Below, in pieces: positions 1 to 64,000 of a stretch of DNA of 64,000 nucleotides. The notes beneath the pieces were generated by a model that was not told the origin of the DNA, ran no database searches, and saw only the letters and a list, made by a program, of their open reading frames with translations. The stretch's first letter is position 1. Each line of letters starts with the position of its first letter. Location: positions 992,001 to 1,056,000 of the forward strand of contig NC_021169.1 in the NCBI RefSeq assembly GCF_000385565.1. Reading direction: 5' to 3'. The stretch is from Archaeoglobus sulfaticallidus PM70-1 (GTDB taxonomy: Archaea > Halobacteriota > Archaeoglobi > Archaeoglobales > Archaeoglobaceae). The position numbers and the translations under genes are program-made.

Positions 1-1200
1 CTTCAACTTCGGCAGTTCAGACAATTTTATGAGCTCACCTTCGGTTGGACCGGTTGCTGAGATTAATCTCTCAAACTGCAAAGCGGTGACAACATTTGGC
101 GACTCGGGACAGTACTCCTTGAAGTGATCTTTTTCCATCACTTTGAAACCTGTTGCAACGATAATCGTTCCAACTTCAACCTCGACAATCTCTCCTTCCG
201 GATCCCAGTTAATAGATCTATCACACGCTCCGGTCTTGCATACCTTCTCACACGGGGCGAGCTTCGGCTTTCCAGTCTTTTCGTTTATCTCAGGAGGAGT
301 GCCAAGCTTTCTGCCTCCACACTCTCTGCATGCTTCCACATCGAGAACAGCCTTCTTGGGAACAGCCTGAGGGAACTGGATGTATATCGCTTTTCTCTCA
401 CTCAGCCCCTCGTTGAACTCATCAGGAACCTTGCTTGGGCAGACCTTCACGCAATCTCCACAGCCTGTGCACTTATCCCAGTCAACATAGGTCTGCTTCC
501 TTCTGACCTTTACTTTGAAGTTTCCAATAGATCCATCCACGGATTCAACCTCGGAATAGGTCATGAGTTCTATGTTCGGATTGGTTGCAACCTGAACCAT
601 CACAGGTGTGAGAATGCATGCGGAACAGTCGTTTGTTGGGAATGTTTTATCGAGTTTTGCCATATTTCCTCCAATTGATGGGTTCTTTTCAACAAGGTAA
701 ACCTTGTAACCCATATCTGCAAGATCTAACGCAGCAAACATTCCCGCAACGCCACCGCCTATAACCATCGCAGCCTGTTTTACCTCAACATAGCTTTCCT
801 CTAGAGGCTCAAGAAGTGCAGCCTTGGCAACCCCGCTTTTGATGAGCTTCTTTGCCTTTTCAGTTGCACCCTTTTTGTCGTGCCAGTGTGCCCAGCTATC
901 CTGATCCCTGATGTTGACCATCTCGAAGAGGTACTTATTCAGGCCTGCTTCTTCACAGGCGGCCCTGAAAATCGGCTCATGGGTTCTCGGGGTGCAGGCG
1001 GCCACAACCACTCTATCGATCAGCCCATCCCGTATATCCTGTTTGATCATTTCCTGTCCGGGATCTGAACACATGAAGAGGTTGTCTCTGACAACAGCGA
1101 CATTTGGCAGGGTTTCTGCGTATTTCTTCACTTCTTCGATGTTAACGGCTCCAGCAATGTTTTCTCCACAGTGGCAGATGTAAACTCCTATCCTTGTCAC
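1..1200 (-). CDS. hdrA: CoB-CoM heterodisulfide reductase-like subunit A (HdrA), 3' end outside window
   Basis: HdrA-family flavoprotein, an iron-sulfur electron hub that in methanogens and Archaeoglobales couples ferredoxin or quinone-linked electron flow to heterodisulfide-type reductases in the cytoplasm. Visible on the minus strand: the N-terminal CHCG motif (residues 9-12), an FAD-binding GGGVAG near residue 146, the family motif DCSACI near 190, and a ferredoxin-type CTGCGDCVKVCP near 237 followed by a further Cys-rich stretch. I chose GTG at 1200 because GGGGGTGAG lies just upstream (1207-1215). The first 400 codons are present and the frame is open at base 1, so the C-terminal part is missing only because the window ends. 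The partner HdrB/C or other redox subunits are not visible. Confidence 0.9.
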   Translation of the reverse strand, partial: MTRIGVYICHCGENIAGAVNIEEVKKYAETLPNVAVVRDNLFMCSDPGQEMIKQDIRDGLIDRVVVAACTPRTHEPIFRAACEEAGLNKYLFEMVNIRDQDSWAHWHDKKGATEKAKKLIKSGVAKAALLEPLEESYVEVKQAAMVIGGGVAGMFAALDLADMGYKVYLVEKNPSIGGNMAKLDKTFPTNDCSACILTPVMVQVATNPNIELMTYSEVESVDGSIGNFKVKVRRKQTYVDWDKCTGCGDCVKVCPSKVPDEFNEGLSERKAIYIQFPQAVPKKAVLDVEACRECGGRKLGTPPEINEKTGKPKLAPCEKVCKTGACDRSINWDPEGEIVEVEVGTIIVATGFKVMEKDHFKEYCPESPNVVTALQFERLISATGPTEGELIKLSELPKLK

Positions 1201-1206
1201 AGTATG

Positions 1207-1262
1207 CTCACCCCCGTGAATACAGAAATCATAAGTCCGCGTTTAATAAAATACTTATAAGC
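1207..1262 (-). promoter_or_regulatory. hdrA promoter: TATA box and ribosome binding site
   Basis: On the minus strand GCTTATAAGTA (1252-1262) is a good archaeal TATA box. It sits about 52 bases before the GTG start, leaving room for a short leader that contains GGGGGTGAG (1207-1215) as ribosome binding site. Confidence 0.5.
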
Positions 1263-1581
1263 TTTACGGTCAATTTAATTTCAGATAAATCTCTTAATTC
1301 TAAGAAAATAAAAATAAAAGTCAAAAACATTGTAGTTCAAATTGTTATGTTTTAACTATACTCAACAAATTAAAATATGTGTGTATTAGCATTTGAGAAA
1401 ATAGCATAAATCATCACTAATTTTAATGCACATTTAATTCCATGAAATCTCTTTAAATATCTGTGATGGAAAAGCTTTCAACAACGCCCATCAAAAATCC
1501 TATTAGCGAAAATAGCAGAAAAAACATGAAAATTTGTATTAATTTTGTATTTTGCGGGTAAGATTGGTATTAGCAAGCCAG
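1263..1581. other. A/T-rich intergenic stretch without a gene
   Basis: About 320 bases between the hdrA promoter and the end of the UspA gene. The sequence is very A/T-rich. I see no ORF, no tRNA-like fold and no clear hairpin; it probably contains only upstream promoter DNA of hdrA and the 3' end region of the UspA transcript. Confidence 0.4.
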
Positions 1582-1974
1582 CTATCTGATGGAAACCACC
1601 GGCACATCACTGTTCAGAATAATCTTCTGCGGAACGCTACCGAAAATGACCTTGCCGGTGGGACTCCTCCTCCTAACTCCTACAATGACCATCTTCGGTT
1701 TAACTTCCCTTATAAAATCTATAATGTCATCTCCAGCCTCCTTCCCCCTGACGAGCAGATGGGTTTCGACATCAATACCTTCAGCCTTTGCCTTCTCTTC
1801 AGCCCATTTCAGCAGACTCTCTCCTTCCGTGATTTCCTCTTCTGATGTTCTGCTTCCACCAAATAGCGAGTGGACGATTATTAGTTTTTCATTCCTGAAT
1901 TTCGCCTCCTCTACTGCAAAGTCCATTATCCTCGTTCTCCTTTCAGATTTGCTGAGGGCTACAACAATTGACAT
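1582..1974 (-). CDS. Universal stress protein (UspA family)
   Basis: A 130-residue single UspA domain, the usual length. It begins with MSIVVALSKSERR and contains VIVGVRRRSPTGKVIFGSV near residues 97-115, matching the ATP-binding G-2X-G-9X-G(S/T) pattern, which suggests an ATP-binding type. The Usp family forms dimers and is linked to stress survival, but the specific role of this one is unknown. It stands alone, with about 80 bases separating it from the next minus-strand gene (2057-2620). Confidence 0.85.
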   Translation of the reverse strand: MSIVVALSKSERRTRIMDFAVEEAKFRNEKLIIVHSLFGGSRTSEEEITEGESLLKWAEEKAKAEGIDVETHLLVRGKEAGDDIIDFIREVKPKMVIVGVRRRSPTGKVIFGSVPQKIILNSDVPVVSIR

Positions 1975-2056
1975 GTTTATAAATTTTCAATAATATTATT
2001 TATAGATTACTGCCTAGATTCAATAGGAGTTGAAAGGTTGAGAGATTACGCAAACA

Positions 2057-2620
2057 TTATTCGAACATATCCGCCCTGAAGAATTCTGTTATGTTCATGA
2101 GAACCTCGCCTCTCCTTATTATGTTGTAGCTCCTCGCTAGAACTATTTCATCGCTGCCAAGATCTATGTTCCTGCTGAATTCTTTTACAAAATCCGGAAT
2201 GTTCATTACCCAGATTTCTCTGAAACGGCAGACCACAATCCAGTTTATATCCCTTCTGGCCTCAATTTTGTGCTTTCTAAGTATCCTACCTATGGGTATA
2301 TCCGCCCTCGTTAAATCATCCCTGAACCCAGGCTCAAGCCTTTTCAGAGGAGTTAGCGATACAGCTTCTGCATATACTCTGTTTCCGGAGATGAGACTTA
2401 CAACCCTGAAGTTGATGTCATCCTCCTCATCAATCCTGAGTAAGCTTGCATATCTGCCAGCCTTTATGATTCTCTGATCTCTTGTTATGACATCTACTCT
2501 GTTTCCGGTATAAGCCTCGATTATGGTCGTTATGGAACCATCTGTTGTGAGCAGAATTCTGTGTATGGGTTTCAGCTCAAAATCCTCAAGGCTTTTTGAG
2601 ATCAGAGTTTCAGAGGTCAT
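2057..2620 (-). CDS. Chorismate-lyase-like protein (DUF98)
   Basis: A 187-residue protein I assign to the archaeal DUF98/UbiC-like fold. Members in methanogens are described as chorismate pyruvate-lyases making 4-hydroxybenzoate, a precursor of the methanopterin side chain. The part around residues 20-35 (RILLTTDGSITTIIEAYTG) and the charged strand RVYAEAVSLTP fit that family. Archaeoglobales use methanopterin cofactors, so the role makes sense, but the assignment comes from overall resemblance, not a catalytic motif I could verify. Its ATG overlaps the stop of the upstream kinase-like gene by four bases, so the two are co-translated. Confidence 0.6.
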   Translation of the reverse strand: MTSETLISKSLEDFELKPIHRILLTTDGSITTIIEAYTGNRVDVITRDQRIIKAGRYASLLRIDEEDDINFRVVSLISGNRVYAEAVSLTPLKRLEPGFRDDLTRADIPIGRILRKHKIEARRDINWIVVCRFREIWVMNIPDFVKEFSRNIDLGSDEIVLARSYNIIRRGEVLMNITEFFRADMFE

Positions 2621-3582
2621 TCAAAAAGCTCCGACTCCTTTAACTCCTTGACAGGTCTACCATCCCTTGTCTCTGGAGCGAGGTAGTCGATTAACCTCTC
2701 TGGCTGTATGCCATAAAGTCTGAATGTTATTTTTATGGGAGAGAGAATTGCATCCTCCTCAACGAAGTTTATTCTTGATACGGTAGCAGTCTGTTTGTTG
2801 AGGAGTATTGTTATCTCGTTTCCTGAGACCGACTTTAGCATCTCATTTCTCGCCGTATCGAGAATCTTCTGCATTCTGAGCAGCTCTCTGAAGTGATTGA
2901 TGTTTTTTGCTCTGGCTCTCAAAACATCATCCTCAATGCTGATCTCAGCATCCGGGAAGAAGTTCTTTATGGCTTTCACGACTTTTTCTTCATCTTCTGT
3001 TGGATAGACTCTGGTTTCGATGATAACATCTATGGATTTCAGAATGCTCTTCAAAACAGCCTCCACCTTTGACCTGAATGTCTCGAAATCGGAATTGTTT
3101 TCTATGGTCAGATCTGCCATATCAAAAGCCTCTTTCATTCCCCATGACTCTTCCCTTCTATCTCTTTCCTTCAGCTCGTCTATGCTTTTTACATCGTCAT
3201 CCCTTTTTCTCCTCAAAGCCCTATCGAATCTATTTTTTATGTCTGATTCGATTGCTATCAGTATAAAATCATCACCGAACTCCTTCTTGAACCTCTCTAC
3301 CTCAGCAACCCCCCTTATTCCATCGACGACAACTATGCCCTTTTTCCCTTTCTCTCTGATTCTCGGTATGCATCTCCTCGCAATTGCATCCATTCCTTCC
3401 TTTTCTCTTAGTTCATTGGCTATCTTACCAGCATTCTCGTCATTTAGCTCCAATCCCCTTTTCCTGACCTCTTCCCTGACGATGTCTCCCATAATGACAA
3501 CTGGTATTCCTAAACTCTCGGCTATTTTCCCGGCAGTGCTTTTTCCGCTCAATGGATATCCGATGAAGGCGATGAGCTTCAT
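2617..3582 (-). CDS. UPF0200/UPF0201 fusion: P-loop kinase-like NTPase plus RNA-binding-like domain
   Basis: A two-domain archaeal protein of 321 residues. Residues 1-185 form an adenylate-kinase or dephospho-CoA-kinase-like NTPase with the P-loop GYPLSGKST at 8-16, a DGIRGV segment near 106 and a charged lid region (RRKRDDD). Residues about 186-321 match UPF0201, a fold related to RNA-binding ribosomal protein L5-like domains. This fusion is known from Archaeoglobus; the substrate is not established. Starting with MKLIAFIGYP puts the P-loop at the expected place. It is translationally coupled to the DUF98 gene. Confidence 0.75.
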   Translation of the reverse strand: MKLIAFIGYPLSGKSTAGKIAESLGIPVVIMGDIVREEVRKRGLELNDENAGKIANELREKEGMDAIARRCIPRIREKGKKGIVVVDGIRGVAEVERFKKEFGDDFILIAIESDIKNRFDRALRRKRDDDVKSIDELKERDRREESWGMKEAFDMADLTIENNSDFETFRSKVEAVLKSILKSIDVIIETRVYPTEDEEKVVKAIKNFFPDAEISIEDDVLRARAKNINHFRELLRMQKILDTARNEMLKSVSGNEITILLNKQTATVSRINFVEEDAILSPIKITFRLYGIQPERLIDYLAPETRDGRPVKELKESELFE

Positions 3583-3618
3583 AAATCTAAAAATCTGTGG
3601 AAGGTTAAAAACTATTTC

Positions 3619-5658
3619 TCATTTCTTTTCAGCACTACTTTTTTCAATACTACCATTAGCCCTGCCATCTGCCAACCATCTGCTGACAACAGCCAGAGCC
3701 TTGCTTGCCCGCTCAATTGAGGAGAATACAGGGATGTTTAAAGCCTCGATCCTGCTCTTGAAGTGATTGTAGTCCTCATCTGTTGATGAATAAACGACAA
3801 TCACCGGTTTTTTCATATCCTTGAAAACATCGATGAAAACCTCCACAGGAATAATCCAGCTTGGTGGTGACACAGCATACAGAAACATTATTGCCCCGAC
3901 ATTGCTATCGTTCTGCAGTAGATTGAGCGATTCCTTAAGCAGATCTGTGTTTAGACCGCTGAAGGACAGGTCGAGCGGGTTTTCCCTCATGGTTATTGGA
4001 GGCAGTATTTCTTTTAGCCCTCTGACAGTGTTTTCCTCAAGCTCAGCAACTATCCCACCATTCGTTTCGATCTCATCGAGAGCTATGAAACCCAGTCCTG
4101 CCTGAATTGTTGCTATGGCAATCCCTCCACCTCTGAAACCAGTCATTTCAATTATCCTTGCAACATCGATTAGCTGGGTTGGGTTCTCCACTACCAGTGC
4201 TCCAGCTTGATGGAGTGATGAGACATAAAGCCTGTAATCTCCTGCCAGACTGCCTGTATGGCTCTTTGAAACCTTGTCGGCTTTCTTAGACTTTCCAGCC
4301 TTCATCGCTATTACTGGCTTTGAGCATCTTTTTATTTCCGTTACAAGTTCTCTGGAGTAGTCCAATCCTTCGATGTAGAGCGTTATTATCTCCGTTCTCT
4401 CATCCTCGTTCAGAAACCTTATTATGTCTGGAAAATCTACATCGCATCTGTTTCCGAGATGGATGATGTAGCTGAACCCCACATCTCTAAAGTTGTGCAT
4501 GATGTAGTGGCAGATCCCACCGCTCTGAGATACCAGTGCCACTTTTCCAGCTTTCATCTCGTTGAACATTGGCGTGAAGCTGGCATTCATCCACCCAACA
4601 TTTATCATTCCGAAGGAGTTCGGCCCGAAGATCCTTATCCCGTTTTTTTCTGCTACTTCTTTCAGCCTGTTCTGCATTTCAGCCCCATACTCGATTTCTG
4701 CCTCTCTAAAGCCTGATGAGATTATGAAAATGCCCTTGGTTTTCTCTGCAGCCTCCTCAACAACCTGCAGAACCTTCTCTGACGGCACGGCAATCACAAC
4801 CAGATCGAGATCCTCCGGGATCTCAGCTATACTTTTGTAAACTCTCAACCCATCGATTTCGTTAAGCTTGGGATTTATCGGATAGATTCTGAGCTTTTTA
4901 TTGGCTGAGAGGCTTTTTATAACTGAGTATCCAACCTTTAGCGGGTTGCTGGATGCACCAACAACAGCTATCGACTTTGCGTTCAGTATCTCTCTGATAA
5001 GATTTGTGTTGGTTTCTCTCAACTCTCTTCTCTCCCTCCCAATCCTTATTCTGGCATCTACAACCATGTAGCCATCTTCATAGGCGAAAACTGGATTTAG
5101 GTCCATCTCAGCAATATTTTCTCTTTCAACCATCTCTGAAACCCTCAATAGCAACTCTGTGAGATTCTCGATATCTGCCTTGAAGTTGCGGTATCCTTTT
5201 AATATCCTGTATCCTTTCGTCTCTCTAATCATCTCCTCAGCATCCTCTCTTGTCAGGGGTATGAGTCTAAGAGAGTAGTCCTCAAGTACCTCGGCGAAAA
5301 TACCACCCATACCGAAGAGAATGAACTTACCGAACTGCTCGTTCTCCGAAACTCCAACCATCACCTCTATGCCTTTTTCAGCCATCTGCTGCACGGTAAC
5401 GGCGTAAGCACCCTCTAAAGCAATCAACTTCCTGAAAGCCTGCCTGACTTCTTCCTCGCTGTTCAGATTCAGTAGAACTCCACCAGCATCGCTCTTGTGG
5501 ATGATGGATTTCGATACGACCTTCATCACGACTGGAAATCCAAGCTCTTTAGCTTTATTGACAGCCTCGTCCTCATTACTGCAGAGAAAAATAGGAGTGC
5601 AGTTAATGTTATACCTTTTTAGGAGTTCTTTCGACTCGTATTCACTCAGAAAGTCCAT
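3619..5658 (-). CDS. Acyl-CoA synthetase (ADP-forming), fused beta-alpha subunits
   Basis: NDP-forming acyl-CoA synthetase of the acetate-CoA ligase (ADP) type, which in archaea converts acyl-CoA, ADP and phosphate to acid, CoA and ATP. Order of domains: ATP-grasp at residues 1-215 (MKVVSKSIIHKSDAGGV near 47-63), CoA-binding Rossmann domain from about 220 (SIAVVGASSNPLKVGY), then ligase-CoA domain with LVSQSGGICHYI near 380 and KSHTGSLAG near 465, where the phosphorylated His lies. At 679 residues it is full length, with beta before alpha. I prefer ATG 5658 over TTG 5670. The acyl substrate cannot be read; aryl-acetate, acetate or branched acids are all possible. Confidence 0.85.
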   Translation of the reverse strand: MDFLSEYESKELLKRYNINCTPIFLCSNEDEAVNKAKELGFPVVMKVVSKSIIHKSDAGGVLLNLNSEEEVRQAFRKLIALEGAYAVTVQQMAEKGIEVMVGVSENEQFGKFILFGMGGIFAEVLEDYSLRLIPLTREDAEEMIRETKGYRILKGYRNFKADIENLTELLLRVSEMVERENIAEMDLNPVFAYEDGYMVVDARIRIGRERRELRETNTNLIREILNAKSIAVVGASSNPLKVGYSVIKSLSANKKLRIYPINPKLNEIDGLRVYKSIAEIPEDLDLVVIAVPSEKVLQVVEEAAEKTKGIFIISSGFREAEIEYGAEMQNRLKEVAEKNGIRIFGPNSFGMINVGWMNASFTPMFNEMKAGKVALVSQSGGICHYIMHNFRDVGFSYIIHLGNRCDVDFPDIIRFLNEDERTEIITLYIEGLDYSRELVTEIKRCSKPVIAMKAGKSKKADKVSKSHTGSLAGDYRLYVSSLHQAGALVVENPTQLIDVARIIEMTGFRGGGIAIATIQAGLGFIALDEIETNGGIVAELEENTVRGLKEILPPITMRENPLDLSFSGLNTDLLKESLNLLQNDSNVGAIMFLYAVSPPSWIIPVEVFIDVFKDMKKPVIVVYSSTDEDYNHFKSRIEALNIPVFSSIERASKALAVVSRWLADGRANGSIEKSSAEKK

Positions 5659-5741
5659 GATAATATTCAATCATGAGATTATTAAAATTTTGGTATTTTG
5701 GGTGGTTTTTTAGAATTTGAATAGATAAAAAATCTTAAAAA

Positions 5742-6230
5742 TTAATCAAGCCTGTATCCGAGCTTCTGATACAGTTCTCTCCTCTCCTTCTTTTCCTCTT
5801 CGTTCTCTATCCTGTTAACAGCCGTTCCATCTACCGCACCAAGAACAGCCCTTCCAAGCTCAGTTTCCGCAACGATGATCTCAATTGGATTTGCCGAGCC
5901 AACAAAAACATTGCAGACTGCCGGATGGGATTTAATTGCATTCAAAACATTCATCGGAAACGCGTTGGAAGTTACTATTACAAATACATGGCTCGCACCA
6001 ATTTTCAAAGCATTCTTCGCGGCTATCTCCTTAAGCTCCTCATCGTTTCCTGTAACCCTTGTGAGCTTAGGAACAGCTTCATTCATTGCAACAGCACACT
6101 TTATGCCCGGAACTGCCTTGATAAGTGTTGAGTAGAGGTCGTCTGTTGTGAAGATGGCGAAATTTCCCTGACCAACGATTATCTGGTACTTCAGATCCGG
6201 GTTTTCGATCTCAACTTTTTCGAGCTTCAT
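5742..6230 (-). CDS. Adenosine-specific kinase family protein (PF04008-type)
   Basis: A 162-residue protein of the small archaeal and bacterial family annotated as adenosine-specific kinase (after the Pyrobaculum PAE2307 protein). Typical segments are VGQGNFAIFTTDDLYSTL near residues 19-36, KCAVAMNEAVPKLTRV near 44-59 and the terminal GYRLD. The family function is weakly established, so the name is by family only. It is divergent from the fae-hps gene, sharing the 6231-6397 promoter region; an A/T-rich TTTAATTTAAA on the minus strand just upstream may be its TATA box. Confidence 0.75.
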   Translation of the reverse strand: MKLEKVEIENPDLKYQIIVGQGNFAIFTTDDLYSTLIKAVPGIKCAVAMNEAVPKLTRVTGNDEELKEIAAKNALKIGASHVFVIVTSNAFPMNVLNAIKSHPAVCNVFVGSANPIEIIVAETELGRAVLGAVDGTAVNRIENEEEKKERRELYQKLGYRLD

Positions 6231-6315
6231 GGAATTTAATTATCCGTTTAAATTAAATAGTTTATCCGTTGAACTTACTTGCCTGCTCGATGCATCCTTG
6301 CCAAGCCAACCAAAA

Positions 6316-6362
6316 ACTTATATTGTTCTTTGCACATCACGGAATATACGGAATATAATTCC
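6316..6362 (+). promoter_or_regulatory. fae-hps promoter with tandem repeat and palindrome at the start region
   Basis: CTTATATT at 6318-6325 is a TATA box preceded by an A-rich BRE. About 22 bases further on, where transcription should begin, lies ACGGAATAT twice in tandem (6339-6347 and 6348-6356), the second copy merging into the perfect palindrome GGAATATAATTCC (6350-6362). A protein bound there would block initiation, so this is a plausible operator; the regulator is unknown. Confidence 0.45.
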
Positions 6363-6397
6363 CTATTAATAAAATTTAACTCACAAAAGTGATGGTT

Positions 6398-7579
6398 ATG
6401 AGAGTTGGAGAGGCTTTGATAGGTGAAGGCTTTGAAGTGGCACACATAGACCTGATAATTGGCGAAAGAGATGGACCAGCAGGGATCGCTTTTGCGAACA
6501 GCATTTCACAGCTTTCCATGGGACACACACCCTTGCTGGCTGTGATAAGGCCAAACCTGATGACCAAACCTCCGGCGGTTATAGTACCGAAGGTCACGGT
6601 CAAGGAGATGGATCAGGCCGAACTCATTTTCGGGCCAGCGCAGTATGCGGTTGCCAAAGCAATTGCTGATGCTGTGGAAGAAGGAATAATCCCGAAAGAG
6701 AAGGCTGAGGATTATGTGATCATAGTCAGCGTTTTTATCCATCCGAAAGCAAAGAACAAAGATAAGATATTCTACTACAACTACGGAGCAACAAAACTCG
6801 CGCTCAAGAGAGCAATGCAGAACTTCCCGGATGTTGATACGATGCTGTATGAGAAGGACAGAAGTGCCCATCCGTTTGATGGCAGAAGGCTGACGAAGCT
6901 CTGGGATCCGCCGTACCTGCAGATAGCCATCGACATACCAGATCTCGAGGAGGTTAGGCATGTGCTCAGAAACATCCCGGACAGCGATCACATAATCTTC
7001 GAAGTAGGCACACCGCTTGTTAAAAGGTACGGGACAGAGATCATACTCGAGTTGAGGAAGGAGAAGCCCAAAGCCTTCTTTGTTCTGGATCTCAAAACAC
7101 TCGATACAGGAAACCTCGAGGCGAGAATGGCCGTGAATGCCACCGCAAACGCGGTAGTTATTTCGGGATTGGCACCAATACCTACGATTGCAAAGGCAAT
7201 CAAGGAGGCAAGGAAGACGGGAATTCTTTCAGTGGTTGATATGTTGAATGTCAGCAGGCCAGCAGAAGTTCTTCAGAAACTCAAGGAAGAAGGCATGCTC
7301 CCGGATGTTGTTGAGCTGCATAGAGCTATAGATGTTGAGAATAAAGAGCAGCCGCCTTGGAAGTTCGTCAAAGAGATTAAGGACTCCTTCGATGTGCTTG
7401 TTGCTGTTGCTGGTGGTTTGAGGCCTGAGAATGTTGGTGAGGCGATAGGTGAGGGAGCAGATATACTTGTGGTTGGAAGATCCATAACAAGAGCCAGGGA
7501 CATCGAGGGTGCTGTAAGGAGATTCCTGAACTTCATGAAGCCCGATACCGATCAGTTCAGGGTTATGACGGACTTTTAG
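6398..7579 (+). CDS. fae-hps: Bifunctional formaldehyde-activating enzyme / 3-hexulose-6-phosphate synthase
   Basis: Residues 1-160 are Fae, which condenses formaldehyde with tetrahydromethanopterin (VGEALIGEG, then [14 protein letters not shown] with the catalytic His). Residues about 165-393 are Hps, a TIM barrel of the orotidine-phosphate decarboxylase group with [10 protein letters not shown] and the C-terminal [11 protein letters not shown] and LVVGRSIT phosphate-binding segments. In archaea the fusion works in reverse to make ribulose-5-phosphate from fructose-6-phosphate while trapping the formaldehyde released. ATG 6398 has GTGAT five bases upstream; GTG 6389 and ATG 6392 are alternatives. 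Triosephosphate isomerase follows after 17 bases, grouping carbon-flow genes. Confidence 0.93.
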
Positions 7580-7596
7580 ATTGCCAGGTGAAGGCT

Positions 7597-8259
7597 ATGG
7601 GCATAATCGTGATAAACTTCAAGGCCTACAAAGAGGGAAGCGGGAAAAAGGCTTTAGAGCTTGCGAAAATAGTTGAGGAGATATCTTCCAAGGTTGATGA
7701 CTACATAGCCATAGCTCCGAACTTTCTCGACATGTCCGAGATAATGAAAGCTGTTGATGTCGATGTTTACGCACAGCATGTCGATGCCATTGAGTATGGA
7801 AGCCATACAGGAAGGATAGTTCCGGAGATGCTGAAGGATATCGGGCTGAAAGGCAGCCTGATCAACCACTCGGAAAGAAGACTGAAGCTTGCCGACATAG
7901 ACTTTGTGATTGAGAAATTCAGAAATCTGGGATTGACATCCATAGTCTGCACGAACAATGTGGCAACAACTGCTGCTGCAGCAGCGTTAGGCCCGGATTT
8001 CGTTGCAATCGAGCCACCAGAGTTAATAGGCAGTGGGATTCCGGTATCCAAGGCAGACCCAGAGATCGTAAGGAATTCAGTTGAAGCGGTTAAAAAAGTG
8101 AACAGCAATGTGAAGGTGCTATGTGGAGCGGGCATAAGCAAGCATGAGGACTATGTCACGGCACTTGATCTCGGTACTGAAGGTGTGCTTCTTGCGAGCG
8201 GAATAGTTAAGGCAAAGGATCCAAGGTTTGCTCTTGAGGAGCTTGTCGGGCTGAAATAA
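7597..8259 (+). CDS. tpiA: Triosephosphate isomerase
   Basis: Archaeal-type TIM of 220 residues, shorter than bacterial enzymes as usual. It interconverts glyceraldehyde-3-phosphate and dihydroxyacetone phosphate in gluconeogenesis. It begins GIIVINFKAYKEG (N and K of the active site), has the electrophile His in the SLINHSERR segment near residue 91, the catalytic Glu in VAIEPPELIGSG near 137 and the phosphate loop VLCGAGIS. I chose ATG 7597 because AGGTGA (7586-7591) lies five bases upstream; GTG 7588 overlaps that site. Likely co-transcribed with fae-hps. Confidence 0.95.
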   Translation: MGIIVINFKAYKEGSGKKALELAKIVEEISSKVDDYIAIAPNFLDMSEIMKAVDVDVYAQHVDAIEYGSHTGRIVPEMLKDIGLKGSLINHSERRLKLADIDFVIEKFRNLGLTSIVCTNNVATTAAAAALGPDFVAIEPPELIGSGIPVSKADPEIVRNSVEAVKKVNSNVKVLCGAGISKHEDYVTALDLGTEGVLLASGIVKAKDPRFALEELVGLK

Positions 8260-8280
8260 CTGAAGTGAATTTGCTAAATT

Positions 8281-9267
8281 TCATTCTTCGATATTTTTAA
8301 TTATTTCCTCGACCATCTCGTCCGTCTTCAGGTTCCCTCCAAGGTCTGGTGTGGTCTTCCCTTCTGCAATTGTTTTTTCTAAAGCCTTCTCAATTCTCTC
8401 AGCCTCGCTTATGTATCCGAAGTGCCTCAGCATCAGCGTTGATGACAGGATCATCGCTGAAGGATTCGCTATACCCTTTCCAGCTATGTCAGGGGCTGAG
8501 CCGTGAACAGGTTCAAAAATCGCGTATTTCTCTCCAATATTTGCGGATGGAGCGAGACCCAGACCACCAACAAGCCCTGCTATTAGATCCGATACGATGT
8601 CACCAAACATGTTGGTGGTTACGATAACATCAAACCTCCAGGGATCGAGAACGAGATACATGCAGCCGGCATCTATGTAGTAATCGCTGAACTCTATGTC
8701 ATCATAATCTCTGGCCACCCTCCTGCAGACATCCCTGAAAAGTCCGCAGGTCTTTTTCATAACATTGGCTTTGTGCAGGGCGGTAACCCTCTTTCTTCCA
8801 TCTCTTCTCGCAAGCTCGAAGGCATATCTCGCTATTCTCTCCGATGCCTTCTCGGTTATGATCCTTATACCTTCGGTAACACCTTTCTTGACCTCAAACT
8901 CGAGCCCTTTATACAGGCATTCAGTGTTCTCTCTAACAACAACTATGTCAACATTATCGAAGAGACACTTAACTCCCTTGTACGACTTGGCAGGCCTCAG
9001 ATTTGCGAAAGTTTCGAGTTCAAGTCTTAGCCTTACAATAACATCTGCTGCAGTCTCTCCAGCAGCTCCGAAAAGAACTGCGGAGCTCTCCTTACAAATC
9101 TGAAGCGTCTCATCAGGAAGGGCTTCTCCGGTTTTCTCTTTGGTCTCATCTCCAGCTTCGGCAAAAACATACTCAAATGGAAAGTCAAATGCTTCAAGCA
9201 CCTTCAGGCAGGCAGACATAACCTCTTTGCCAATCCCATCTCCTGGGATCACTGCTATTTTTTTCAT
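8281..9267 (-). CDS. leuB: 3-isopropylmalate dehydrogenase (or homolog of the same family)
   Basis: NAD-dependent beta-decarboxylating dehydrogenase of 328 residues that oxidizes 3-isopropylmalate in leucine synthesis. Visible: [10 protein letters not shown] at 7-16, [13 protein letters not shown] near 80-92, [12 protein letters not shown] near 116, [12 protein letters not shown] near 163, the metal-binding DIVSDL near 223 and the NAD loop [18 protein letters not shown] near 252. Homoisocitrate or isocitrate dehydrogenases share these motifs, so the exact substrate rests on the adjacent leuD-type gene, whose stop overlaps this start by four bases (ATGA). Confidence 0.85.
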
Positions 9268-9752
9268 GCTTCACCTCTATACATCTCCTTTGAGAATTCA
9301 ACAAGCCCACCCATTTCCATTATCTTTTCAACGAATTCAGGCAGGGGTGTTATTGAGTATTCCTCTCCCTTTGTCAGGTTCTTTATGATCCCCTTTCTGT
9401 AATCGACCTCTAATTCATCCCCATCATCTATTCTGTCTGTGTCTTTGCACTCCAGAACCATGAGGGCGAGATTTATGGCATTTCTGAAGAATATTCTTGC
9501 GAATGATTTGGCTATTATCGCCTTCACGCCAGTAGCCTTTAATGCGAGCGGTGCATGCTCTCTGCTACTCCCACAACCGAAGTTCTCCCCGGCAACAACA
9601 AAATCTCCAGCTTTAACGCTCTTTGCAAACTCCGGCATTATGTTCTCAAAAACATGCTTTGCCAGTTCTTCAGGATCGTTAATAACAAGGTACTTCCCCT
9701 GAATTATCACGTCTGTATCGATATCATCACCAAATTTCCATGCTCTACCCAT
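9264..9752 (-). CDS. leuD: 3-isopropylmalate dehydratase small subunit
   Basis: A 162-residue swivelling-domain subunit of the aconitase family, which works with a large LeuC subunit (not in this window) to isomerize 2- to 3-isopropylmalate. It shows [20 protein letters not shown] at the N-terminus and the substrate-binding loop [15 protein letters not shown] near residues 54-68, followed by [15 protein letters not shown]. Length and motifs match archaeal LeuD/HacB proteins; the loop residue choice that separates leucine from homocitrate pathways cannot be judged safely by eye. It is the first gene of a leuD-leuB pair. Confidence 0.88.
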
Positions 9753-9809
9753 GCTAAGCAGATTTCAAATCTACTTAAAAGTTTAACTATGCGAATTTTG
9801 TGCAAATGG

Positions 9810-10436
9810 TCAGCATTTCCGGAGAAGGAAGTACTCTTCTTTGAGCGTCTCGGAACTCTCGTGTTTAACAATTTCAAGATCAAATTCCGGGACCATCTTG
9901 TCAATCCCTGTTTTCGCAACGAATAAGGCTAATCCTTTATCTTTTAAAACCGGAATGAACCTCTTTAGAGCTTTATATGAGTCTGATGGTTTCAGAGTCA
10001 GATCATCGAGTATAACATCGAATTTAAAATCGAAGCTGCTGATGTCGACCTCAAAGACATCAGCGAATATTATCCTGACATTTTTCTGTTCTACTCTCTT
10101 CAAATCCTCTTCGAACTCCCTGCTGTATTCAATCCCCACAACCAGATCTGCAAAAGATGAGGCATAGGATATGAACCCACCAGCACTCGAACCGAGATCG
10201 AGAACCCTATCTCCCCTCTTTATAAAATTCCATTTCTCGTTCAGTCTTTTCAGCTTCCAGTATCCCTTTGGCTTCTCTTCACCAATAACTGTTATATCTG
10301 CTGAAAGCTCAACATCCATAGATGGCCTGTCGGCTAAAGCCCCATTAACGAACACAAGCTTATTCTTTATTGCGATCTTTGCTTTCTGCCTTGTTGAGAA
10401 GTAGCCCCTCTTTACAAGCAAATCGTCAAGCCTCAT
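9810..10436 (-). CDS. S4-domain rRNA methyltransferase-like protein (TlyA/FtsJ family)
   Basis: Residues 1-60 form an S4 RNA-binding domain (MRLDDLLVKRGYFSTRQKAK). From about 65 on there is an FtsJ-like SAM-dependent methyltransferase with GDRVLDLGSSAGGF near 75-88 and VILDDLTLKP near 136. The architecture is that of TlyA, a 2'-O-methyltransferase of ribosomal RNA in bacteria, but at 208 residues this archaeal protein is shorter than TlyA and its target is unknown. It lies 17 bases downstream of the RdgB-type gene, so the two are probably one transcript. Confidence 0.8.
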   Translation of the reverse strand: MRLDDLLVKRGYFSTRQKAKIAIKNKLVFVNGALADRPSMDVELSADITVIGEEKPKGYWKLKRLNEKWNFIKRGDRVLDLGSSAGGFISYASSFADLVVGIEYSREFEEDLKRVEQKNVRIIFADVFEVDISSFDFKFDVILDDLTLKPSDSYKALKRFIPVLKDKGLALFVAKTGIDKMVPEFDLEIVKHESSETLKEEYFLLRKC

Positions 10437-10453
10437 CTTTTTACTTACACATA

Positions 10454-10993
10454 TCAGCCATCAGCCATTATCGACTCAAAAAATCTTTCCAGAGCTCTTC
10501 TTCTATGCGAAACCTCGTTCTTTTCCTCACCCAACTCTGCGAAGGTTTTATCCCCATACAGGAAAACTGGATCGTATCCGAATCCTTTGTCTCCTCTTTT
10601 CTCTCTTGAGATTTCTCCTTCAACCTCTCCGTTGAATATCCTCACCCTGCTGCCATCAAAGTACGCTATTACTGCTATAAATTTGGCCTTTCTATTCTCA
10701 ACTCCTTCCATCAGCCTGAGTATCCCATCGTTTCCTATAGTCTTGAAGACATAAGATGAATAGGGCCCGGGAAATCCATTAAGAGCATTGATGAAGAGAC
10801 CGCTGTCCTCTATGAAGAAAGGCTCCTTTATTTTATTTACCAAGGCTAAAGCGGACTTATAAGCGATCTCTTCGAGCGAATCTCCCTGAAATTCCTCGTA
10901 CTTCTCCTTTCTCCACTCTATCTCAAAGCCATACTTTTTTCCTATCTCGTAAGCCTCATCGAATTTACCCTTATTGGATGTTATGAAAAGCAT
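10454..10993 (-). CDS. rdgB: Non-canonical purine NTP pyrophosphatase (RdgB/HAM1 family)
   Basis: House-cleaning enzyme of 179 residues that hydrolyses ITP, dITP and XTP to monophosphates and so keeps deaminated purines out of nucleic acids. Seen: [11 protein letters not shown] at 4-14 (the family T-x-N-x-x-K motif), [23 protein letters not shown] near 63-85 with the catalytic Asp, [11 protein letters not shown] near 135 and the terminal [10 protein letters not shown]. It contains every motif expected of a functional enzyme. Confidence 0.93.
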
Positions 10994-11040
10994 AACATGA
11001 AGTTGTTAGGGTTTTTTTAAATGTTTTCGCTTTTGGCTTG

Positions 11041-11658
11041 TTACTTCTTCAAAGCTGTAACAACACCATGACATCTGCAAGCTGTGGCAACTACAATCTC
11101 ATCCCTATCTTCTGCCCATTCAAGCATCTCATGAATCTCTTTGCCATTCAAAGCCCCAAGACCTGGCTTAACCTGATGGCTTTTTACAACAAACCCATCA
11201 TCGATCGCGAAGGATAGCAATCTGTACATCGGACAGGGCTTGAGAATCCCAGTTACAGGACATATGTCTGGAGATTCGCAGTTCCTCTTGCACAGCTTGT
11301 CTCTGTTGTATGACACAACAACGCTCCCCTTTCCGGAGCTTACGATTATCTTGGCTGGTATTCCAGACAGTACACGGTTTATGCCCTCGAACCAGACCTC
11401 CAATTCGAGCTTTTCCATTAGGATCGCTGCAGAAAGATGAATGGGTGCTGTTGGAAATAACCTCTCAACCTCGAACCTCTCGAGGATATCCATGAGCTCT
11501 TTAATCCCTCCCTGAACGAATCTACCCTGTTCTAACTTGAACTTGGTATTTGCAAGACAGTTTGGATTCTCATCGATAACTATGAACTGTTTTTTCTCAG
11601 ATATGAGGTACTCCACTGCATCGCTGCCGTATCTGCCACCACCGTAAACGACATCCAT
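11041..11658 (-). CDS. Conserved archaeal protein with Rossmann-like N-terminus and Cys cluster
   Basis: I do not recognise a named family. The 205 residues start with MDVVYGGGRYGSDAVEYL, a glycine-rich nucleotide-binding turn like that of TrkA-N domains, followed by IVIDENPNC, the acidic strand end expected for NAD binding. In the middle, residues about 125-147 carry five Cys (CKRNCESPDICPVTG and KPCPMY), which could hold a metal or an iron-sulfur cluster. VVATACRCHGVVTAL ends the protein. Its start overlaps the stop of the upstream CoA-transferase gene, so it may be coupled to that enzyme. Function not assigned. Confidence 0.6.
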   Translation of the reverse strand: MDVVYGGGRYGSDAVEYLISEKKQFIVIDENPNCLANTKFKLEQGRFVQGGIKELMDILERFEVERLFPTAPIHLSAAILMEKLELEVWFEGINRVLSGIPAKIIVSSGKGSVVVSYNRDKLCKRNCESPDICPVTGILKPCPMYRLLSFAIDDGFVVKSHQVKPGLGALNGKEIHEMLEWAEDRDEIVVATACRCHGVVTALKK

Positions 11659-12701
11659 TATACCTCATCTCCTCCAAGATCCGGAACCTTTCCGTCTCTC
11701 TTAGGAGTGTAATACTTGTATTTTGCTGGAAATCCGACAAATATTCCGTTTTCAGTTTTTGCGAGGATGCCTCTCTTCTTCAGAAGCTCAACAGCATCTG
11801 TAAAGTGGTTTACTACGCCAAAAGGTATGTTGTTCCTTCTTAGAATATCAGAGATCTCGCTGGTTTTGAATTTCATGATAATCTCAGAAATCCTCGATCT
11901 GATCTCGTCATATCTCTCGAGCCTCTCAGCATAGCTGATATCTGCGTATTCTTCGATCTCAAGAACTCTGCACAGATTCCTCCAGAAATGAGGTTCATCC
12001 ATTATTCCGAGGGAAATGTGACCATCTCTGGTTTTGTAGATCTCATATCCTGGATTCGATTTGAAATCCATGCGATCGCTGCTTCCATTCATGTAGCTTG
12101 CAGAATGAAGGGGAATCGATGCAGCAGCAGAGTCCATCATGCTCACATCGATGTATTCTCCCTCTCCTGTTTTCATCCTCTTTATCAACGCCATTAAAAT
12201 GGATATTACAGCGAAGACTGCTGAAGAGAAGTCCGATATCTGTACATTCGGGTCTCTCGGCACATTATCTTTGATCCCGCTTATTCTACATATCCCGGAG
12301 AATGAGAGAACATTTATGTCGTGAACGGGTATATCCAGAAGCTCTGAATCCTGCCCGAAGCCGGAAATCGAGCAGTATATTATTCCCTTATTATATTTCC
12401 TGACTGTATCGTAGTCGATCCCAAGTCTTTTCGCAACACCCGGTCGAAAACCCTCAACTATTACATCCGATTTCTTTACAAGCTCGTAAAATTTTTTCAG
12501 ATCTCCTTCATCCTTCAGGTTGAGAACAATGCTCTTCTTGTTTCTGTTGAAAGCTGAGAATAGCGTTCTGTCGTATCTCATTGGATCTCCCGTGGGTGGC
12601 TCAATCTTGATAACCTCTGCCCCGTGTTCGGCAAGTATCTGGGTGCAGAAGGGCCCGGGGTAGAAATAGGCAACCTCAAGAACCCTGATATTGCTGAGCA
12701 T
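11658..12701 (-). CDS. CaiB/BaiF family CoA transferase or alpha-methylacyl-CoA racemase
   Basis: Family III CoA-transferase fold, 347 residues. It begins with MLSNIRVLEVAYFYPGPFC, typical for the family, with EHGAEVIKIEPPTGDPMR near 29-46 and EGFRPGVAKRLGID near 92. Residues near 127 read VHDINVLSFSG; a His-Asp pair here is characteristic of the racemase branch (AMACR), and QISDFSSAVFAV near 155 supplies the conserved Asp. Transfer of CoA between acids remains possible. The substrate cannot be inferred, though two phenylacetate-CoA ligases and an acyl-CoA synthetase lie in the same window. Confidence 0.8.
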   Translation of the reverse strand: MLSNIRVLEVAYFYPGPFCTQILAEHGAEVIKIEPPTGDPMRYDRTLFSAFNRNKKSIVLNLKDEGDLKKFYELVKKSDVIVEGFRPGVAKRLGIDYDTVRKYNKGIIYCSISGFGQDSELLDIPVHDINVLSFSGICRISGIKDNVPRDPNVQISDFSSAVFAVISILMALIKRMKTGEGEYIDVSMMDSAAASIPLHSASYMNGSSDRMDFKSNPGYEIYKTRDGHISLGIMDEPHFWRNLCRVLEIEEYADISYAERLERYDEIRSRISEIIMKFKTSEISDILRRNNIPFGVVNHFTDAVELLKKRGILAKTENGIFVGFPAKYKYYTPKRDGKVPDLGGDEV

Positions 12702-12818
12702 GTTTGCTAATATGGGACGGATGATATAACTCTTGTGTTTTTAATCGTTTTTAGATCGTTACCAAAAATAACGGAAAATATTTTATTCTTAAAATTTTAT
12801 CATTCTTGAGGTGATCAC

Positions 12819-13811
12819 ATGGACAGGCTAACAGCGTTAATTGCAGGATTCGTGGTGGCAGTGCTGTGCTTGGCTGCCGGAATATGGTACTATTTCGGTT
12901 TCGAGTTCCTTTTGAGACTCATCCTTGGACTGACATATCTCGGGCTGTTTCTGCTCTTTGTGATGTTTTTCGGCATACTCATCTACGCCAAATCATTTAA
13001 ATACGCTTTGATAAGCCTTGCCGGACTGCTAACATCTGGCTATGCTGTTTATCAGTGCTATGTATGGAACAATCCGATTCATGTTGGATACATAACAGCC
13101 CTGTATGTTCTTGCGTTAATCGCTGGAGTATGGTGGATATCCGAGCCGGATCTGAGCTTCTCAGAAAGAATAAGGTCTGCAAGCTCACTCGAAGGATCCG
13201 GAAACTACAGGGCTGCTGCCAGAAAGTATGAAAAAGCAGGTCAGTATGAAAAGGCTGCAGAGAATTATTTGAAAGCTGGTATGGAGGAATCTGCTGCTTG
13301 GTGCTATGAGAAAGCAGATCAGTACGAGAAATGTGCTGAGATATACGAGCGACTGGCTGAAACCAAGAAAGACTCGTATTATCTAAAAGAGGCTTACGAG
13401 TTCTGGAAGAAGGCTGGAAACCTCGAAAGAGCCGGAAAGTGTCTGGAGAAGTATGCTGAAGAGGAGCCCTGGTACTGGGAAGATGTTGCCAAGCTGTGGG
13501 AGGAAGTTAAAAACAAGGAAAAAGCGAGAGAGGCCTGGAAAATGGCGCTTGAGTACTATAAGAAGGAGGCAGAGGAAGAAGGGGTTTTCTGGGAAGATGT
13601 GGCTAACATATGCAAGAAACTTGGTATGGAAGAGGAGAGCAGAAAGGCTTGGGAGAACTTCCTCAACTACGCTTTGAAAGAAGCTGAACAGGACGATGCA
13701 TGGTGGAAGCATGTTGCAGAGGCTTACGAGAAACTTGGGATAGACGAAAAAGCAAAAGAGGCTATGAAAAGATATGAGGAATATAGAAAGAGGATAACTT
13801 CAGCTGAGTAA
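12819..13811 (+). CDS. Membrane-anchored tetratricopeptide-like repeat protein
   Basis: A 330-residue protein with two parts. Residues 1-108 contain four hydrophobic segments (about 6-30, 34-56, 60-78, 85-106). Residues about 120-325 are Ala/Tyr/Glu-rich helical repeats of TPR/SEL1 or SNAP-like type, such as GNYRAAARKYEKAGQYEKAA, then AAWCYEKADQYEKCAEIYERL. The repeats should lie in the cytoplasm and act as a protein-binding scaffold; the partner is unknown. GAGGTGATCAC directly before ATG 12819 is a strong ribosome site. It is divergent from the CaiB gene and convergent with hsp20, with three bases between stops. Confidence 0.8.
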   Translation: MDRLTALIAGFVVAVLCLAAGIWYYFGFEFLLRLILGLTYLGLFLLFVMFFGILIYAKSFKYALISLAGLLTSGYAVYQCYVWNNPIHVGYITALYVLALIAGVWWISEPDLSFSERIRSASSLEGSGNYRAAARKYEKAGQYEKAAENYLKAGMEESAAWCYEKADQYEKCAEIYERLAETKKDSYYLKEAYEFWKKAGNLERAGKCLEKYAEEEPWYWEDVAKLWEEVKNKEKAREAWKMALEYYKKEAEEEGVFWEDVANICKKLGMEEESRKAWENFLNYALKEAEQDDAWWKHVAEAYEKLGIDEKAKEAMKRYEEYRKRITSAE

Positions 13812-13814
13812 GTA

Positions 13815-14225
13815 TCAGTCTATCTTTATAACCTTCCTCTCTTTTTCTGATTTTGGCAGGATAACCTCTAGAATTCCGTTGTTGTACTTGGCCGTTATTT
13901 TGTCAACCTCGACCTCCATCGGTATTGCTATCCTCCTGTAAGTCTCTCCGTACCTCCTTTCTTTCCTTATGTAGTTCTTTCTGACCTCTTCTTCCTCTTC
14001 CTTCCTCTCAGCCCTGATAACCAAGTCACTATCCTCGACATAGACCTCTATGTCTTTCTTGTCGAATCCTGGAAGTTCTGCAACAACTCTGATCCTGTCA
14101 TCCTCGTCTATAACATCCACCGGTATAGTGTATGCTGCGTACCTCGGCTCGAACTCCTCGAACAGCCTTCCAATCCTCTCCTGCATCCTCCTCAACTCCT
14201 CAAATGGGTCCATAAACCTCCTCAT
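13815..14225 (-). CDS. hsp20: Small heat-shock protein, Hsp20/alpha-crystallin family
   Basis: ATP-independent chaperone that holds unfolding proteins at high temperature. The 136 residues include an N-terminal arm (MDPFEELRRMQERIGRLFEEF), an alpha-crystallin domain with VAELPGFDKKDIEV near 50-63 and YNNGILEVILPK near 112, and the C-terminal I-x-I motif in KVIKID, used for oligomer assembly. I chose ATG 14225 because GGGGGTGG sits five bases upstream; GTG 14234 lies inside that site. The promoter carries a heat-shock-regulator-like palindrome (see 14258-14291), so induction by heat is expected. Confidence 0.93.
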   Translation of the reverse strand: MRRFMDPFEELRRMQERIGRLFEEFEPRYAAYTIPVDVIDEDDRIRVVAELPGFDKKDIEVYVEDSDLVIRAERKEEEEEVRKNYIRKERRYGETYRRIAIPMEVEVDKITAKYNNGILEVILPKSEKERKVIKID

Positions 14226-14257
14226 TTCTACCACCCCCTGTTATTAACTTCTATTAA

Positions 14258-14291
14258 CTAACAATATGTTAGTGTACGTTATATATAAACT
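14258..14291 (-). promoter_or_regulatory. hsp20 promoter with CTAAC-N5-GTTAG operator
   Basis: On the minus strand GTTTATATATAAC (14279-14291) is the TATA box. Around the expected start site lies CTAAC-ATATT-GTTAG (14258-14272), a perfect palindrome with five-base spacer. This is the motif described for the Archaeoglobus fulgidus heat-shock regulator HSR1. Its position downstream of TATA fits repression by blocking initiation. The regulator gene itself is not in this window. Confidence 0.75.
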
Positions 14292-14372
14292 TTTTGGTAA
14301 GGTTGTCTCCCCACAACACGTTTTCAATCGAAAGTATTTTAATCAGAAGTTTAAAAAAGAAAAGCTGATAAC

Positions 14373-14445
14373 GCCACGGTAGCTCAGCAGGCAGAGCGCG
14401 TGCTTGGTAAGCACGAGGTCCCGGGTTCAATTCCCGGCCGTGGCT
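14373..14445 (+). tRNA. tRNA-Thr (anticodon GGT)
   Basis: A complete 73-base cloverleaf. Acceptor stem GCCACGG/CCGTGGC (14373-14379 with 14438-14444), D stem GCTC/GAGC, anticodon stem CGTGC/GCACG with loop TTGGTAA (14404-14410), anticodon GGT at 14406-14408 reading ACC, T stem CCGGG/CCCGG with loop TTCAATT, discriminator T at 14445 as usual for archaeal tRNA-Thr. There is no intron and CCA is not encoded. CGAAAGTATTTTAA at 14329-14342 looks like its BRE/TATA. Confidence 0.97.
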
Positions 14446-14483
14446 CTAATAACTTAGGTACAAATCCCTCCCTCTCCAATACG

Positions 14484-14505
14484 GGGTGGAAGATCTATTC
14501 CACCC
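14484..14505. terminator. Hairpin between tRNA-Thr and the secreted-protein gene
   Basis: GGGTGGAA (14484-14491) and TTCCACCC (14498-14505) form a perfect 8-bp stem with loop GATCTA, followed by TTTCT. It lies 38 bases after the tRNA and 48 bases beyond the stop of the convergent minus-strand gene. It could end either transcript or protect a 3' end; archaeal termination usually needs only T-runs, so the role is uncertain. Confidence 0.45.
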
Positions 14506-14553
14506 TTTCTTAGCGACGTTTTGCAAAAAGTAATGCTGCAATCCTTTTCATCA

Positions 14554-16302
14554 CTACCTACCGCCGAACTCAATCGTTACTTCTCCCTCGTACTCAATTT
14601 CCTCGCTCATTGCTTCCTGCGGGTTCTTCTTCACCCTGTACTTACCCTCGCCCTCGAGCTTGAGTGTGCCGTAGCCCTTCACTATGAGCTTGATGTCTTC
14701 TCCTTCCACCCTGACCGTGATGTTTTCCCCTCTGATTACTGCCTTGCCCTCTCCGCTAATCGCTGATACATTGCCCTCGACGCTCTTCACGCCAAAGCCG
14801 ACCAGCGTCACGATTGCATCTTCTGGTGAAACTTCAAGTGTTCCGTTTCCTCTGACCACCACAACACCCGTTCCTGTGAACTCAGCAGTACCGTTTCCGG
14901 TTACCCAAGCCTCTCCAGTCTCGTTGCCGGAGAAGATCTTACCTTCTTGGATTCTGTGCCTGTGCTGCTCCTTCAGCTCGGCAACGATTTCTTTAACATT
15001 CTTGAAGGCATCCTTAAGGGTCATTATAGCCTCTCGGAGTGTTTTGTGTCCCTCAGCAACCTTACCTTCTTCAAACATATCTTCCGCTTTGCCAACCAAC
15101 TCCTCTGCTTTGTCAATCTTTGCCGAGAAGTCCTCGAGTGTTACCTCAAGCTCAGTTGTGTCAACTCCAGCAGCCTCGAGTTCCTCAATCTTCGCCCCAA
15201 GCTTCAGCCCCACCTGCTTAGACCTCTCAACAAGATTCTCTACCTTAGCAACTGCAACAAAGCCAGCGAGACCATCCATCTCCTTTCTGATCTCTCTCCA
15301 TTCCTTCCTGATCTCCTTGACAACTTCCCTCAGCTCTTCGGGTGAAGATGTCTCATTAATCTGGCTCTTCAGCTCTTCAATTTCTGCAAGCTTCTCGTCG
15401 ATCTTAGCAAGCAGTCTCAGCTTGGTTTCCTCGGTGATCTGTTCCTTTTCAGCCATGTTTATGACATGTACTCTCAGTCTCTCAAGCCACCTCTCTGCAA
15501 GGTCGAATCCAGCCACCATGTAGCCCTTGGCCATCCTGAGTCCGTGTTCGTCTTTGATGCCCACCTTCTTTGCTCTCTTAAACTCCTCTCTTGCCTTCTC
15601 GAATCTCTCCTTTGCTTTCATGAACTCTTTTTCATATATCTTATGGATTTCTTTACCTCTTATCTTTTTTAGGGGTTCCTTGCTCATCTTCATTCCAGGG
15701 ACACCCATGCCAGCTCCTACTTCCTCAGGCTTGCCAAATCTCTCGTGCCCCCTAACCTTTTCTTCCTCATGTTCTGTCTTATTTCCGAATCTGTGCTCTC
15801 CTTCCTTTATCACCTCTCTTTCCTGCATTTCACCTCTGTGTTCCTCTCTGTGTCTTTCAGCTGTCTTTGCACAGAGTGCAGTTATCTCGGTAGCAAGCTC
15901 ATAGCCATCATCCATGAGGTCCTTAGCTTCCTTTATCAGCTCCAGACCTGCCTCGATTTCGCCAGATTTGAACTTCCTCTTTGCTTCCAGTATCTTTGCT
16001 CTTGCAAGGTCTATCTTTTCCTTGTGCTCCTTGAGCAATTCTTTGAGTTCTGTTACGTCAACTCCCTTGCGCTCGAGAGTCGCCACTCTCTCTTCAAGTT
16101 TTGCGTGTCTCTGTTCGGCTTTTTGCAGGATTCTCTCAACATTCTTTAACTTACTTAACTCACCACCCATCAACTTGGCAACATCGAAGTCCTTTGCGGC
16201 GTTTTTAGCATCCTCAACAACTTCAGGTGGTGAGGCCTGTGCCGCTGTAATGTTCGCTATCAGCAGCACCACTATCAACACACTCACGACTTTCGTGCGC
16301 AT
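14554..16302 (-). CDS. Secreted, Glu/Lys-rich coiled-coil protein with C-terminal beta-rich domain
   Basis: A 582-residue exported protein I cannot name. A signal peptide covers residues 1-23 (MRTKVVSVLIVVLLIANITAAQA). Residues about 25-445 are almost entirely charged helices containing three related units of the form LEERVATLERKGVDVTELKE, IEELEAAGVDTTELEVTLED and so on, so internal duplication is likely. Residues about 460-582 change to Gly/Val/Thr strands (AEFTGTGVVVVRGNGTLEV, GEGKAVIRGENITVRVEGED), resembling a right-handed or solenoid beta domain with N-x-T glycosylation sites. GGAGGTGA precedes ATG 16302. It is probably a cell-surface structural or binding protein. Confidence 0.75.
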   Translation of the reverse strand: MRTKVVSVLIVVLLIANITAAQASPPEVVEDAKNAAKDFDVAKLMGGELSKLKNVERILQKAEQRHAKLEERVATLERKGVDVTELKELLKEHKEKIDLARAKILEAKRKFKSGEIEAGLELIKEAKDLMDDGYELATEITALCAKTAERHREEHRGEMQEREVIKEGEHRFGNKTEHEEEKVRGHERFGKPEEVGAGMGVPGMKMSKEPLKKIRGKEIHKIYEKEFMKAKERFEKAREEFKRAKKVGIKDEHGLRMAKGYMVAGFDLAERWLERLRVHVINMAEKEQITEETKLRLLAKIDEKLAEIEELKSQINETSSPEELREVVKEIRKEWREIRKEMDGLAGFVAVAKVENLVERSKQVGLKLGAKIEELEAAGVDTTELEVTLEDFSAKIDKAEELVGKAEDMFEEGKVAEGHKTLREAIMTLKDAFKNVKEIVAELKEQHRHRIQEGKIFSGNETGEAWVTGNGTAEFTGTGVVVVRGNGTLEVSPEDAIVTLVGFGVKSVEGNVSAISGEGKAVIRGENITVRVEGEDIKLIVKGYGTLKLEGEGKYRVKKNPQEAMSEEIEYEGEVTIEFGGR

Positions 16303-16549
16303 ACACGTTCACCTCCAAGGATACCTAGACTTTAAAGATTATAAACACACTTTCAAACCCGAGAGTTAAAAACACCCTTTTTTCTTCAAAACCCCTCAAA
16401 ACACTTTATTATGCTTTATCAAACACCATCAGGCTATTCTGTCTTTGAGAGAAAAAGGTAAAGGTGAAAATTTGCGTTTAACTTTCACAATACTCGAATA
16501 TTTTAAATATACTTTTGTCTAGGAAAATTATAAAAGATTATCCTTAAAA
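16303..16549. other. Intergenic region with possible solo copy of a 59.4-kb repeat
   Basis: Upstream DNA of the secreted-protein gene, A/T-rich. Bases 16476-16503 start GTTTAACTTT and continue in a way that partly resembles the direct repeats at 59400 and 59712, with a three-base gap and several mismatches. This may be chance. No ORF seen. Confidence 0.25.
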
Positions 16550-16880
16550 TCACAGTGTCTTAACTTCTCCTTTGAGGTGCTTTATCTTCGCCGTAATCCT
16601 CTGTATCAGCTTTGGGTCCATTGAATCGAGAATTCTCTTGAACGCCAGCCTAGATAGGCGGGTTGGGTTTGTCGTAGCCGAGCTGTTCCAGCAGGTGCAT
16701 GTTCTCCTCGCACCAGCGCTCAGCATCGCGAAGGCTCCACCCATTGCGGATCATTATGTATGTGATTGCTGTGAGCAGCACCGGATCATGTGACTTTCTG
16801 CCCCTTCCTCTATGGTCTCTTTTACTTTTGATGAGGTCCTGCACAGCTTGAATCACAAGCTGGAATTCATCCTCGACCAT
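16550..16880 (-). pseudogene. Frameshifted transposase N-terminal fragment
   Basis: Two overlapping minus-strand frames read as one protein. The first, from ATG 16880, gives an N-terminal transposase-like helical region (SHDPVLLTAITYIMIRNGWSLRDAERW, ending LGYDKPNPP and a stop at 16650). The second picks up there and continues SRLAFKRILDSMDPKLIQRITAKIKHLKGEVKTL to a stop at 16550. The N-terminal domain resembles IS5/IS1182-like transposases. The catalytic DDE part is absent, so this is a dead relic with at least one frameshift. I could not find terminal inverted repeats. Confidence 0.7.
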
Positions 16881-16985
16881 CTGCCAGCACCCTATACATA
16901 CAAAAAGAAATGTGTCACAAAATTTAAAGTTTGAAAAAAACTGGTAATGTTAATTATCTTAGTAATATTGAAGAGAGGAACAAGT

Positions 16986-17450
16986 ATGAATAAACGTGGA
17001 ATAGTACCCAATCCAAACAGCCTTTGGATGAAGTTCTTAGTTGTCTGGTATGGTATATATCAAGCAAGTCATGTTATTGTCAATTTACTCTATTTTCTAA
17101 TCCCGGACATATCATTTCCTCCGCCTCCGCCTGATGACTGGTCTCCACAGATAGTTCACTTTTTCACAGGTATGGCTGCTACCGACTTAATCAATGCTGT
17201 TTTGACTCTTGTGTTTGTTTATGGGTATTTTAAAAAAGCCAGATGGTCCATGTGGCTTGGAACTCTCACACTAACGATCTCGATGTATGCAGCAATAGTT
17301 TTCACCTATGGAACAATAGCTAGCGGAGCTTGGACTGGAAACTTGTATGGGTATCTTTGGTTTTACATTCCCTTTGTTCCTGTAGTAATATTGTTTGTAG
17401 TGTTTAGCATATGGGGGGTGCACGGTAAGTTTCTGGACAACAACGCTTGA
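16986..17450 (+). CDS. Hypothetical four-helix membrane protein
   Basis: Unrecognised family, 154 residues. Hydrophobic helices lie at about 15-38, 60-84 (interrupted), 92-114 and 120-145, with a proline run (FPPPPPDDW) in the loop after the first one. EXPERA- or DUF-type four-helix proteins look similar, but I cannot confirm. I chose ATG 16986 since GAGAGG lies seven bases upstream; an in-frame start at 16947 would add 13 residues without such a site. It sits between two decayed minus-strand genes, so it may have arrived with them or simply survived among scrap. Confidence 0.6.
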   Translation: MNKRGIVPNPNSLWMKFLVVWYGIYQASHVIVNLLYFLIPDISFPPPPPDDWSPQIVHFFTGMAATDLINAVLTLVFVYGYFKKARWSMWLGTLTLTISMYAAIVFTYGTIASGAWTGNLYGYLWFYIPFVPVVILFVVFSIWGVHGKFLDNNA

Positions 17451-17464
17451 GAAAATGGCAATGT

Positions 17465-17682
17465 CTCAACTTCGGTCCCTGCGAAGCAACCACGCCGTTA
17501 TGCTGTCGAGAACCATACCTTCGTTGGGTTTTCTCTGGATTATTTCCCCAAACTGGACAAATGCGTTCTTCTTCTTTTTCACCCCATCGTTAGGTCCTTT
17601 TCATCTAAAACTCTTTGTAGTATTTCTTTAGTCCTGCTGGCAAACTGGCTATTATTTTGGTTGCTATTGTTCTTCTCTTGTA
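17465..17682 (-). pseudogene. Decayed small ORF with two frameshifts
   Basis: On the minus strand three reading frames fit together: KRRTIATKIIASLPAG, then TKEILQRVLDEKDLTMG (ends in a stop), then KKKNAFVQFGEIIQRKPNEG and VLDSITAWLLRRDRS before a TGA at 17465. The pieces have protein-like composition and follow each other without gaps, so this was probably a gene of about 75 codons. I do not recognise the family. Together with the transposase relic nearby it marks a degrading segment. Confidence 0.4.
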
Positions 17683-17726
17683 AGGACACAAAAAACTTTT
17701 AATATCAAATATTATACTTAAAAAAT

Positions 17727-18386
17727 ATGAAAGAAGAAGACTCAAATACTACAATTAAAAACATGAAAGAAGAAGACTTTGAAAGTATAATTTCAAAGTT
17801 TGAGGGGTTGAAAACGAGAATAAAATACCGTTCATCTTCTGCTCTTGGAAAATTGCTATTTCACAAAATTCTGCCGTATTATTTACCCAAAAAAGCAGTT
17901 TACTATGTTATTTACACTGAACTCAAGTGTAAAAAATTATATAGACTAACAAGATTGGCCGGGATTGACGGTAAATTATACGATAGTATTAAAGTGATTA
18001 AAATCGGTAAAACTGATTTTGTTCCATTTGGCAGACTCTATGAAATAATATCTGAAACTGAAAATATTGATACCATTTTCAGTACGTTACAATCTACTCT
18101 AGCAAATCTGACAGAAGATTGTATTATAATTTTATGTGGTTTCGACATATTAATAGCTTTAGAGGGAGTACAAGTTTTAAGGAAAATAAGAGAATTTTAT
18201 GAGGATTTACCGGATGTTACAATATTCTTAACGTCGAGAGATGGCATATACAGCGATGTCATAGACAAAATACTTGAAGATTTTCACGACATCAATCTAA
18301 CCATACAACAACAGGAATTCTCCGAGTCAAGTTTTGTAACGGTTGAGGAGAGCGTTTTAGATATAACATCCTTTCCGATACCTTAA
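17727..18386 (+). CDS. Hypothetical archaeal protein, possibly RecA/KaiC-like without Walker A
   Basis: A 219-residue protein with alternating strands and helices (AVYYVIYTELKCKKLYRL, then DCIIILCGFDILIALEGVQ, then DVTIFLTSRDGIYSDVI). The order recalls degenerate RecA-like domains such as DUF257/DUF835, with CIIILCG as a Walker B-like strand, but no P-loop is present; this is a guess. The first 15 codons contain a 16-base duplication (17727-17742 repeated at 17763-17778), so ATG 17763 could be the original start. CTTTTAATAT at about 17693 fits a TATA box for a leaderless start at 17727. Confidence 0.55.
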   Translation: MKEEDSNTTIKNMKEEDFESIISKFEGLKTRIKYRSSSALGKLLFHKILPYYLPKKAVYYVIYTELKCKKLYRLTRLAGIDGKLYDSIKVIKIGKTDFVPFGRLYEIISETENIDTIFSTLQSTLANLTEDCIIILCGFDILIALEGVQVLRKIREFYEDLPDVTIFLTSRDGIYSDVIDKILEDFHDINLTIQQQEFSESSFVTVEESVLDITSFPIP

Positions 18387-18473
18387 TTTGAAACTCACCA
18401 CTATTAAAGTCGGGAGATTCTGTCGTGGAGATTGGGATTCGTCGCCATGAAGATTTTATGTCATTCACTTCAC

Positions 18474-18671
18474 TTAACCACTTTGTAACCATTGCTCTTT
18501 ATCAGGCCAACGATCTCTCGGACTCTGCCATCGATTATAAGCTTGATTATGGTTCTCTTGCCTAGGTTTTAGAATTAGGTTATCAAAGATCAGGTAGCCT
18601 GCTACGAGCAATGACAAAACAAGTCCGACAACCTTGACAGTTAGGAAAGCCACGCTGAATGGGTCAGGCAT
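18474..18671 (-). CDS. Small single-span membrane protein
   Basis: A 65-residue protein: one hydrophobic helix at about 8-33 (FLTVKVVGLVLSLLVAGYLIF) followed by a charged, Gln/Trp-rich tail. AAGGAG lies ten bases before ATG 18671; ATG 18680 would be too close to it. It begins 51 bases after the proposed end of the frame-disrupted secreted protein (18722-19037), so the two probably form a small operon. Function unknown. Confidence 0.45.
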   Translation of the reverse strand: MPDPFSVAFLTVKVVGLVLSLLVAGYLIFDNLILKPRQENHNQAYNRWQSPRDRWPDKEQWLQSG

Positions 18672-18721
18672 AGCTATCATTCTCCTTCCATACTGGTCTA
18701 AATACTTTCATCTCTTCGTTT

Positions 18722-19037
18722 TCAAATGTAGACGTCTTCTATTTCCTCTCCGAAACAGTGGAGTTCTCCCTCACAAATCTCTACAAGATCTTTTACCCAA
18801 TCTGGAGCAAAATGGTTTATCGTGTTGCTGAAGGCGTCTGTGTTGGAGCGGGAGTTGGCATTATAGTTGGTGTTGGGGGGTAGCATTTACTGTCGGATTC
18901 ACCTGAGTCTGATTTAAGGTCCCGTTCAAAGCGGTCTGATTTAGCGTCAGATTTAGCATCTCAGTGTCCGTCACATTTTCAGCATTTACAACCAAGACTA
19001 AAATAAGCAGGCTAAACATCAAAAGTAGCCTCTTCAT
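18722..19037 (-). pseudogene. Small secreted Asn/Thr-rich protein, frame broken at a G6 tract
   Basis: From ATG 19037 (CAGGAGG seven bases upstream) the frame gives a signal peptide (MKRLLLMFSLLILVLVVNA) and a linker rich in N-x-T/S sites (LNLTLNQTALNGTLNQT), then stops at 18861 after a run of six G on the plus strand (18875-18880). Removing one base continues into PNTNYNANSRSNTDAFSNT and INHFAPDWVKDLVEICEGEL, ending at 18722, about 104 residues in all. The downstream part looks like real protein. This is a frameshift mutation, a phase-variable tract or a sequencing error. Confidence 0.5.
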
Positions 19038-19043
19038 CCTCAA

Positions 19044-19436
19044 ACCTCCTGAACTCTTTCACAAAATCTACCCGTAAACTGCCCTCTCATGCCTTTCGAC
19101 TCATAGGAGGGATTTTGATTTTCTGAAGGTATTGCATATTGTGGAAATAGGCATAGGGTTTGCCCATCCTGAGAAATTCGTGCTGCTCCAAGCCAAGCAT
19201 TTCCGTTAGCATCCTTAAATATTCTTTTTATATGCTGATTTTCTAGGGGTATTTTTTGCTATCATTTATGGGGCTAATTGCTGCATTTAAATTTCTAGTT
19301 TAGATTAGATCTAGTTTTGCGACTAAACTATAACTTTGGCAGTTTGTACGGTCAAGATCTATTGCTGAATACATTATAAATTTTAGAGTTCGAGAAGTTC
19401 ATAGTAGCTAGGTACTCTAGCTACATCAAGAGATCG
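19044..19436. other. Intergenic region upstream of the glycosyltransferase locus
   Basis: About 390 bases with no ORF. The only structure I see is GTAGCT (19404-19409) with AGCTAC (19419-19424), an inverted repeat with nine-base spacer just ahead of the TATA box of the next gene, and so a possible regulator site. Confidence 0.35.
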
Positions 19437-19444
19437 CTTTATAT
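19437..19444 (+). promoter_or_regulatory. TATA box of the polysaccharide locus
   Basis: CTTTATATAG around 19435-19445 is a clear archaeal TATA box located 32 bases ahead of GTG 19469, so the first glycosyltransferase mRNA would have almost no leader. The inverted repeat 19404-19424 lies just upstream. Confidence 0.5.
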
Positions 19445-19468
19445 AGTCAAAACAGGTTAAATCCCACT

Positions 19469-20371
19469 GTGAAAGTTAGCGTGATCGTGGCAACATACCA
19501 CCCTAACATGTTTAATCACTTTAAAGAATGCATTGATAGCCTTCAGAATCAGAGTTACGATGACCTGGAGATTATCTGTATTGTTGATGGAGATGAGAAC
19601 TACTACAAAATGATCAAGGAAGAGATTCCAGATATTGAAATACATCTGAACGAGAAAAACCTAGGGTTGCTTTTGAGCAGAAACAGAGGGGCAAAACTGG
19701 CAGAAGGAGACATTATAGCTTTCATCGATGATGATGCTGTTGCGGATAGGAAGTGGATTGAAGAACTGGTTAAGACGTATGAGCTCGATGCCATAGCTGC
19801 GGGTGGGAAGCTGGTGCCATTATGGATTACTAAAGAACCAAAGTGGTTTCCTGAGGAGTTTTACTGGATGATTGGAGCCACTCATCTGGGGTTCCCGGAC
19901 AAAATAGCGGAGGTTAGAAACACCTTTGGCTCAAACATAAGCTTTCGCAGAGATATCTTTCTTGAATTAGGGGGTTTCAATCCCAGTATGGGTGGGATAA
20001 AGGGTAACAGGATGCTGCAGGGTGGTGAAACGGAGTTTTGTGAGAGGATGCGGCAGAGGTATGGTAAAGGAGTTATGTATAACCCGGATGCGATAGTTTA
20101 TCACAAAATATTCTCGAGAAGATTGGAAAAGAAGTTCTTGCTCAGGAGAGCTTTTTGGCAGGGGTATTCCAAAGCGGTAATGAAGAGAATGGCGGGAGAA
20201 ATTGGAGAGGAAATGACATTTATAAAATTTCTGATGAAAGATAGGTTGGTTGTGAGGTTCGTGGATATGTTAAAAGGTTCAGGTGAAGATGCAGTTAAGA
20301 TTCTTATGATCCTGATATTTACTTTCTTTGTAGGGGTTGGTTATATATGGGGTCTTTTGAATTCAAATTAA
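19469..20371 (+). CDS. Family 2 glycosyltransferase
   Basis: A 300-residue GT-A enzyme that would add a sugar from a nucleotide donor to a lipid-linked or surface glycan. It shows VSVIVATYHPN at 3-13, CIVDGD near 36, the DXD metal site in AFIDDDAVAD near 88-97 and a hydrophobic C-terminal segment at about 270-297 that may anchor it to the membrane. Acceptor base region GGETEFCERMRQR near 190 fits the E-D/E-x(2)-R pattern. It heads a run of five plus-strand genes and starts at GTG. Confidence 0.88.
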   Translation: MKVSVIVATYHPNMFNHFKECIDSLQNQSYDDLEIICIVDGDENYYKMIKEEIPDIEIHLNEKNLGLLLSRNRGAKLAEGDIIAFIDDDAVADRKWIEELVKTYELDAIAAGGKLVPLWITKEPKWFPEEFYWMIGATHLGFPDKIAEVRNTFGSNISFRRDIFLELGGFNPSMGGIKGNRMLQGGETEFCERMRQRYGKGVMYNPDAIVYHKIFSRRLEKKFLLRRAFWQGYSKAVMKRMAGEIGEEMTFIKFLMKDRLVVRFVDMLKGSGEDAVKILMILIFTFFVGVGYIWGLLNSN

Positions 20372-20444
20372 ACTTGACGACTGATCTGAGGTGAAAATTA
20401 TTAGTTATACAAATAATGATAGTGAAATTAAGGAGAACAGAAAG

Positions 20445-21458
20445 ATGAAAATTGTATGGCTAAAACCAGCCAAAGGACAGATAAGCATTGGCAGAAAATT
20501 GATTGCAGAACGGTTGAGAGATAAAAATATTGAATTAGATATGGTAGAATGTTCGGGTTTCAGATTTTTCAAAATTCTTCTTGAAATTTTAAGTTCAGAT
20601 TACGATTTAGTAATTGGTACAACACATCTTGGGCTTGTACTGGGCGGCTTGGTAAAAATTATCAAGAAAATTCCCTTTATCACAGATTTCGTAGATGAAT
20701 ATGAACTCCTATTCACAAAAAATCCTGGACTTTACCCTATTGTGCTTGCTATTGTTTTGCTCGAAGAATTGTCTTTAAAAATTGCTGATGCAGTTATCGT
20801 TACACCACAGAGAATGTTTGTTAAGCTGTCAAGAGACAGAGTTATGGTGTTTAAAACCAACTTGTGCATCGATTTAGATAAATTCCTGTATTCTGGACAT
20901 TTAGAAGATCATGCCAGAAAATTGCTTGAAAGGAATGGAATCAAACAGAAACAACCAAAGATAATCTATGTTGGAGGTTTCAGTGAAGTTTATAACCTCG
21001 ATATATTGCTTGAATCCATGAAATATTTACCAGATTTTCAGCTGATCATGATCGGTGGTGGAAGACTAGAAAATAAACTAAATGATTTGAAAAAAGAACT
21101 GAATCTGAAAAATGTTTATTTCCTTGGATATCTGCCCAATGATGTTGTTGCTGAGGTGATGAAACTGTGTGATGTAGGGGTTACGCTATGTGAGGTTCCT
21201 AGGCAGTTAAAAATATATGAATATCTTGCTACAGGCTTAAGAGTTGTCGTACCGGAAAGTGTTTTAAGCAGCAAAGATTTTGAATTTGCCGAATACTGCA
21301 CTGGGACAAAAATGGATGCAAGAGATGTTGCTGAGAACATAAAAAGAGCTTTGAGTATGCCAAGAAAAAGAGATAAGATGCTGGTAAGGTTGCTTGAAAA
21401 GTACAGTTGTAGTAGAGTTACAGAAAAATATGCAAGAGTAGTTAGAATTCTATTCTAG
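20445..21458 (+). CDS. GT-B glycosyltransferase (family 4-like)
   Basis: About 337 residues. The N-terminal Rossmann half begins MKIVWLKPAKGQISIGRKL and the C-terminal half contains KIIYVGGFSEVYNLDILLE near residue 170 and CDVGVTLCEVPRQLKIYEYLATG near 245-268, where GT4 enzymes carry their nucleotide-sugar site; the usual E-x7-E is replaced by CEVPRQLKIYEYL. AAGGAG nine bases before ATG 20445 supports that start; GTG 20391 would add 18 residues with no site. Sugar and acceptor unknown. Composition is clearly richer in A and T than the flanking housekeeping genes. Confidence 0.82.
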   Translation: MKIVWLKPAKGQISIGRKLIAERLRDKNIELDMVECSGFRFFKILLEILSSDYDLVIGTTHLGLVLGGLVKIIKKIPFITDFVDEYELLFTKNPGLYPIVLAIVLLEELSLKIADAVIVTPQRMFVKLSRDRVMVFKTNLCIDLDKFLYSGHLEDHARKLLERNGIKQKQPKIIYVGGFSEVYNLDILLESMKYLPDFQLIMIGGGRLENKLNDLKKELNLKNVYFLGYLPNDVVAEVMKLCDVGVTLCEVPRQLKIYEYLATGLRVVVPESVLSSKDFEFAEYCTGTKMDARDVAENIKRALSMPRKRDKMLVRLLEKYSCSRVTEKYARVVRILF

Positions 21459-21466
21459 GTGAGATC

Positions 21467-22408
21467 TTGAAACTTCTCGTAATTGGTTGGGATGGCGCGA
21501 CATACAACCACCTTGAAAAAATTAAACCAGAATTTTATAGAAAACTGCACAGACAAATATTTCTTCCTGAACCTTTCTGGCAAAAAAGAGAAGTAGATTC
21601 TGGAGCTGCATGGACAACGATAACGACCGGAAAATCGTTTTTTGAACATAAAGTCTTATCTATCTCTGGTAAGCTTGAAAACGAAACTCTTTTCAGGATT
21701 TTTTCTAAGGTTGATTTCCTGATTCCTTCCAACCTTTTTGGTAAAGCTGTGAGACTCTGGTTAATGAGCAAGCTTTTCTATAAGCATCCTCCTCTCTCGA
21801 CAGATGTAAAGTTTCCAAGAATCTGGGAGATTATACCGAATTCACTCGTGTGGAGTGTTCCAGTTACTCATCCACCAAAGCCCGTTTATGGTGTATGGGT
21901 CTCAGGAATACCTTATCCAGATTCCTATGGAGTCTATCCAAAAAAGATAGAGAGTATGCTTAAGAAAATGTATTACGGTGAGCCAAAAAGAGGTAGCGAT
22001 TTGAGGAAATATAAAAAAGAATTATTTGAGCAGCATTTTAGAGAAGTTGAGGCTATAAAATGGCTTTATGATAATTTCGAATTTAATTTTGCTTTTATAG
22101 TTTTTGTTCTACCTGACAGGTTCATGCATGTGGAGAACGACTGGGATGAAATTAAAAAAATGTATATGGCTATCGATGAGAGCACAGAAGAGTTAGTTAG
22201 ATATATTAATCCTGATAATGTACTGATTCTCAGTGATCATGGTATGAAACAGGAAAGAAGAGCTAAATGGATGCACACGCACGATTCAAAGCAGGGAATC
22301 ATCGCATCAACGAATCGAGAGTTACTGGTTGGGAATCATTTAGAGTTGTTTGATGCAATATATGGTTTATTTCGGGGTGTAAACTCTGAAGATATGTCTG
22401 CTTTGTAG
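21467..22408 (+). CDS. Alkaline-phosphatase-superfamily enzyme (phosphodiesterase/nucleotide pyrophosphatase-like)
   Basis: A 313-residue protein with the metal-site pattern of type I phosphodiesterases: LVIGWDGAT at 3-11 (first metal Asp), AAWTTITTG near 46-54 holding the nucleophilic Thr, and LILSDHGMK near 252-260, followed by His in HTHDSKQG. No signal peptide, so it acts inside the cell or on the inner membrane face. Within a glycan locus it might cleave or transfer a phosphorylated sugar or lipid intermediate. AGGTGAG three bases before TTG 21467 fixes the start at a TTG codon. Confidence 0.75.
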   Translation: MKLLVIGWDGATYNHLEKIKPEFYRKLHRQIFLPEPFWQKREVDSGAAWTTITTGKSFFEHKVLSISGKLENETLFRIFSKVDFLIPSNLFGKAVRLWLMSKLFYKHPPLSTDVKFPRIWEIIPNSLVWSVPVTHPPKPVYGVWVSGIPYPDSYGVYPKKIESMLKKMYYGEPKRGSDLRKYKKELFEQHFREVEAIKWLYDNFEFNFAFIVFVLPDRFMHVENDWDEIKKMYMAIDESTEELVRYINPDNVLILSDHGMKQERRAKWMHTHDSKQGIIASTNRELLVGNHLELFDAIYGLFRGVNSEDMSAL

Positions 22409-23384
22409 TAATAGGAATTTTGGTGAGGCATTACTAAAAGCGTTTGAAGAATATCGAGGAGATTTCAGTCTTAGGTTAGTTACCAGATTGCCGTACCTGA
22501 AAAGGTTCGTGAACTTAATTACTGAGGAATATGATCTTTATCTAACCGATGAACCATTTGCAAATGGTTTGTTAGCATTTATTATATCCTCAATAAAAAA
22601 TAAACCACTGACTGTAACATTGAGAGGATGGGGGGATTTAACAAATGCTCATAATGAATATAGCAACCTGAAATTCTTTTTCTTAAGATTGATTTCAAAT
22701 TTTGTTCTCTCAAAAGCAGATCGCATAATCGTTTTGAGCAAAGCTACTGCTACGGAATTGAACAAAATATATAATCTAAGGAGGTTTTATGTCATTGAAA
22801 GGCCAATTGATGTTAAATATTATTCAGGCGGTAAAAGATCGATTAAGTACTCCATACCAACAATCTTAACTGTAACAAATCTTAGGTATAAAAATAAGTT
22901 TAGAGGTGTTGTGGAGGTTATAGAAGTAATCAACAAAATTAAGAAAAAAACTGGTAACGATGTTGTACTGCTCGTTGCAGGAGGAGGAAAATATCTTGAC
23001 GAATTAAAAGAATTTGCTAAAAAATTTGATTTTGTTGAAGTACTCGGGTTTAGAAAAGATGTTCCGGATGTATTGGCGTCAGCTGATATTTTTGTATATG
23101 TTAGTTATCTTGATGCTTTTCCATCAGTTATTCTTGAAGCCCAAGCTGCGGGCCTTCCAGTGATCTGTAATAATTACGGGGGCCTTCCTGAATCATGTGG
23201 GTGGGCAGGTATTGTCGTAAAAGATAAAAAGGACTTAGAACAGGTTTTATCCAAATTACTGACCAATAAGAAAATTCAAAGGAAACTAAGATACAAAAGT
23301 TATAAAAAAATGAAAAAATACAATGCAGTAGCTGTGGAAAAGTATGTGAGGGTATGGGATGAAACAATTAAAGAATACAAATGA
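22386..23384 (+). CDS. GT-B glycosyltransferase (family 4-like) with probable CTG start
   Basis: From TTG 22488 the product would lack the first strand of the GT-B fold. In the same frame the sequence is open back to 22383 and reads KICLLCSNRNFGEALLKAF and so on, exactly the missing N-terminal beta-alpha unit. The only start-like codon there is CTG 22386, seven bases after GGGGTG, giving 332 residues and a 23-base overlap with the preceding gene. C-terminal motifs are normal: VLGFRKDVPDVLASADIFVY, then SVILEAQAAGLPVICNNYGG with the E-x7-E region. A/T-rich like its neighbours. Confidence 0.75.
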   Translation: MKICLLCSNRNFGEALLKAFEEYRGDFSLRLVTRLPYLKRFVNLITEEYDLYLTDEPFANGLLAFIISSIKNKPLTVTLRGWGDLTNAHNEYSNLKFFFLRLISNFVLSKADRIIVLSKATATELNKIYNLRRFYVIERPIDVKYYSGGKRSIKYSIPTILTVTNLRYKNKFRGVVEVIEVINKIKKKTGNDVVLLVAGGGKYLDELKEFAKKFDFVEVLGFRKDVPDVLASADIFVYVSYLDAFPSVILEAQAAGLPVICNNYGGLPESCGWAGIVVKDKKDLEQVLSKLLTNKKIQRKLRYKSYKKMKKYNAVAVEKYVRVWDETIKEYK

Positions 23385-24015
23385 TGCAGATATTAAAAAT
23401 ATAATTAGAAATTCGGAGAAAAGATATAGAATACAGGAAATATTAAAATACGTAGCGGGTAAAAAAGTTCTTGATCTTGGTTGTGTTCAACACAGCTCTA
23501 ATAAAGCTACTAGGGCAGATTGGTTGCATGGCATTATATCGAGATATGCATCATACTGTCTTGGGGTAGATCTCTTAGAAAAAGAAGTGAAAAAACTCAA
23601 TGAATTGGGATACAATATAATTTGTGCAGATGTTGAAAAAATGGATTTGCCTGAAAAAGACTTTGAGGTTATTGTAGCAGGTGAACTAATAGAACACCTT
23701 GCCAACCCAGGATCGTTCCTTGAAAATTGCAGAAACCACCTTAAAGATGATGGTTTGCTTATTATCACAACACCTAATCCTTTTTGTTTTATTCATTTTA
23801 GAAGAAGTATTTTTGGAAAATTAAAAGTAAATCCTGAGCACGTAGCATGGTATGATGAAATTACATTAACACAGCTTTTAAAGAGATACAATTTTGAACC
23901 AGTAGAAATAAAATACCTTGAGACACCAGCATGGGGTGTTTCGAAGATTATTTATAAATTTGGATTTAAAAAATTTGGTTCATCCAATCTTTTTGCAGTT
24001 TTTAGAAAAGTTTAA
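23359..24015 (+). CDS. SAM-dependent methyltransferase (class I)
   Basis: A 218-residue enzyme with GKKVLDLGCVQHSS near residues 34-47 (SAM motif I), CLGVDLLEKEV near 72, VIVAGELIEHLANPGSF near 99-115 and LLIITTPNPF near 131. It resembles Ubie/Coq5-like and O-methyltransferase-like proteins common in glycan loci, where they methylate sugars or lipid carriers. It overlaps the upstream glycosyltransferase by 26 bases, so translation is coupled. Substrate unknown. Confidence 0.82.
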   Translation: MKQLKNTNDADIKNIIRNSEKRYRIQEILKYVAGKKVLDLGCVQHSSNKATRADWLHGIISRYASYCLGVDLLEKEVKKLNELGYNIICADVEKMDLPEKDFEVIVAGELIEHLANPGSFLENCRNHLKDDGLLIITTPNPFCFIHFRRSIFGKLKVNPEHVAWYDEITLTQLLKRYNFEPVEIKYLETPAWGVSKIIYKFGFKKFGSSNLFAVFRKV

Positions 24016-24039
24016 TTTTATAATTAACTTTGAGGTCCT

Positions 24040-25515
24040 TTATCCAATTACTGATTTAATATATCTTAGATCCTTTTTTGTCAGGGCTTTCAATCCAACA
24101 AGCAACAGAAAATAAATCATCAGGGTTAGAAGTATTTCTAAAATTCCCGTATAGATGCTCTCTGGCTTGGGGAGAACTAATAGAACTATAAACATGATAA
24201 CTGTTGCTACCAAAGGTCTCAAGCAACTCCCAATCTTGGGTTGCAGTCCTAAAACTCTGTTCAAAAGAACAATCGTTGCAGAAATTACAAAAAATCTTGA
24301 TATGACAGTGGCTATTGCAGCTCCGGTTATACCCATCTTGATTATCAGAGCATAGTTTAAAGCAACATTCAAGACCATGCTTGTGATGACTATATAGGCT
24401 CTGATGTCCGCTCTCTCTTTGGCGTTGAATATAGTAATGAGATAGCTAAAAGTTCCGGGGATCAATGCAAATGAAAGATAAAACATTACACTTGCTGAAG
24501 GCAAAAAATCCCGTCCATATAGGGTTGATATTAATTCTTTCGAGAAGTGAGAGAGAAGTACGACGGATGGAAAAGCCAGTATGGCTGAATATCTGTTCAA
24601 TCTCTCTAAAGCGTTTTCTATGTCTCTAAGAGAGATCTGTGTGAATGTTGGTAACAGCACAGTCGCAAGAGATGAAGCAAAGCCGATAATTGCAAAAACA
24701 ATTGTATATGCTGCCCTGTAATACCCGACATATGTTGTATCCATTAGATATCCGATCATTATACTATCCACATAAGCGTAGACTATTCCTGAAATGCTTG
24801 CAATTGTCATAAAACCCATATAATTGTTAACTTTTGGAGAAATGTGTGTTTTATTCCCAAAAATAAGCTCCCTGTGTTTAATTGCGAGTACGAAAAGAAA
24901 AATCAGAGATGTAGTATATGCGAGAACTGAACCCAAGACCGCCCCGCTGGCAAGAAAAAATAAAGCGAGAGGTATAACAAAAACCCATCTGGATGTTTCA
25001 TACACAATTTGTCTGAAAAAAGAGTAATCAAACTTCTGCAAACCTCTGAAAAATGAGTTAAGAAAATTTGAAAAAGATGCTACTAAAACGATCAGTCCAG
25101 CTAATGCAAATGGAATCGAAAGTCTTTCATCGTTGAAAATTTCTGCAAGCTTTGGTGAGAGAGTTATTAAAATTGTAGACACGATTAATGTTATGACTGC
25201 CTTAACCTTGGCGAAATAATAAAAATGTGCTCTAATTCCCTCTAAATCTTTTCGTCCATGACTAAAAGCGATATATCTCATAACAGCGTTATCTATTCCA
25301 AGAGTTGCAAAAGATATAGCCATACTGCCTACTGCTATGGCAAGACTGTATACCCCAAACTGTTCAGCCCCCAGAATTCTTGCGAGAGTTATCGAGAGTA
25401 AAAGACCAGATAAGCTACCCACTATCAAGGAGAGGAGATTAAATAGTGCATTTCTCGCAACCCTTCTCGCAAACTCCACATTCAGAGTCGTCTGCCAGTT
25501 AATATATCTTTTCAC
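24040..25515 (-). CDS. Polysaccharide flippase (Wzx/MATE-like)
   Basis: Integral membrane protein of 491 residues with 12-14 hydrophobic helices. N-terminal FNLLSLIVGSLSGLLLSITLARILGAEQFGVYSLA and later LNYALIIKMGITGAAIATVISRF are typical of the MVF/MATE group of lipid-linked oligosaccharide exporters. It would carry glycan-lipid intermediates across the membrane for surface glycosylation. It is convergent with the glycosyltransferase operon, with 24 bases between stops, and completes the logic of the locus; no oligosaccharyltransferase is seen in the window. Confidence 0.88.
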   Translation of the reverse strand: MKRYINWQTTLNVEFARRVARNALFNLLSLIVGSLSGLLLSITLARILGAEQFGVYSLAIAVGSMAISFATLGIDNAVMRYIAFSHGRKDLEGIRAHFYYFAKVKAVITLIVSTILITLSPKLAEIFNDERLSIPFALAGLIVLVASFSNFLNSFFRGLQKFDYSFFRQIVYETSRWVFVIPLALFFLASGAVLGSVLAYTTSLIFLFVLAIKHRELIFGNKTHISPKVNNYMGFMTIASISGIVYAYVDSIMIGYLMDTTYVGYYRAAYTIVFAIIGFASSLATVLLPTFTQISLRDIENALERLNRYSAILAFPSVVLLSHFSKELISTLYGRDFLPSASVMFYLSFALIPGTFSYLITIFNAKERADIRAYIVITSMVLNVALNYALIIKMGITGAAIATVISRFFVISATIVLLNRVLGLQPKIGSCLRPLVATVIMFIVLLVLPKPESIYTGILEILLTLMIYFLLLVGLKALTKKDLRYIKSVIG

Positions 25516-25797
25516 TCAAATTTTTTACAGAATTTTTTATTGCATGGAGTTGTGAAATATCAGGATAGTTTTTAGATAGTTCTTTCAAGTCTGTTCGGTT
25601 AGTTGTAGTTTTTTACTGAACAGATGATGTATCCACACATAGCCCAACTTTACTAAAACCACCCCCCCCCATCCAGAAGCATACACCTTTAGAAAACTTT
25701 TTTAACCAAATATCAACCCAAATGAAAATTAATCTGATTGATAAATTATGAACTAAACTATCCAAAATAATAATTCATGAAAAAATATGGTGGTAGT

Positions 25798-27657
25798 ATG
25801 AACCCCTACGGAAATGTGTATTTCTGGAAGGGATTAAGACTTTTCGCAAAGTCCAGCGAGGAAGTGATGGAAGAGGTAGACGAGCAAATCGTTGAGGGAG
25901 GCATTGAGGATGTGCTGACACAGAAAAAGCCAGACAAACACCACAGATATACAACAAGGCAGAAGATCTCCCTGTTTCTTGGGCTGTTACTGTTCTTTGC
26001 AGTGATAGCAATGCCAATACCACAAACCTTCCTCGATTCAGCAATAAAGAATGCAAAGCTCAGCGATGAAATTGTCAGCGAGGCTTTGGCATCAGGACTG
26101 CTTGTGAAAGATGGCAGCAAGTACAAGGCCAAAGATATATCTGCCTTCCTTGAATGGCTGGAGCAGAAGGATGCGAAAGCGTACGGCGAGATAGTTAAGA
26201 AGGCAAGGGACATGAAGTCTGTTTTGGCTTTAACTGTGCTCATGGCTATATGGTGGATTGGTGAAGCAATTCCGCTGCCTGCTACAGCCCTGCTACCACT
26301 GGTAGTTCTACCGTTTCTGGAGGTCAGCCAGATAACGGATGTTGCCAAGAGCTATGCCAGCAAGGTCATCTTTCTGTTTATGGGTGGGTTCATGATCGCA
26401 GCAGCGATGATGAAATGGAATCTGCACCGCAGACTGGCTTTGATAATAATAGATTTCATAGGTGTCACTCCGAGAAAGATCGTTCTCGGATTCATGATCG
26501 CAACAGCCTTCCTGTCCATGTGGATTTCGAATACAGCTACTACTATGATGATGATGCCAATAGCTCTCGCCATAATCATGCAGGTTGCAACCCAGGGGAT
26601 GGAACTGCAGAAAAAAGGCCAGCTCAAAGGTGTGGACTTCACAGCCGGCAATTTCAAATTCGGAACAGCCCTTATGCTAGGAATAGCGTATTCAGCCTCT
26701 ATTGGGGGAGTGGCTACGATAATCGGCACACCACCCAACGCCATTCTGGTTGGAGTTCTGCCGAAGCTGTTTCCAGACGCTCCGGAGATAACATTCACGG
26801 ACTGGATTGTTTTTGGCATACCTATCGTTGTAGTTATGCTGTTCATAACATGGTTCCTGATGGTTTACATACTAAACCCACCAGAGATCGATGTCCTGCC
26901 TGGCGGAAAAGAGGTCATAAAGAGGGAGAAGGAAAAGCTTGGAAAGTGGACGAAAGGCGAGAAGATTGTCATGATCGTTTTTGTGCTGACAGCCCTCGCA
27001 TGGATCAACAGCAGTCCGAAGAATCTGGGTGGAATGATCGTGCCGGGTATAAGGACATACCTGCCATTCGTTAACGACTATGTCATCGCGATGCTGTCAG
27101 CCATAGCACTCTTTCTGATTCCAGTTGACATGAAGCGTGGTGAGTTCGCTCTTGACTGGGATCATGCAAAGGAGATACCCTGGGGCATCCTGCTGCTCTT
27201 TGGTGGAGGTATCGCCCTCTCCGGAGCTTTTACGAAGAGTGGTCTGGCTGTGTGGGTTGGTGAACAGCTGCTGTTCCTCAAGGGGATGCATCCGATAGTT
27301 GTGCTTGCAGTTATAACAACTCTGGTCATCTTCCTGACCGAGATGACCTCGAATACAGCGATAACAACACTGATGATGCCCATTATGGCATCATTCGCTC
27401 TGGCGATGGGTGTTGATCCGAGAGGTTTCATGGTGGCGGCAGCACTCGCAGCGAGCTATGCATTCATGCTCCCGGTTGCAACTCCTCCGAATGCCATCGT
27501 TTTCGGAACTGGATATGTTACAATACCGCAGATGGCGAGAAATGGATTTCTGCTTAACCTGATAGGGATAGTCCTGCTGACAATTGCCTGCTACACGCTG
27601 GTTTCAGCGGTTCTTGGTATAAACTGGTTCGTAACACCGCAATGGGTAAGCCCATAA
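25798..27657 (+). CDS. DASS (SLC13) family sodium/dicarboxylate symporter
   Basis: A 619-residue transporter for C4-dicarboxylates, sulfate or similar anions, driven by Na+. The two sodium-site motifs are present: MWISNTATTMMMMPIAL near 239-255 and LTEMTSNTAITTLMMPI near 506-522, plus VATPPNAIVFGTG near the end. The first 55 residues are a charged cytoplasmic extension, and residues 95-135 are a hydrophilic periplasmic or cytoplasmic loop. ATG 25798 follows GGTGGT (25789-25794) closely; ATG 25777 has no site. Stands alone. Confidence 0.88.
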   Translation: MNPYGNVYFWKGLRLFAKSSEEVMEEVDEQIVEGGIEDVLTQKKPDKHHRYTTRQKISLFLGLLLFFAVIAMPIPQTFLDSAIKNAKLSDEIVSEALASGLLVKDGSKYKAKDISAFLEWLEQKDAKAYGEIVKKARDMKSVLALTVLMAIWWIGEAIPLPATALLPLVVLPFLEVSQITDVAKSYASKVIFLFMGGFMIAAAMMKWNLHRRLALIIIDFIGVTPRKIVLGFMIATAFLSMWISNTATTMMMMPIALAIIMQVATQGMELQKKGQLKGVDFTAGNFKFGTALMLGIAYSASIGGVATIIGTPPNAILVGVLPKLFPDAPEITFTDWIVFGIPIVVVMLFITWFLMVYILNPPEIDVLPGGKEVIKREKEKLGKWTKGEKIVMIVFVLTALAWINSSPKNLGGMIVPGIRTYLPFVNDYVIAMLSAIALFLIPVDMKRGEFALDWDHAKEIPWGILLLFGGGIALSGAFTKSGLAVWVGEQLLFLKGMHPIVVLAVITTLVIFLTEMTSNTAITTLMMPIMASFALAMGVDPRGFMVAAALAASYAFMLPVATPPNAIVFGTGYVTIPQMARNGFLLNLIGIVLLTIACYTLVSAVLGINWFVTPQWVSP

Positions 27658-27736
27658 CTTGTTTAACTTGTTTTTTAATTTTATTTTTATTATATTGTCA
27701 GAAATTCTGCCAACCCTCAAAACCAATTGGCTAATG

Positions 27737-28237
27737 TTATTCAAGCAGAATCAGGCCAACTAGTTTTTTATCTCCAATTTTAACACCCAGATCTGATATG
27801 TTAATGCCTAAGGATGAGAGTGTTGGCCTCGCTTGACAGGTAGAATCAGGATCGCAGCTATCGCACAAATCGCACCCACCGGGAAAAACTGTGAAGATCA
27901 TAGGATAACTGTTGAGTAGTTTCGCCTCGAGCCTGATCAGGAGCCTCTGCACTGCAATCTTGGTAGCCATATAGTTCTGACCAAACGGGACCTTGATGAT
28001 AAAACCCAGCTTGTAAGCTTTCAGGAATCTCTCTGCCTCATCTATGCCCGGAACAAATGGTGGACATGACTTCCTTTTACCATAGTATTCGCATCCAAAC
28101 ATGCACTTCCATCTCGCTCTGAGATCTGGTTTTGGAAATCTGAACTCATCTATGCTGTAATCTATGCTGAACTTTTCTTCCTCGATTATTTCATCAATAA
28201 TCTTTGAAAGCTCGTCAGCATTCATATTGGCATTCAT
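27737..28237 (-). CDS. DUF2284 putative metal-binding protein
   Basis: A 166-residue protein with two Cys groups: CMFGCEYYGKRKSCPPFVP near residues 44-62 and FPGGCDLCDSCDPDSTCQAR near 117-136. This is the DUF2284 pattern, assumed to bind metal or an iron-sulfur cluster; its role is unknown. I prefer ATG 28237 because the upstream alternative is TTG. It follows the phenylacetate-CoA ligase with about 20 bases between them on the same strand, so it may serve that pathway, but such pairing alone is weak evidence. Confidence 0.75.
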   Translation of the reverse strand: MNANMNADELSKIIDEIIEEEKFSIDYSIDEFRFPKPDLRARWKCMFGCEYYGKRKSCPPFVPGIDEAERFLKAYKLGFIIKVPFGQNYMATKIAVQRLLIRLEAKLLNSYPMIFTVFPGGCDLCDSCDPDSTCQARPTLSSLGINISDLGVKIGDKKLVGLILLE

Positions 28238-28255
28238 AAAATGAAAAATCAAAAA

Positions 28256-29551
28256 TTAGATTTTTCTCCTGTCGATAACCCTTTTGGCTTTACCCTCGAA
28301 CCTCTGCAATGTTCCGGGGTTCACGAGTTCAACCCTAGCCCACACATTGAGGGAACTCTTTAATTCCTCTGCTATGAGCTTCTCCAGCCTCAGTATATCT
28401 GAAACCTTATCCACCATGGATTCGTCCTTAAGCTCGATCTGAATCGTCATTACATCGAGTTCATTCTCTCTATCTAAATAGATCATGTAGTGTTCTCCAA
28501 CTTCGGGAATCTGCATCAGCGTGTGCTCTATCTGGCTCGGAAAGACATTAACACCTCTGACTATGATCATGTCATCGCTTCTTCCCATGATCCTCATGAT
28601 TCTCGGGTGGGTTCTTCCGCAGGCGCACTTTTCCTCCTCGAATGAGGTTATGTCTCCAGTTCTCCACCTTATTAGCGGCAGAGCCTCTTTTGTGAGGGTT
28701 GTTACGACAAGCTCTCCCTTCTCTCCCTCACCAAGCTGCTCTCCAGTCTCCGGGTCGATTATCTCGATCAGGAACATATCCCCCCAGATGTGCAGGCCTT
28801 GCTTCTCTATACATTCAGTGAACAGTGGCCCACTGAGTTCTGAAGTTCCGTACACATCGTAAGCTGTGATCCCAGTTTTTTCCTCAATCCTCTTTCTCGT
28901 CTCCTCACTCCATGGCTCCGCACCGAATATACCCATCCTGAGCTTTGTCTCCTCAAAGCTCACCCCTTTGTTCATCATGTATTCCGCGATATAGAGCATG
29001 TATGAGGGGGTGCAGGCTATTACCGTTGTCTTCAGATCTTTCATCAGTTCAATCTGTCTCTGGGTGTTTCCAGCAGAAACAGGAATAACGCTCGCTCCAA
29101 GCTTTTCAGCAGCATAGTGGAATCCCAGACCACCAGTAAAAAGCCCGTATCCATAGGCTATTTGCATTATGTCGCTTCTCTCAACACCGCATGAGTTCAG
29201 AGCCCTGCAGAGGCTCTCAACCCAGTTCCGTATGTCATTTTCAGTGTAACCAACTACTGTGGGCTTACCTGTTGTACCGCTTGAAGCGTGAAATCTGACA
29301 ACCTGAGAGATAGGGACAGCGAACATTCCGGTAGGATAGCTATCTCTCAAATCCTGCTTGACTGTAAATGGGAGATTGGGAAGATCTTTAATACCGCTTA
29401 TATCCCAAGGGTTTATTCCGGCATCCTTAAATCTCTTTCTGTAGTATGGGGAGTTCGTATATGCATGGTGGATTATGGCTCTTAATCTTCTCTCCTGTAG
29501 TTCTTTTAGGTCTTTCAGAGGCATTTTCTCAATACTAGGATTCCAGAACAT
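28256..29551 (-). CDS. paaK: Phenylacetate-CoA ligase (PaaK family)
   Basis: AMP-forming aryl-CoA ligase of 431 residues that activates phenylacetate or a related aromatic acid with ATP and CoA. Motifs: FHASSGTTGKPTVVGYT near 87-103 (P-loop), YGTSELSGPLFTEC near 236, RWRTGDITSFEEEKCACGRTHPR near 301-323 with the PaaK Cys pair, and GRSDDMIIVRGVNVFPSQIE near 331. Archaea carry many copies, which act on phenylacetate, indoleacetate or short acids made from amino acids, so the exact substrate is open. A second copy lies at 39855. Confidence 0.88.
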   Translation of the reverse strand: MFWNPSIEKMPLKDLKELQERRLRAIIHHAYTNSPYYRKRFKDAGINPWDISGIKDLPNLPFTVKQDLRDSYPTGMFAVPISQVVRFHASSGTTGKPTVVGYTENDIRNWVESLCRALNSCGVERSDIMQIAYGYGLFTGGLGFHYAAEKLGASVIPVSAGNTQRQIELMKDLKTTVIACTPSYMLYIAEYMMNKGVSFEETKLRMGIFGAEPWSEETRKRIEEKTGITAYDVYGTSELSGPLFTECIEKQGLHIWGDMFLIEIIDPETGEQLGEGEKGELVVTTLTKEALPLIRWRTGDITSFEEEKCACGRTHPRIMRIMGRSDDMIIVRGVNVFPSQIEHTLMQIPEVGEHYMIYLDRENELDVMTIQIELKDESMVDKVSDILRLEKLIAEELKSSLNVWARVELVNPGTLQRFEGKAKRVIDRRKI

Positions 29552-29842
29552 GTGATAGCAAAATGCAAATCAGTATAAAAGTGTTATCTTCTTGAGTTGT
29601 TATGCTGAAAGGTCGTTTTTCCGGTTCAATATCAAAGATGGTTGAAGTGGTGTTTTAATGTAATAGAAAGGTGGCAGGATATTGTCGAAACAGGTATGCA
29701 GCAAAATTAAATTACGAAAAACCGGAGAGGTCGTTGTCTGCCAGCTTTGTTGTGACAGAAAGGCGATAAGGTATAAATCAGTGAAATAACTATTTACAGC
29801 AACACCTCGACCTTGCAAGTGAGGATCATTGGAGACCTATTT

Positions 29843-30253
29843 TTAAAAACTTGGTGTGATATATTCCACCTCCCCAAAATCATTCAGTAATGGTATGAGA
29901 TCCGGTTTTTTATCGGAGAAAAACACATGCGTTTTACATTTACAGTCAGAAGCACCCAGCCTGCTATATGGTTCAAATTCTTCACACAGTACTCTCGAGA
30001 TGGAACACTCCATTTTCTTACCGGATCGGATCATAATGGCAAAAAGTACATCCATCTCCTTAGTCAGGTAGTCAATATGCCACCTGAGCTTTTTGTCTCT
30101 GGAGAAGTGCCGTTTTATTCTCTTCTCAAGATTCACCATATGGCTTCCACAATAAATATAGTACCCCTTTCTGAAATAAACTCTCCTTTTCCCAACTTGG
30201 ATGATCCTGTCTTTCTCGTTTCTCATTAAGATAACATAGGAACCTTTTGACAT
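29843..30253 (-). CDS. DUF123 family protein (GIY-YIG-like)
   Basis: A 136-residue protein matching the archaeal/bacterial DUF123 family, a GIY-YIG-type fold sometimes fused to endonuclease III. Visible: GSYVILMRN at the start, RVYFRKGYYIYCGSHMVNLEKRIKRHF near 24-51 (the Y-Y-CGS element and Arg), KLRWHIDYLTKEMDV near 57 and GASDCKCKTHVFF near 102. A nuclease role is plausible but unproven. I chose ATG 30253; GTG 30256 overlaps it. Isolated, divergent from manC. Confidence 0.8.
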   Translation of the reverse strand: MSKGSYVILMRNEKDRIIQVGKRRVYFRKGYYIYCGSHMVNLEKRIKRHFSRDKKLRWHIDYLTKEMDVLFAIMIRSGKKMECSISRVLCEEFEPYSRLGASDCKCKTHVFFSDKKPDLIPLLNDFGEVEYITPSF

Positions 30254-30353
30254 CACTCACTCAAACATTCCAAGCTTTTAAAACCATTTGATGTTGAACT
30301 GAATCAAAAATTGTTCATAAAAAATAAATAATCCTATTTGCCAAAACATAGCG

Positions 30354-31724
30354 ATGACTGAGCGTTTGAAAACAATAATTCTTGCCGGTGGCAGGGGAAC
30401 GAGGTTATGGCCTTTGAGCAGGGAACTTTTGCCCAAACAGTTTATAAGAATCCTCGATAACAGATCTCTTTTCCAGAAAACTGTGGAGCGAGCGAGGATA
30501 TTTTCCAGCCCGGAGGATATCTTTATCGTAACAAACAGAGAATACAAATTCAGAATCCTCGATGATCTGAGTGAGATTGGGGATATCCCGAAAGAAAATA
30601 TTCTTCTCGAACCCGATGCTAAAAATACCCTTCCGGCGATATACTGGGCAGTTAAGGTTATTGGCGATAACTGTAAGGTTGCTGTACTGCCGTCAGACCA
30701 TATAATGGATTCTGGAGATGGATACATCGAGAGCTTCAAAAAAGCCATGAAGCTTGCTGATAGCTATTTAATCACATTTGGCATAAAGCCCACAAAACCA
30801 CACACGGGCTACGGCTATATCAAGCCCGGCAGGAATTTGGGACAGGGTTATGAGGTTGCAGAGTTCAAAGAAAAGCCAGATCTTGAAACTGCTATGCAGT
30901 ATGTCGAGAAGGGCTACTTCTGGAACAGCGGGATGTTCATGTTCAGAACGGATATCTTTTTAGATGAGGTTCAAAAACTGGCTCCTGAGGTTGCAGAGGC
31001 TTTTGAAAAGGACATTGAGGAGGCTTACAGAACAGTTCCGGAGATTTCCATCGACTATGGTATAATGGAAAAAACGAACAGATCTGCGGTAGTCCCCCTG
31101 GACACATACTGGAACGATCTCGGCAGCTTTGATGCGATATATGATGCTCTGGATAAAGACGAGAATGGAAACGCTATCAGAAAGGAAGATGGCGGAGACC
31201 TGCTGGCAATGGATTCCTCGAACAACCTGTTCATAGTCAGCAGGCTGACTTCAGCCATAGGTGTTGAAGATCTTCTCGTAATAGATACGGATGATGCGTT
31301 GCTGATAGCCAAGAAAGGTGAGAGTCAGAAGGTGAAGGAGATCTACAGCATGCTGAAGGGGAGGGGTGATGAGAGAATAAAAGTCCACAGAACTGCTTAC
31401 AGGCCGTGGGGTAGCTATACCGTGCTCGAAACTGGAGAAGGATTCAAGATAAAGAGAATAACAGTCTTACCCTCTAAAAGATTGAGCTTACAGAGGCACT
31501 ACCACAGAAGCGAACACTGGGTTGTTGTTAGTGGAATAGCAAGGGTTGTTGTGGATGGGAAAGAGATTCTGCTGAGGCAGGGAGAGAGCACATTCATTAA
31601 AGCTGGTGCTGTACACAGGCTCGAGAATCCGGGAAAGATACCATTGGAGGTCATCGAGGTTCAGATCGGACAGTATCTTGGGGAAGATGACATCGAAAGG
31701 TTTGAGGATGATTTTGGCAGATAG
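30354..31724 (+). CDS. manC: Mannose-1-phosphate guanylyltransferase / mannose-6-phosphate isomerase
   Basis: Bifunctional type II enzyme of 456 residues. The N-terminal nucleotidyltransferase has IILAGGRGTRLWPLSRELLPKQF at 8-30 and VLPSDHIMDSGDGY near 112. The C-terminal cupin (about 345-456) holds RPWGSYTVLE, QRHYHRSEHWVVVSG with metal His residues, and FIKAGAVHRLENPG. It makes GDP-mannose from fructose-6-phosphate or mannose-1-phosphate, the donor for surface glycans, and so connects with the 19.4-25.5 kb locus. The ORF is full length and intact. Confidence 0.93.
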   Translation: MTERLKTIILAGGRGTRLWPLSRELLPKQFIRILDNRSLFQKTVERARIFSSPEDIFIVTNREYKFRILDDLSEIGDIPKENILLEPDAKNTLPAIYWAVKVIGDNCKVAVLPSDHIMDSGDGYIESFKKAMKLADSYLITFGIKPTKPHTGYGYIKPGRNLGQGYEVAEFKEKPDLETAMQYVEKGYFWNSGMFMFRTDIFLDEVQKLAPEVAEAFEKDIEEAYRTVPEISIDYGIMEKTNRSAVVPLDTYWNDLGSFDAIYDALDKDENGNAIRKEDGGDLLAMDSSNNLFIVSRLTSAIGVEDLLVIDTDDALLIAKKGESQKVKEIYSMLKGRGDERIKVHRTAYRPWGSYTVLETGEGFKIKRITVLPSKRLSLQRHYHRSEHWVVVSGIARVVVDGKEILLRQGESTFIKAGAVHRLENPGKIPLEVIEVQIGQYLGEDDIERFEDDFGR

Positions 31725-31732
31725 ATGCAAGA

Positions 31733-32425
31733 TTACATATCAAAGCCAGCAGCGATGTAGTCCTCTATCAGCAACTTCTCGATGTCAGCAACATCTCTAA
31801 CTTTTTTGTAGAGGTTTCCTTTCTCCCCCCATTTAATCGATAGAGCATAAATTTCTCCCTCAGCGATCTTTCTGAATCCCAGCTTTTCGATGTCCAGCTT
31901 AAAAGCCAAGGGACACTCTTTCTCGAGGTAGTAGCCTCCAACCTCTATCAACTTTAAAGCCCTTGCAAAGTGAGCAGGATACCTGATCGACTGGGTGTTT
32001 CCCTCTCTCGGATACGGTACCTTCACGAAGTACACTGAAATTCCGTTTTCAAGCTCAGGGTAGCTTGTTATTCCAACTGTCGTCGCATCCTCTCCGTAAA
32101 AGGTGAGATGAAAGCTCTGATCGGCTATTTTGAACTTCATGATGAACTTCCCACCTTTTTTAAGCTCTCCCATCATCTCCTTGCTCTCGATTTTCCCGAT
32201 CCTGGATATCTTGTTGATGATTTCTCTTACACTCTCTTCAGGCAAGTGATTGTCGAAGAATACGAGATTTTTTCCCAAAAAAATCGCATGCTCGATATCT
32301 CCTGCAGAGCCAGCGTAAAGCACAGGTAAATCGCTGTTGAGCTTGTTGAGCTCGTCATAAACCTTCAGCATGAAAGGGAGCTCCTCATCATAGATAAACT
32401 CCAAGAACTCTGATGGTGGATCCAT
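31733..32425 (-). CDS. Conserved archaeal hypothetical protein
   Basis: A 230-residue protein I do not recognise. It begins with a helix rich in acidic and aromatic residues (MDPPSEFLEFIYDEELPFML), then DLPVLYAGSAGDIEHAIFLGKNLVFFDN near 53-80, which looks like the SAM- or nucleotide-binding start of a Rossmann fold (a strand, a glycine turn, and a second strand ending in D-N). Later SYPELENGISVYFVKVPYPREG near 135-156 is unusual. A catalytically altered methyltransferase-like fold is possible. It is one base apart from the next minus-strand gene, so they are co-transcribed with 32427-35139. Confidence 0.55.
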   Translation of the reverse strand: MDPPSEFLEFIYDEELPFMLKVYDELNKLNSDLPVLYAGSAGDIEHAIFLGKNLVFFDNHLPEESVREIINKISRIGKIESKEMMGELKKGGKFIMKFKIADQSFHLTFYGEDATTVGITSYPELENGISVYFVKVPYPREGNTQSIRYPAHFARALKLIEVGGYYLEKECPLAFKLDIEKLGFRKIAEGEIYALSIKWGEKGNLYKKVRDVADIEKLLIEDYIAAGFDM

Positions 32426-32426
32426 A

Positions 32427-32909
32427 TTATTGCCTCCTCAGTCTTTTTTTAATCTCTTCGCTTAACTTAAAAAGCAAGTCCATTTCCTCACCGCAAACGA
32501 GTTGAACCTCTCTCAACTCGTCCAGGCTTAACATCTCTTTAATTTTATCACACAGGTAGTTAATGCAGATAATCTCTCTTGCCTTGAGGCTACAGCCCCT
32601 CTCCGTCAGAAATATGCACCAGCCCTTCTTCACTCGTTCCTCCTGAACCTCAACGCCAAGCATATAGTTGATCAGGATGGTTACGGGATCAAATCTCTCT
32701 TCTATGCCTTCTCCACAGCAGCTCATATCTCCACATTCAGCACACATCCTGCTAACTCCATTCTTTTTCATGACCTCCGAACTTCTGGCTATTTTCTTTT
32801 CCAGCTCTTTCAGCATCTCTGAAATCGACTCGTCGAGTATTTCTTTCTCTTGACATGTTCTCTGGTATGTCCTCTTGGCCCATTCTATCTTCTCTTTAAT
32901 CGACCTCAT
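32427..32909 (-). CDS. Conserved Cys-rich hypothetical protein
   Basis: A 160-residue protein, first part helical and charged, with a compact Cys group CAECGDMSCCGEGIEERFDP near residues 55-74 and more Cys in GWCIFLTERGCSLKAREIICINYLC near 99-123. The spacing suggests a Zn site or an iron-sulfur cluster of the YkgJ type (CxxC…CC…C…C), but the function is not known. ATG 32909 follows the upstream stop by two bases; a longer start at 32927 would overlap that gene. Part of a five-gene minus-strand operon. Confidence 0.55.
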   Translation of the reverse strand: MRSIKEKIEWAKRTYQRTCQEKEILDESISEMLKELEKKIARSSEVMKKNGVSRMCAECGDMSCCGEGIEERFDPVTILINYMLGVEVQEERVKKGWCIFLTERGCSLKAREIICINYLCDKIKEMLSLDELREVQLVCGEEMDLLFKLSEEIKKRLRRQ

Positions 32910-32913
32910 GTGA

Positions 32914-33381
32914 TTACCAAATTCCATAGGCTATGCTGATCACACCCATCGATAACGCGAGAACAACAACTCCTGCAATTAAAATTCCGATAAAGATGTA
33001 TGCGAAGGATTTAAGCGGTTTTAGCCCGAGAATGAAGGCTATGAGACTCCCCGTCCATGCCCCTGTGACAGGAAGCGGTATCGCAACGAACAGCGTAAGC
33101 CCAGCATAGCCATATCTCTCAACAACATCTTTCTTCTTCTCCCCTCTTCTCAGGAAAAAGTTGAAGATTTTAGATGTGGTTTCATATCTTCCCATGATCT
33201 TCTCCACTTTACCCAGAAGCATCAGGATGAAAGGCACTGGAAATGCGTTGGACAGAACGCACAGTACGTAAGCCTCCAGCGGAGAGAAGCCATAGTGTAA
33301 GGCGAGAGGCAGACCACCTCTGAGCTCGGATAAGGGCATGGCTGAGACGATAAAGACCTTCAGCATATCATGGAGATCCAT
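32914..33381 (-). CDS. Small multidrug-export-like membrane protein (COG2426)
   Basis: A 155-residue membrane protein with three to four hydrophobic segments. It shows AMPLSELRGGLPLALHYG near 14-31 and YGYAGLTLFVAIPLPVTGAWTGSLIAF near 91-117, the two re-entrant motifs of the COG2426 group related to DedA/VTT proteins. The name small multi-drug export protein is historical; substrate and direction are unproven. Its ATG overlaps the upstream panE-like stop as TGATG, so they are translated together. Confidence 0.75.
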   Translation of the reverse strand: MDLHDMLKVFIVSAMPLSELRGGLPLALHYGFSPLEAYVLCVLSNAFPVPFILMLLGKVEKIMGRYETTSKIFNFFLRRGEKKKDVVERYGYAGLTLFVAIPLPVTGAWTGSLIAFILGLKPLKSFAYIFIGILIAGVVVLALSMGVISIAYGIW

Positions 33382-34262
33382 CACTTCTCCTCCATCGCCT
33401 TAACTAAATTAGTCAGCAAAAGGTTTGCACATGCGGAAATACCCATCTCATCTGAAAGTCTGACGATTTCTCCATTTATGTAGTCGATTTCAGTTCTCCT
33501 TCCAGCCATTATGTCCTGCAGCATGGATGATCTGTTTCTGGCTGTCTTTACTGCAACCTCTCTTACGGCCTCCTCTAAACCGTCAACATTGATTCCAAGC
33601 CTTTCCATGACCTGCTTACCCTCTTCTATAACAAGCTTGGCTATGCTCCATAATCCTTCATCCAGAACCCTGCCGTTCTCAACCTTCAGAATCGCAGTTA
33701 TAGGGTTTATCACAGCATTCACTATTGCCTTCCTCCAGATTCTCTCTGATATGTTATCGACAGCATAACAGTTAAAACCGCTCTCTTTCAGCACTCTCTC
33801 AACCAAAAGCGCATCCTCACTGATATAGCCATCGTTTCCGACAAAGGTAACTCCTTCTCCTGCATAGAAAACGATGTCATCTTTTATATTAGCTCCATAG
33901 GTTGTGACTCCACCAATCACTCTCTTCAGCTTTCTCGATAACCTCTCAACATTACCCAGTCCATTCTGGATCGTTAAAACTACCCCACAATCAACCTTCG
34001 ACAGCAGTTCTGCTGCATTTTCCGTATCATATGCCTTGACGGCAACTATCGTTATATCCGCATTCTCCGGCTTTTCACTAACATCCACATCTAGATCTGC
34101 CTCTATCAACCCTCTTATTCTCAAACCCTTTTTCAAGACCTCAAGCCTTTTCCTTCTCGCGACGAAGTGAACATCAAATCCTGAAAGCTGGATTAAACCT
34201 CCAAAGAGCGATCCTATTGCTCCGGAACCCATGATCTGGATTTTTAGATCCTTAAGATTCAT
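33381..34262 (-). CDS. panE: 2-dehydropantoate 2-reductase (ApbA/PanE family)
   Basis: NADPH-dependent reductase of ketopantoate in CoA synthesis, 293 residues. Seen: IQIMGSGAIGSLFGGLI near 8-24 (NADP-binding GxGxxG), VAVKAYDTENAA near 70 with the catalytic-region Lys, LTIQNGLGNVERL near 92 and the C-terminal Lys/Asn region VNPITAILKVENG near 188. ATG 34262 lies after GGTGGT and overlaps the 3' end of the ThiI-like gene by 11 bases. Other family members reduce different ketoacids, but genome context gives no reason to prefer that. Confidence 0.85.
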   Translation of the reverse strand: MNLKDLKIQIMGSGAIGSLFGGLIQLSGFDVHFVARRKRLEVLKKGLRIRGLIEADLDVDVSEKPENADITIVAVKAYDTENAAELLSKVDCGVVLTIQNGLGNVERLSRKLKRVIGGVTTYGANIKDDIVFYAGEGVTFVGNDGYISEDALLVERVLKESGFNCYAVDNISERIWRKAIVNAVINPITAILKVENGRVLDEGLWSIAKLVIEEGKQVMERLGINVDGLEEAVREVAVKTARNRSSMLQDIMAGRRTEIDYINGEIVRLSDEMGISACANLLLTNLVKAMEEK

Positions 34263-35139
34263 GGCTACCACCAATCATTCTTATCATCTTTATTTTCTCA
34301 TCAATTTCAGAATCATCAAAGGGCAGGAGTGGCATCAGTACCGGAAGCTTTCTGTTTTTGAGCAGGTCGATATAACTTTCAATCTCTTTTGAGGTTATTG
34401 AGCAGTAAACCGCTTTGTAATCCATGCTGAATGCTTTTGACAGGAGATCCTCAAAACCACCCTTTTCCTGAATTGTATTTATTCTCCGGTAGCTTGCCCA
34501 GTATGGTAGGTTATCGATAAATTCAAACCTCTCGCTGTACAGAACATCCACATCGCAGCCCCTCTTCATCGCATACCATGTTGAAAGGAGGCTTTTTTCA
34601 TCAGAGATTATGCACAGCACCCTCTCTTGACTTCCAACCGGCAGCCCACCAAATCCTTCGTAGGTTGAGGTCATCAGATACAGTTTTGAATCTCTTATCT
34701 CAACTCTAATTTCGGTTTCTGGATTTTTCAGGTCCACCCTCGCTCCTGTAATCTCTTTTAATTTTCTTCCTATTATCTTGCTTGCATCCATCGAGGTGAA
34801 GTCATGCTTCCCGCTTCTTTTCACTCTCACAGCGAAAGACCCTTTTATTCTGTTTTTATAGTACTCTGCAATCTCCTCAGCATTTTTCTCAAGGTTTAGA
34901 TCTCTTTTGACGGAAACATGAGCGGAGACAACACCAAACACATTTGAAATCCTTCTGGCTACCGACTCCACATTTCCACCAACATCCACATATATTCTGC
35001 CGTATCCGCCCCTGACACTGGCTTTTATGCCGAACTCTTTTCGTATAACTCTTCTAACATTATCCATAAGAATTTTCTCGAATTTTCTCCTTACAAAGCT
35101 GCTTTTCAATGCGATTTCGTCGTATCGGAGGATTATCAT
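34252..35139 (-). CDS. ThiI-like THUMP protein lacking the PP-loop motif
   Basis: Homolog of tRNA 4-thiouridine synthetase. A ferredoxin-like domain and THUMP RNA-binding domain occupy residues 1-160 (MIILRYDEIALKS at the start, RGGYGRIYVDVGG near 43, KNPETEIRVEI near 137). After YEGFGGLPVGSQERVL, where ThiI has the ATP-binding S-G-G-x-D-S, this protein reads IISDEKSLLSTWYAMKRG, so the PP-loop Gly and Asp residues are gone and adenylation is unlikely. At 295 residues it is shorter than ThiI. I chose ATG 35139 (GTGATC upstream) rather than the 48-residue extension to 35283, which is His/Asn-rich and unlike ThiI. Confidence 0.75.
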   Translation of the reverse strand: MIILRYDEIALKSSFVRRKFEKILMDNVRRVIRKEFGIKASVRGGYGRIYVDVGGNVESVARRISNVFGVVSAHVSVKRDLNLEKNAEEIAEYYKNRIKGSFAVRVKRSGKHDFTSMDASKIIGRKLKEITGARVDLKNPETEIRVEIRDSKLYLMTSTYEGFGGLPVGSQERVLCIISDEKSLLSTWYAMKRGCDVDVLYSERFEFIDNLPYWASYRRINTIQEKGGFEDLLSKAFSMDYKAVYCSITSKEIESYIDLLKNRKLPVLMPLLPFDDSEIDEKIKMIRMIGGSHES

Positions 35140-35298
35140 TTGATCACAGTTGTCCGGGTTGAATTTATATCTTGCTGAGTGTGTGGTGGCTGTGTGGCAA
35201 TGGTTATTATGATATAGATTGTTATTGTTGTGTTTATTATAACCATGGAATTTCAATGTGAAGAAAAAATTTATATCTTTCACCTTAGAATATTAAAT

Positions 35299-35619
35299 GT
35301 GAAACGAATAACGGTGTTGTTTGTAACATTCATGCTGCTGAATTTTGCGGATCTGTTTACAACAATGACTTCTTTTAACTATACGATCTATGTGGAATTG
35401 AATACAGTGATAGCTTTCCTTTATGACAGATCACCATTTCTGATGGCGTTTTACAAAATACTCGGGCCATCGTTGCCCTTCATTGTGCTGCAGAATTTTG
35501 ATGCCCGGACCAGAATACAAAAGGTTATTTATCTGTCTACTATTGTCGGTCTGGCGCTTGCAACACTCGTATATGGTTTAATCGTCGTGCATAATATCCT
35601 TTTGCTCGGAACTATTTAG
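35299..35619 (+). CDS. DUF5658-like small membrane protein
   Basis: A 106-residue protein with three to four hydrophobic helices. The segment LLNFADLFTTMTSFNYTIYVELNTVI near residues 15-40 matches the DUF5658 pattern (N-x-x-D-x-x-T-T … E-x-N). Function unknown. GTG 35299 gives MKRITVLFV; earlier in-frame starts would add a hydrophilic tail with no ribosome site. Divergent from the ThiI-like gene. Confidence 0.6.
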   Translation: MKRITVLFVTFMLLNFADLFTTMTSFNYTIYVELNTVIAFLYDRSPFLMAFYKILGPSLPFIVLQNFDARTRIQKVIYLSTIVGLALATLVYGLIVVHNILLLGTI

Positions 35620-35638
35620 TGGCCAGTTTATTTTGCTG

Positions 35639-36217
35639 TCAATCCACCAGTTTTTTAATCTCGGTCAGGCTGGATATTATGTGGTCTGCCAGATGAATCA
35701 TGCCATCTATAAAGTCTGCATTTTTCTCTGTTCTAAGTAAAACAGTTTTAACTCCAGCAAGCTTTCCCGCCAGCAGATCGAACTTGAAGTCTCCAACCAT
35801 CATCGTTTCATCTGGTCTGGAGTTGGTCTTTATCATTGAAAGGATCACGGGGAGGGGAGAGGGTTTTGGCGTGACCTCTTCCCGGCTGATTATGTAGTCA
35901 AAATCTATCCCGAACTTTTTGGAGAAGATCTCTGCACTCTCTTTGCAATTTCTTGTAACAATGCCTTTTTTTATGTTCTTACTTTCGATGAATTCGATGA
36001 TTTCCAAAACACCATCCATCAGTCTGGCATTTTTTACAGAATCTATCTCGTATCTCTTGAGAACCTCAAGCTTTTTCATTCTCTCCTCATAGTTGAGACT
36101 CATAATGTTCTCAAGCACAAAACCCTCTTTTATGCCAATTTCTTTCCTTATCCTATCGAACGGCAGGTTGAAGTATGTTAATGTGCCGTCTAAGTCGAAA
36201 GCTATGTTGCGTATCAT
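35639..36217 (-). CDS. HAD-superfamily hydrolase, phosphoglycolate-phosphatase-like
   Basis: A 192-residue phosphatase. Motif I FDLDGTLTYF at 7-16 with nucleophile Asp, motif II near VTRNCKESAEIF at 96, motif III Lys in VTPKPSPLPV near 126, motif IV VGDFKFDLLAGKLAG near 152. A helical cap occupies about 20-80. Phosphoglycolate or another small sugar phosphate is the likely substrate, but this cannot be fixed from sequence. The start overlaps the NUDIX gene's stop by four bases. Confidence 0.85.
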   Translation of the reverse strand: MIRNIAFDLDGTLTYFNLPFDRIRKEIGIKEGFVLENIMSLNYEERMKKLEVLKRYEIDSVKNARLMDGVLEIIEFIESKNIKKGIVTRNCKESAEIFSKKFGIDFDYIISREEVTPKPSPLPVILSMIKTNSRPDETMMVGDFKFDLLAGKLAGVKTVLLRTEKNADFIDGMIHLADHIISSLTEIKKLVD

Positions 36218-36807
36218 ATGCGGTAAATAGTTTCTTCAAAATTCTCGATGCTGCCAAACTCCCTTACAATCCTGAGATACAGATCGTCAAGTATCCTGCT
36301 CGAAGCACCCCACACAAGCTCTCCTTGGCATTCATAGTTGGGCCCCCAATCAGTAATTCTTCTCGATTTCAGAACTTTTATAAAGTCGTCTATCAACACC
36401 TTTCTGACTTCAAAATTCGTTCGGATTTCAAAACTCTCAACCAACCCCACAACAGGATGGATCTTTATTCTGTGTTCTATAACTTCTCTTGGGCTGAGAA
36501 ATCCGAGGATGTCCACATTGGGTGTGGGTAACCCGAGTTCTTCCTCAGCTTCTCGCAATGCAGTATCTTTGGGATTCTCATCGCTCTCTCTAATCCCACC
36601 TGGAAATGCAATATGTCCAGCACTCCTCCTCAGATTTTTAGATCGCATTATCATAATCAATTTAACCCTCGGATAGGTAAAAAGAGGGATAAGCACAGCT
36701 GCAGACGGGGTGTTCGAGTACTCGAGATCCGGATCGAGTACTCTTTGCATGGCTTCTCTAAGACACTCTCTCAGTTCTATCTCACTCGTCAGCATGATCA
36801 CCTTCAA
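36214..36807 (-). CDS. NUDIX hydrolase, CoA pyrophosphatase-like
   Basis: A 197-residue NUDIX protein. The box GGIRESDENPKDTALREAEEELGL spans about 69-92 (the stretch before it is HIAFPG) and is complete. The preceding KLIMIMRSKNLRRSAGHIAFP fits the extra motif of coenzyme-A diphosphatases (UPF0035), suggesting hydrolysis of CoA or oxidized CoA to 4'-phosphopantetheine and 3',5'-ADP. It is the first gene of a two-gene unit with the HAD phosphatase, which might act on such products; this link is speculative. Confidence 0.82.
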   Translation of the reverse strand: MKVIMLTSEIELRECLREAMQRVLDPDLEYSNTPSAAVLIPLFTYPRVKLIMIMRSKNLRRSAGHIAFPGGIRESDENPKDTALREAEEELGLPTPNVDILGFLSPREVIEHRIKIHPVVGLVESFEIRTNFEVRKVLIDDFIKVLKSRRITDWGPNYECQGELVWGASSRILDDLYLRIVREFGSIENFEETIYRI

Positions 36808-36897
36808 TTTGTTTCGTTTGGTGTCTGTTTATTGTATTTTTTATTTATCATCTAAAAATTGGTTATACTTAAGTTTATCAGATACTTAATTTTTCGG

Positions 36898-38217
36898 TCA
36901 GGCTGGTAAAATCATTCTGTATGTCAGTGGCCTGCACTTTATAATCTCTATACTTCCACCATAACTTATTAAAATTTCTTTGACTATATACAAACCCATA
37001 CCCTGTCCGTTCGTGGTAAAACCATCTTCGAATAGTCTTTCTTTTATTTTTTCATCGATTCCTTTCCCGTTGTCTGAGAACTCAACGATTACTTTATCTT
37101 TTTCTTTATACGCTTTTATTTTCACTTTTAATTTTTCAGCACCGGAATGCTTTAGCGCATTATCTATCAAATTTCTAAAGACTATATCTATTCCATCATT
37201 AACCCTCACATCGACATTATCAATATCCAGCTCAAAATCCACTCCATCATAATCTTTAATGACATGCTCTATCCTCTCTTTAAGGTTTATATAGTGCAGT
37301 GAATCCCACGATCTTTCAAGCTCTTTTAGGATATTTATCATCCTCACTGTTTTATCGACCCTGGATATTATTTTTTCAGCAAAATCTACATCGATAAGCT
37401 CTACAAAACCCCTTATTACTGCTAAATCGTTTAGCATGTCATGCCTCATAATCTTGTTTATCAGAGTTAGATATCTGTTTTTTCTCCTCAATTCTTCGTT
37501 CAGTTTCTCAATTTCTGTTATGTCGACTAGAGTTGCACAAACTGCAGGCTCATCATTTATGACCGTTCTCGATGGTCTGGCAACAACCCATCTGATTTCC
37601 CCGCTTTTTGTAACGATCTTCCACTTATAGGTGTCGGTCTCTCTTTCTCCGCTGATCCTTTCTTTGTATCTCCTGTAGACCATTTCCCTGTGATCTGGAT
37701 GGACAAGCATAAATGGATTGATTTCATAAAGTTCTCCTTTAGAATATCCTACGGTTTCTGCAAATGCATCATTCACATAGATGAACTTTTCATTTTGAAC
37801 TATGTATGCGGGAGTCTGACTCTCATCGACCATTTTTCTGAACAACTTCTCGGTAATTTTGAGTTTTCTCTCAAACTCTTTATTTTTTGTAACATCTACC
37901 AGCGAACCGAGGATTGCTTTTTCTCCGTCAACTTCGAACGGTTTGAAGAATCCCCGAATATATCTGATTTTACCTTTTTTTGTTACATACCTGACTTCTA
38001 GATATTCTTTGTTTCCTGAGAGAACAGACCTGATCGCCTTCTTGATGGTAGGAATATCTTCCTCATAGGCTATTTTATAAAATGGTATTATATCATAGAT
38101 CTCCTCTAGAGAATACCCTGTAGCATCTTCAAATACCTTATTGACATATTTATAGCGATCTCCAACGATTACAAATATGCCTGCTAAGGATTCATCGAGC
38201 ATCTTCTTCCAATCCAC
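36898..38217 (-). CDS. PAS-domain sensor histidine kinase
   Basis: Cytoplasmic sensor of 439 residues, no membrane segment. Two PAS domains: about 7-120 (SLAGIFVIVGDRYKYVNKVF, ending in a PAC-type GSLVDVTKNKE) and 130-245 (TPAYIVQNEKFIYVNDAF). The phospho-acceptor is in NKIMRHDMLNDLAVIRGF near 258, followed by an ATPase domain with FRNLIDNALKHSG (N box), EFSDNGKGID (G1) and GQGMGLYIVKEIL (G2). Ligand unknown. GTG 38217 follows AAGGTGG by four bases. No response regulator lies beside it, as is frequent for archaeal orphan kinases. Confidence 0.85.
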   Translation of the reverse strand: MDWKKMLDESLAGIFVIVGDRYKYVNKVFEDATGYSLEEIYDIIPFYKIAYEEDIPTIKKAIRSVLSGNKEYLEVRYVTKKGKIRYIRGFFKPFEVDGEKAILGSLVDVTKNKEFERKLKITEKLFRKMVDESQTPAYIVQNEKFIYVNDAFAETVGYSKGELYEINPFMLVHPDHREMVYRRYKERISGERETDTYKWKIVTKSGEIRWVVARPSRTVINDEPAVCATLVDITEIEKLNEELRRKNRYLTLINKIMRHDMLNDLAVIRGFVELIDVDFAEKIISRVDKTVRMINILKELERSWDSLHYINLKERIEHVIKDYDGVDFELDIDNVDVRVNDGIDIVFRNLIDNALKHSGAEKLKVKIKAYKEKDKVIVEFSDNGKGIDEKIKERLFEDGFTTNGQGMGLYIVKEILISYGGSIEIIKCRPLTYRMILPA

Positions 38218-38465
38218 AAAACCACCTTGGTTATTGCTATTATTAATCACTATTAAACTTTTATGTTTCTGTAATAATGATTAGGATGATCTAATACTTA
38301 ACCAGGATTTCTATGTGTTTTATCAAAATATTGGCCACAAGCTGGGGGTGCAAACTTGATCATGGATTTCTGGGAATGTCTGTACGCTTGTTCTCATTTA
38401 TTTAAAAAATTTAAATAATTTTAATTTTTGATTGAAAATTGAATTTAGTGCTATGAATTTTTAAA

Positions 38466-39737
38466 TCAATATTTTTGCAGAACCATCGCAAATCCCATTC
38501 CTCCGCCAATGCAGAGCGCTGCCAAGCCGTACTCAACCTTGCTTCTAACCATCTCTTTAACAAGAGTTGTGGTTATTCTCGCTCCGGTGCAGCCAATCGG
38601 ATGTCCAAGGCTTATTCCGCTGCCATGGATGTTGGTGATTGACATGTCGAGGTTCAGCTCTCTTATCACCGCAAGAGCCTGAGCGGCAAAAGCTTCGTTA
38701 AGTTCTATCAGCCCGATATCCTCTAACTTAAGTTCCGCCTTCTTCAAAGCCCTCTGAATTGCCGGAATCGGTCCCAATCCCATATATGCCGGATCTATCG
38801 CCCCTCCAGCATAGCTGACAATTCTTGCCAGCGGCTTCAGACCAATCTCCTCAGCTTTCTCTTCAGACATGACAAGTAAAGCCGAAGCTCCATCGTTAAC
38901 ACCGCTCGCATTTCCAGCGGTTACAGTTCCATCCTTCTTGAAAACAGTTGGAAGCTTTGCCAGTTTCTCAAGTGATGTGTCCCTTCTGGGGTGCTCATCT
39001 GTGTCAACGACAACAGTTCCCTTCTTCTGCTGAATCTCTACAGGCACTATCTCCTGAGCGAATATTCCATTATCGATTGCCTTTATCGCCCTCATGTGGC
39101 TCTCGTACGCAAGCTGATCTTGTTCCTCTCTGGATATTCCATAAAGCTCAGCAATGTTCTCTGCAGTAACGCCCATGTGATAGCCGTAGAACTTTTCCCA
39201 CAGCCCATCGTGGACCATTATATCGATAAGCTCTCCATTGAACATCCTGTAACCCCACCTCGCCTTTGTCAGCGCGTATGGAGCGTTACTCATGCTCTCC
39301 ATACCACCGGCAATTATAATCTCAGCATTTCCGGACTTTATCTCAGATGCAGCAAGGGCTATGGCTTTAAGACCGCTTCCACACACTTTGTTGACGGTAT
39401 ATGCCGGAGTTTCCTTCGGCAGTCCGGCGAGAATCGTTGCCTGTCTGGCAGGGTTCTGTCCCTGAGCAGACTGCAGAACATTTCCCATTATCACCTCACA
39501 TACCTTTATCTCCGTTCCATCAAAGTCGTGATACTTCTCCTCAATCTCTATCAATCCCTTTGGAAGCTTTGAAGGATAGAAATCCCTGTCTTCCTGTGAT
39601 GCTACCGGCTTCAGCTTAAGCTCTTTCAGCAAACCCTTGATCGCAATAGCTCCAAGCTCATAAGCCTGCAGATCCTTGAGAGATCCCCCAAACCTCCCTA
39701 CAGGAGTTCTTATCGCACCAACAATTACGGCATCCAT
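38466..39737 (-). CDS. Acetyl-CoA acetyltransferase (thiolase) with N-terminal insertion
   Basis: A 423-residue degradative-type thiolase, either splitting or condensing acyl-CoA in beta-oxidation. Active Cys in NKVCGSGLKAIALA near 117, GGMESMSNAPY near 145, His in GSGISLGHPIGCTGAR near 376 and Cys in ALCIGGGMGFAM near 409. Residues about 37-72 (ELKLKPVASQEDRDFYPSKL and on) hold some 30 residues not found in ordinary thiolases, placed before the conserved V-x-x-V-I-M-G-N strand. It may be an Archaeoglobales feature. Stands alone, divergent from the ligase at 39855. Confidence 0.88.
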   Translation of the reverse strand: MDAVIVGAIRTPVGRFGGSLKDLQAYELGAIAIKGLLKELKLKPVASQEDRDFYPSKLPKGLIEIEEKYHDFDGTEIKVCEVIMGNVLQSAQGQNPARQATILAGLPKETPAYTVNKVCGSGLKAIALAASEIKSGNAEIIIAGGMESMSNAPYALTKARWGYRMFNGELIDIMVHDGLWEKFYGYHMGVTAENIAELYGISREEQDQLAYESHMRAIKAIDNGIFAQEIVPVEIQQKKGTVVVDTDEHPRRDTSLEKLAKLPTVFKKDGTVTAGNASGVNDGASALLVMSEEKAEEIGLKPLARIVSYAGGAIDPAYMGLGPIPAIQRALKKAELKLEDIGLIELNEAFAAQALAVIRELNLDMSITNIHGSGISLGHPIGCTGARITTTLVKEMVRSKVEYGLAALCIGGGMGFAMVLQKY

Positions 39738-39854
39738 GTTTCTGGGTAACCAATATCACATTTTAATGTTTCTTTTTGTATTTGTTCACCGCAAAGCAGC
39801 AAGAATCCGTTTAAAGAGAAAATTTTAAATAATCTAACATCATGCCACTTACAC

Positions 39855-41093
39855 ATGTATAATCCCGAAAAAGAGGTTTATGCTCCTAAGAAAGAAATCA
39901 TCAAAATACAGGAGAAAAGGCTCAGAGAAACGGTAAAGTTCGTTTATGAAAACTCCCCATTTTACAGAGAAAAGCTCAAGGACATCGACCTCGATAAGAT
40001 AAAGTCTGCCGAGGATCTTGAAAAACTGCCCCTCACAACCAAAGAGGAGCTGAGAAACGCCTACCCCTTGAAGATGTCCTGCGTTCCCAAAGACAGAATA
40101 GTGCGAGTCCAGATGAGCGGGGGAACTACAGGACAGCCAGTTATAATCCCGTACACGCGAAAAGATGTCAATCAGTGGAAAGAGATGCTATTGAGGGATT
40201 TCATGCTTGCTGGGATAACGAGCAGGGATGTGATCCAGATTACCCCAGCTTTTGGCTTGTGGAATGGTGGTTTTGGATTTCATTTTGCAGCAGATGCGAT
40301 AGATGCTTTTGTGATCCCCATTGGTGCTGGAAACACGAGAAACCAAATCAAGTTCATGAAGGATTTCGGAACAACTGTGCTATGTGCAACGGCCAGCTAC
40401 CCGCTGAGAATAGCAGAGGTGGCAGATGAGATGGGAGTCGATGTTTCAGAACTCCCATTGAGCAAAATGCTTCTCGGTGCGGAGCCATGGAGTGAGGAAA
40501 TGAGAAGGAAAATCGAGAGCAAATTCAATGTTAGAGCGTTTGACATTCCCGGACTTACGGAAATGGGTGGTGTTGGCACAATAGGCTTCGAATGTCCCGA
40601 AAGAAATGGCATCCACATCTGGGAGGACAACTACATCGTGGAGGTTGTTGATCCGGAGACAGGAGAGAGGGTAGAGGATGGAGAGGAAGGAGAGATAGTA
40701 TATACTTCAATAAACAGAGAGGCTATGCCATTACTCAGATACAGAAGTGGAGAGATTTCTGCCGTTGTTTCGAGAGAGAAGTGCGAATGCGGAATAGAAC
40801 ATATGATGATAAAGAGGATTAGAGGAAGGACGGACGATATGGTGATCTACAAGGGAGTTAAATTCTACCCATCAGACATAGAGAGTGTTCTCTTCAGCCA
40901 TGGTGTGTCCAACTACAAAATCGAGGTTGGAAACGGTATCAGGGTAATATTCGAGGGAGATCAAGACAAAATACATGAGATTGCAAGGGATATCAAGGAG
41001 TTTGTTGGATTTAAGCCCAAGCTCGAGGCTGTTCCGTTTGGTGTGCTTGAAAGGTTTGAAGGGAAGGCTAAACGCCTTATTAGAGTTGGCTGA
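39855..41093 (+). CDS. Phenylacetate-CoA ligase family protein, second copy
   Basis: AMP-forming aryl-CoA ligase, 412 residues, related to the one at 28256. P-loop MSGGTTGQPVIIPYT near 85-99, IPGLTEMGGVGTIGFEC near 235, RYRSGEISAVVSREKCECG near 296, GRTDDMVIYKGVKFYPSDIE near 326, KAKRLI at the end. Note that the usual Tyr-Gly-x-Thr-E is IPGLTE here and the R-T-G-D motif reads RSGE, so the substrate or even activity may differ from the other copy. It is followed by a tiny membrane ORF and an SSS symporter, which suggests that the transported acid is activated by this enzyme. Confidence 0.85.
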   Translation: MYNPEKEVYAPKKEIIKIQEKRLRETVKFVYENSPFYREKLKDIDLDKIKSAEDLEKLPLTTKEELRNAYPLKMSCVPKDRIVRVQMSGGTTGQPVIIPYTRKDVNQWKEMLLRDFMLAGITSRDVIQITPAFGLWNGGFGFHFAADAIDAFVIPIGAGNTRNQIKFMKDFGTTVLCATASYPLRIAEVADEMGVDVSELPLSKMLLGAEPWSEEMRRKIESKFNVRAFDIPGLTEMGGVGTIGFECPERNGIHIWEDNYIVEVVDPETGERVEDGEEGEIVYTSINREAMPLLRYRSGEISAVVSREKCECGIEHMMIKRIRGRTDDMVIYKGVKFYPSDIESVLFSHGVSNYKIEVGNGIRVIFEGDQDKIHEIARDIKEFVGFKPKLEAVPFGVLERFEGKAKRLIRVG

Positions 41094-41116
41094 TACTGTT
41101 AAAGGAGGTATTATTT

Positions 41117-41200
41117 ATGGTTGTTGAAGTGGTTTATCTGGCATCGATTGCCATGATGTTCGTTGGATTTCTCATAGCCTACAAAAAAGCCAGGTTCTGA
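41117..41200 (+). CDS. Tiny membrane protein (27 aa) preceding the SSS symporter
   Basis: ATG 41117 follows a near-perfect ribosome site, AAAGGAGGT (41101-41109), and codes for 27 residues ending in TGA 41198-41200: one hydrophobic helix (VYLASIAMMFVGFLIAY) and a basic tail KKARF. The symporter starts nine bases later. Several SSS and related transporters have a small single-span partner encoded directly upstream; this looks like an extreme small form. Too short for ordinary gene finders. Confidence 0.6.
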   Translation: MVVEVVYLASIAMMFVGFLIAYKKARF

Positions 41201-41209
41201 GGGATCTGG

Positions 41210-42676
41210 ATGATAGAGCTCGCAGTACTTATTGTCTATTTGATTTTGATGTTGCTGATTGGAGTCTATGAATACAGAAAAACCAAGGGTGTTCTGGACT
41301 TCTATTTAGCAGGAAGGAATCTTGGAGTTTTGCTCGTTAGCTTCTCATTCTTCGCAACATACTTCAGCACCGCTGCATTTCTTGGAGGTGGAGGTTTCGG
41401 TTTTGTAGCGGGTTTCCAGTGGTCGGCTTTCCTGACTTTCTTTCACATATTGTTTGCGATCATCGCATGGCTTGTAATCGCGCCTCCAATGAAAAGGATT
41501 GCTGAGAAATATGGATCTTTAACCATACCGGGGATATTTGGAATGAGCTTTGGAAGGGCAAGCCAGATAGTCTCAGCGATAGTGATTCTGGTATTCTTCC
41601 AGTTCTATATGGTTTCAATATACAAAGGTGCAGGAAATCTGCTTGAGGTAATGCTCGGCATAGACTACAAGACAGCTCTGATCATCACAGTAGCAGTGGT
41701 GATGATATATACAGCGATAGGTGGCTTCAGGGCAGTGGTTGTTACAGACTTCATTCAGGGGGTTCTCATACTAGCAGGGGGGATTGCACTATTTGTAACA
41801 TTAATAGCCTATCTTGGAGGACCGGTTAATGCAATAGAGTCGTTAAAGGCTGCCGAGATATTCAAGGGAAGTGGAGAGAACCTTTTCAAGTTCGGAGAGT
41901 TGGCTCCTCCACCAATAATGAATGCCGGAATGGTCATTCCTTTCATCCTCAGCCTCACATTCGCGATAAGCATCGCCCAGCTCGCGAGCCCGCAGTTGGT
42001 GATCAGATTTGTCGCAGCCAAGGATGAAAGAGTGATAAGGAAGGGGGCCATTTTAACCCCCATCCTGATCGGGATATTCGCTTTATGTGTTTTCAGCATC
42101 GGTCCATTCGGATGGCTGATAATCCCGCAGTACGATGACCCGGTGAAGTACCTAAAAAATTCAGATCTGGTTATTCCATTCATCGCCATGAAACTCTTTC
42201 CCGCAGGAATTAATGCTTTGCTTCTGACAGCAATAGTTGCTGCCGCGATGAGCACGATCAACTCACTCGTGCATGTGATAGCCACAACCTTCACAAGAGA
42301 TCTGATAGGTAGCGTTGTGAGTGTTAGCGAGAAGACCGAGCTACTGATAACAAGAATCAGTGTTTTCGCATTTGCATTGATTCCGATGATATTCGCCATC
42401 AACCCTCCAGACATAATAGTCGTCATAGTTGGTCTTAGCTTCTCTGTAATCACATCAGCATTCCTGATACCTTTGCTCTCTGCTCTCTACGATCCTGAAG
42501 CGAAAGAGAAGCCCGCTCTTGCGAGCATGATTGTCTCGGTAGCTGTTTGCATACTATGGTACATGTACTTCTACCGTACCTACTGGGTTTATCCGGTAAT
42601 ACCTGGAGTTTTAGCGTCGATTATAGTGTACGGGGTAACAGCAAAAGTTAAGCGGGTTGAAGCTGTACCCGCGTAA
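41210..42676 (+). CDS. Sodium:solute symporter (SSS/SLC5 family)
   Basis: A 488-residue transporter with about 13 hydrophobic helices, taking up an organic acid, amino acid or similar solute with Na+. AVLIVYLILMLLIGVYEYRKTKG opens the protein, FYLAGRNLGVLLVSFSFFATYFSTAAFLGG near 28-57 carries the conserved sodium/substrate helix, and AAMSTINSLVHVIATTF near 346 matches the second sodium site. Its position right after a CoA ligase suggests import of an aromatic or carboxylic acid, but acetate or proline types cannot be excluded. Confidence 0.88.
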   Translation: MIELAVLIVYLILMLLIGVYEYRKTKGVLDFYLAGRNLGVLLVSFSFFATYFSTAAFLGGGGFGFVAGFQWSAFLTFFHILFAIIAWLVIAPPMKRIAEKYGSLTIPGIFGMSFGRASQIVSAIVILVFFQFYMVSIYKGAGNLLEVMLGIDYKTALIITVAVVMIYTAIGGFRAVVVTDFIQGVLILAGGIALFVTLIAYLGGPVNAIESLKAAEIFKGSGENLFKFGELAPPPIMNAGMVIPFILSLTFAISIAQLASPQLVIRFVAAKDERVIRKGAILTPILIGIFALCVFSIGPFGWLIIPQYDDPVKYLKNSDLVIPFIAMKLFPAGINALLLTAIVAAAMSTINSLVHVIATTFTRDLIGSVVSVSEKTELLITRISVFAFALIPMIFAINPPDIIVVIVGLSFSVITSAFLIPLLSALYDPEAKEKPALASMIVSVAVCILWYMYFYRTYWVYPVIPGVLASIIVYGVTAKVKRVEAVPA

Positions 42677-42695
42677 TATAACTGCATAAAATTTT

Positions 42696-43511
42696 TTAAC
42701 CCTTGATGAATGTTTCTAGAGCTTTTAAAGCTGCATCCCTCATAACCCCAACTGGAGCTTTTTTGCCAGTCCAGATCTCAAAGGCTTTCGCTCCCTGATA
42801 CACGAGCATGTCGATGCCATAAACCACATCACATCCCTTTTCTTTGGCAACCCTGATGAGCTTCGTCTCCATGGGGTTGTACACGGTATCGAACACAACA
42901 CCCTGAATCGCCTTCTCTGGTAAGGGTAGCTCATTTTTGAAGCCGTGCATGCCGAGAGGGGTAGCGTTAACCACCATATCAACATTAACCTTCTCCAGTT
43001 CCTCCCTTCTGATAAAAATAGCCCTTCCAAATCTCCTGAGTTCCTCCACCAGATTCAAAGCTCTCGACTCGGTTCTGTTGTGGATGAGGACAACGGCCCC
43101 ATTTTTAACCAGTCCATACGAGACAGCTTTGCCCGCACCTCCTGCACCCACAACCAGAACCCTGATGTTTTTTATCTCTTCGATACTGAATTTTGGTTCT
43201 ATAGCCTTCAAAGCCCCGTAAACATCCGTGTTGTATGCCAGTCCCTTCTTAAAATCGATCGTGTTTGCAGTCCTGATAGCCCTTGCATCTCCAACGAGCT
43301 CATAGTACTTTGCAACCTCCTCCTTGAATGGTATCGTGACATTCGCCCCATTAAATCTCTTCTCGATTATCCTTATCTCCTCGCTGAATCCCTCTGGATT
43401 AACCTCGAGCTTTACATACTCTGCATCCATGTTGTAGTATCTGAACGCTGAATTCTGCATCTCTGGAGAGACTGAATGCTTCAATGGGTAGCCTATTATG
43501 CAGTATTTCAT
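42696..43511 (-). CDS. aroE: Shikimate dehydrogenase
   Basis: NADPH-dependent step 4 of the shikimate pathway, 271 residues. Starts YCIIGYPLKHSVSPEMQN (substrate Ser-x-Ser), catalytic Lys in NVTIPFKEEVAKYY near 63, AGGAGKAVSYGLVKNG near 123 for NADP, NATPLGMHG near 189 and YGIDMLVYQGAKAFEIWTG near 235-253. Everything needed is present. It overlaps the CYTH gene by four bases. Confidence 0.95.
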   Translation of the reverse strand: MKYCIIGYPLKHSVSPEMQNSAFRYYNMDAEYVKLEVNPEGFSEEIRIIEKRFNGANVTIPFKEEVAKYYELVGDARAIRTANTIDFKKGLAYNTDVYGALKAIEPKFSIEEIKNIRVLVVGAGGAGKAVSYGLVKNGAVVLIHNRTESRALNLVEELRRFGRAIFIRREELEKVNVDMVVNATPLGMHGFKNELPLPEKAIQGVVFDTVYNPMETKLIRVAKEKGCDVVYGIDMLVYQGAKAFEIWTGKKAPVGVMRDAALKALETFIKG

Positions 43512-44038
43512 GCAGAATCACCGAGCATAAGCTCCAGATATGATTTTCTGATGTTCTTTCCACTTAAATTTATTTTTTTGGCTATTTCCGATATCTTCCT
43601 TTTGCCTTCCTCGATGTCCTGAGTATCCACCTCAATCTCAATAAACTTTCCGAAATCGAGTGTGTCCAGGCAAATTATCGCATTATCCATCCTGTAGATC
43701 TTTCTTATCTTTCTCACAGTAGCGAATTCCTCAAATCCGAGTTTTCTGAACATGTCCCGTGCATTATCGTAATCATCCCCGTAGATCCTCACCTTGATCT
43801 CCTCTCTCGTTTTCGTTTCAGGGTCCATCTTTTTCCCCTTGTAGGTTATCGTAACACCTTCCACATCCTTCCTTATCCTAAATGCCTCATCCGTTTTTGC
43901 AAAATCTCTCAGTGGGTGTTTGTAGTAGATGTCAACTTCCTCCTTCTCAATCACGAGTTCTGCAATCTCAGAGAGCAGGTTATCGATCCTAGAAAATTCA
44001 GAATCATCAATCATGAACTTTGCCTCTATCTCAATCAT
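43508..44038 (-). CDS. CYTH domain protein (class IV adenylyl cyclase / triphosphatase-like)
   Basis: A 176-residue triphosphate-tunnel protein. The ExExK signature is EIEAKF at 3-8, and basic and acidic tunnel residues follow (FRIRKDVEGVTITYKGKK, EEIKVRIYG, CLDTLDFGKFIEIEVD). Archaeal CyaB-like enzymes have been linked to cAMP formation or to thiamine- and inorganic triphosphate hydrolysis; the last is the safer guess here. It is upstream of aroE on the same transcript with translational overlap. Confidence 0.82.
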   Translation of the reverse strand: MIEIEAKFMIDDSEFSRIDNLLSEIAELVIEKEEVDIYYKHPLRDFAKTDEAFRIRKDVEGVTITYKGKKMDPETKTREEIKVRIYGDDYDNARDMFRKLGFEEFATVRKIRKIYRMDNAIICLDTLDFGKFIEIEVDTQDIEEGKRKISEIAKKINLSGKNIRKSYLELMLGDSA

Positions 44039-44112
44039 GATTTCACCCTAGTTCACCAATCTTTTTATATCCATTAATTCCAGCGGTATAAAAAATGATA
44101 ACAGGTGATGTA

Positions 44113-44883
44113 ATGATTCAGAAGGGAGACTTCGTTAAGATTAGCTATACCGCAAGGCTAGAGGATGGCACGATAATTGATTCAACCGACGAGAAGACAG
44201 CCATAGAAGCGGGGCTTACAGACAAGCTGAGGTATGGAGACATAATAGTGGCTGTGGGAGACAGGCATGTAATCGAGGGGCTCGATGATGCATTGGTTGG
44301 AAAAGAAATTGGATTCAAGGGAGAGATAGTTGTAGAGCCAGAAAAAGCCTTTGGAGCTTACGATCCAGATAAAAAGGAGACTGTCACGATCAGACACTTC
44401 AAGGAGAGGCCACAGGTAGGGCAAAGGGTTCAGATAGGCGACAAGTGGGGAACCGTAGAGAGGGTTATCGGGAGGAGAGTTGTCGTTGACTTCAACCATC
44501 CGTATGCCGGTAAGAAGATAATTTTCGACCTCGAGATAAAGGAGAAAATAGATGACCCACTGGAGAAGGTCAAGGCTCTCTTCTTACTTTACACAACCAA
44601 GGAGGTTAACGCAGAGATAAAAGATGGAAGGGTGATTGTAGAGGTTCCAAGGGGTTCAAGCTTCGACCAGTACTTCCTGATAGGTAAGTTCAGTGCTATC
44701 GATGCGATATTCAGGCATCTCGAAGATGTAAATGAGGTTGAGCTTGTTGAAAGGTACCCGAGGATAAAGCCTGAGGCTGAAGAGAAGAAAGAGGAAGCTG
44801 AAGAGGCTGAAGAGCAGAAGAGTCAGGAAGAGGCAAAAGATACAAAAGAAGAGCAGGATACTAAAGAGGAGAATCCTGAATAA
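44113..44883 (+). CDS. FKBP-type peptidyl-prolyl isomerase (SlyD-like, long archaeal form)
   Basis: A 256-residue PPIase and chaperone. FKBP domain: GDFVKISYTARLEDGTIID at 4-22, VIEGLDDALVGKEIG near 53-67 and insert-in-flap domain VEPEKAFGAYDPDKKETVTI near 75-94, returning to VDFNHPYAGKKIIFDLEI near 126. A C-terminal domain (150-225) typical for archaeal long FKBPs follows, then a tail of Glu/Lys repeats (about 225-256). AGGTGATG three bases before ATG 44113 supports this start over 44095. Likely helps folding of ribosomal or cytoplasmic proteins. Confidence 0.92.
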   Translation: MIQKGDFVKISYTARLEDGTIIDSTDEKTAIEAGLTDKLRYGDIIVAVGDRHVIEGLDDALVGKEIGFKGEIVVEPEKAFGAYDPDKKETVTIRHFKERPQVGQRVQIGDKWGTVERVIGRRVVVDFNHPYAGKKIIFDLEIKEKIDDPLEKVKALFLLYTTKEVNAEIKDGRVIVEVPRGSSFDQYFLIGKFSAIDAIFRHLEDVNEVELVERYPRIKPEAEEKKEEAEEAEEQKSQEEAKDTKEEQDTKEENPE

Positions 44884-45007
44884 TTCTCTATATTTTGTTA
44901 CTCCATTTTTGTTATTCACTATTTGTTATCCACTAACCGCCCAAATGGATATGGAGTTGCCCGATAAATAAATTGCCAGTGTTGCCCGTGCATCACTTCA
45001 TGCATCG

Positions 45008-45862
45008 CTACTGCATTATATCAAGCAGAACTTTTATCAGCTCCCTGTCGTGAACCATTCCGATCAGCCTCTCATCAGCATCCGCAACCGGGATGTGGTC
45101 TATGTCGTTCTTTATCATCTCCCTCGCACACTTCGAGACTTTCGTCTGGGGGTAGACATACACAGCTTTCTTCATGAAGTTCTTAACAGGTTCTTTTGGA
45201 AGCTTCACAACGCTCACTTCGAAATACTTGACTGTGAAATCCCTGAAGGAATCCCACATCCAGTAGTCCTCGCTATCACTCGATGATGCGTAGCTCTTCT
45301 CCTCGAGAAATTCGTCTATGAGAGATTCTGACAGCATTATCTTCTCATCGATTAAACCAACTAAGCTGCCATTGTCATCCAGTACTGGACATAATTCGGC
45401 ATTTGTCAGCCGCATAACCTCTCCGACAACATTGAGCGGGGTTTCCTCCCACACGCAGACAGTTGAATTCGTGACATACCTCTTCACTGCATCTTCTATC
45501 TCCATCTCAGCAATCTGGTTTATAATGTCTCTGAGGGTAATTATCCCAACAAGCTTATCCTCCTTCAACACTGGAAGTCTCCTGAAGTTGCTGTTCGCAA
45601 GGATATCCACCACATCTCTGAGAGAATCATCATGCTGAACCGTAACAGGGTCTGGAGTCATTAAAAGAGCCAGCTGCTCCTCGTCCGGTTTCCGGAGTAT
45701 ATCCTTCCTCGTTACTATACCAACCAGCCTGTCGTTTTTGACCACAGGTATGCCGGATATTTTGTGCTTCTTGAAAATGTTGATAGCAACATCCCTCGTG
45801 TTTGGGAGTGTTATGTAAACAACATCTCTGTTCATTACATCCTCTGCTCTCATCTTAGCCAA
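45008..45862 (-). CDS. Four-CBS-domain protein
   Basis: A 284-residue protein consisting of two Bateman modules. CBS1 (1-55): AEDVMNRDVVYITLPNTRDVAINIFKKHKISGIPVV; CBS2 (60-115): TPDPVTVQHDDSLRDVV; CBS3 (120-175): STVCVWEETPLNVVGEVM; CBS4 (225-280): KKAVYVYPQTKVSKCAREM. Such proteins sense adenosyl nucleotides or SAM and often regulate enzymes or transporters. No effector domain is attached, and no specific partner is adjacent. A linker of about 45 residues separates the last domain. Confidence 0.85.
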   Translation of the reverse strand: MAKMRAEDVMNRDVVYITLPNTRDVAINIFKKHKISGIPVVKNDRLVGIVTRKDILRKPDEEQLALLMTPDPVTVQHDDSLRDVVDILANSNFRRLPVLKEDKLVGIITLRDIINQIAEMEIEDAVKRYVTNSTVCVWEETPLNVVGEVMRLTNAELCPVLDDNGSLVGLIDEKIMLSESLIDEFLEEKSYASSSDSEDYWMWDSFRDFTVKYFEVSVVKLPKEPVKNFMKKAVYVYPQTKVSKCAREMIKNDIDHIPVADADERLIGMVHDRELIKVLLDIMQ

Positions 45863-45985
45863 GACGAGAATCTTTGAAAATAAATAATTTTCCTATCAGT
45901 TTATATCATTAAATTTTTATTGTATCTTGAAGATTTTAGTCTGGCAAGCCAAGCTAATTTAAATCCTGCGATCAAAATCAGCACA

Positions 45986-46378
45986 ATGCCAAGCTGGCAG
46001 GAGTTCGAAGAACTTGTGAAAGATGTTTTTGAAAAAAATGATTTTGAAACCAGATTCAGAGTTGTTTTCAGGTATAAGGGAAGAAGAAGTGAGATAGACA
46101 TAATAGCCAAAAGATTCAATAAAATTCTGGCTGTAGATGCTAAAAGGTACAACAGAAACTGGTACAGAAAGAGTGCATTGAAAAGGGAGGCAGAGAAACA
46201 CAGAAAGAGGTGTGAAAACTACTCGAAGCTCACGAATCAGAGGGTATATCCGGTAATAGTGTCTCTCATCGATGACAGGCTGATCTTTTACGAGGGTTGT
46301 GCTGTAGTGCCGTTTGATGCCTTAAACGATTTTCTCCTCAACATCGATTACTACCTCGCAGAGCTTTTTGAGGATTAG
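45986..46378 (+). CDS. Restriction-endonuclease-like PD-(D/E)xK protein
   Basis: A 130-residue nuclease-fold protein. SWQEFEELVKDVFEKNDFETRF is the first helix, RRSEIDIIAKRFNKILAVDAKRYN near residues 33-52 carries the D-x(n)-(D)-x-K catalytic set, and VYPVIVSLIDD near 87 is the following strand. This resembles Mrr/Hjc-like archaeal nucleases (as in family DUF2034-like proteins). It might act in DNA repair instead of defence; no methyltransferase is adjacent. AATTTAAAT (45956-45964) about 26 bases before ATG 45986 fits a leaderless promoter. Confidence 0.7.
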   Translation: MPSWQEFEELVKDVFEKNDFETRFRVVFRYKGRRSEIDIIAKRFNKILAVDAKRYNRNWYRKSALKREAEKHRKRCENYSKLTNQRVYPVIVSLIDDRLIFYEGCAVVPFDALNDFLLNIDYYLAELFED

Positions 46379-46468
46379 GACTTACTCCACCCCACAACTA
46401 AAAAAGCCAAAGGTCAGCCAAACGAAATGTTTTATTAACAGGCAACGATTTGGTGATATGGTGGTATC

Positions 46469-46768
46469 ATGATAACGAGAGATGAGGTTGTTCACATATC
46501 CAAGCTCGCCAAGATAGCTTTGAGTGATGATGAAATTGAGAGGTTCAGGAGTGAATTTGAGAGCATACTCGAGTATTTTGAATCGCTTGATGATGTCAGA
46601 AATGAATTCGAAAATTTCGACGATGTCGAGCCAACATTCCAGGTTCTTCCACTCAGGAATGTTTTTAGAGATGATGTGGCCAAGGACTCCCTTGATAGAG
46701 AGTCCGTTCTGATGAACGCGAAACATAAAGAAGAGGGATATTTCAAAGGCCCGAGAATAGTTGAGTAA
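46469..46768 (+). CDS. gatC: Aspartyl/glutamyl-tRNA amidotransferase subunit C
   Basis: A 99-residue GatC, which stabilizes GatA in the amidotransferase that converts Asp-tRNA(Asn) and possibly Glu-tRNA(Gln) to amidated forms. Family features: ITRDEVVHISKLAKIALSDDEIERF at the start, EYFESLDDVRNEFEN and VEPTFQVLPLRNVFRDDVAKDSLDRE in the belt region. BRE/TATA ACGAAATGTTTTATTA at about 46423 and GGTGGTATC before ATG give a complete promoter for the operon gatC-gatA-sepS-nfi-fdhD. Confidence 0.92.
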   Translation: MITRDEVVHISKLAKIALSDDEIERFRSEFESILEYFESLDDVRNEFENFDDVEPTFQVLPLRNVFRDDVAKDSLDRESVLMNAKHKEEGYFKGPRIVE

Positions 46769-46790
46769 GGGATCTTGAGCAGGTGATCAT

Positions 46791-48164
46791 GTGATATCGA
46801 TATCCGATTGGAAAGAGAGGCTTGAGGAGAGCAAAGCCGAAGATCTGGTAGCTGAGTTAATAGAGAGAATAAAAAAGAGCGATCTCAATGCTTTCATAAG
46901 TGTAAACGAAAAGGCAGTAGATGATGCGAGAAGGTTCGATGAGGGCAAACTGTCCGGCAAACTCGCTGGGATACCTGTGGCTGTTAAGGACAACATATCC
47001 ACAAAGGGCATGCTCACAACCTGTGCATCAAAAATCCTCCACAACTACATCCCGCCATACGACGCCCATGTTGTTGAAAGGCTGAAACAGGAAGGGGCGA
47101 TAATAATCGGCAAAACAAACATGGATGAGTTCGCCATGGGAACCACAACCGAGACCTCATATTTCGGAGTTGTGAAAAATCCGTTCGACAAAAGCAGAGT
47201 TGCTGGAGGCAGCAGTGGTGGAAGTGCAGCATGCTTGGCTGGAGACGAAAGCGTTGTATCTTTGGGAAGCGATACTGGTGGTAGCATAAGATGTCCGGCA
47301 AGTTTTTGCGGAGTCTATGGCTTAAAGCCAACCTATGGTCTGGTTTCTAGGTATGGATTGATACCGTACGCGAACAGCCTCGAGCAGATAGGTCCATTCG
47401 CCACCTGCGTTGAGGATCTTGCGATTTTGCTTGAAGTGATAGCTGGAAAGGATGAGAGAGATTCTACAAATTCTGGAAAGGACTTTAACAGCAGAGACCT
47501 CAGAGATGTTGGCAGACTTAAAATTGGCGTTATCAGGGAAATGAGCGGGAACGAGGATGTTATGTCTTCTTTCAATGAGGCTCTGGAGGTCGTAAAAAAG
47601 CACCATGAGGTTGAAGAGGTTTCGCTCCGCTCTCTAAAGTACGCCCTACCGGCATACTATATAATCGCAATGAGTGAAGCTTCATCAAACCTTGCCAGAT
47701 ACGATGGTGTGAGATATGGTCTAGCATTGGATAGGCTTTCGAACTGGAACGATTACTTTTCTGAGGTGAGGGCTGAGGGCTTCGGAGATGAGGTTAAGAG
47801 GAGGATCATGCTCGGAAGCTATGCCCTCTCAGCTGGCTACTACGGAAAATACTACCTCAAAGCTCTCAAGGTCAGAACGCTCGTTATAAACGATTTTGAA
47901 AGAGCTTTGAGCAAATACGATTTGCTGATCGCTCCAACAATGCCCTCTCTGCCCTTCAGGATTGGCGAACTTGCAGATCCGCTTACGATGTACAAGGCTG
48001 ATGTCAACACAGTTCCGATAAACCTCTCAGGCCTTCCATCCCTTTCGATGCCAATATTCATGAGAAAAGGTCTGCCAGTTGGAATGCAGATTATTGGTAA
48101 CTACTTCTCAGAAAGCCTGATCCTCTCATTTGCCAAACAGCTTGAGAACGAGCTTGCAGCGTGA
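46791..48164 (+). CDS. gatA: Aspartyl/glutamyl-tRNA amidotransferase subunit A
   Basis: Amidase-signature subunit, 457 residues, which releases ammonia from glutamine for transamidation. Catalytic triad visible: Lys in GIPVAVKDNISTKG near 62-75, cis-Ser and Ser in AGGSSGGSAACLAGDESVVSLGSDTGGSIRCPA near 137-169. C-terminal LSGLPSLSMPIFMRKGLPVGMQIIG fits. Starts at GTG 46791, three bases after AGGTGATC. GatB is not in this window and must lie elsewhere. Only four bases separate the gene from sepS. Confidence 0.95.
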   Translation: MISISDWKERLEESKAEDLVAELIERIKKSDLNAFISVNEKAVDDARRFDEGKLSGKLAGIPVAVKDNISTKGMLTTCASKILHNYIPPYDAHVVERLKQEGAIIIGKTNMDEFAMGTTTETSYFGVVKNPFDKSRVAGGSSGGSAACLAGDESVVSLGSDTGGSIRCPASFCGVYGLKPTYGLVSRYGLIPYANSLEQIGPFATCVEDLAILLEVIAGKDERDSTNSGKDFNSRDLRDVGRLKIGVIREMSGNEDVMSSFNEALEVVKKHHEVEEVSLRSLKYALPAYYIIAMSEASSNLARYDGVRYGLALDRLSNWNDYFSEVRAEGFGDEVKRRIMLGSYALSAGYYGKYYLKALKVRTLVINDFERALSKYDLLIAPTMPSLPFRIGELADPLTMYKADVNTVPINLSGLPSLSMPIFMRKGLPVGMQIIGNYFSESLILSFAKQLENELAA

Positions 48165-48168
48165 TAGG

Positions 48169-49785
48169 ATGAGGTTTGATGTAAACGAGTACAAAAAGTT
48201 GAGCGAGGAGGACTTCGAAAAAGCCTGGATGAAAGGGACTGAGGTGCTAACCCCAAAGAACCCCAACCTGCTTTTCCCAAGATATAGCTACTCGATTGGT
48301 GAGGAGCACCCTCTGTTCAAGACCATAAACGATCTCAGGAGGGCATACATAACCCTCGGATTCAAGGAGGTCGTGAATCCTGTCATCGTTGAGGACAGCC
48401 ATGTCAGAAGGCAGTTCGGAAAGGAAGCTCTGGCTGTTCTCGACCGATGCTTTTACCTCGCATCACTCCCGAGACCTAACATCGGAATATCGGCTGAGAA
48501 GGTGGATGAAATAGAGAAGATAGCCCAGAAGAAGCTTAGCGAAGAGGAAATCGATGCTATCAGGATGATTTTCCATGAATTCAAGAAGGGTAGAATAGAT
48601 GGGGATGATTTACCGTATAAACTTGCTTCAGCAATAGAAATCAGCGATGTAAAGGCTGTTGAGATAATAGACAAGGTATTTCCAGAGTTTAAAGCACTCA
48701 AACCAGAGCCGGAGAGCTTGACGCTGAGGAGCCACATGACAACTGGATGGTTCATAACTCTGAGCAAGATAGCCAGCAGATTCCCCCTCCCGATAAAGCT
48801 GTTCAGCATAGACAGATGTTTCAGAAAGGAGCAGAGAGAGGATGCTACCAGACTGTATACATACTTCTCAGCAAGCTGTGTGGTTGTTGATGAGGATGTT
48901 GGCGTTGAGGAAGGAAAGGCTGTTGCAGAGGGGTTGCTGAGGCAGTTCGGGTTCAAGAAGTTCAAGTTCAGGCTTGATGAGAAGAGGAGCAAGTACTACA
49001 TTCCCGGCACGCAGACAGAGGTCTTCGCTTTCCATCCAAAAATCGTTGGCTCAAGCACAAAGTACAGCGATGGATGGATAGAAATCGCAACTTTCGGCAT
49101 ATACAGCCCGACAGCATTAGCGCAGTACGATGTGGAGTATCCTGTGATGAACCTCGGGCTCGGGGTTGAGAGGCTTGCAATGATCCTGTACGACTACTCG
49201 GATGTCAGAGAGCTGGTTTATCCATGGCTCTACGGGAAAATCGAGCTATCAGACATGGACATAGCCAAGGGCATAAAGCTGCTGGAAGTCCCGTACACGC
49301 TTGATGGGCTGAAAATTGCTCAGAGCATAATAGAGTGTGCAGACAAGAACAAGGACATTAGAGGTCCGGCAGAGGTTACAGCATTTGAGGGAGAGATATA
49401 TGGCAAGAAGATAAGGGTTAAGATAGTCGAGAGAGAGGAGAATGTCAGGCTGTGCGGTCCAGCTTATGCCAACGAGGTTGTTGTGTACCAGGGAAGCATC
49501 TTGGGTGTTCCAAGAACGGATAAATGGCTCCATGTCTTTGAGCACGGTTTCACTACTGGCATAAGATACATCGACTCCTTCGCCCACTATTGTGCGAGGA
49601 AGATAGAGGAGGGTGTCGCGAAGGATGTAAAGGAAATGGAGATAAGAACGAGAGTCGTGGAAAGCCTGTCTGACATAAACCTCGGGTTACAGGAGAACAT
49701 AAGGAAGTACATAACCTCAAAGGAAGGAAAAATAGACATCAGGGGACCGATGTTCGTTGCTGTGAGATATGAGATGCTATCATGA
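48169..49785 (+). CDS. sepS: O-phosphoserine--tRNA(Cys) ligase (SepRS)
   Basis: Class II synthetase, 538 residues, the length usual for SepRS. It charges tRNA(Cys) with phosphoserine, which SepCysS then converts to cysteine. N-terminal RFDVNEYKKLSEEDFEKAWMKG, motif 1 region TLGFKEVVNPVIVED, the core SLTLRSHMTTGWFITLS near 183-199, motif 2 FSIDRCFRKEQREDATRLYTYFSASC near 219-244 and motif 3 VMNLGLGVERLAMILY near 329. The protein limits this genome to methanogens, Archaeoglobales and close relatives. The SepCysS gene is not here. The neighbouring gatCA also serves indirect aminoacylation. Confidence 0.95.
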   Translation: MRFDVNEYKKLSEEDFEKAWMKGTEVLTPKNPNLLFPRYSYSIGEEHPLFKTINDLRRAYITLGFKEVVNPVIVEDSHVRRQFGKEALAVLDRCFYLASLPRPNIGISAEKVDEIEKIAQKKLSEEEIDAIRMIFHEFKKGRIDGDDLPYKLASAIEISDVKAVEIIDKVFPEFKALKPEPESLTLRSHMTTGWFITLSKIASRFPLPIKLFSIDRCFRKEQREDATRLYTYFSASCVVVDEDVGVEEGKAVAEGLLRQFGFKKFKFRLDEKRSKYYIPGTQTEVFAFHPKIVGSSTKYSDGWIEIATFGIYSPTALAQYDVEYPVMNLGLGVERLAMILYDYSDVRELVYPWLYGKIELSDMDIAKGIKLLEVPYTLDGLKIAQSIIECADKNKDIRGPAEVTAFEGEIYGKKIRVKIVEREENVRLCGPAYANEVVVYQGSILGVPRTDKWLHVFEHGFTTGIRYIDSFAHYCARKIEEGVAKDVKEMEIRTRVVESLSDINLGLQENIRKYITSKEGKIDIRGPMFVAVRYEMLS

Positions 49786-50453
49786 AGCACAGCCTTGAAG
49801 AGCTGAGAAAGCTTCAGGAAGAGATGTCGAAGAGGGTTGTTCTGAGGGAGATCGATCTGGGTAAAGTTGAGCATGTTCTGGGTGTTGATCAGGCTTTTCT
49901 TGGTGATAAAATAATATCTGTTGGAGTTTTAATGAGCTTTCCAGAAATGAAGATAATGGGCTCCAGCGTGAGAGTTGAGAGAGAAGATTTTCCGTACATT
50001 CCCGGATACCTCATGTTCAGGGAGGGGCCCAGTGCACTGAAAGTTGTGAAAGAACTCCTGCAGGAAAATACATTGATACTGGTTGATGGGAGCGGTATAG
50101 CCCATCCAAGAAGATGCGGGCTTGCAACATACATAGGCATCGAGACACAAACTCCAACAATAGGCATAACGAAGAGCAGGCTTTTCGGAGAATACACAGA
50201 GCCAAGAGATACCGGAGATATCAGCCCCCTAACCCACAATGGAGAGATAATAGGCTATGCCATGAAAACATGCAGGAGGTGCAAACCGATATTCATATCT
50301 CCCGGAAACATGATAACCCCATTGCAAGCAGTTGAAGCTGTTAAGCTGTGTTTAAAGGGCTACAAACTCCCAGAACCCATCAGGATCGCTGACAGACTTT
50401 CAAAGGAGAGAAGGAAAGAGGAGGCTGAAAATGGTCGATATAATAAAATCTGA
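49782..50453 (+). CDS. nfi: Endonuclease V
   Basis: Repair nuclease, 223 residues, which nicks DNA or RNA near deoxyinosine or inosine. Catalytic Asp in VLGVDQAFLGDKIISVGVLM near 31-50, Tyr-Pro-like lid YIPGYLMFREGP near 72, Asp and wedge in LILVDGSGIAHPRRCGLATYIG near 102-123, KSRLFGEY near 131. The start overlaps the sepS stop as ATGA; its 3' end overlaps fdhD by 23 bases. With RdgB at 10.5 kb the window carries two activities against deaminated purines. Confidence 0.93.
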   Translation: MKHSLEELRKLQEEMSKRVVLREIDLGKVEHVLGVDQAFLGDKIISVGVLMSFPEMKIMGSSVRVEREDFPYIPGYLMFREGPSALKVVKELLQENTLILVDGSGIAHPRRCGLATYIGIETQTPTIGITKSRLFGEYTEPRDTGDISPLTHNGEIIGYAMKTCRRCKPIFISPGNMITPLQAVEAVKLCLKGYKLPEPIRIADRLSKERRKEEAENGRYNKI

Positions 50454-51126
50454 CAATTCTCTTGAGCTTGCCAAAGAGATTGAGGTCACAGTATACATCA
50501 ACGGCTTGCCGTCCCACTTAATGTGCTCTCCGAACAACCTTGAGGAGCTGGCTATCGGTTTTGTCGTATCTGAAGGACTGATTGACAGAGACTTGGTGGA
50601 TGAGATTGAGATACACAGAAAGGGAAACGAGATTTTCGTCGATGTGGACGCAAACTCATTTACCTTAGAGCTCAGAAGTTCGGGATGTGTTGGAGTCTTT
50701 AAGAAGGGAGAGGTTCTCCCACCGGTTGAGGCTAAAGAGAAATTCAGTCTGGATGAGCTGAAGAAAGCTCTCGAGTATATCGATGTAGAGGAATACAGAA
50801 AAACCAGAGGCTACCACAGCTCCGCCATAGTCGGCAAAAAAGGATTGATCGTAAGGGCTATAGATGTCGGCAGACATAATGCCGTGGATAAGGCAATAGG
50901 CATGGCTTTAAGGAAAAACATAGATACCTCAAAGGTTTTTCTCCTCATTTCAGGAAGAATAAGCAGGGGCATCGCTGCAAAGGCGGTTAGATCGGGAATC
51001 CCGCTTGTTGTGTCAAAAGCATCCATACTGGACTCTGCCATAGATGTCTGCAAGAAAACAGGACTGTCAGCAGTATCCTTTGCATCCGACCTGATCGTTA
51101 AAGGGGATGCAATAGATCTGGGTTGA
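50431..51126 (+). CDS. fdhD: FdhD-like sulfurtransferase, CxxC motif missing
   Basis: Homolog of FdhD, which brings sulfur to the molybdenum cofactor of formate dehydrogenases, 231 residues. Seen: VTVYINGLPSHLMCSPNNLEELAIGF near 16-41, VSEGLI, the C-terminal RAIDVGRHNAVDKAIG near 145 and LISGRISRGIAAKAVRSGIP near 171. In the standard family the loop carries two Cys in a CGVCG or CxxC form; here it reads SSGCVGVFKKG with one Cys only (near residue 83). Sulfur transfer may need a single Cys, or this copy differs in function. Overlaps nfi. Confidence 0.85.
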   Translation: MVDIIKSDNSLELAKEIEVTVYINGLPSHLMCSPNNLEELAIGFVVSEGLIDRDLVDEIEIHRKGNEIFVDVDANSFTLELRSSGCVGVFKKGEVLPPVEAKEKFSLDELKKALEYIDVEEYRKTRGYHSSAIVGKKGLIVRAIDVGRHNAVDKAIGMALRKNIDTSKVFLLISGRISRGIAAKAVRSGIPLVVSKASILDSAIDVCKKTGLSAVSFASDLIVKGDAIDLG

Positions 51127-51159
51127 ATGGTTTAATGGCTATAGTGACTATGCTATGCA

Positions 51160-51825
51160 CTATTCTTCCAAGGCGAAATCCACTGTGAGGAATCCAATAA
51201 GGGAGATTATGAGAGTATAGCAGGCTATGATGTACAGCCTGCTGACCTCATAGTGAAATCCGTGAAAGACCTGCGTTAAAGCGGTTACCGCTACATTTAT
51301 TATCGGAAATATTATCGGAAAGAGTATCACGGGAAGCAGGATTTCTCTGGCTCTGGACTTAACCGTAAGCAGGGACATTGATGTGGTTGTAACTATGAAC
51401 GCAAAGTTGCCAGCCGTTAAGATTACAAAGAAATCCACCAGATTTTCGATTTCGAGGTTGAAGAAAGCTATAAAGATAGGGGCTATTATGAACTCAAGAA
51501 GTATCAAAATGCATGTGTTGTAGATTATCTTGCCAAGCAGTATTGACTGAGGTTTTGCGAACATCCTCAGCCCATCTATCGTTTGCTCGTCATACTCCTT
51601 CGTGAATGCTCTTGAGTATCCAACAATGCCAACAAATATGAAGACAATCCATATCAGCGCTGGAGCCGTTCGCTGTATATCTCTTGAGGATATTGAAATG
51701 CTAAAGAGTGCTATATTCATAAGCGAAAACAGGATCATGAAGCTTATCGTGCTCTTGCTCCTCATCTCCACTTTCGCATCCTTGAGTGCTATCGTTATTC
51801 CATCCCTGATTAATCTGGATATCAT
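51160..51825 (-). CDS. ccmB: CcmB-like ABC exporter membrane subunit
   Basis: A 221-residue protein with six hydrophobic helices (about 22-43, 51-70, 95-118, 124-147, 155-176, 190-215). DAKVEMRSKSTISFMILFSLMNIALF at the start and QTIDGLRMFAKPQSILLGKIIYN near 78-100 match CcmB, the membrane part of the cytochrome c maturation exporter that moves heme or a related factor. It overlaps the ATPase gene by four bases. CcmC/E/F are not in the window, so operation in cytochrome c assembly is probable but not shown. Confidence 0.8.
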   Translation of the reverse strand: MISRLIRDGITIALKDAKVEMRSKSTISFMILFSLMNIALFSISISSRDIQRTAPALIWIVFIFVGIVGYSRAFTKEYDEQTIDGLRMFAKPQSILLGKIIYNTCILILLEFIIAPIFIAFFNLEIENLVDFFVILTAGNFAFIVTTTSMSLLTVKSRAREILLPVILFPIIFPIINVAVTALTQVFHGFHYEVSRLYIIACYTLIISLIGFLTVDFALEE

Positions 51826-52448
51826 CTTGACAGCTCCACTATGCTACCATCCCTAAAACCCAGAACTCTATCACATAGCCTTATCTCTTCCTCGCTGTGT
51901 GTGGAGATTATTACGGTTTTATTGAAGTTTTTTATATAATTTCTGATAAACTCTCTGCCCCTAACATCCAACCCGTCAGATGGCTCATCGCAGATCAAAA
52001 TATCCGGATCGTTCAGCAAAGCTTTGGCAATCTTCAACCTCTGCTCCATTCCCTTAGAAAAAGACCTTACCAGATCATTTCTAGCTTTCCATAGATTAAC
52101 GAGCTTTAACACCTCGCTCACTCTGCTCTCATCAACACCCATCAGCTTTGCATAGAAAATCAGGTTCTCTTTTGCAGTAAGCTCTCTGTACAGGTGACTG
52201 CTGTGGGATAGAAAACCAATTTTCTTCCTCAGCTCAACATCCATATATGGATTTTTTCCAAAGATTTCAACATAGCCAGCACTCGGCTTTATCTGCCCGG
52301 AGAGTATCCTCAACAAAGTTGTTTTGCCCGAGCCGTTCACTCCAACGATCGCTACCTTCTCACCCCTTTTAACAACAAAGTTCACATCTTTGAAAACCAG
52401 CTTTCTCCCGAACTTCTTTGAGAGGTTTCTTACAGCAATTGCGGGCAT
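51822..52448 (-). CDS. ccmA: ABC transporter ATPase, CcmA-like
   Basis: Nucleotide-binding subunit of 208 residues, pairing with the CcmB-like gene. Walker A VGVNGSGKTTLLRI near 37-50, Q-loop GFLSHSSHLYREL near 77, signature RSFSKGMEQRLKIAKAL near 127 (LSGGQ replaced by FSKGM), Walker B DILICDEPSDGLD near 149 and switch His in VIISTHSEEE near 182. The Ser-Lys-Gly form of the signature also appears in CcmA/DrrA-type exporters. Starts at ATG 52448 in a TGATG overlap with the FAD gene. Confidence 0.88.
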   Translation of the reverse strand: MPAIAVRNLSKKFGRKLVFKDVNFVVKRGEKVAIVGVNGSGKTTLLRILSGQIKPSAGYVEIFGKNPYMDVELRKKIGFLSHSSHLYRELTAKENLIFYAKLMGVDESRVSEVLKLVNLWKARNDLVRSFSKGMEQRLKIAKALLNDPDILICDEPSDGLDVRGREFIRNYIKNFNKTVIISTHSEEEIRLCDRVLGFRDGSIVELSR

Positions 52449-53650
52449 CACTCAATCCCCATGTTCAGTCCGAATTCTTCACGCATAAGGTTTGCGACTC
52501 CAAGCGCTACACCATCCACCTCGATGTCTTTGCCCTTCGCTCCATCTCCGACCACAAAGAGGTTTCTGAATTCAGTCTGATAGCCAGTATCCTTTCCGCT
52601 CATAACCCTGTTAACGGGCCAGTCATTGTGGTAGCTCTGAATTGCTATGATCTCGTATTCATGGCCCTTTAGTACTTCTTTCAGCTCGGCAATTCCTGCT
52701 TTGATCTCATCTTTTATTTGAGCCGGATGTCTAACGGGCTGATGTGCCATAAGCAGATGACCGTTTTCAGCTAAGCTGGGATCCGCATTGGTCACCTCGT
52801 TCATCCCGCTTATTTTCTCAACATCGAACGGGAAGCATATTCCAGTATGGCCTATGAAAGGCTCTTTTAAAGCGATCGAGTACTTTATACCTCTGCTCTC
52901 AACCACATCCTGTCTGCTGAAACCCAGAAGCTCCCTTGTCAGGGAATGCCCTATGTTCGATATGAATATGTCATAGTGTTTCTCCTCACCATCGACTTTC
53001 AGGCTCCTGATCTCCTTGTTTTCGTATATGAGCTTTTCTACGGGTTTTTTAAGGTATATATTCCCATCATTGCTTTTTATTATCTCAGCAAGCTCGGTAA
53101 CCACCTTTTTACACCCACCTATCGGAATTCCGGGACCTCCATATTTCAGAACCCTCTTGTAAATTTCATATATGTCTGAGAACTTTATCTGATCGGGATA
53201 GATGCTTAAAGACCACCCGAGAAATTTCTCAAAGAATTTAAGGGTGAAATCATCCATCTCCCTTGCATACTCATCCATCGTTCTGTCTATTCCGAATATT
53301 TTGTAGCCTATCAACCACTTGAAATACTTCAGCTTCGTTTTCCTCGGGAATGAAGAGCTTCTGATCTCTATCATCTCTCCATTCTGTAAAGCCACACCTT
53401 CTGGCTTTGAATCGACTATTTCCACATCTGTACCGATCCTTTTAAGCATTTTACCGAGAGGACCTCTTCTGCCGTGTGGGATCATGTGTAAAGCTCCGGT
53501 GCTGATCTCAAATCCTCTGTACTTTATGCTCGTGAACCTTCCGCCATAGAATCCCAGCTTTTCATATACATCAACAGCATAGCCCTTTTCCGACAGGATA
53601 GATGCCGACAGCAACCCCCCCAGTCCGGCACCTATGATAGCCACCCTCAT
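52448..53650 (-). CDS. FAD-dependent oxidoreductase, phytoene-desaturase-like
   Basis: A 400-residue flavoprotein. VAIIGAGLGGLLSASILSEKGYAVDVYEK at 3-31 is the dinucleotide-binding start, followed by FYGGRFTSIKYRGFEISTGALHMI near 33-56, a pattern of the CrtI/protoporphyrinogen oxidase/amine oxidase group, and C-terminal NLFVVGDGAKGKDIEVDGVALGVANLM near 365-391. Being next to a ferredoxin and a CcmAB exporter, it may process a tetrapyrrole or isoprenoid with ferredoxin as redox partner; this is only an inference from position. It overlaps ccmA. Confidence 0.82.
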   Translation of the reverse strand: MRVAIIGAGLGGLLSASILSEKGYAVDVYEKLGFYGGRFTSIKYRGFEISTGALHMIPHGRRGPLGKMLKRIGTDVEIVDSKPEGVALQNGEMIEIRSSSFPRKTKLKYFKWLIGYKIFGIDRTMDEYAREMDDFTLKFFEKFLGWSLSIYPDQIKFSDIYEIYKRVLKYGGPGIPIGGCKKVVTELAEIIKSNDGNIYLKKPVEKLIYENKEIRSLKVDGEEKHYDIFISNIGHSLTRELLGFSRQDVVESRGIKYSIALKEPFIGHTGICFPFDVEKISGMNEVTNADPSLAENGHLLMAHQPVRHPAQIKDEIKAGIAELKEVLKGHEYEIIAIQSYHNDWPVNRVMSGKDTGYQTEFRNLFVVGDGAKGKDIEVDGVALGVANLMREEFGLNMGIE

Positions 53651-53812
53651 TCACTCACCTATTGCAGACTTCGGACAGTAGTAAACGCACTTCAGGCAGG
53701 CTTTACATTTTTCTTCATCTATTTCAGCCTTCCCGAACACTTTTACAGCATCATATGGACAGATAAGCATGCAGAATGCACAGCCAACACACCTTTCAGC
53801 TTTAACTTCCAT
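53651..53812 (-). CDS. Small 2[4Fe-4S] ferredoxin (53 aa)
   Basis: A 53-residue ferredoxin easily overlooked because of its size. ATG 53812 to TGA 53651, with two clusters: ERCVGCAFCMLICPYDAV and EKCKACLKCVYYCPKSAI, both C-x2-C-x2-C-x3-C-P. Its stop TGA is followed immediately by the ATG of the FAD oxidoreductase, so it is very probably the electron carrier of that enzyme. Leaderless or short leader: TTTAAGTTTAT on the minus strand lies about 15-25 bases upstream. Confidence 0.85.
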   Translation of the reverse strand: MEVKAERCVGCAFCMLICPYDAVKVFGKAEIDEEKCKACLKCVYYCPKSAIGE

Positions 53813-53834
53813 GAGTTATACAAACAGAATAAAC

Positions 53835-54860
53835 TTAAAAGTATTTTTGCAGATTCAGGTGCCTTCTGATGTCAGAGGTTATGTAGTCCAGAACGCTTCC
53901 ACTAGCTTTATCGAGCTCGAGATGGGTTACAAGATGCTTATATTCTCCCCCAGCAATGCCATTTGCTATTATCGCCGCCCCCTCTGCAGATTGCTTGGAG
54001 ATCCCGAATCCCTCAAGCCTCTCACAGGTGAAGTCTTCAGCCATCTCCACGAATATTTTCCTGAACCTCGAATTCAAAAAATTCCTGCCAGACATCAATA
54101 TTCTGTCAGTGTTCTGAACATTCACAGCCCTCACACCCTTTAACAGGTATTCTGCTAACCAGACCAGCGAGTCTTCAGGCATCTCGCTAATGCTGTTCAC
54201 CTGAATGCCCATATCATGGAGATAGCTTTTGATACCACCACTGAAGAGCAATCTTTTTGGAAAGTCTCCAAGCAGGTATGCTAGCTCACCATCCATTGCT
54301 CCAAGAGATGAGAATGCAGGAAAAGATGAGCTGCCACCAAGTCCATCGATGATCTTTCCCCTGCTCACAGAGATGAAGGCGTTAAAACCATAACCAGACT
54401 CTACGAGTATGAAGTCCGCAGTACCCACATCCTCACACGAGTAGAGTGCAAGAACAACTGAACAGAGCTTGTCCGCAGTGCCCATATCGATTTTATTTAT
54501 CTTTCTGTATTCCGGGACTGTCGGGAGATGTATAACTGCCGGAATGGTATAGATCTCGAGATCAAGCTTTATGGCAACATCAATCAGGCTTCTCATTCCG
54601 ATCGCTTTTTCCTCGTCTTTATTGAGAGTCATCAGGAAAATGTCTTTCTCATCAAGCTCTGAGAACCTTTTGAATGGCAGACCATAGCCAGACAGGCCAG
54701 CATAAACATCCACTTCCAGATCGGCAAATATTTTCTTTACAGATTCGGGATCCTCTCTAACTGCAGAGGTTTCAATCTCTATCCTGTCGTGGGGTTCTGA
54801 ATCTTCAAGAATGAATATCTCGTAGCTCGATGTACCTGGATCTATTCCTGCGAATCTCAT
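53835..54860 (-). CDS. DUF1464 family protein (ASKHA-type, putative kinase)
   Basis: A 341-residue protein of the archaeal DUF1464 family, sometimes described as predicted butyrate kinase because of an actin-like ASKHA ATPase fold. It begins MRFAGIDPGTSSYEIFILED (phosphate-binding loop 1), with ADFILVESGYGFNAFISVSRGKI near 182 and a GG-rich stretch IDGLGGSSSFPAF near 206, and SAEGAAIIANGIAGG near 300. The substrate is unknown. I chose ATG 54860; the in-frame extension to 54968 codes for a low-quality tail. It is minus strand, convergent with nothing and divergent from the glycyl radical enzyme. Confidence 0.72.
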   Translation of the reverse strand: MRFAGIDPGTSSYEIFILEDSEPHDRIEIETSAVREDPESVKKIFADLEVDVYAGLSGYGLPFKRFSELDEKDIFLMTLNKDEEKAIGMRSLIDVAIKLDLEIYTIPAVIHLPTVPEYRKINKIDMGTADKLCSVVLALYSCEDVGTADFILVESGYGFNAFISVSRGKIIDGLGGSSSFPAFSSLGAMDGELAYLLGDFPKRLLFSGGIKSYLHDMGIQVNSISEMPEDSLVWLAEYLLKGVRAVNVQNTDRILMSGRNFLNSRFRKIFVEMAEDFTCERLEGFGISKQSAEGAAIIANGIAGGEYKHLVTHLELDKASGSVLDYITSDIRRHLNLQKYF

Positions 54861-55078
54861 TGATGTTCGTTGCTGTAAGGGGTTTAAATTTGTTTGTAAG
54901 TGTAAGCTCAAACGGTTGCCGGTTCCGGGTAGATTCTTGACATGAATCTGGAAGTGGAAATTGGACAATTCAGGAATTGGACAATTGATGGTGAGTGGAA
55001 AGAAAGATACTGGTATCCGACATGTTCTTTAAAGTATAAAACAGCAAAATTATTAAGTATTAATCTTGTATATTGTTC

Positions 55079-57400
55079 ATGGATAGGGTTAACAAACTCA
55101 TAACCAATATCCAGAAACCCCCAAGACTCAGCATAGAAAGATGCGTGCTTTATACGGAGTCGATGAAGGAGACAGAAGGCGAACCGATGCCGATCAGGCA
55201 GGCAAAGGCTTTGAAACACATTCTTGAAAACATTCCAGTTCAGATTCTCCCTCATGAGATTGTTGTCGGCACGATGCTCCCGGATCCTCCTGGGGCAATC
55301 CTCTTCCCCGAAGGTGTGGGATTGAGGATAATCAACGAACTTGAAAGTCTACCATCCAGAGAAACAAACAGACTTATTGTAAGGGAGGAGGACGCAAGAA
55401 TTCTGAGAGAGGAAATTGCCCCATACTGGCAGAGCAGAAACATCGAGGCATTCGCCTCACAACTCATGCCAGAAATAATAGAGGTTCTCTATACTGGATC
55501 TGTTTTTGTTTTAACGGAATTCGCCGGCATATCCCATATTGCAGTAAATTACCCATATCTCCTGAAGAGGGGTTTCAGGTGGTTTATTGAAGAAAGCAGA
55601 AGGAATGTTGTCGAGCTTGAAGATAACGGGTGCTGGGATGCCCCCAAGCTGGTGTTTTACAAAACCGCTGAAATTGTCAGCGAGGCAATGATAAGCTATG
55701 CAAACAGGTATGCAAAGCTCGCAGAGAAGATGGCTGATGAAGCGGATGACGAAAGACGGGAGGAGCTCTTGAGAATTGCTGAAATTTGCAGGAGAGTTCC
55801 GGCAGAGAAGCCTGAGAGCTTTCATGAGGCTGTACAGTTTGTCTGGTTTGTTCAGTCTGCCCTTCATCAGGAAAACTATGAACAGGGAATTTCAATGGGA
55901 AGAATTGACCAGTATCTGCTACCGTACTACCTGAAAGATCTCAAAGAAGGGCGAATTGACAGGAAACAGGCTTTCGAGATTCTGGCAAATCTATGGATTA
56001 AGACGAACGAGATCGTCCCACCATTCGACTCTCTCCTTGAGCTTTATTTCTCGGGACAGGCGACGAATCAGGCACTGACGATTGGTGGAATTGATGCAAA
56101 CGGAAATGATGCGACAAACGATCTCTCCTACCTCATGCTTGAGGTCACAAAGGCTGTACCATTGAGACAGCCAAATGTTCATGTCAGAGTTAGCTCAAAA
56201 ACCCCTGACAGCTTCTTAGATGTCCTGGCTGATCTTATCGCTGAAGGGAAAAACAACATAGGGATTTTTAATGATGAGGTGATCTTCAAAGCCCTTAGAT
56301 CTGCCGGTGTGGAGGAAGAAGATTTGTGGAACTATTCCACAGTAGGCTGCGTTGAGATTGCTCCTTTCGGGAACAGCTTCACATCCAGTGATGCTGCTTT
56401 AATAAACCTGGCTAAAGCCCTTGAATACGCTCTTAATGAGGGAACAGACATAATGTTCGGATACAGATTTGGCTTAGAGATCAAAAAACCTGAGAGTCTA
56501 GAGGAAGTTATAGATGCCTTCAGGAAGCAGCTTGCTCATATAATCAAGAAGGTGGTAAAAGGATCCAACATCCTTGAATATGCAAACGCAAGCGTTAAAC
56601 CCACACCATTACTTTCACTCTGTATCGAGGATTGCTTCGAGAAGGGCGTTGATGTTACATTGGGCGGAGCAAAGTACAACTTTACCGGCATACAGGCGGT
56701 AGGTATCGCTGATGTGGCGGATTCTCTCGCAGCGATAGAACTCGCTATAAAGAAGGGTTACAGCCTTGATGAGATCATCGAAGCGTGCAGAAGCAATTTC
56801 AATGGTTATGAAGAGCTCCGTTCCCTCCTCCTCAATGCACCCAAATACGGCAACGACAGCGAGGCGGACAGGTATGCTAAATTGGTTCTCGAAATGTACT
56901 GTGAAGAGGTCTCCAGATACAGAAATTTCAGGGGAGGAAGGTTTACCGCTGGCTGTTATCCGATGACAACGAATGTAGCCTTCGGCTTCATGACTTCTGC
57001 ATTGCCATCTGGCAGAATGCAGGGCAGCGCTTTAAACAGTGGAGTTTCACCAAGCACTGGAATGGATAGAGAAGGAGTAACAGCAGCGATAAAATCCGCA
57101 TGCAAGCTGAATTATGAGATGCTGTCAAACGGCTCATCTCTCACGGTCAATCTCGATTCCGGAATCCTGGGTGCCAAGGGAAAAGATGTTATAAAAGCCC
57201 TCATAAGGAGCTTTGTGGATCTTGGAGGTATGCACATTCAGTTTAATGTGCTCAATCAGGATCTGCTCAAGAAGGCTCAGGAAGAACCTGAAAAGTACAG
57301 GTGGCTGCTCGTTAGAGTTGCAGGATGGAGCGCATATTTCGTTGAACTTTCAAAGGCTGTTCAGGATGAGTTGATAGCAAGGATTTCCTGTAAGATGTGA
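55079..57400 (+). CDS. Glycyl radical enzyme (PFL2/dehydratase-like, substrate unknown)
   Basis: A 773-residue glycyl radical enzyme. Active-site Cys424 in STVGCVEIAPFGNSFTSSD; the following Val-Glu (CVE) places it with dehydratase/lyase types (glycerol or choline type), not pyruvate formate-lyase, which has two adjacent Cys. Radical Gly749 lies in LLVRVAGWSAYFVEL. The A. fulgidus relative PFL2 has a known structure but no assigned substrate. The dehydratase branch normally reads C-V-E-P; Ile replaces Pro here. Oxygen-sensitive, so the host is an anaerobe. Start ATG 55079; the activase begins two bases after the stop. Confidence 0.9.
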   Translation: MDRVNKLITNIQKPPRLSIERCVLYTESMKETEGEPMPIRQAKALKHILENIPVQILPHEIVVGTMLPDPPGAILFPEGVGLRIINELESLPSRETNRLIVREEDARILREEIAPYWQSRNIEAFASQLMPEIIEVLYTGSVFVLTEFAGISHIAVNYPYLLKRGFRWFIEESRRNVVELEDNGCWDAPKLVFYKTAEIVSEAMISYANRYAKLAEKMADEADDERREELLRIAEICRRVPAEKPESFHEAVQFVWFVQSALHQENYEQGISMGRIDQYLLPYYLKDLKEGRIDRKQAFEILANLWIKTNEIVPPFDSLLELYFSGQATNQALTIGGIDANGNDATNDLSYLMLEVTKAVPLRQPNVHVRVSSKTPDSFLDVLADLIAEGKNNIGIFNDEVIFKALRSAGVEEEDLWNYSTVGCVEIAPFGNSFTSSDAALINLAKALEYALNEGTDIMFGYRFGLEIKKPESLEEVIDAFRKQLAHIIKKVVKGSNILEYANASVKPTPLLSLCIEDCFEKGVDVTLGGAKYNFTGIQAVGIADVADSLAAIELAIKKGYSLDEIIEACRSNFNGYEELRSLLLNAPKYGNDSEADRYAKLVLEMYCEEVSRYRNFRGGRFTAGCYPMTTNVAFGFMTSALPSGRMQGSALNSGVSPSTGMDREGVTAAIKSACKLNYEMLSNGSSLTVNLDSGILGAKGKDVIKALIRSFVDLGGMHIQFNVLNQDLLKKAQEEPEKYRWLLVRVAGWSAYFVELSKAVQDELIARISCKM

Positions 57401-57402
57401 TT

Positions 57403-58302
57403 ATGAAGGGCAGAATCTTCAGAATCCAGCGTTTCTCGATCCACGATGGGTATGGCATAAGAACCACAGTATTTCTGAAAGGGTGCCCCCTCAGATGCGT
57501 GTGGTGCCATAACCCGGAGTCTCAGCGATTTGATATTGATCTGGCTTATAGAGAGGATATGTGTACTGGCTGCTTAAGTTGCATCGAGGTATGTGAGAGA
57601 GATGCTCTTCTCTGGGAAGGTGAAAGAGTATCGGTAAACAGCGATCTCTGTAACGGCTGTGGAGCGTGTGTGGAGAACTGTAGCAACAATGCACTTATCC
57701 TATATGGATACGATATAGAGGCGGAAGATGTGATCAGAGAGGTTGAAAAGGATTTGATTTTTTACAGGAATTCCAGCGGTGGTGTAACATTCTCGGGTGG
57801 AGAGCCGTACTTCCAGACTGATTTTCTCCTTGAGCTGCTGAGGCTGTGTCGGGAGAGGGGGATCAGCACGGCTGTTGACACCTCTGGATACACACGATGG
57901 GAGAACATCGAGAAGAGTTTGAACCTCGTCGACCTCTTTCTCTACGATTTGAAAGATTACGACAGTCAGAGACATCTGAGATTTACTGGAGTTGATAACA
58001 GAACTATTCTGGAGAATCTCGAAAAACTGGTTAAGACCGCAGAGGTTGTTGTGCGAATACCATTCATTCCATCATGCAACTTTCAGAGTGAAAGGGACTT
58101 TCAGGGGTTCCTTGAATTGCTGATAAAGCTGGATGTGGAAAGAGTGGACGTGCTGCCGTATCATTCTTTATCTCGGGACAAGTACAGGTGGCTTGACATG
58201 GAATTTTATGATGTCAGGGATAAGTTAAAACCAAACCATGAAGACTTTGCCGATATGATCCGGAATGCGGGCTTCAAAGTAAGTACTGGTGGATACTTCT
58301 GA
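57403..58302 (+). CDS. Glycyl radical enzyme activase (radical SAM)
   Basis: A 299-residue radical-SAM protein that abstracts hydrogen from the Gly of the partner enzyme. FLKGCPLRCVWCHNPES near 23-39 has the C-x3-C-x2-C cluster for SAM. Residues 53-100 insert two ferredoxin motifs (CTGCLSCIEVCERDAL and CNGCGACVENCSNNAL) as in the glycerol/choline-type activases, not in PflA, supporting the dehydratase assignment of the partner. GGVTFSGGEPYFQ near 125 and DLFLYDLKDYDSQRHLRFTG near 180 complete the fold. Encoded directly downstream of the partner and surely co-transcribed. Confidence 0.93.
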   Translation: MKGRIFRIQRFSIHDGYGIRTTVFLKGCPLRCVWCHNPESQRFDIDLAYREDMCTGCLSCIEVCERDALLWEGERVSVNSDLCNGCGACVENCSNNALILYGYDIEAEDVIREVEKDLIFYRNSSGGVTFSGGEPYFQTDFLLELLRLCRERGISTAVDTSGYTRWENIEKSLNLVDLFLYDLKDYDSQRHLRFTGVDNRTILENLEKLVKTAEVVVRIPFIPSCNFQSERDFQGFLELLIKLDVERVDVLPYHSLSRDKYRWLDMEFYDVRDKLKPNHEDFADMIRNAGFKVSTGGYF

Positions 58303-58517
58303 GCAATTGTGCAACAGGCATTAAGATGGGTAAACAATACGCAGAACTTTTGATTCCTGAACACAGCGCTACATGCCAAAAGATTTGGTGAATCTCTGGC
58401 ATTTTTCCTGGAGGATTGATGATCATTTGTTTAGAACGGCTAAGAGGTGGTTCTCCCTCGATCCAGCTCGAACTTGATTTTTCGAGAGCTTTGGGTTTCT
58501 GAGTAGGATCCTAGGAT

Positions 58518-58883
58518 GTGTTTAGCTTGGTCCTGCTTTTCAAACCCGAACATGTACAACCCATCCTATCTGGCCTCAAAACACAGACCAGGATGGTGTG
58601 GAAAAAGCCACGAGTGAAGGTTGGCGGGATATACAAGGCAAAGACAAAGCTTTTCAGTAAAGATTACTTTGCCCTGCTGAGAGTTACAAGGCTTAGAAAA
58701 GAGAGGTTAGGAGACATCTCTCCCGAGGATGCTCAAGCGGAGGGAGGCTACAGCATCGAACAGTTCAAACGAATCTGGAAAGAAATCAATGGCTCGTGGG
58801 ATCCTGAACAAGAGGTTTGGGTAGTCGAGTTCGAGATGCTCGATCAAGCTCGATGCAACAAAGCGGGCGATAGGGGTAAGTAA
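58518..58883 (+). CDS. ASCH-domain-like protein
   Basis: A 121-residue protein with the ASCH pattern: FKPEHVQPILSGLKTQTRMVWKKPRVKVGGIYKAKT near 8-43 (the G-x-K-x-x-T-x-R loop in GLKTQTR) and SKDYFALLRVTRLRKERLGDI near 47-67. ASCH domains bind RNA or modified nucleotides; the precise role is unknown, and phages and mobile elements often carry them. GTG 58518 opens the frame, and TTG 58527 is an alternative. It is the first gene of the accessory region. Confidence 0.7.
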   Translation: MFSLVLLFKPEHVQPILSGLKTQTRMVWKKPRVKVGGIYKAKTKLFSKDYFALLRVTRLRKERLGDISPEDAQAEGGYSIEQFKRIWKEINGSWDPEQEVWVVEFEMLDQARCNKAGDRGK

Positions 58884-59007
58884 ACCCTTCAGTTAACACC
58901 TTAGATAAGGTTTTGGTACAAATATACAATGTGACTTGTTATAAAACTGTATAGACAGGGAAGAGGTATATTGCTAAGTTCACTGAGAACCTGTTGTTTT
59001 GAAAAAA

Positions 59008-59394
59008 TTAGATTGTCCTAATATAAAGCTGTCGTAATATCGAATAGAATCCGTCAATACTACTTATCTGCTCTTTTTCGAGTTCTTTTACTATTTCTTC
59101 CAATCTTTTTTTAGTTTCTAACCATTCGTCGAGCAGTTCATTTGCTTTATCTACATCTGTCACAATCCCATTTAAACTATCGACAGTCATGTATCTGTGT
59201 ATTTCAAAAATATCATCCTTCTTTATTAAAGCTCCATACACAAAAAAGTCATCTGCTACTTCGATAGTACCACCCGCTGGTATTGTTAGAGAACTAATCT
59301 TACCATCTATTTCCTCTTTTTTAGCTATCAAGCTTACAAACTCGTTTATTAATTCCAATATTTTTTCTGCATTCATAATATGTTTAGTGCTCAT
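59008..59394 (-). CDS. Hypothetical coiled-coil protein
   Basis: A 128-residue protein I do not recognise. Residues 1-35 and 80-128 are amphipathic helices (ILELINEFVSLIAKKEEID; LLDEWLETKKRLEEIVKELE) around a beta part with IPAGGTIEVADDFFVYGALIKKD near 37-59. The shape vaguely recalls prefoldin-like coiled-coil proteins. Its 5' side is directly joined to one of two 37-base direct repeats (59400-59436), which may supply its promoter. An ATG at 59373 (MNAEKILEL) could also be the start. Confidence 0.5.
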   Translation of the reverse strand: MSTKHIMNAEKILELINEFVSLIAKKEEIDGKISSLTIPAGGTIEVADDFFVYGALIKKDDIFEIHRYMTVDSLNGIVTDVDKANELLDEWLETKKRLEEIVKELEKEQISSIDGFYSILRQLYIRTI

Positions 59395-59399
59395 CTCAT

Positions 59400-59436
59400 G
59401 TTTAACTTTTACTACAACACTGAAACATTTCCTCCA
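59400..59436. repeat. 37-bp direct repeat, copy 1
   Basis: Begins GTTTAACTTTTACTA, continues ACTGAAACATTT and ends TCCAA; copy 2 at 59712-59748 differs at only about four positions. The offset is 312 bases. Copy 1 lies just before the start of the minus-strand ORF 59008-59394; read on the minus strand the TTGTAGTAAAAG part may act as promoter. Two copies are too few for a CRISPR. They bracket the candidate RNA gene. Confidence 0.7.
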
Positions 59437-59500
59437 ATCTTTCCAAAAATCTGGTCAAAGAAACTCTTCTACTACTTTTTCAATCCTAGGAAAGTATTAT

Positions 59501-59527
59501 TGACAACAATGTAAAATTAAGTTGTCA
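59501..59527. repeat. Inverted repeat TGACAAC/GTTGTCA upstream of the RNA candidate
   Basis: TGACAAC (59501-59507) and GTTGTCA (59521-59527) with a 13-base spacer, ending seven bases before the TATA-like box at 59534. The ten-base TATTGACAAC (59498-59507) also occurs inside the RNA candidate (59645-59654), so the motifs are related. It could be an operator or a further RNA hairpin. Confidence 0.4.
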
Positions 59528-59533
59528 GAAGTG

Positions 59534-59541
59534 TTATATAG
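59534..59541 (+). promoter_or_regulatory. TATA-like box for the candidate RNA gene
   Basis: TTATATAG centred at about 59537.5, preceded by AGAAG. Transcription would begin near 59560-59564, and the first base of the closing helix is 59561. The surroundings have no long ORF on the plus strand. Confidence 0.4.
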
Positions 59542-59560
59542 TGTGCCATCCTGTTGTATT

Positions 59561-59660
59561 AGAGGCGAAAGTTAAACCTTGAGTAACTGACGGATTTACT
59601 TGAGGAATAACTGAGGATGGATTAGCCATCCATTGTCAAAACCGTATTGACAACGCCTCT
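59561..59660 (+). ncRNA. Candidate structured RNA, multi-branch fold, no known family
   Basis: Four helices can form at the same time. Closing stem AGAGGCG (59561-59567) with CGCCTCT (59654-59660). Hairpin A CCTTGAGTAA (59577-59586) with TTACTTGAGG (59596-59605), using two G-U pairs that favour the plus strand. Hairpin B GGATGG/CCATCC (59615-59620, 59626-59631). Hairpin C TTGTCAA/TTGACAA (59633-59639, 59647-59653), directly stacked on the closing stem. TTTTT follows at 59671-59675. It has tRNA-like arrangement but no T-loop or anticodon match. It fits no tRNA, C/D, H/ACA or riboswitch pattern I know. Confidence 0.4.
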
Positions 59661-59670
59661 CACCTGGCTG

Positions 59671-59675
59671 TTTTT
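59671..59675 (+). terminator. T-run after the RNA candidate
   Basis: GTTTTTC ten bases after the closing helix. Archaeal RNA polymerase ends on T-runs, so this would define a transcript of about 110-115 bases. Confidence 0.3.
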
Positions 59676-59711
59676 CAATTAGAGGTTAATAATTCAAATT
59701 GTAAGCAACAA

Positions 59712-59748
59712 GTTTAACTTTTACTATAAAACTGAAACATTTTATCCA
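59712..59748. repeat. 37-bp direct repeat, copy 2
   Basis: Second copy of the repeat at 59400-59436 in the same orientation. On the minus strand it reads TTTTATAGTAAAAG, a better TATA box than in copy 1, but there is no ORF next to it. It closes the 312-base module with the candidate RNA. Confidence 0.7.
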
Positions 59749-59795
59749 AGTCATCTGCACAGCCCACCTCAGAAAAACCCTCTCTTGCCTCAATT

Positions 59796-59829
59796 CACAC
59801 TCCCCTTCTTTTTCAGCCTTTAAATACTC
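59796..59829 (+). promoter_or_regulatory. Promoter cassette, copy A
   Basis: CACACTCCCCTTC followed by TTTTTCAGCCTTTAAATACT. It matches copies at 60510 and 63752: a CACACCCC block, a T-rich BRE-like block and CTTTAWATACT as TATA. An ATG lies at 59851, 32 bases after the TTTA, but its frame closes after eight codons, so the gene it served is gone. Confidence 0.6.
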
Positions 59830-60025
59830 TCAAATTCAACTTTTCCAAAAATGAGTATTTCTGGAAGACCATGTTAGCTCTGAAATCATACCTGTTTGAG
59901 CTTGCTTTGCAAGACCGAAAATTATAATCGGGAGATAATCGCTTAATAAGCCCAACTCAGCAGCAGATGTACCAGCTCATGGGCATTATCGGCCAACTTT
60001 CCAAGAGGGTCTGAGGTAGGAAAAG

Positions 60026-60032
60026 TTTATAG
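60026..60032 (+). promoter_or_regulatory. TATA box of the 60055 gene
   Basis: TTTATAG preceded by AAAAG as BRE, 29 bases before ATG 60055, the standard spacing of leaderless archaeal genes. Confidence 0.5.
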
Positions 60033-60054
60033 AGGTACAAAACATAAAGAAACA

Positions 60055-60324
60055 ATGGTCAAAATATCCGAGATCGATGCAAAATCGATGTGGGATAATA
60101 CAAAACAAGATCTTCCAGCGCATCAACGTATTCTAAGCGAAATAGTATTTTCTAATGCCGGTTCTCACAAAGTTTGCTGGATTTGTGGGAATGAGAAAGA
60201 CATCTTCTTGATATCTTCTGTTATGGATAATGGGAAGCAGATGCAAGCCATACTCTGTGAGAACTGCCTGATGATTCAGGAAAATACGGGTCTAAGAGTT
60301 GTTGAGAGTGAAAAGATAGAATAA
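60055..60324 (+). CDS. Hypothetical Zn-ribbon-like small protein
   Basis: An 89-residue protein with C-x2-C at HKVCWICGNEKDIF (near 40-53) and C-x2-C at AILCENCLMIQ (near 70-80), so a single zinc ribbon is likely. N-terminal helix DAKSMWDNTKQDLPAHQRILSEI. No family name. The leaderless TATA at 60026 supports a real gene. Confidence 0.55.
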   Translation: MVKISEIDAKSMWDNTKQDLPAHQRILSEIVFSNAGSHKVCWICGNEKDIFLISSVMDNGKQMQAILCENCLMIQENTGLRVVESEKIE

Positions 60325-60509
60325 CTCGAAAATTGCATTGTCTAAACATTCAGGAAAAGCTTTGAACCGTACAAAAGTATTGAGCCCAAAAAATTTACAA
60401 ATTTACAATTTTCTTTTTCAGTTGATTCATTACTCACCGTTTCTAGCATAGAAATGTAGGAAACCCAAACATCACACAGCCAAAAAGGACACGATCCTCG
60501 GCTTTTACC

Positions 60510-60542
60510 CACACCCCCCACTTTTTCAAGCTTTATATACTT
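60510..60542 (+). promoter_or_regulatory. Promoter cassette, copy B (before the integrase pseudogene)
   Basis: CACACCCCCCAC then TTTTTCAAGCTTTATATACTT. TTTA to ATG 60563 is 31 bases. Same arrangement as copies A and C. Confidence 0.65.
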
Positions 60543-60562
60543 ACATTTCCACAAAGAAATGT

Positions 60563-61162
60563 ATGCTGGATTATTTATCTCCCATCCTGGTTGAAGCTCC
60601 CGACGATCCTAAGTACAAAAAGGAAAGAGGGCAAAAGGCAAGTCATAAGCGACCCTTCCGCATCTTTCGCCCTGTAGAATACGAGCTACTCAAGCAAGGA
60701 GCCAAGAAAAAAGAGCTCAACCTCGATGTACTCCTACTCACAGGACTCAGATATGAGGAGGCTCGCAGACTGCAACAGCACCCAGAGTGGTTCGACGGCA
60801 TATTTATCAGGATACCAGAGATGAAGGTGACAAGACGAAGAAAGCAGAGACAGAGATGAGGCTCAGCTTGATGGGAAGAAAATCTTGCCATTCTTCTTCG
60901 ACAACAAACCTCTTCCAGATCCACACACATGGAAAGAAAATCTCATGAGGTGGGCTGAGAAGGTTGGGCTGGATTCGAGAGGATTGGGGTGCCAAGACGA
61001 CGAGGAAGACCTGGGAAAGCTGGCTGATGTTTTACTTTCCGGAAAGAAGGATAGAAATCATACAGAGCACACACCCTTCTGACTGCTGTGGAACACTACC
61101 TCAACATGCCATTCACCGAGGACGATCACAGGTTGATGGAAAAGTATGTTCACGGGTGGTAG
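60563..61162 (+). pseudogene. Tyrosine recombinase/integrase, broken by several frameshifts
   Basis: The N-terminal frame (60563-60859) gives LDVLLLTGLRYEEARRLQ near residues 54-71 with the first catalytic Arg. Next comes KILPFFFDNKPLPDPHTWKE (from about 60878), then AKTTRKTWESWLMFYFPERR in another frame (60990s) and finally LLTAVEHYLNMPFTEDD and EKYVHGW in the third frame, ending at TAG 61160-61162. In correct order this is an archaeal integrase of about 200 residues, with at least three frame changes. It no longer makes a full enzyme. It points to a former integrative element here. Confidence 0.8.
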
Positions 61163-61432
61163 CTTTAAGCTGGTGCCCCCGAAGATGGCAGAGGTTGAGG
61201 TTCAAAGTTCTGAAGAGAGACTAATTTACTTGTCAAACTGTGGCAGAACTGTGGTTTTGGAGGTTCAAAAATGGAAGATATTTACTGAGTGAAAAGCATC
61301 GATGAATCATTACATGCAGCTACCCTCCTCCAAGACTGAGAAAGAAGAGAGAACTGCTAGTGGAGTGTTCGGATAAAAGACATCTTTAAATAATAACGTA
61401 AAATTAATAGGGGATTCAATAGATCATTCTCT

Positions 61433-62601
61433 ATGAATCAACTTAGTTATGAAAAAGGAGTGGAACTTGAGAAATTGGTTGCACAACTTTTCAAGAGCAA
61501 GGGTTACGATGTCATGCATAATGTCAAACTTAAAGGCCGTTCGGGTGTTGAACATCAGATCGATGTTTATGCAGAGTACAAATGCCCACTCCATCTTTCA
61601 AGAATAGTAATTGAGTGCAAGGCGTATGATACCCCTATCAACAAAGATATCGTTATGAAACTTATACAGGAGGTCCTAGATCTGGGAGTAGATAGGGGTA
61701 TTCTTGTTACGACTTCTTATTTCACACCAGATGCCGTTTCAACAGCGAATGGGTACAATGTGGATCTATGGGACTACACGAAGCTGACAAGTCTTGTGGG
61801 AAATATAGAACTCCCAAGTGTCGAGCCAGTTAGCAACGTTTTTTACATCGAACCCAAACTCTCAGCCGAGCAAAGCAAAAAAGTAGCAGAGAAGCAAGTT
61901 AGGGGTTATTTAGAAGGGGAAAAGTACTGGAACTCATTACGGTGTTTTACCCATATTATGATTTTGATTGCGACGTTGCGATAACGGAAATCAGGGGACT
62001 ATTGAAGAAGAAGTCCGAAGTAAAAATTGTCAAAGCTAAATTAACTGTTGACGCGTGCATAAATGCCCTTGTGAGTGCTCAAAGAGAAAGTGTTAAGCTG
62101 ATTCTGCACGTACCACAAAAAATCTCGGACGCTGAAGCTGAAGCTTTTAAACTACTATTGACGATGGATTCCCTTACTGTTGCTAGTTTAGCCTCGCTGC
62201 TGAGTTGCTCTGAGGCAAAAGCAAGAAAACTCCTTCAAGGCTTAACTGCAAGGGGGTTGGCCAGGCAGGTAAAGGTCGGAAGGCAGATTCAATATGAACC
62301 CGGAGTAAATATCCCGCATCCATCGGCTTTGGCAGGAATTTCAATGCTCTACGAACTGAAGGACGGTGAACCAGTTGGTGAGAAGCTGCTACCGCCATCT
62401 ATTAGTGTGAATGATGCCGAGAGAATGCTAAAGATGATCTGGGATGTCAAACTAAGCGACTATCGCTTGGTTTACTACCCATACCACATATGGAAGACAT
62501 ACGAAGGGGGCAAGGAAGGTATAGTCGCGGTGGATGCGCTCACAGGAAACGTTAACGACTTCGTCAGTAAACTCTTGGCCAAAACAATACTCTTTCATTA
62601 G
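61433..62601 (+). pseudogene. Mrr-like restriction endonuclease fused to a helix-turn-helix part, split by a frameshift
   Basis: First frame 61433-61984: YEKGVELEKLVAQLFKSKGYDV, catalytic HQIDVYAEY … RIVIECKAYD near 43-65 (PD-(D/E)xK core), ILVTTSYFTPDA near 95. After GYLEGEK, near 61920, the frame must move by -1, giving KVLELITVFYPYYDFD and a C-terminal part with LTVASLASLLSCSEAKARKLLQGL (helix-turn-helix near 62180-62260) to TAG 62601. GGGGAAAA at the junction invites slipping, but I see no standard shift site. Joined length about 389 residues. A single-base error or mutation; may still be functional if an assembly mistake. Confidence 0.7.
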
Positions 62602-62749
62602 ACCCGAGCAAAGCTTTGAACAGGTCGCAAAAGCCTTTAGTAGTAAAGCGACTGTTTGCAGATATTGAGATTCAAAACTGCCTCAGAGGTGTCGACAAAA
62701 TTTTTGACGAAAAAGTCTCTTAACTGTTACGAGGCAGGGAGGACTCTAA

Positions 62750-63127
62750 ATGTTTTCTGATGAAATTAGAAACAGGATAAGAGAATTCATTCCAAAAAGA
62801 ATTGACAAGTTCCCCAAGCTTAAACGTGGCGAACCTTATCGTTTTCATAAGTGGGGATACGACCGAGAGGGACGCTTTTGCCTTTACTACGTTGTAACGG
62901 GAGGAAAAGAGAAATACCCCAAAAGGATCCCTATAGAAGAGCTTGAGGCTGCAGTAGTCAGATTACTAGAAACAGGCAAATTTAACAGAGAGGACTTTAG
63001 AGAACTGTGCCCGGTTGCAAATAGTGATGGGCCATGTGGTTTTACTGTGATAGGCAGGATACTAGAGGCTCTTTATGGGGCCATGTATGAGGGAAGAGGT
63101 AGAGGCTTCGAAAAGATGTCTTTCTGA
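62750..63127 (+). CDS. Hypothetical accessory protein
   Basis: A 125-residue protein not recognised. It is basic at the N-terminus (IREFIPKRIDKFPKLKRGEPYRF), with YDREGRFCLYYVVTGGKEKYPKRIPIEEL near 39-67 and a helical end. GGGAGG about twelve bases upstream is a weak ribosome site. Composition and location suggest cargo of the accessory region. Confidence 0.5.
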   Translation: MFSDEIRNRIREFIPKRIDKFPKLKRGEPYRFHKWGYDREGRFCLYYVVTGGKEKYPKRIPIEELEAAVVRLLETGKFNREDFRELCPVANSDGPCGFTVIGRILEALYGAMYEGRGRGFEKMSF

Positions 63128-63146
63128 AACACCCTGAAGCTCTGTT

Positions 63147-63164
63147 GGGAGTATATAAACTCCC
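63147..63164. terminator. Hairpin GGGAGT-ATATAA-ACTCCC
   Basis: Perfect 6-bp stem (63147-63152 with 63159-63164) 20 bases after the preceding stop, followed by CGACTTTT. It may end that transcript. On the other strand the loop reads TTTATATACTC, which is also TATA-like, so a promoter is the alternative. Confidence 0.35.
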
Positions 63165-63294
63165 TCGACTTTTCCAGTGAGGGTTTTTGAAACACTGCAA
63201 TTTGGTATCATTGAAAACTAAATAATCAGAATAGGTTCGTGTTATTTTCGTTTTACAAACTCCAAATTAAAAACAAATAGAAAACCGTTCAAAA

Positions 63295-63639
63295 CTATTC
63301 AACAATAACAGTTCCCTTCATCGCGGGATGGATTTGGCAATAATAGTTGTAAGTACCTTTCTCGGAAAAAGTTCTCTCAAATGTGTCACCCTTTTTCAGA
63401 TCTCCACTGGCAACGCCATCCTCGAAAGTAACGGTATGTCTCGCATTGTCCTCATTAACCCAACGAACTGTGGTGCCTGGGCTTATCCTTACTGTTTCTG
63501 GATCGAATGCGAAATCTCTGATCTTCACCTCAACGACAGATTGTTGAGCTTGAGGTTGTTGAGCTTGAGATGGGGCTTGGGGCTTTGCACATCCGGATAA
63601 CAGCATAACCAGAGCCAGAATAAACATGGCTTTTCTCAT
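63295..63639 (-). CDS. Blue-copper (cupredoxin/plastocyanin-like) lipoprotein
   Basis: A 114-residue exported electron carrier. Signal peptide with lipobox LLSGC, Cys17 as the likely lipid-linked residue. A Gln/Ala/Pro spacer follows (18-34), then a cupredoxin domain with copper ligands His68 (ARHTV), Cys101, His104 and Met107 (YYCQIHPAM). AGGTGATC lies just before ATG 63639. It would shuttle electrons on the outer side of the membrane, fitting a respiratory chain; copper-protein use is unusual for an obligate anaerobe but known in some Archaeoglobales. Confidence 0.88.
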   Translation of the reverse strand: MRKAMFILALVMLLSGCAKPQAPSQAQQPQAQQSVVEVKIRDFAFDPETVRISPGTTVRWVNEDNARHTVTFEDGVASGDLKKGDTFERTFSEKGTYNYYCQIHPAMKGTVIVE

Positions 63640-63751
63640 AAGATCACCTGCTAATGCTTACAATTAATCATTTTATTTGATTACTTAATATACTTTTTCA
63701 TACTTCATTTAGGAAAAGATGCAAAGCTAGTTCGGAGGTATTGATATTACT

Positions 63752-63784
63752 CACACCCCCTATTTTTTCAACCTTTATATACTC
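63752..63784 (+). promoter_or_regulatory. Promoter cassette, copy C
   Basis: CACACCCCCTAT then TTTTTCAACCTTTATATACTC. TTTA to ATG 63807 is 33 bases. Third copy of the cassette at 59796 and 60510. Confidence 0.65.
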
Positions 63785-63806
63785 TTTTATCACATTTTTT
63801 TGAAAT

Positions 63807-64000
63807 ATGCGAGACCGGTTGGATCTGTTCTTGGGAAAGGTTGGCAAGGTGAGACAAGTTGCCAAAAAGAGTTGTTGCAAGAATTGAGCGAAGCCGAAGC
63901 ACGCATACTATGTCGAGGGCGATGGAGCGGTTGTGGAGCAGCCGATGAGCGAACTCCGTAGGCTTCGGAGGAAGAGAGGAAGGAGGAGAGGGAGGAAAAG
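63807..64000 (+). pseudogene. Partial ORF with in-frame TGA at the window end
   Basis: ATG 63807 opens MRDRLDLFLGKVGKVRQVAK, which ends KKSCCKN at TGA 63885-63887. The same frame continues without a stop to the window end: AKPKHAYYVEGDGAVVEQPM, then an Arg-rich stretch (RRLRRKRGRRRGRK). The second part looks protein-like, so the TGA is probably a mutation of TGG or the frame shifted upstream. No homology recognised. Confidence 0.4.

Follow-up and report, generated by a model that had tools for sequence, protein, structure and literature searches.

Results

Features of the locus

The window, i.e. the whole stretch of 64,000 nucleotides that was analyzed (G000:C1:992001-1056000), belongs to a single-contig genome of 2,076,931 bp, the length given for the published genome of Archaeoglobus sulfaticallidus PM70-1T (PMC3703591). 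Genes for a PFL-like glycyl-radical enzyme and an adjoining radical-SAM activase (55073-58302) are followed by a minus-strand gene (59008-59394) for an orphan protein of 128 amino acids, which has no Pfam match and no relatives at the other RNA loci examined, and by a plus-strand structured RNA gene, whose transcript is predicted to run from about 59561 to about 59675. Further downstream lies what appears to be a broken gene for a tyrosine recombinase (integrase), divided between frames (60563-61224); it was called by its resemblance to an intact one at locus L108, its fragments having no Pfam match. Next come genes for an Mrr-type restriction endonuclease (61433-61984) and for a TrmB-type regulator (61942-62601), and a decayed mobile element is thus apparent downstream of the RNA gene. 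A 41-bp direct repeat (88%) is present on either side of the RNA gene (59397-59437 and 59709-59749). The motif recurs in the vicinity of tyrosine-recombinase genes elsewhere (G000:1202323 and G004:C34:15812), indicating that the repeats are probably regulatory or end sequences of an integrase-bearing element. We considered them as ends of an RNA-bearing element and rejected this, as the motif goes with the decayed integrase and not with the RNA. The features of the RNA gene are collected in Table 1.

Table 1. The RNA gene in the window and its upstream block (window positions).
Feature	Position	Strand	Basis and remarks
Structured RNA gene	59561-59660	+	match to covariance model R1 at 59561-59665, 105 bits; fold z = -7.1; covariation
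Closing stem P1, 5' strand	59561-59567	+	pairs with 59654-59660; 98.4% of cells paired; double changes in 3 of 6 modelled pairs
Closing stem P1, 3' strand	59654-59660	+	folding; partner of 59561-59567
Hairpin A	59570-59612	+	59570-59574/59608-59612 plus 59577-59586/59596-59605; double changes in 12 of 16 modelled pairs
Hairpin B	59615-59631	+	59615-59620/59626-59631, 6 bp; double changes in 5 of 6 pairs
Hairpin C	59633-59653	+	59633-59639/59647-59653, 7 bp, loop AACCGUA; double changes in 5 of 8 modelled pairs
ACGG, hairpin A loop	59590-59593	+	could pair with CCGU of the hairpin C loop, type A only
CCGU, hairpin C loop	59642-59645	+	possible partner of ACGG in the hairpin A loop
T-run, presumed terminator	59671-59675	+	read from sequence
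Type-A promoter block TATTGACAACAATGTAAAATTAAGTTGTCAGAAGTGTTATATA	59498-59540	+	kept as a unit in type-A copies; mean pairwise identity 0.72-0.91 versus 0.2-0.4 outside the unit
Dyad TTGACAAC / GTTGTCA	59500-59507 / 59521-59527		candidate regulator site; sequence
TATA box TTATATA	59534-59540	+	read from sequence

Fold, strand and covariation

The sequence-only reading of this DNA had proposed four mutually compatible helices of 7, 10, 6 and 7 bp between 59561 and 59660, and all of them were recovered here by inspection of the sequence and by folding. The 10-bp stem of hairpin A stood, but five pairs at its base had been overlooked, so that the hairpin comprises about 15 pairs; these basal pairs are among the best conserved. 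The 100-nt segment folds at -38.0 kcal/mol, compared with a mean of -17.4 ± 2.9 kcal/mol for dinucleotide shuffles (z-score in Table 1), and for the copy in a genome presumed to be that of A. profundus z reaches -12.8. Folding of single sequences gave the same four helices in most other copies, the exceptions being the copy of G002 and a broken copy described below.

In an alignment of 21 copies, which was made with the covariance model and hence leans towards the structure, 96.7% of the pair positions stay paired and 25 of the 36 pairs show compensatory double changes (123 cells), the opposite of the one-sided helix changes in relatives that had been named beforehand as evidence against the RNA. 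None of 500 shuffles was as good, and sliding the partners by 1-3 columns lowered the pairing to 35-52%. Double changes were found in 11 of 36 pairs in a MAFFT alignment of the type-A copies that was fitted to no model. Effect size, slid controls and this unfitted alignment agree on the predicted structure. The assignment to the plus strand was likewise right: G-U pairs make up 99 of the 721 pair cells among the homologues and are lost if the RNA is read on the minus strand, where 84.7% of the cells pair compared with 96.7% on the plus strand (21 homologues).

At the level of the aligned sequences, the comparison demonstrates four helices arranged as a junction, with hairpins A, B and C enclosed by P1; the helices vary by compensatory substitution and the linkers are kept. 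The linkers GAA (between P1 and hairpin A) and GA (between hairpins A and B) are retained in nearly all copies, and hairpin B, hairpin C and P1 abut without spacer. Pairing between the loop motifs ACGG and CCGU is possible in eight of the nine type-A copies; the ninth breaks one pair and none compensates. Kissing loops that could fold hairpin A against hairpin C in type A are therefore considered a lead that covariation does not support.

Homologues and subtypes

A DNA search of 40 genomes returned the unit of about 175 bp in seven genomes of two genera. The covariance search of archaeal genomes that the sequence-only reading had suggested was run with a model (R1) built from nine type-A copies; it detected 22 copies, spread over 14 of 55 Archaeoglobaceae genomes (6 genera, E from 1e-28 to 7e-6), with compensatory changes present. 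The same 22 copies were recovered with a second covariance model (R2), which found no copy outside Archaeoglobaceae in a 345-genome sample of the phylum, although all covariance scans pass a first-look filter and may miss remote relatives. Rescanning 39 hitless genomes as a smaller set (stricter filters apply only above 40 genomes) yielded no copy, and the complete genome G040, presumed to be that of A. fulgidus, has no covariance model match. The claim of a structured RNA gene is thus borne out by covarying homologues and a kept TATA box, not as one RNA but as a dispersed multi-copy family.

No match to the RNA was obtained in phage records, plasmid records or viral contigs, and a link to viruses or plasmids was rejected. 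Viral contigs matching an 18-mer of the promoter contain no RNA match. Bacterial matches to the DNA pattern (Dolichospermum and others) were put down to chance, their best model score being 17 bits.

The family falls into four subtypes, A-D. Type A (genera g1 and g9) includes the window copy and is marked by an upstream block of 43 bp, whose conserved part ahead of the TATA box is operator-like. Hairpins A and C are longer in type B (g1, g2, g4 and g12), and type C is represented by one copy. Besides the window copy, the A. sulfaticallidus genome holds two full-length copies, of type B at 832431-832552 and of type C at 827762-827863 (both on the minus strand at locus L048 and separated by 4.7 kb), and a damaged second type-A copy at 324876-325058 that lacks part of the 5' strand; selection on this broken copy is weak because the 5' part of its structure is lost, a point that counts against an RNA acting in trans. 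At L048, L049 and L053, a degenerate tRNA-Phe-like sequence (anticodon loop CTGAAGA) was noted on the strand opposite to the type-B RNA and upstream of it, at a distance of about 100-250 bases; it was read by eye in G000, G001 and G043 and is not called by ARAGORN or Rfam.

Type D (genus g5) bears a canonical tRNA T-arm directly 3' of P1 (GCCTCC-TCCGGGTTCGAATCCCGGGGTACCA), with the 5-bp stem and the loop TTCRANT by which t-elements are recognized. The arm reads CCGGG-TTCGAAT-CCCGG in G009 and in both copies of G048, and the same with one G-U pair in G020; this near constancy across four copies suggests that it is functional. Its origin as the scar of a tRNA attachment site was rejected, as the complete genome G009 has no other copy of the tRNA 3' end (up to 2 mismatches) and no matching tRNA 3' end adjoins.

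Promoter and upstream block

The TATA-like box centred 24 bases before the first paired base and the downstream T-run, which had been read earlier as the two ends of a transcription unit, are both present (Table 1), and pyrimidine- or T-rich stretches are found 3' of several other copies. Of 21 testable copies, 20 have a TATA-like box at a distance of 22-31 bases ahead of the first P1 base, compared with 0.4% of background windows; the pattern was picked after the sequences had been seen, but the excess is nonetheless very large. The core of the upstream block occurs at two sites of the genome only, each beside a type-A copy of the RNA. The edges of conservation are sharp (promoter block 0.72-0.91, spacer 0.54, RNA 0.61-0.90, flanks 0.2-0.45), and this profile with two peaks, promoter block and RNA, fits what would be expected of a small transcription unit.

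Most type-A copies retain TGACA...TGTCA, and this dyad may be the binding site of a regulator. The sequence-only reading had also pointed to TATTGACAAC, shared by hairpin C and a repeat just upstream of the RNA. The sharing is real (59498-59507 and 59645-59654) but looks coincidental, because in relatives the hairpin arm changes to TTGGCAAT and the upstream TGACA/TGTCA dyad is mostly kept.

Family assignment

Rfam, ARAGORN and motif checks agree with the earlier statement that the RNA matches no tRNA, box C/D, H/ACA or riboswitch pattern. Rfam 15 assigned no family at the RNA locus; at E up to 10, two sub-threshold minus-strand matches appeared at 59345-59434 and 59767-59823, both outside the RNA. 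Neither ARAGORN nor Rfam called a tRNA or tmRNA at the locus, the sole one in the window being a tRNA-Thr at 14373. As to box C/D RNAs, RUGAUGA is absent from the window copy and from the region near the 5' end of the others, and the one conserved CUGA is that of the A/B linker. As to H/ACA RNAs, the 3' flank of P1 is unconserved and the copies have no ACA in common. A search of the available papers found no description of the RNA family. Because the fold covaries, the TATA box is kept and Rfam has no match, we take these genes to form an uncatalogued Archaeoglobaceae family of stand-alone structured RNA genes, in all likelihood a new family within a known kind.

Genomic contexts, apparent copying of the unit and alternative explanations

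Gene neighbours differ between most copies, so that there is no common downstream gene to control in cis, and a comparison of neighbours across loci found no partner gene adjoining all copies. Apparent copying of the unit was seen most clearly in genome G013. Its copy G013a shares one old locus with G005a (88% across 793 bp that take in the neighbouring gene), and G013b matches G013a at 96.6% identity from -73 to +103 exactly (177 bp, promoter and RNA), with unrelated flanks and nothing shared outside. Even the loose spacer between TATA box and P1 is nearly identical in the two. It is therefore unlikely that a longer stretch was duplicated and its flanks then decayed; the match is due either to precise copying of the unit or to homogenization of the copies by gene conversion. 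What the copy G048b has in common with the rest of type D is limited to the stretch from about -4 to +140, so that it begins at the predicted start site (-4/-5), and it has no TATA box. Furthermore, four of 15 independent places lie less than 0.7 kb from an intact tRNA gene (p about 0.002, the distance having been chosen afterwards): tRNA-Arg GCG (G002/G004a), tRNA-Glu (G009/G020), tRNA-Met (G050/G006) and an intron-containing tRNA (G001a).

Precise copying, the promoterless G048b and the proximity to tRNA genes are leads towards a non-autonomous mobile cassette (MITE- or SINE-like), in which promoter and RNA would be copied as a unit and the structure would serve its own spread and not the host. 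The T-arm of type D fits this as well, and the patchy distribution (14 of 55 genomes) together with the cassette-like copying, which also fit a mobile element, count against an RNA acting in trans. We nevertheless consider a mobile cassette rather unlikely: at the search settings used, no MITE-type terminal inverted repeats flank the window copy, no target-site duplication was seen (by eye, at the G013b copy only), genomes hold at most four copies, compensatory evolution is strong, and the type-B copies of three genera share a homologous neighbour gene, which we take to be UPF0182-like. Gene conversion between old paralogues could equally yield the sharp edges. Less probable still is a version in which a tRNA-associated 177-bp unit spreads in Archaeoglobaceae, gained the T-arm in one lineage and underwent SINE-like promoterless, RNA-templated insertion at least once.

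Many of the archaeal small RNAs that have been studied act as guides or in antisense, and in type A the loops ACGG and AACCGUA hardly vary while their stems covary, as would suit hairpin loops that pair with mRNA or rRNA. The loops are short and vary between subtypes, however, no long unpaired stretch is conserved, and no snoRNA family of Rfam matches the RNA at E values up to 10, which renders an antisense or guide RNA quite improbable. A cis-acting leader or riboswitch is highly improbable: an acetyl-CoA synthetase-like gene (a name read from the gene sequence, not from a family search) starts 212 (G046) and 580 (G000c) bases downstream of two type-B copies on the same strand, which counts against an RNA acting in trans, but only these two copies precede such a gene, neighbour genes and orientation differ at most copies, the RNA has its own TATA box and pyrimidine-rich end, and the next plus-strand gene in the window starts at 60055, about 395 bases away.

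Discussion

Taken as a whole, the observations are best explained by a stand-alone noncoding RNA gene of about 100-115 nt from an uncatalogued Archaeoglobaceae family, whose product would act in trans and is likely the scaffold of an RNA-protein complex; we assign this reading, which is built on genome comparison, a probability of roughly 0.7. TBP and TFB at the TATA box would set a transcription start that coincides, exactly or nearly, with the first base of P1. A regulator may bind the upstream TGACA-N-TGTCA block of type A. The RNA would fold as a compact junction with its 3' end in the pyrimidine-rich stretch, and in type D (the veneficus group) tRNA-processing enzymes may trim the 3' end at the tRNA-like T-arm. 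The RNA itself would then act in trans. An RNA-protein scaffold appears most likely because conservation falls on the junction linkers and the paired architecture and not on any long single-stranded region of the antisense or guide type. What the subtypes share is the junction with its four-helix plan and not the loop sequences. This argues against a guide or antisense function and for a rigid RNA recognized by its shape, and thus for a decoy or an RNA-protein complex.

To our knowledge, few archaeal families of structured RNAs with unknown function have been described. With 22 copies, 25 covarying pairs and a fixed promoter, the present one is defined well enough for an Rfam entry and for testing. 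It appears to be present in several species that are in culture, namely A. sulfaticallidus, A. profundus, A. veneficus and a Geoglobus. Two features are unusual for a stand-alone structured small RNA, the T-arm subtype and the precise, cassette-like copying of promoter and RNA; they raise questions on the spread of small RNA genes and on 3'-end formation in archaea.

The closing stem followed by CGAAGGU on its 5' strand is reminiscent of Y RNAs, some of which contain a tRNA-like part. Bacterial and animal Y RNAs are bound by Ro/Rsr, whereas no TROVE-domain protein (PF05731) was found in any of the 55 Archaeoglobaceae genomes by a search in which the positive control was detected, and a Y RNA reading of CGAAGGU and the T-arm was rejected. 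A set of intergenic, trans-encoded small RNAs of A. fulgidus was reportedly described by Tang et al. in 2002. Our family is like archaeal intergenic small RNAs in being a stand-alone intergenic RNA of the 50-500 nt range in the same archaeal family, and differs from the A. fulgidus set in its four-helix junction, its subtypes and its conserved promoter block, a distinction drawn by description only. The main earlier small-RNA screen in the genus Archaeoglobus was that of A. fulgidus (PMC3432209).

The t-elements, as known from Haloferax 5S rRNA, are tRNA-like structures next to other RNAs (PMC3296008, PMC4326828), and type D likewise ends in a canonical T-arm after P1. The family differs from t-elements in that its T-arm comes without acceptor, D or anticodon arm and is confined to genus g5, the window copy having none. 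Archaeal tRNase Z and RNase P cut t-elements (PMC3296008, PMC4326828), and the T-arm of type D, which takes the place of the pyrimidine-rich ends of the other types, would therefore most simply serve 3'-end processing.
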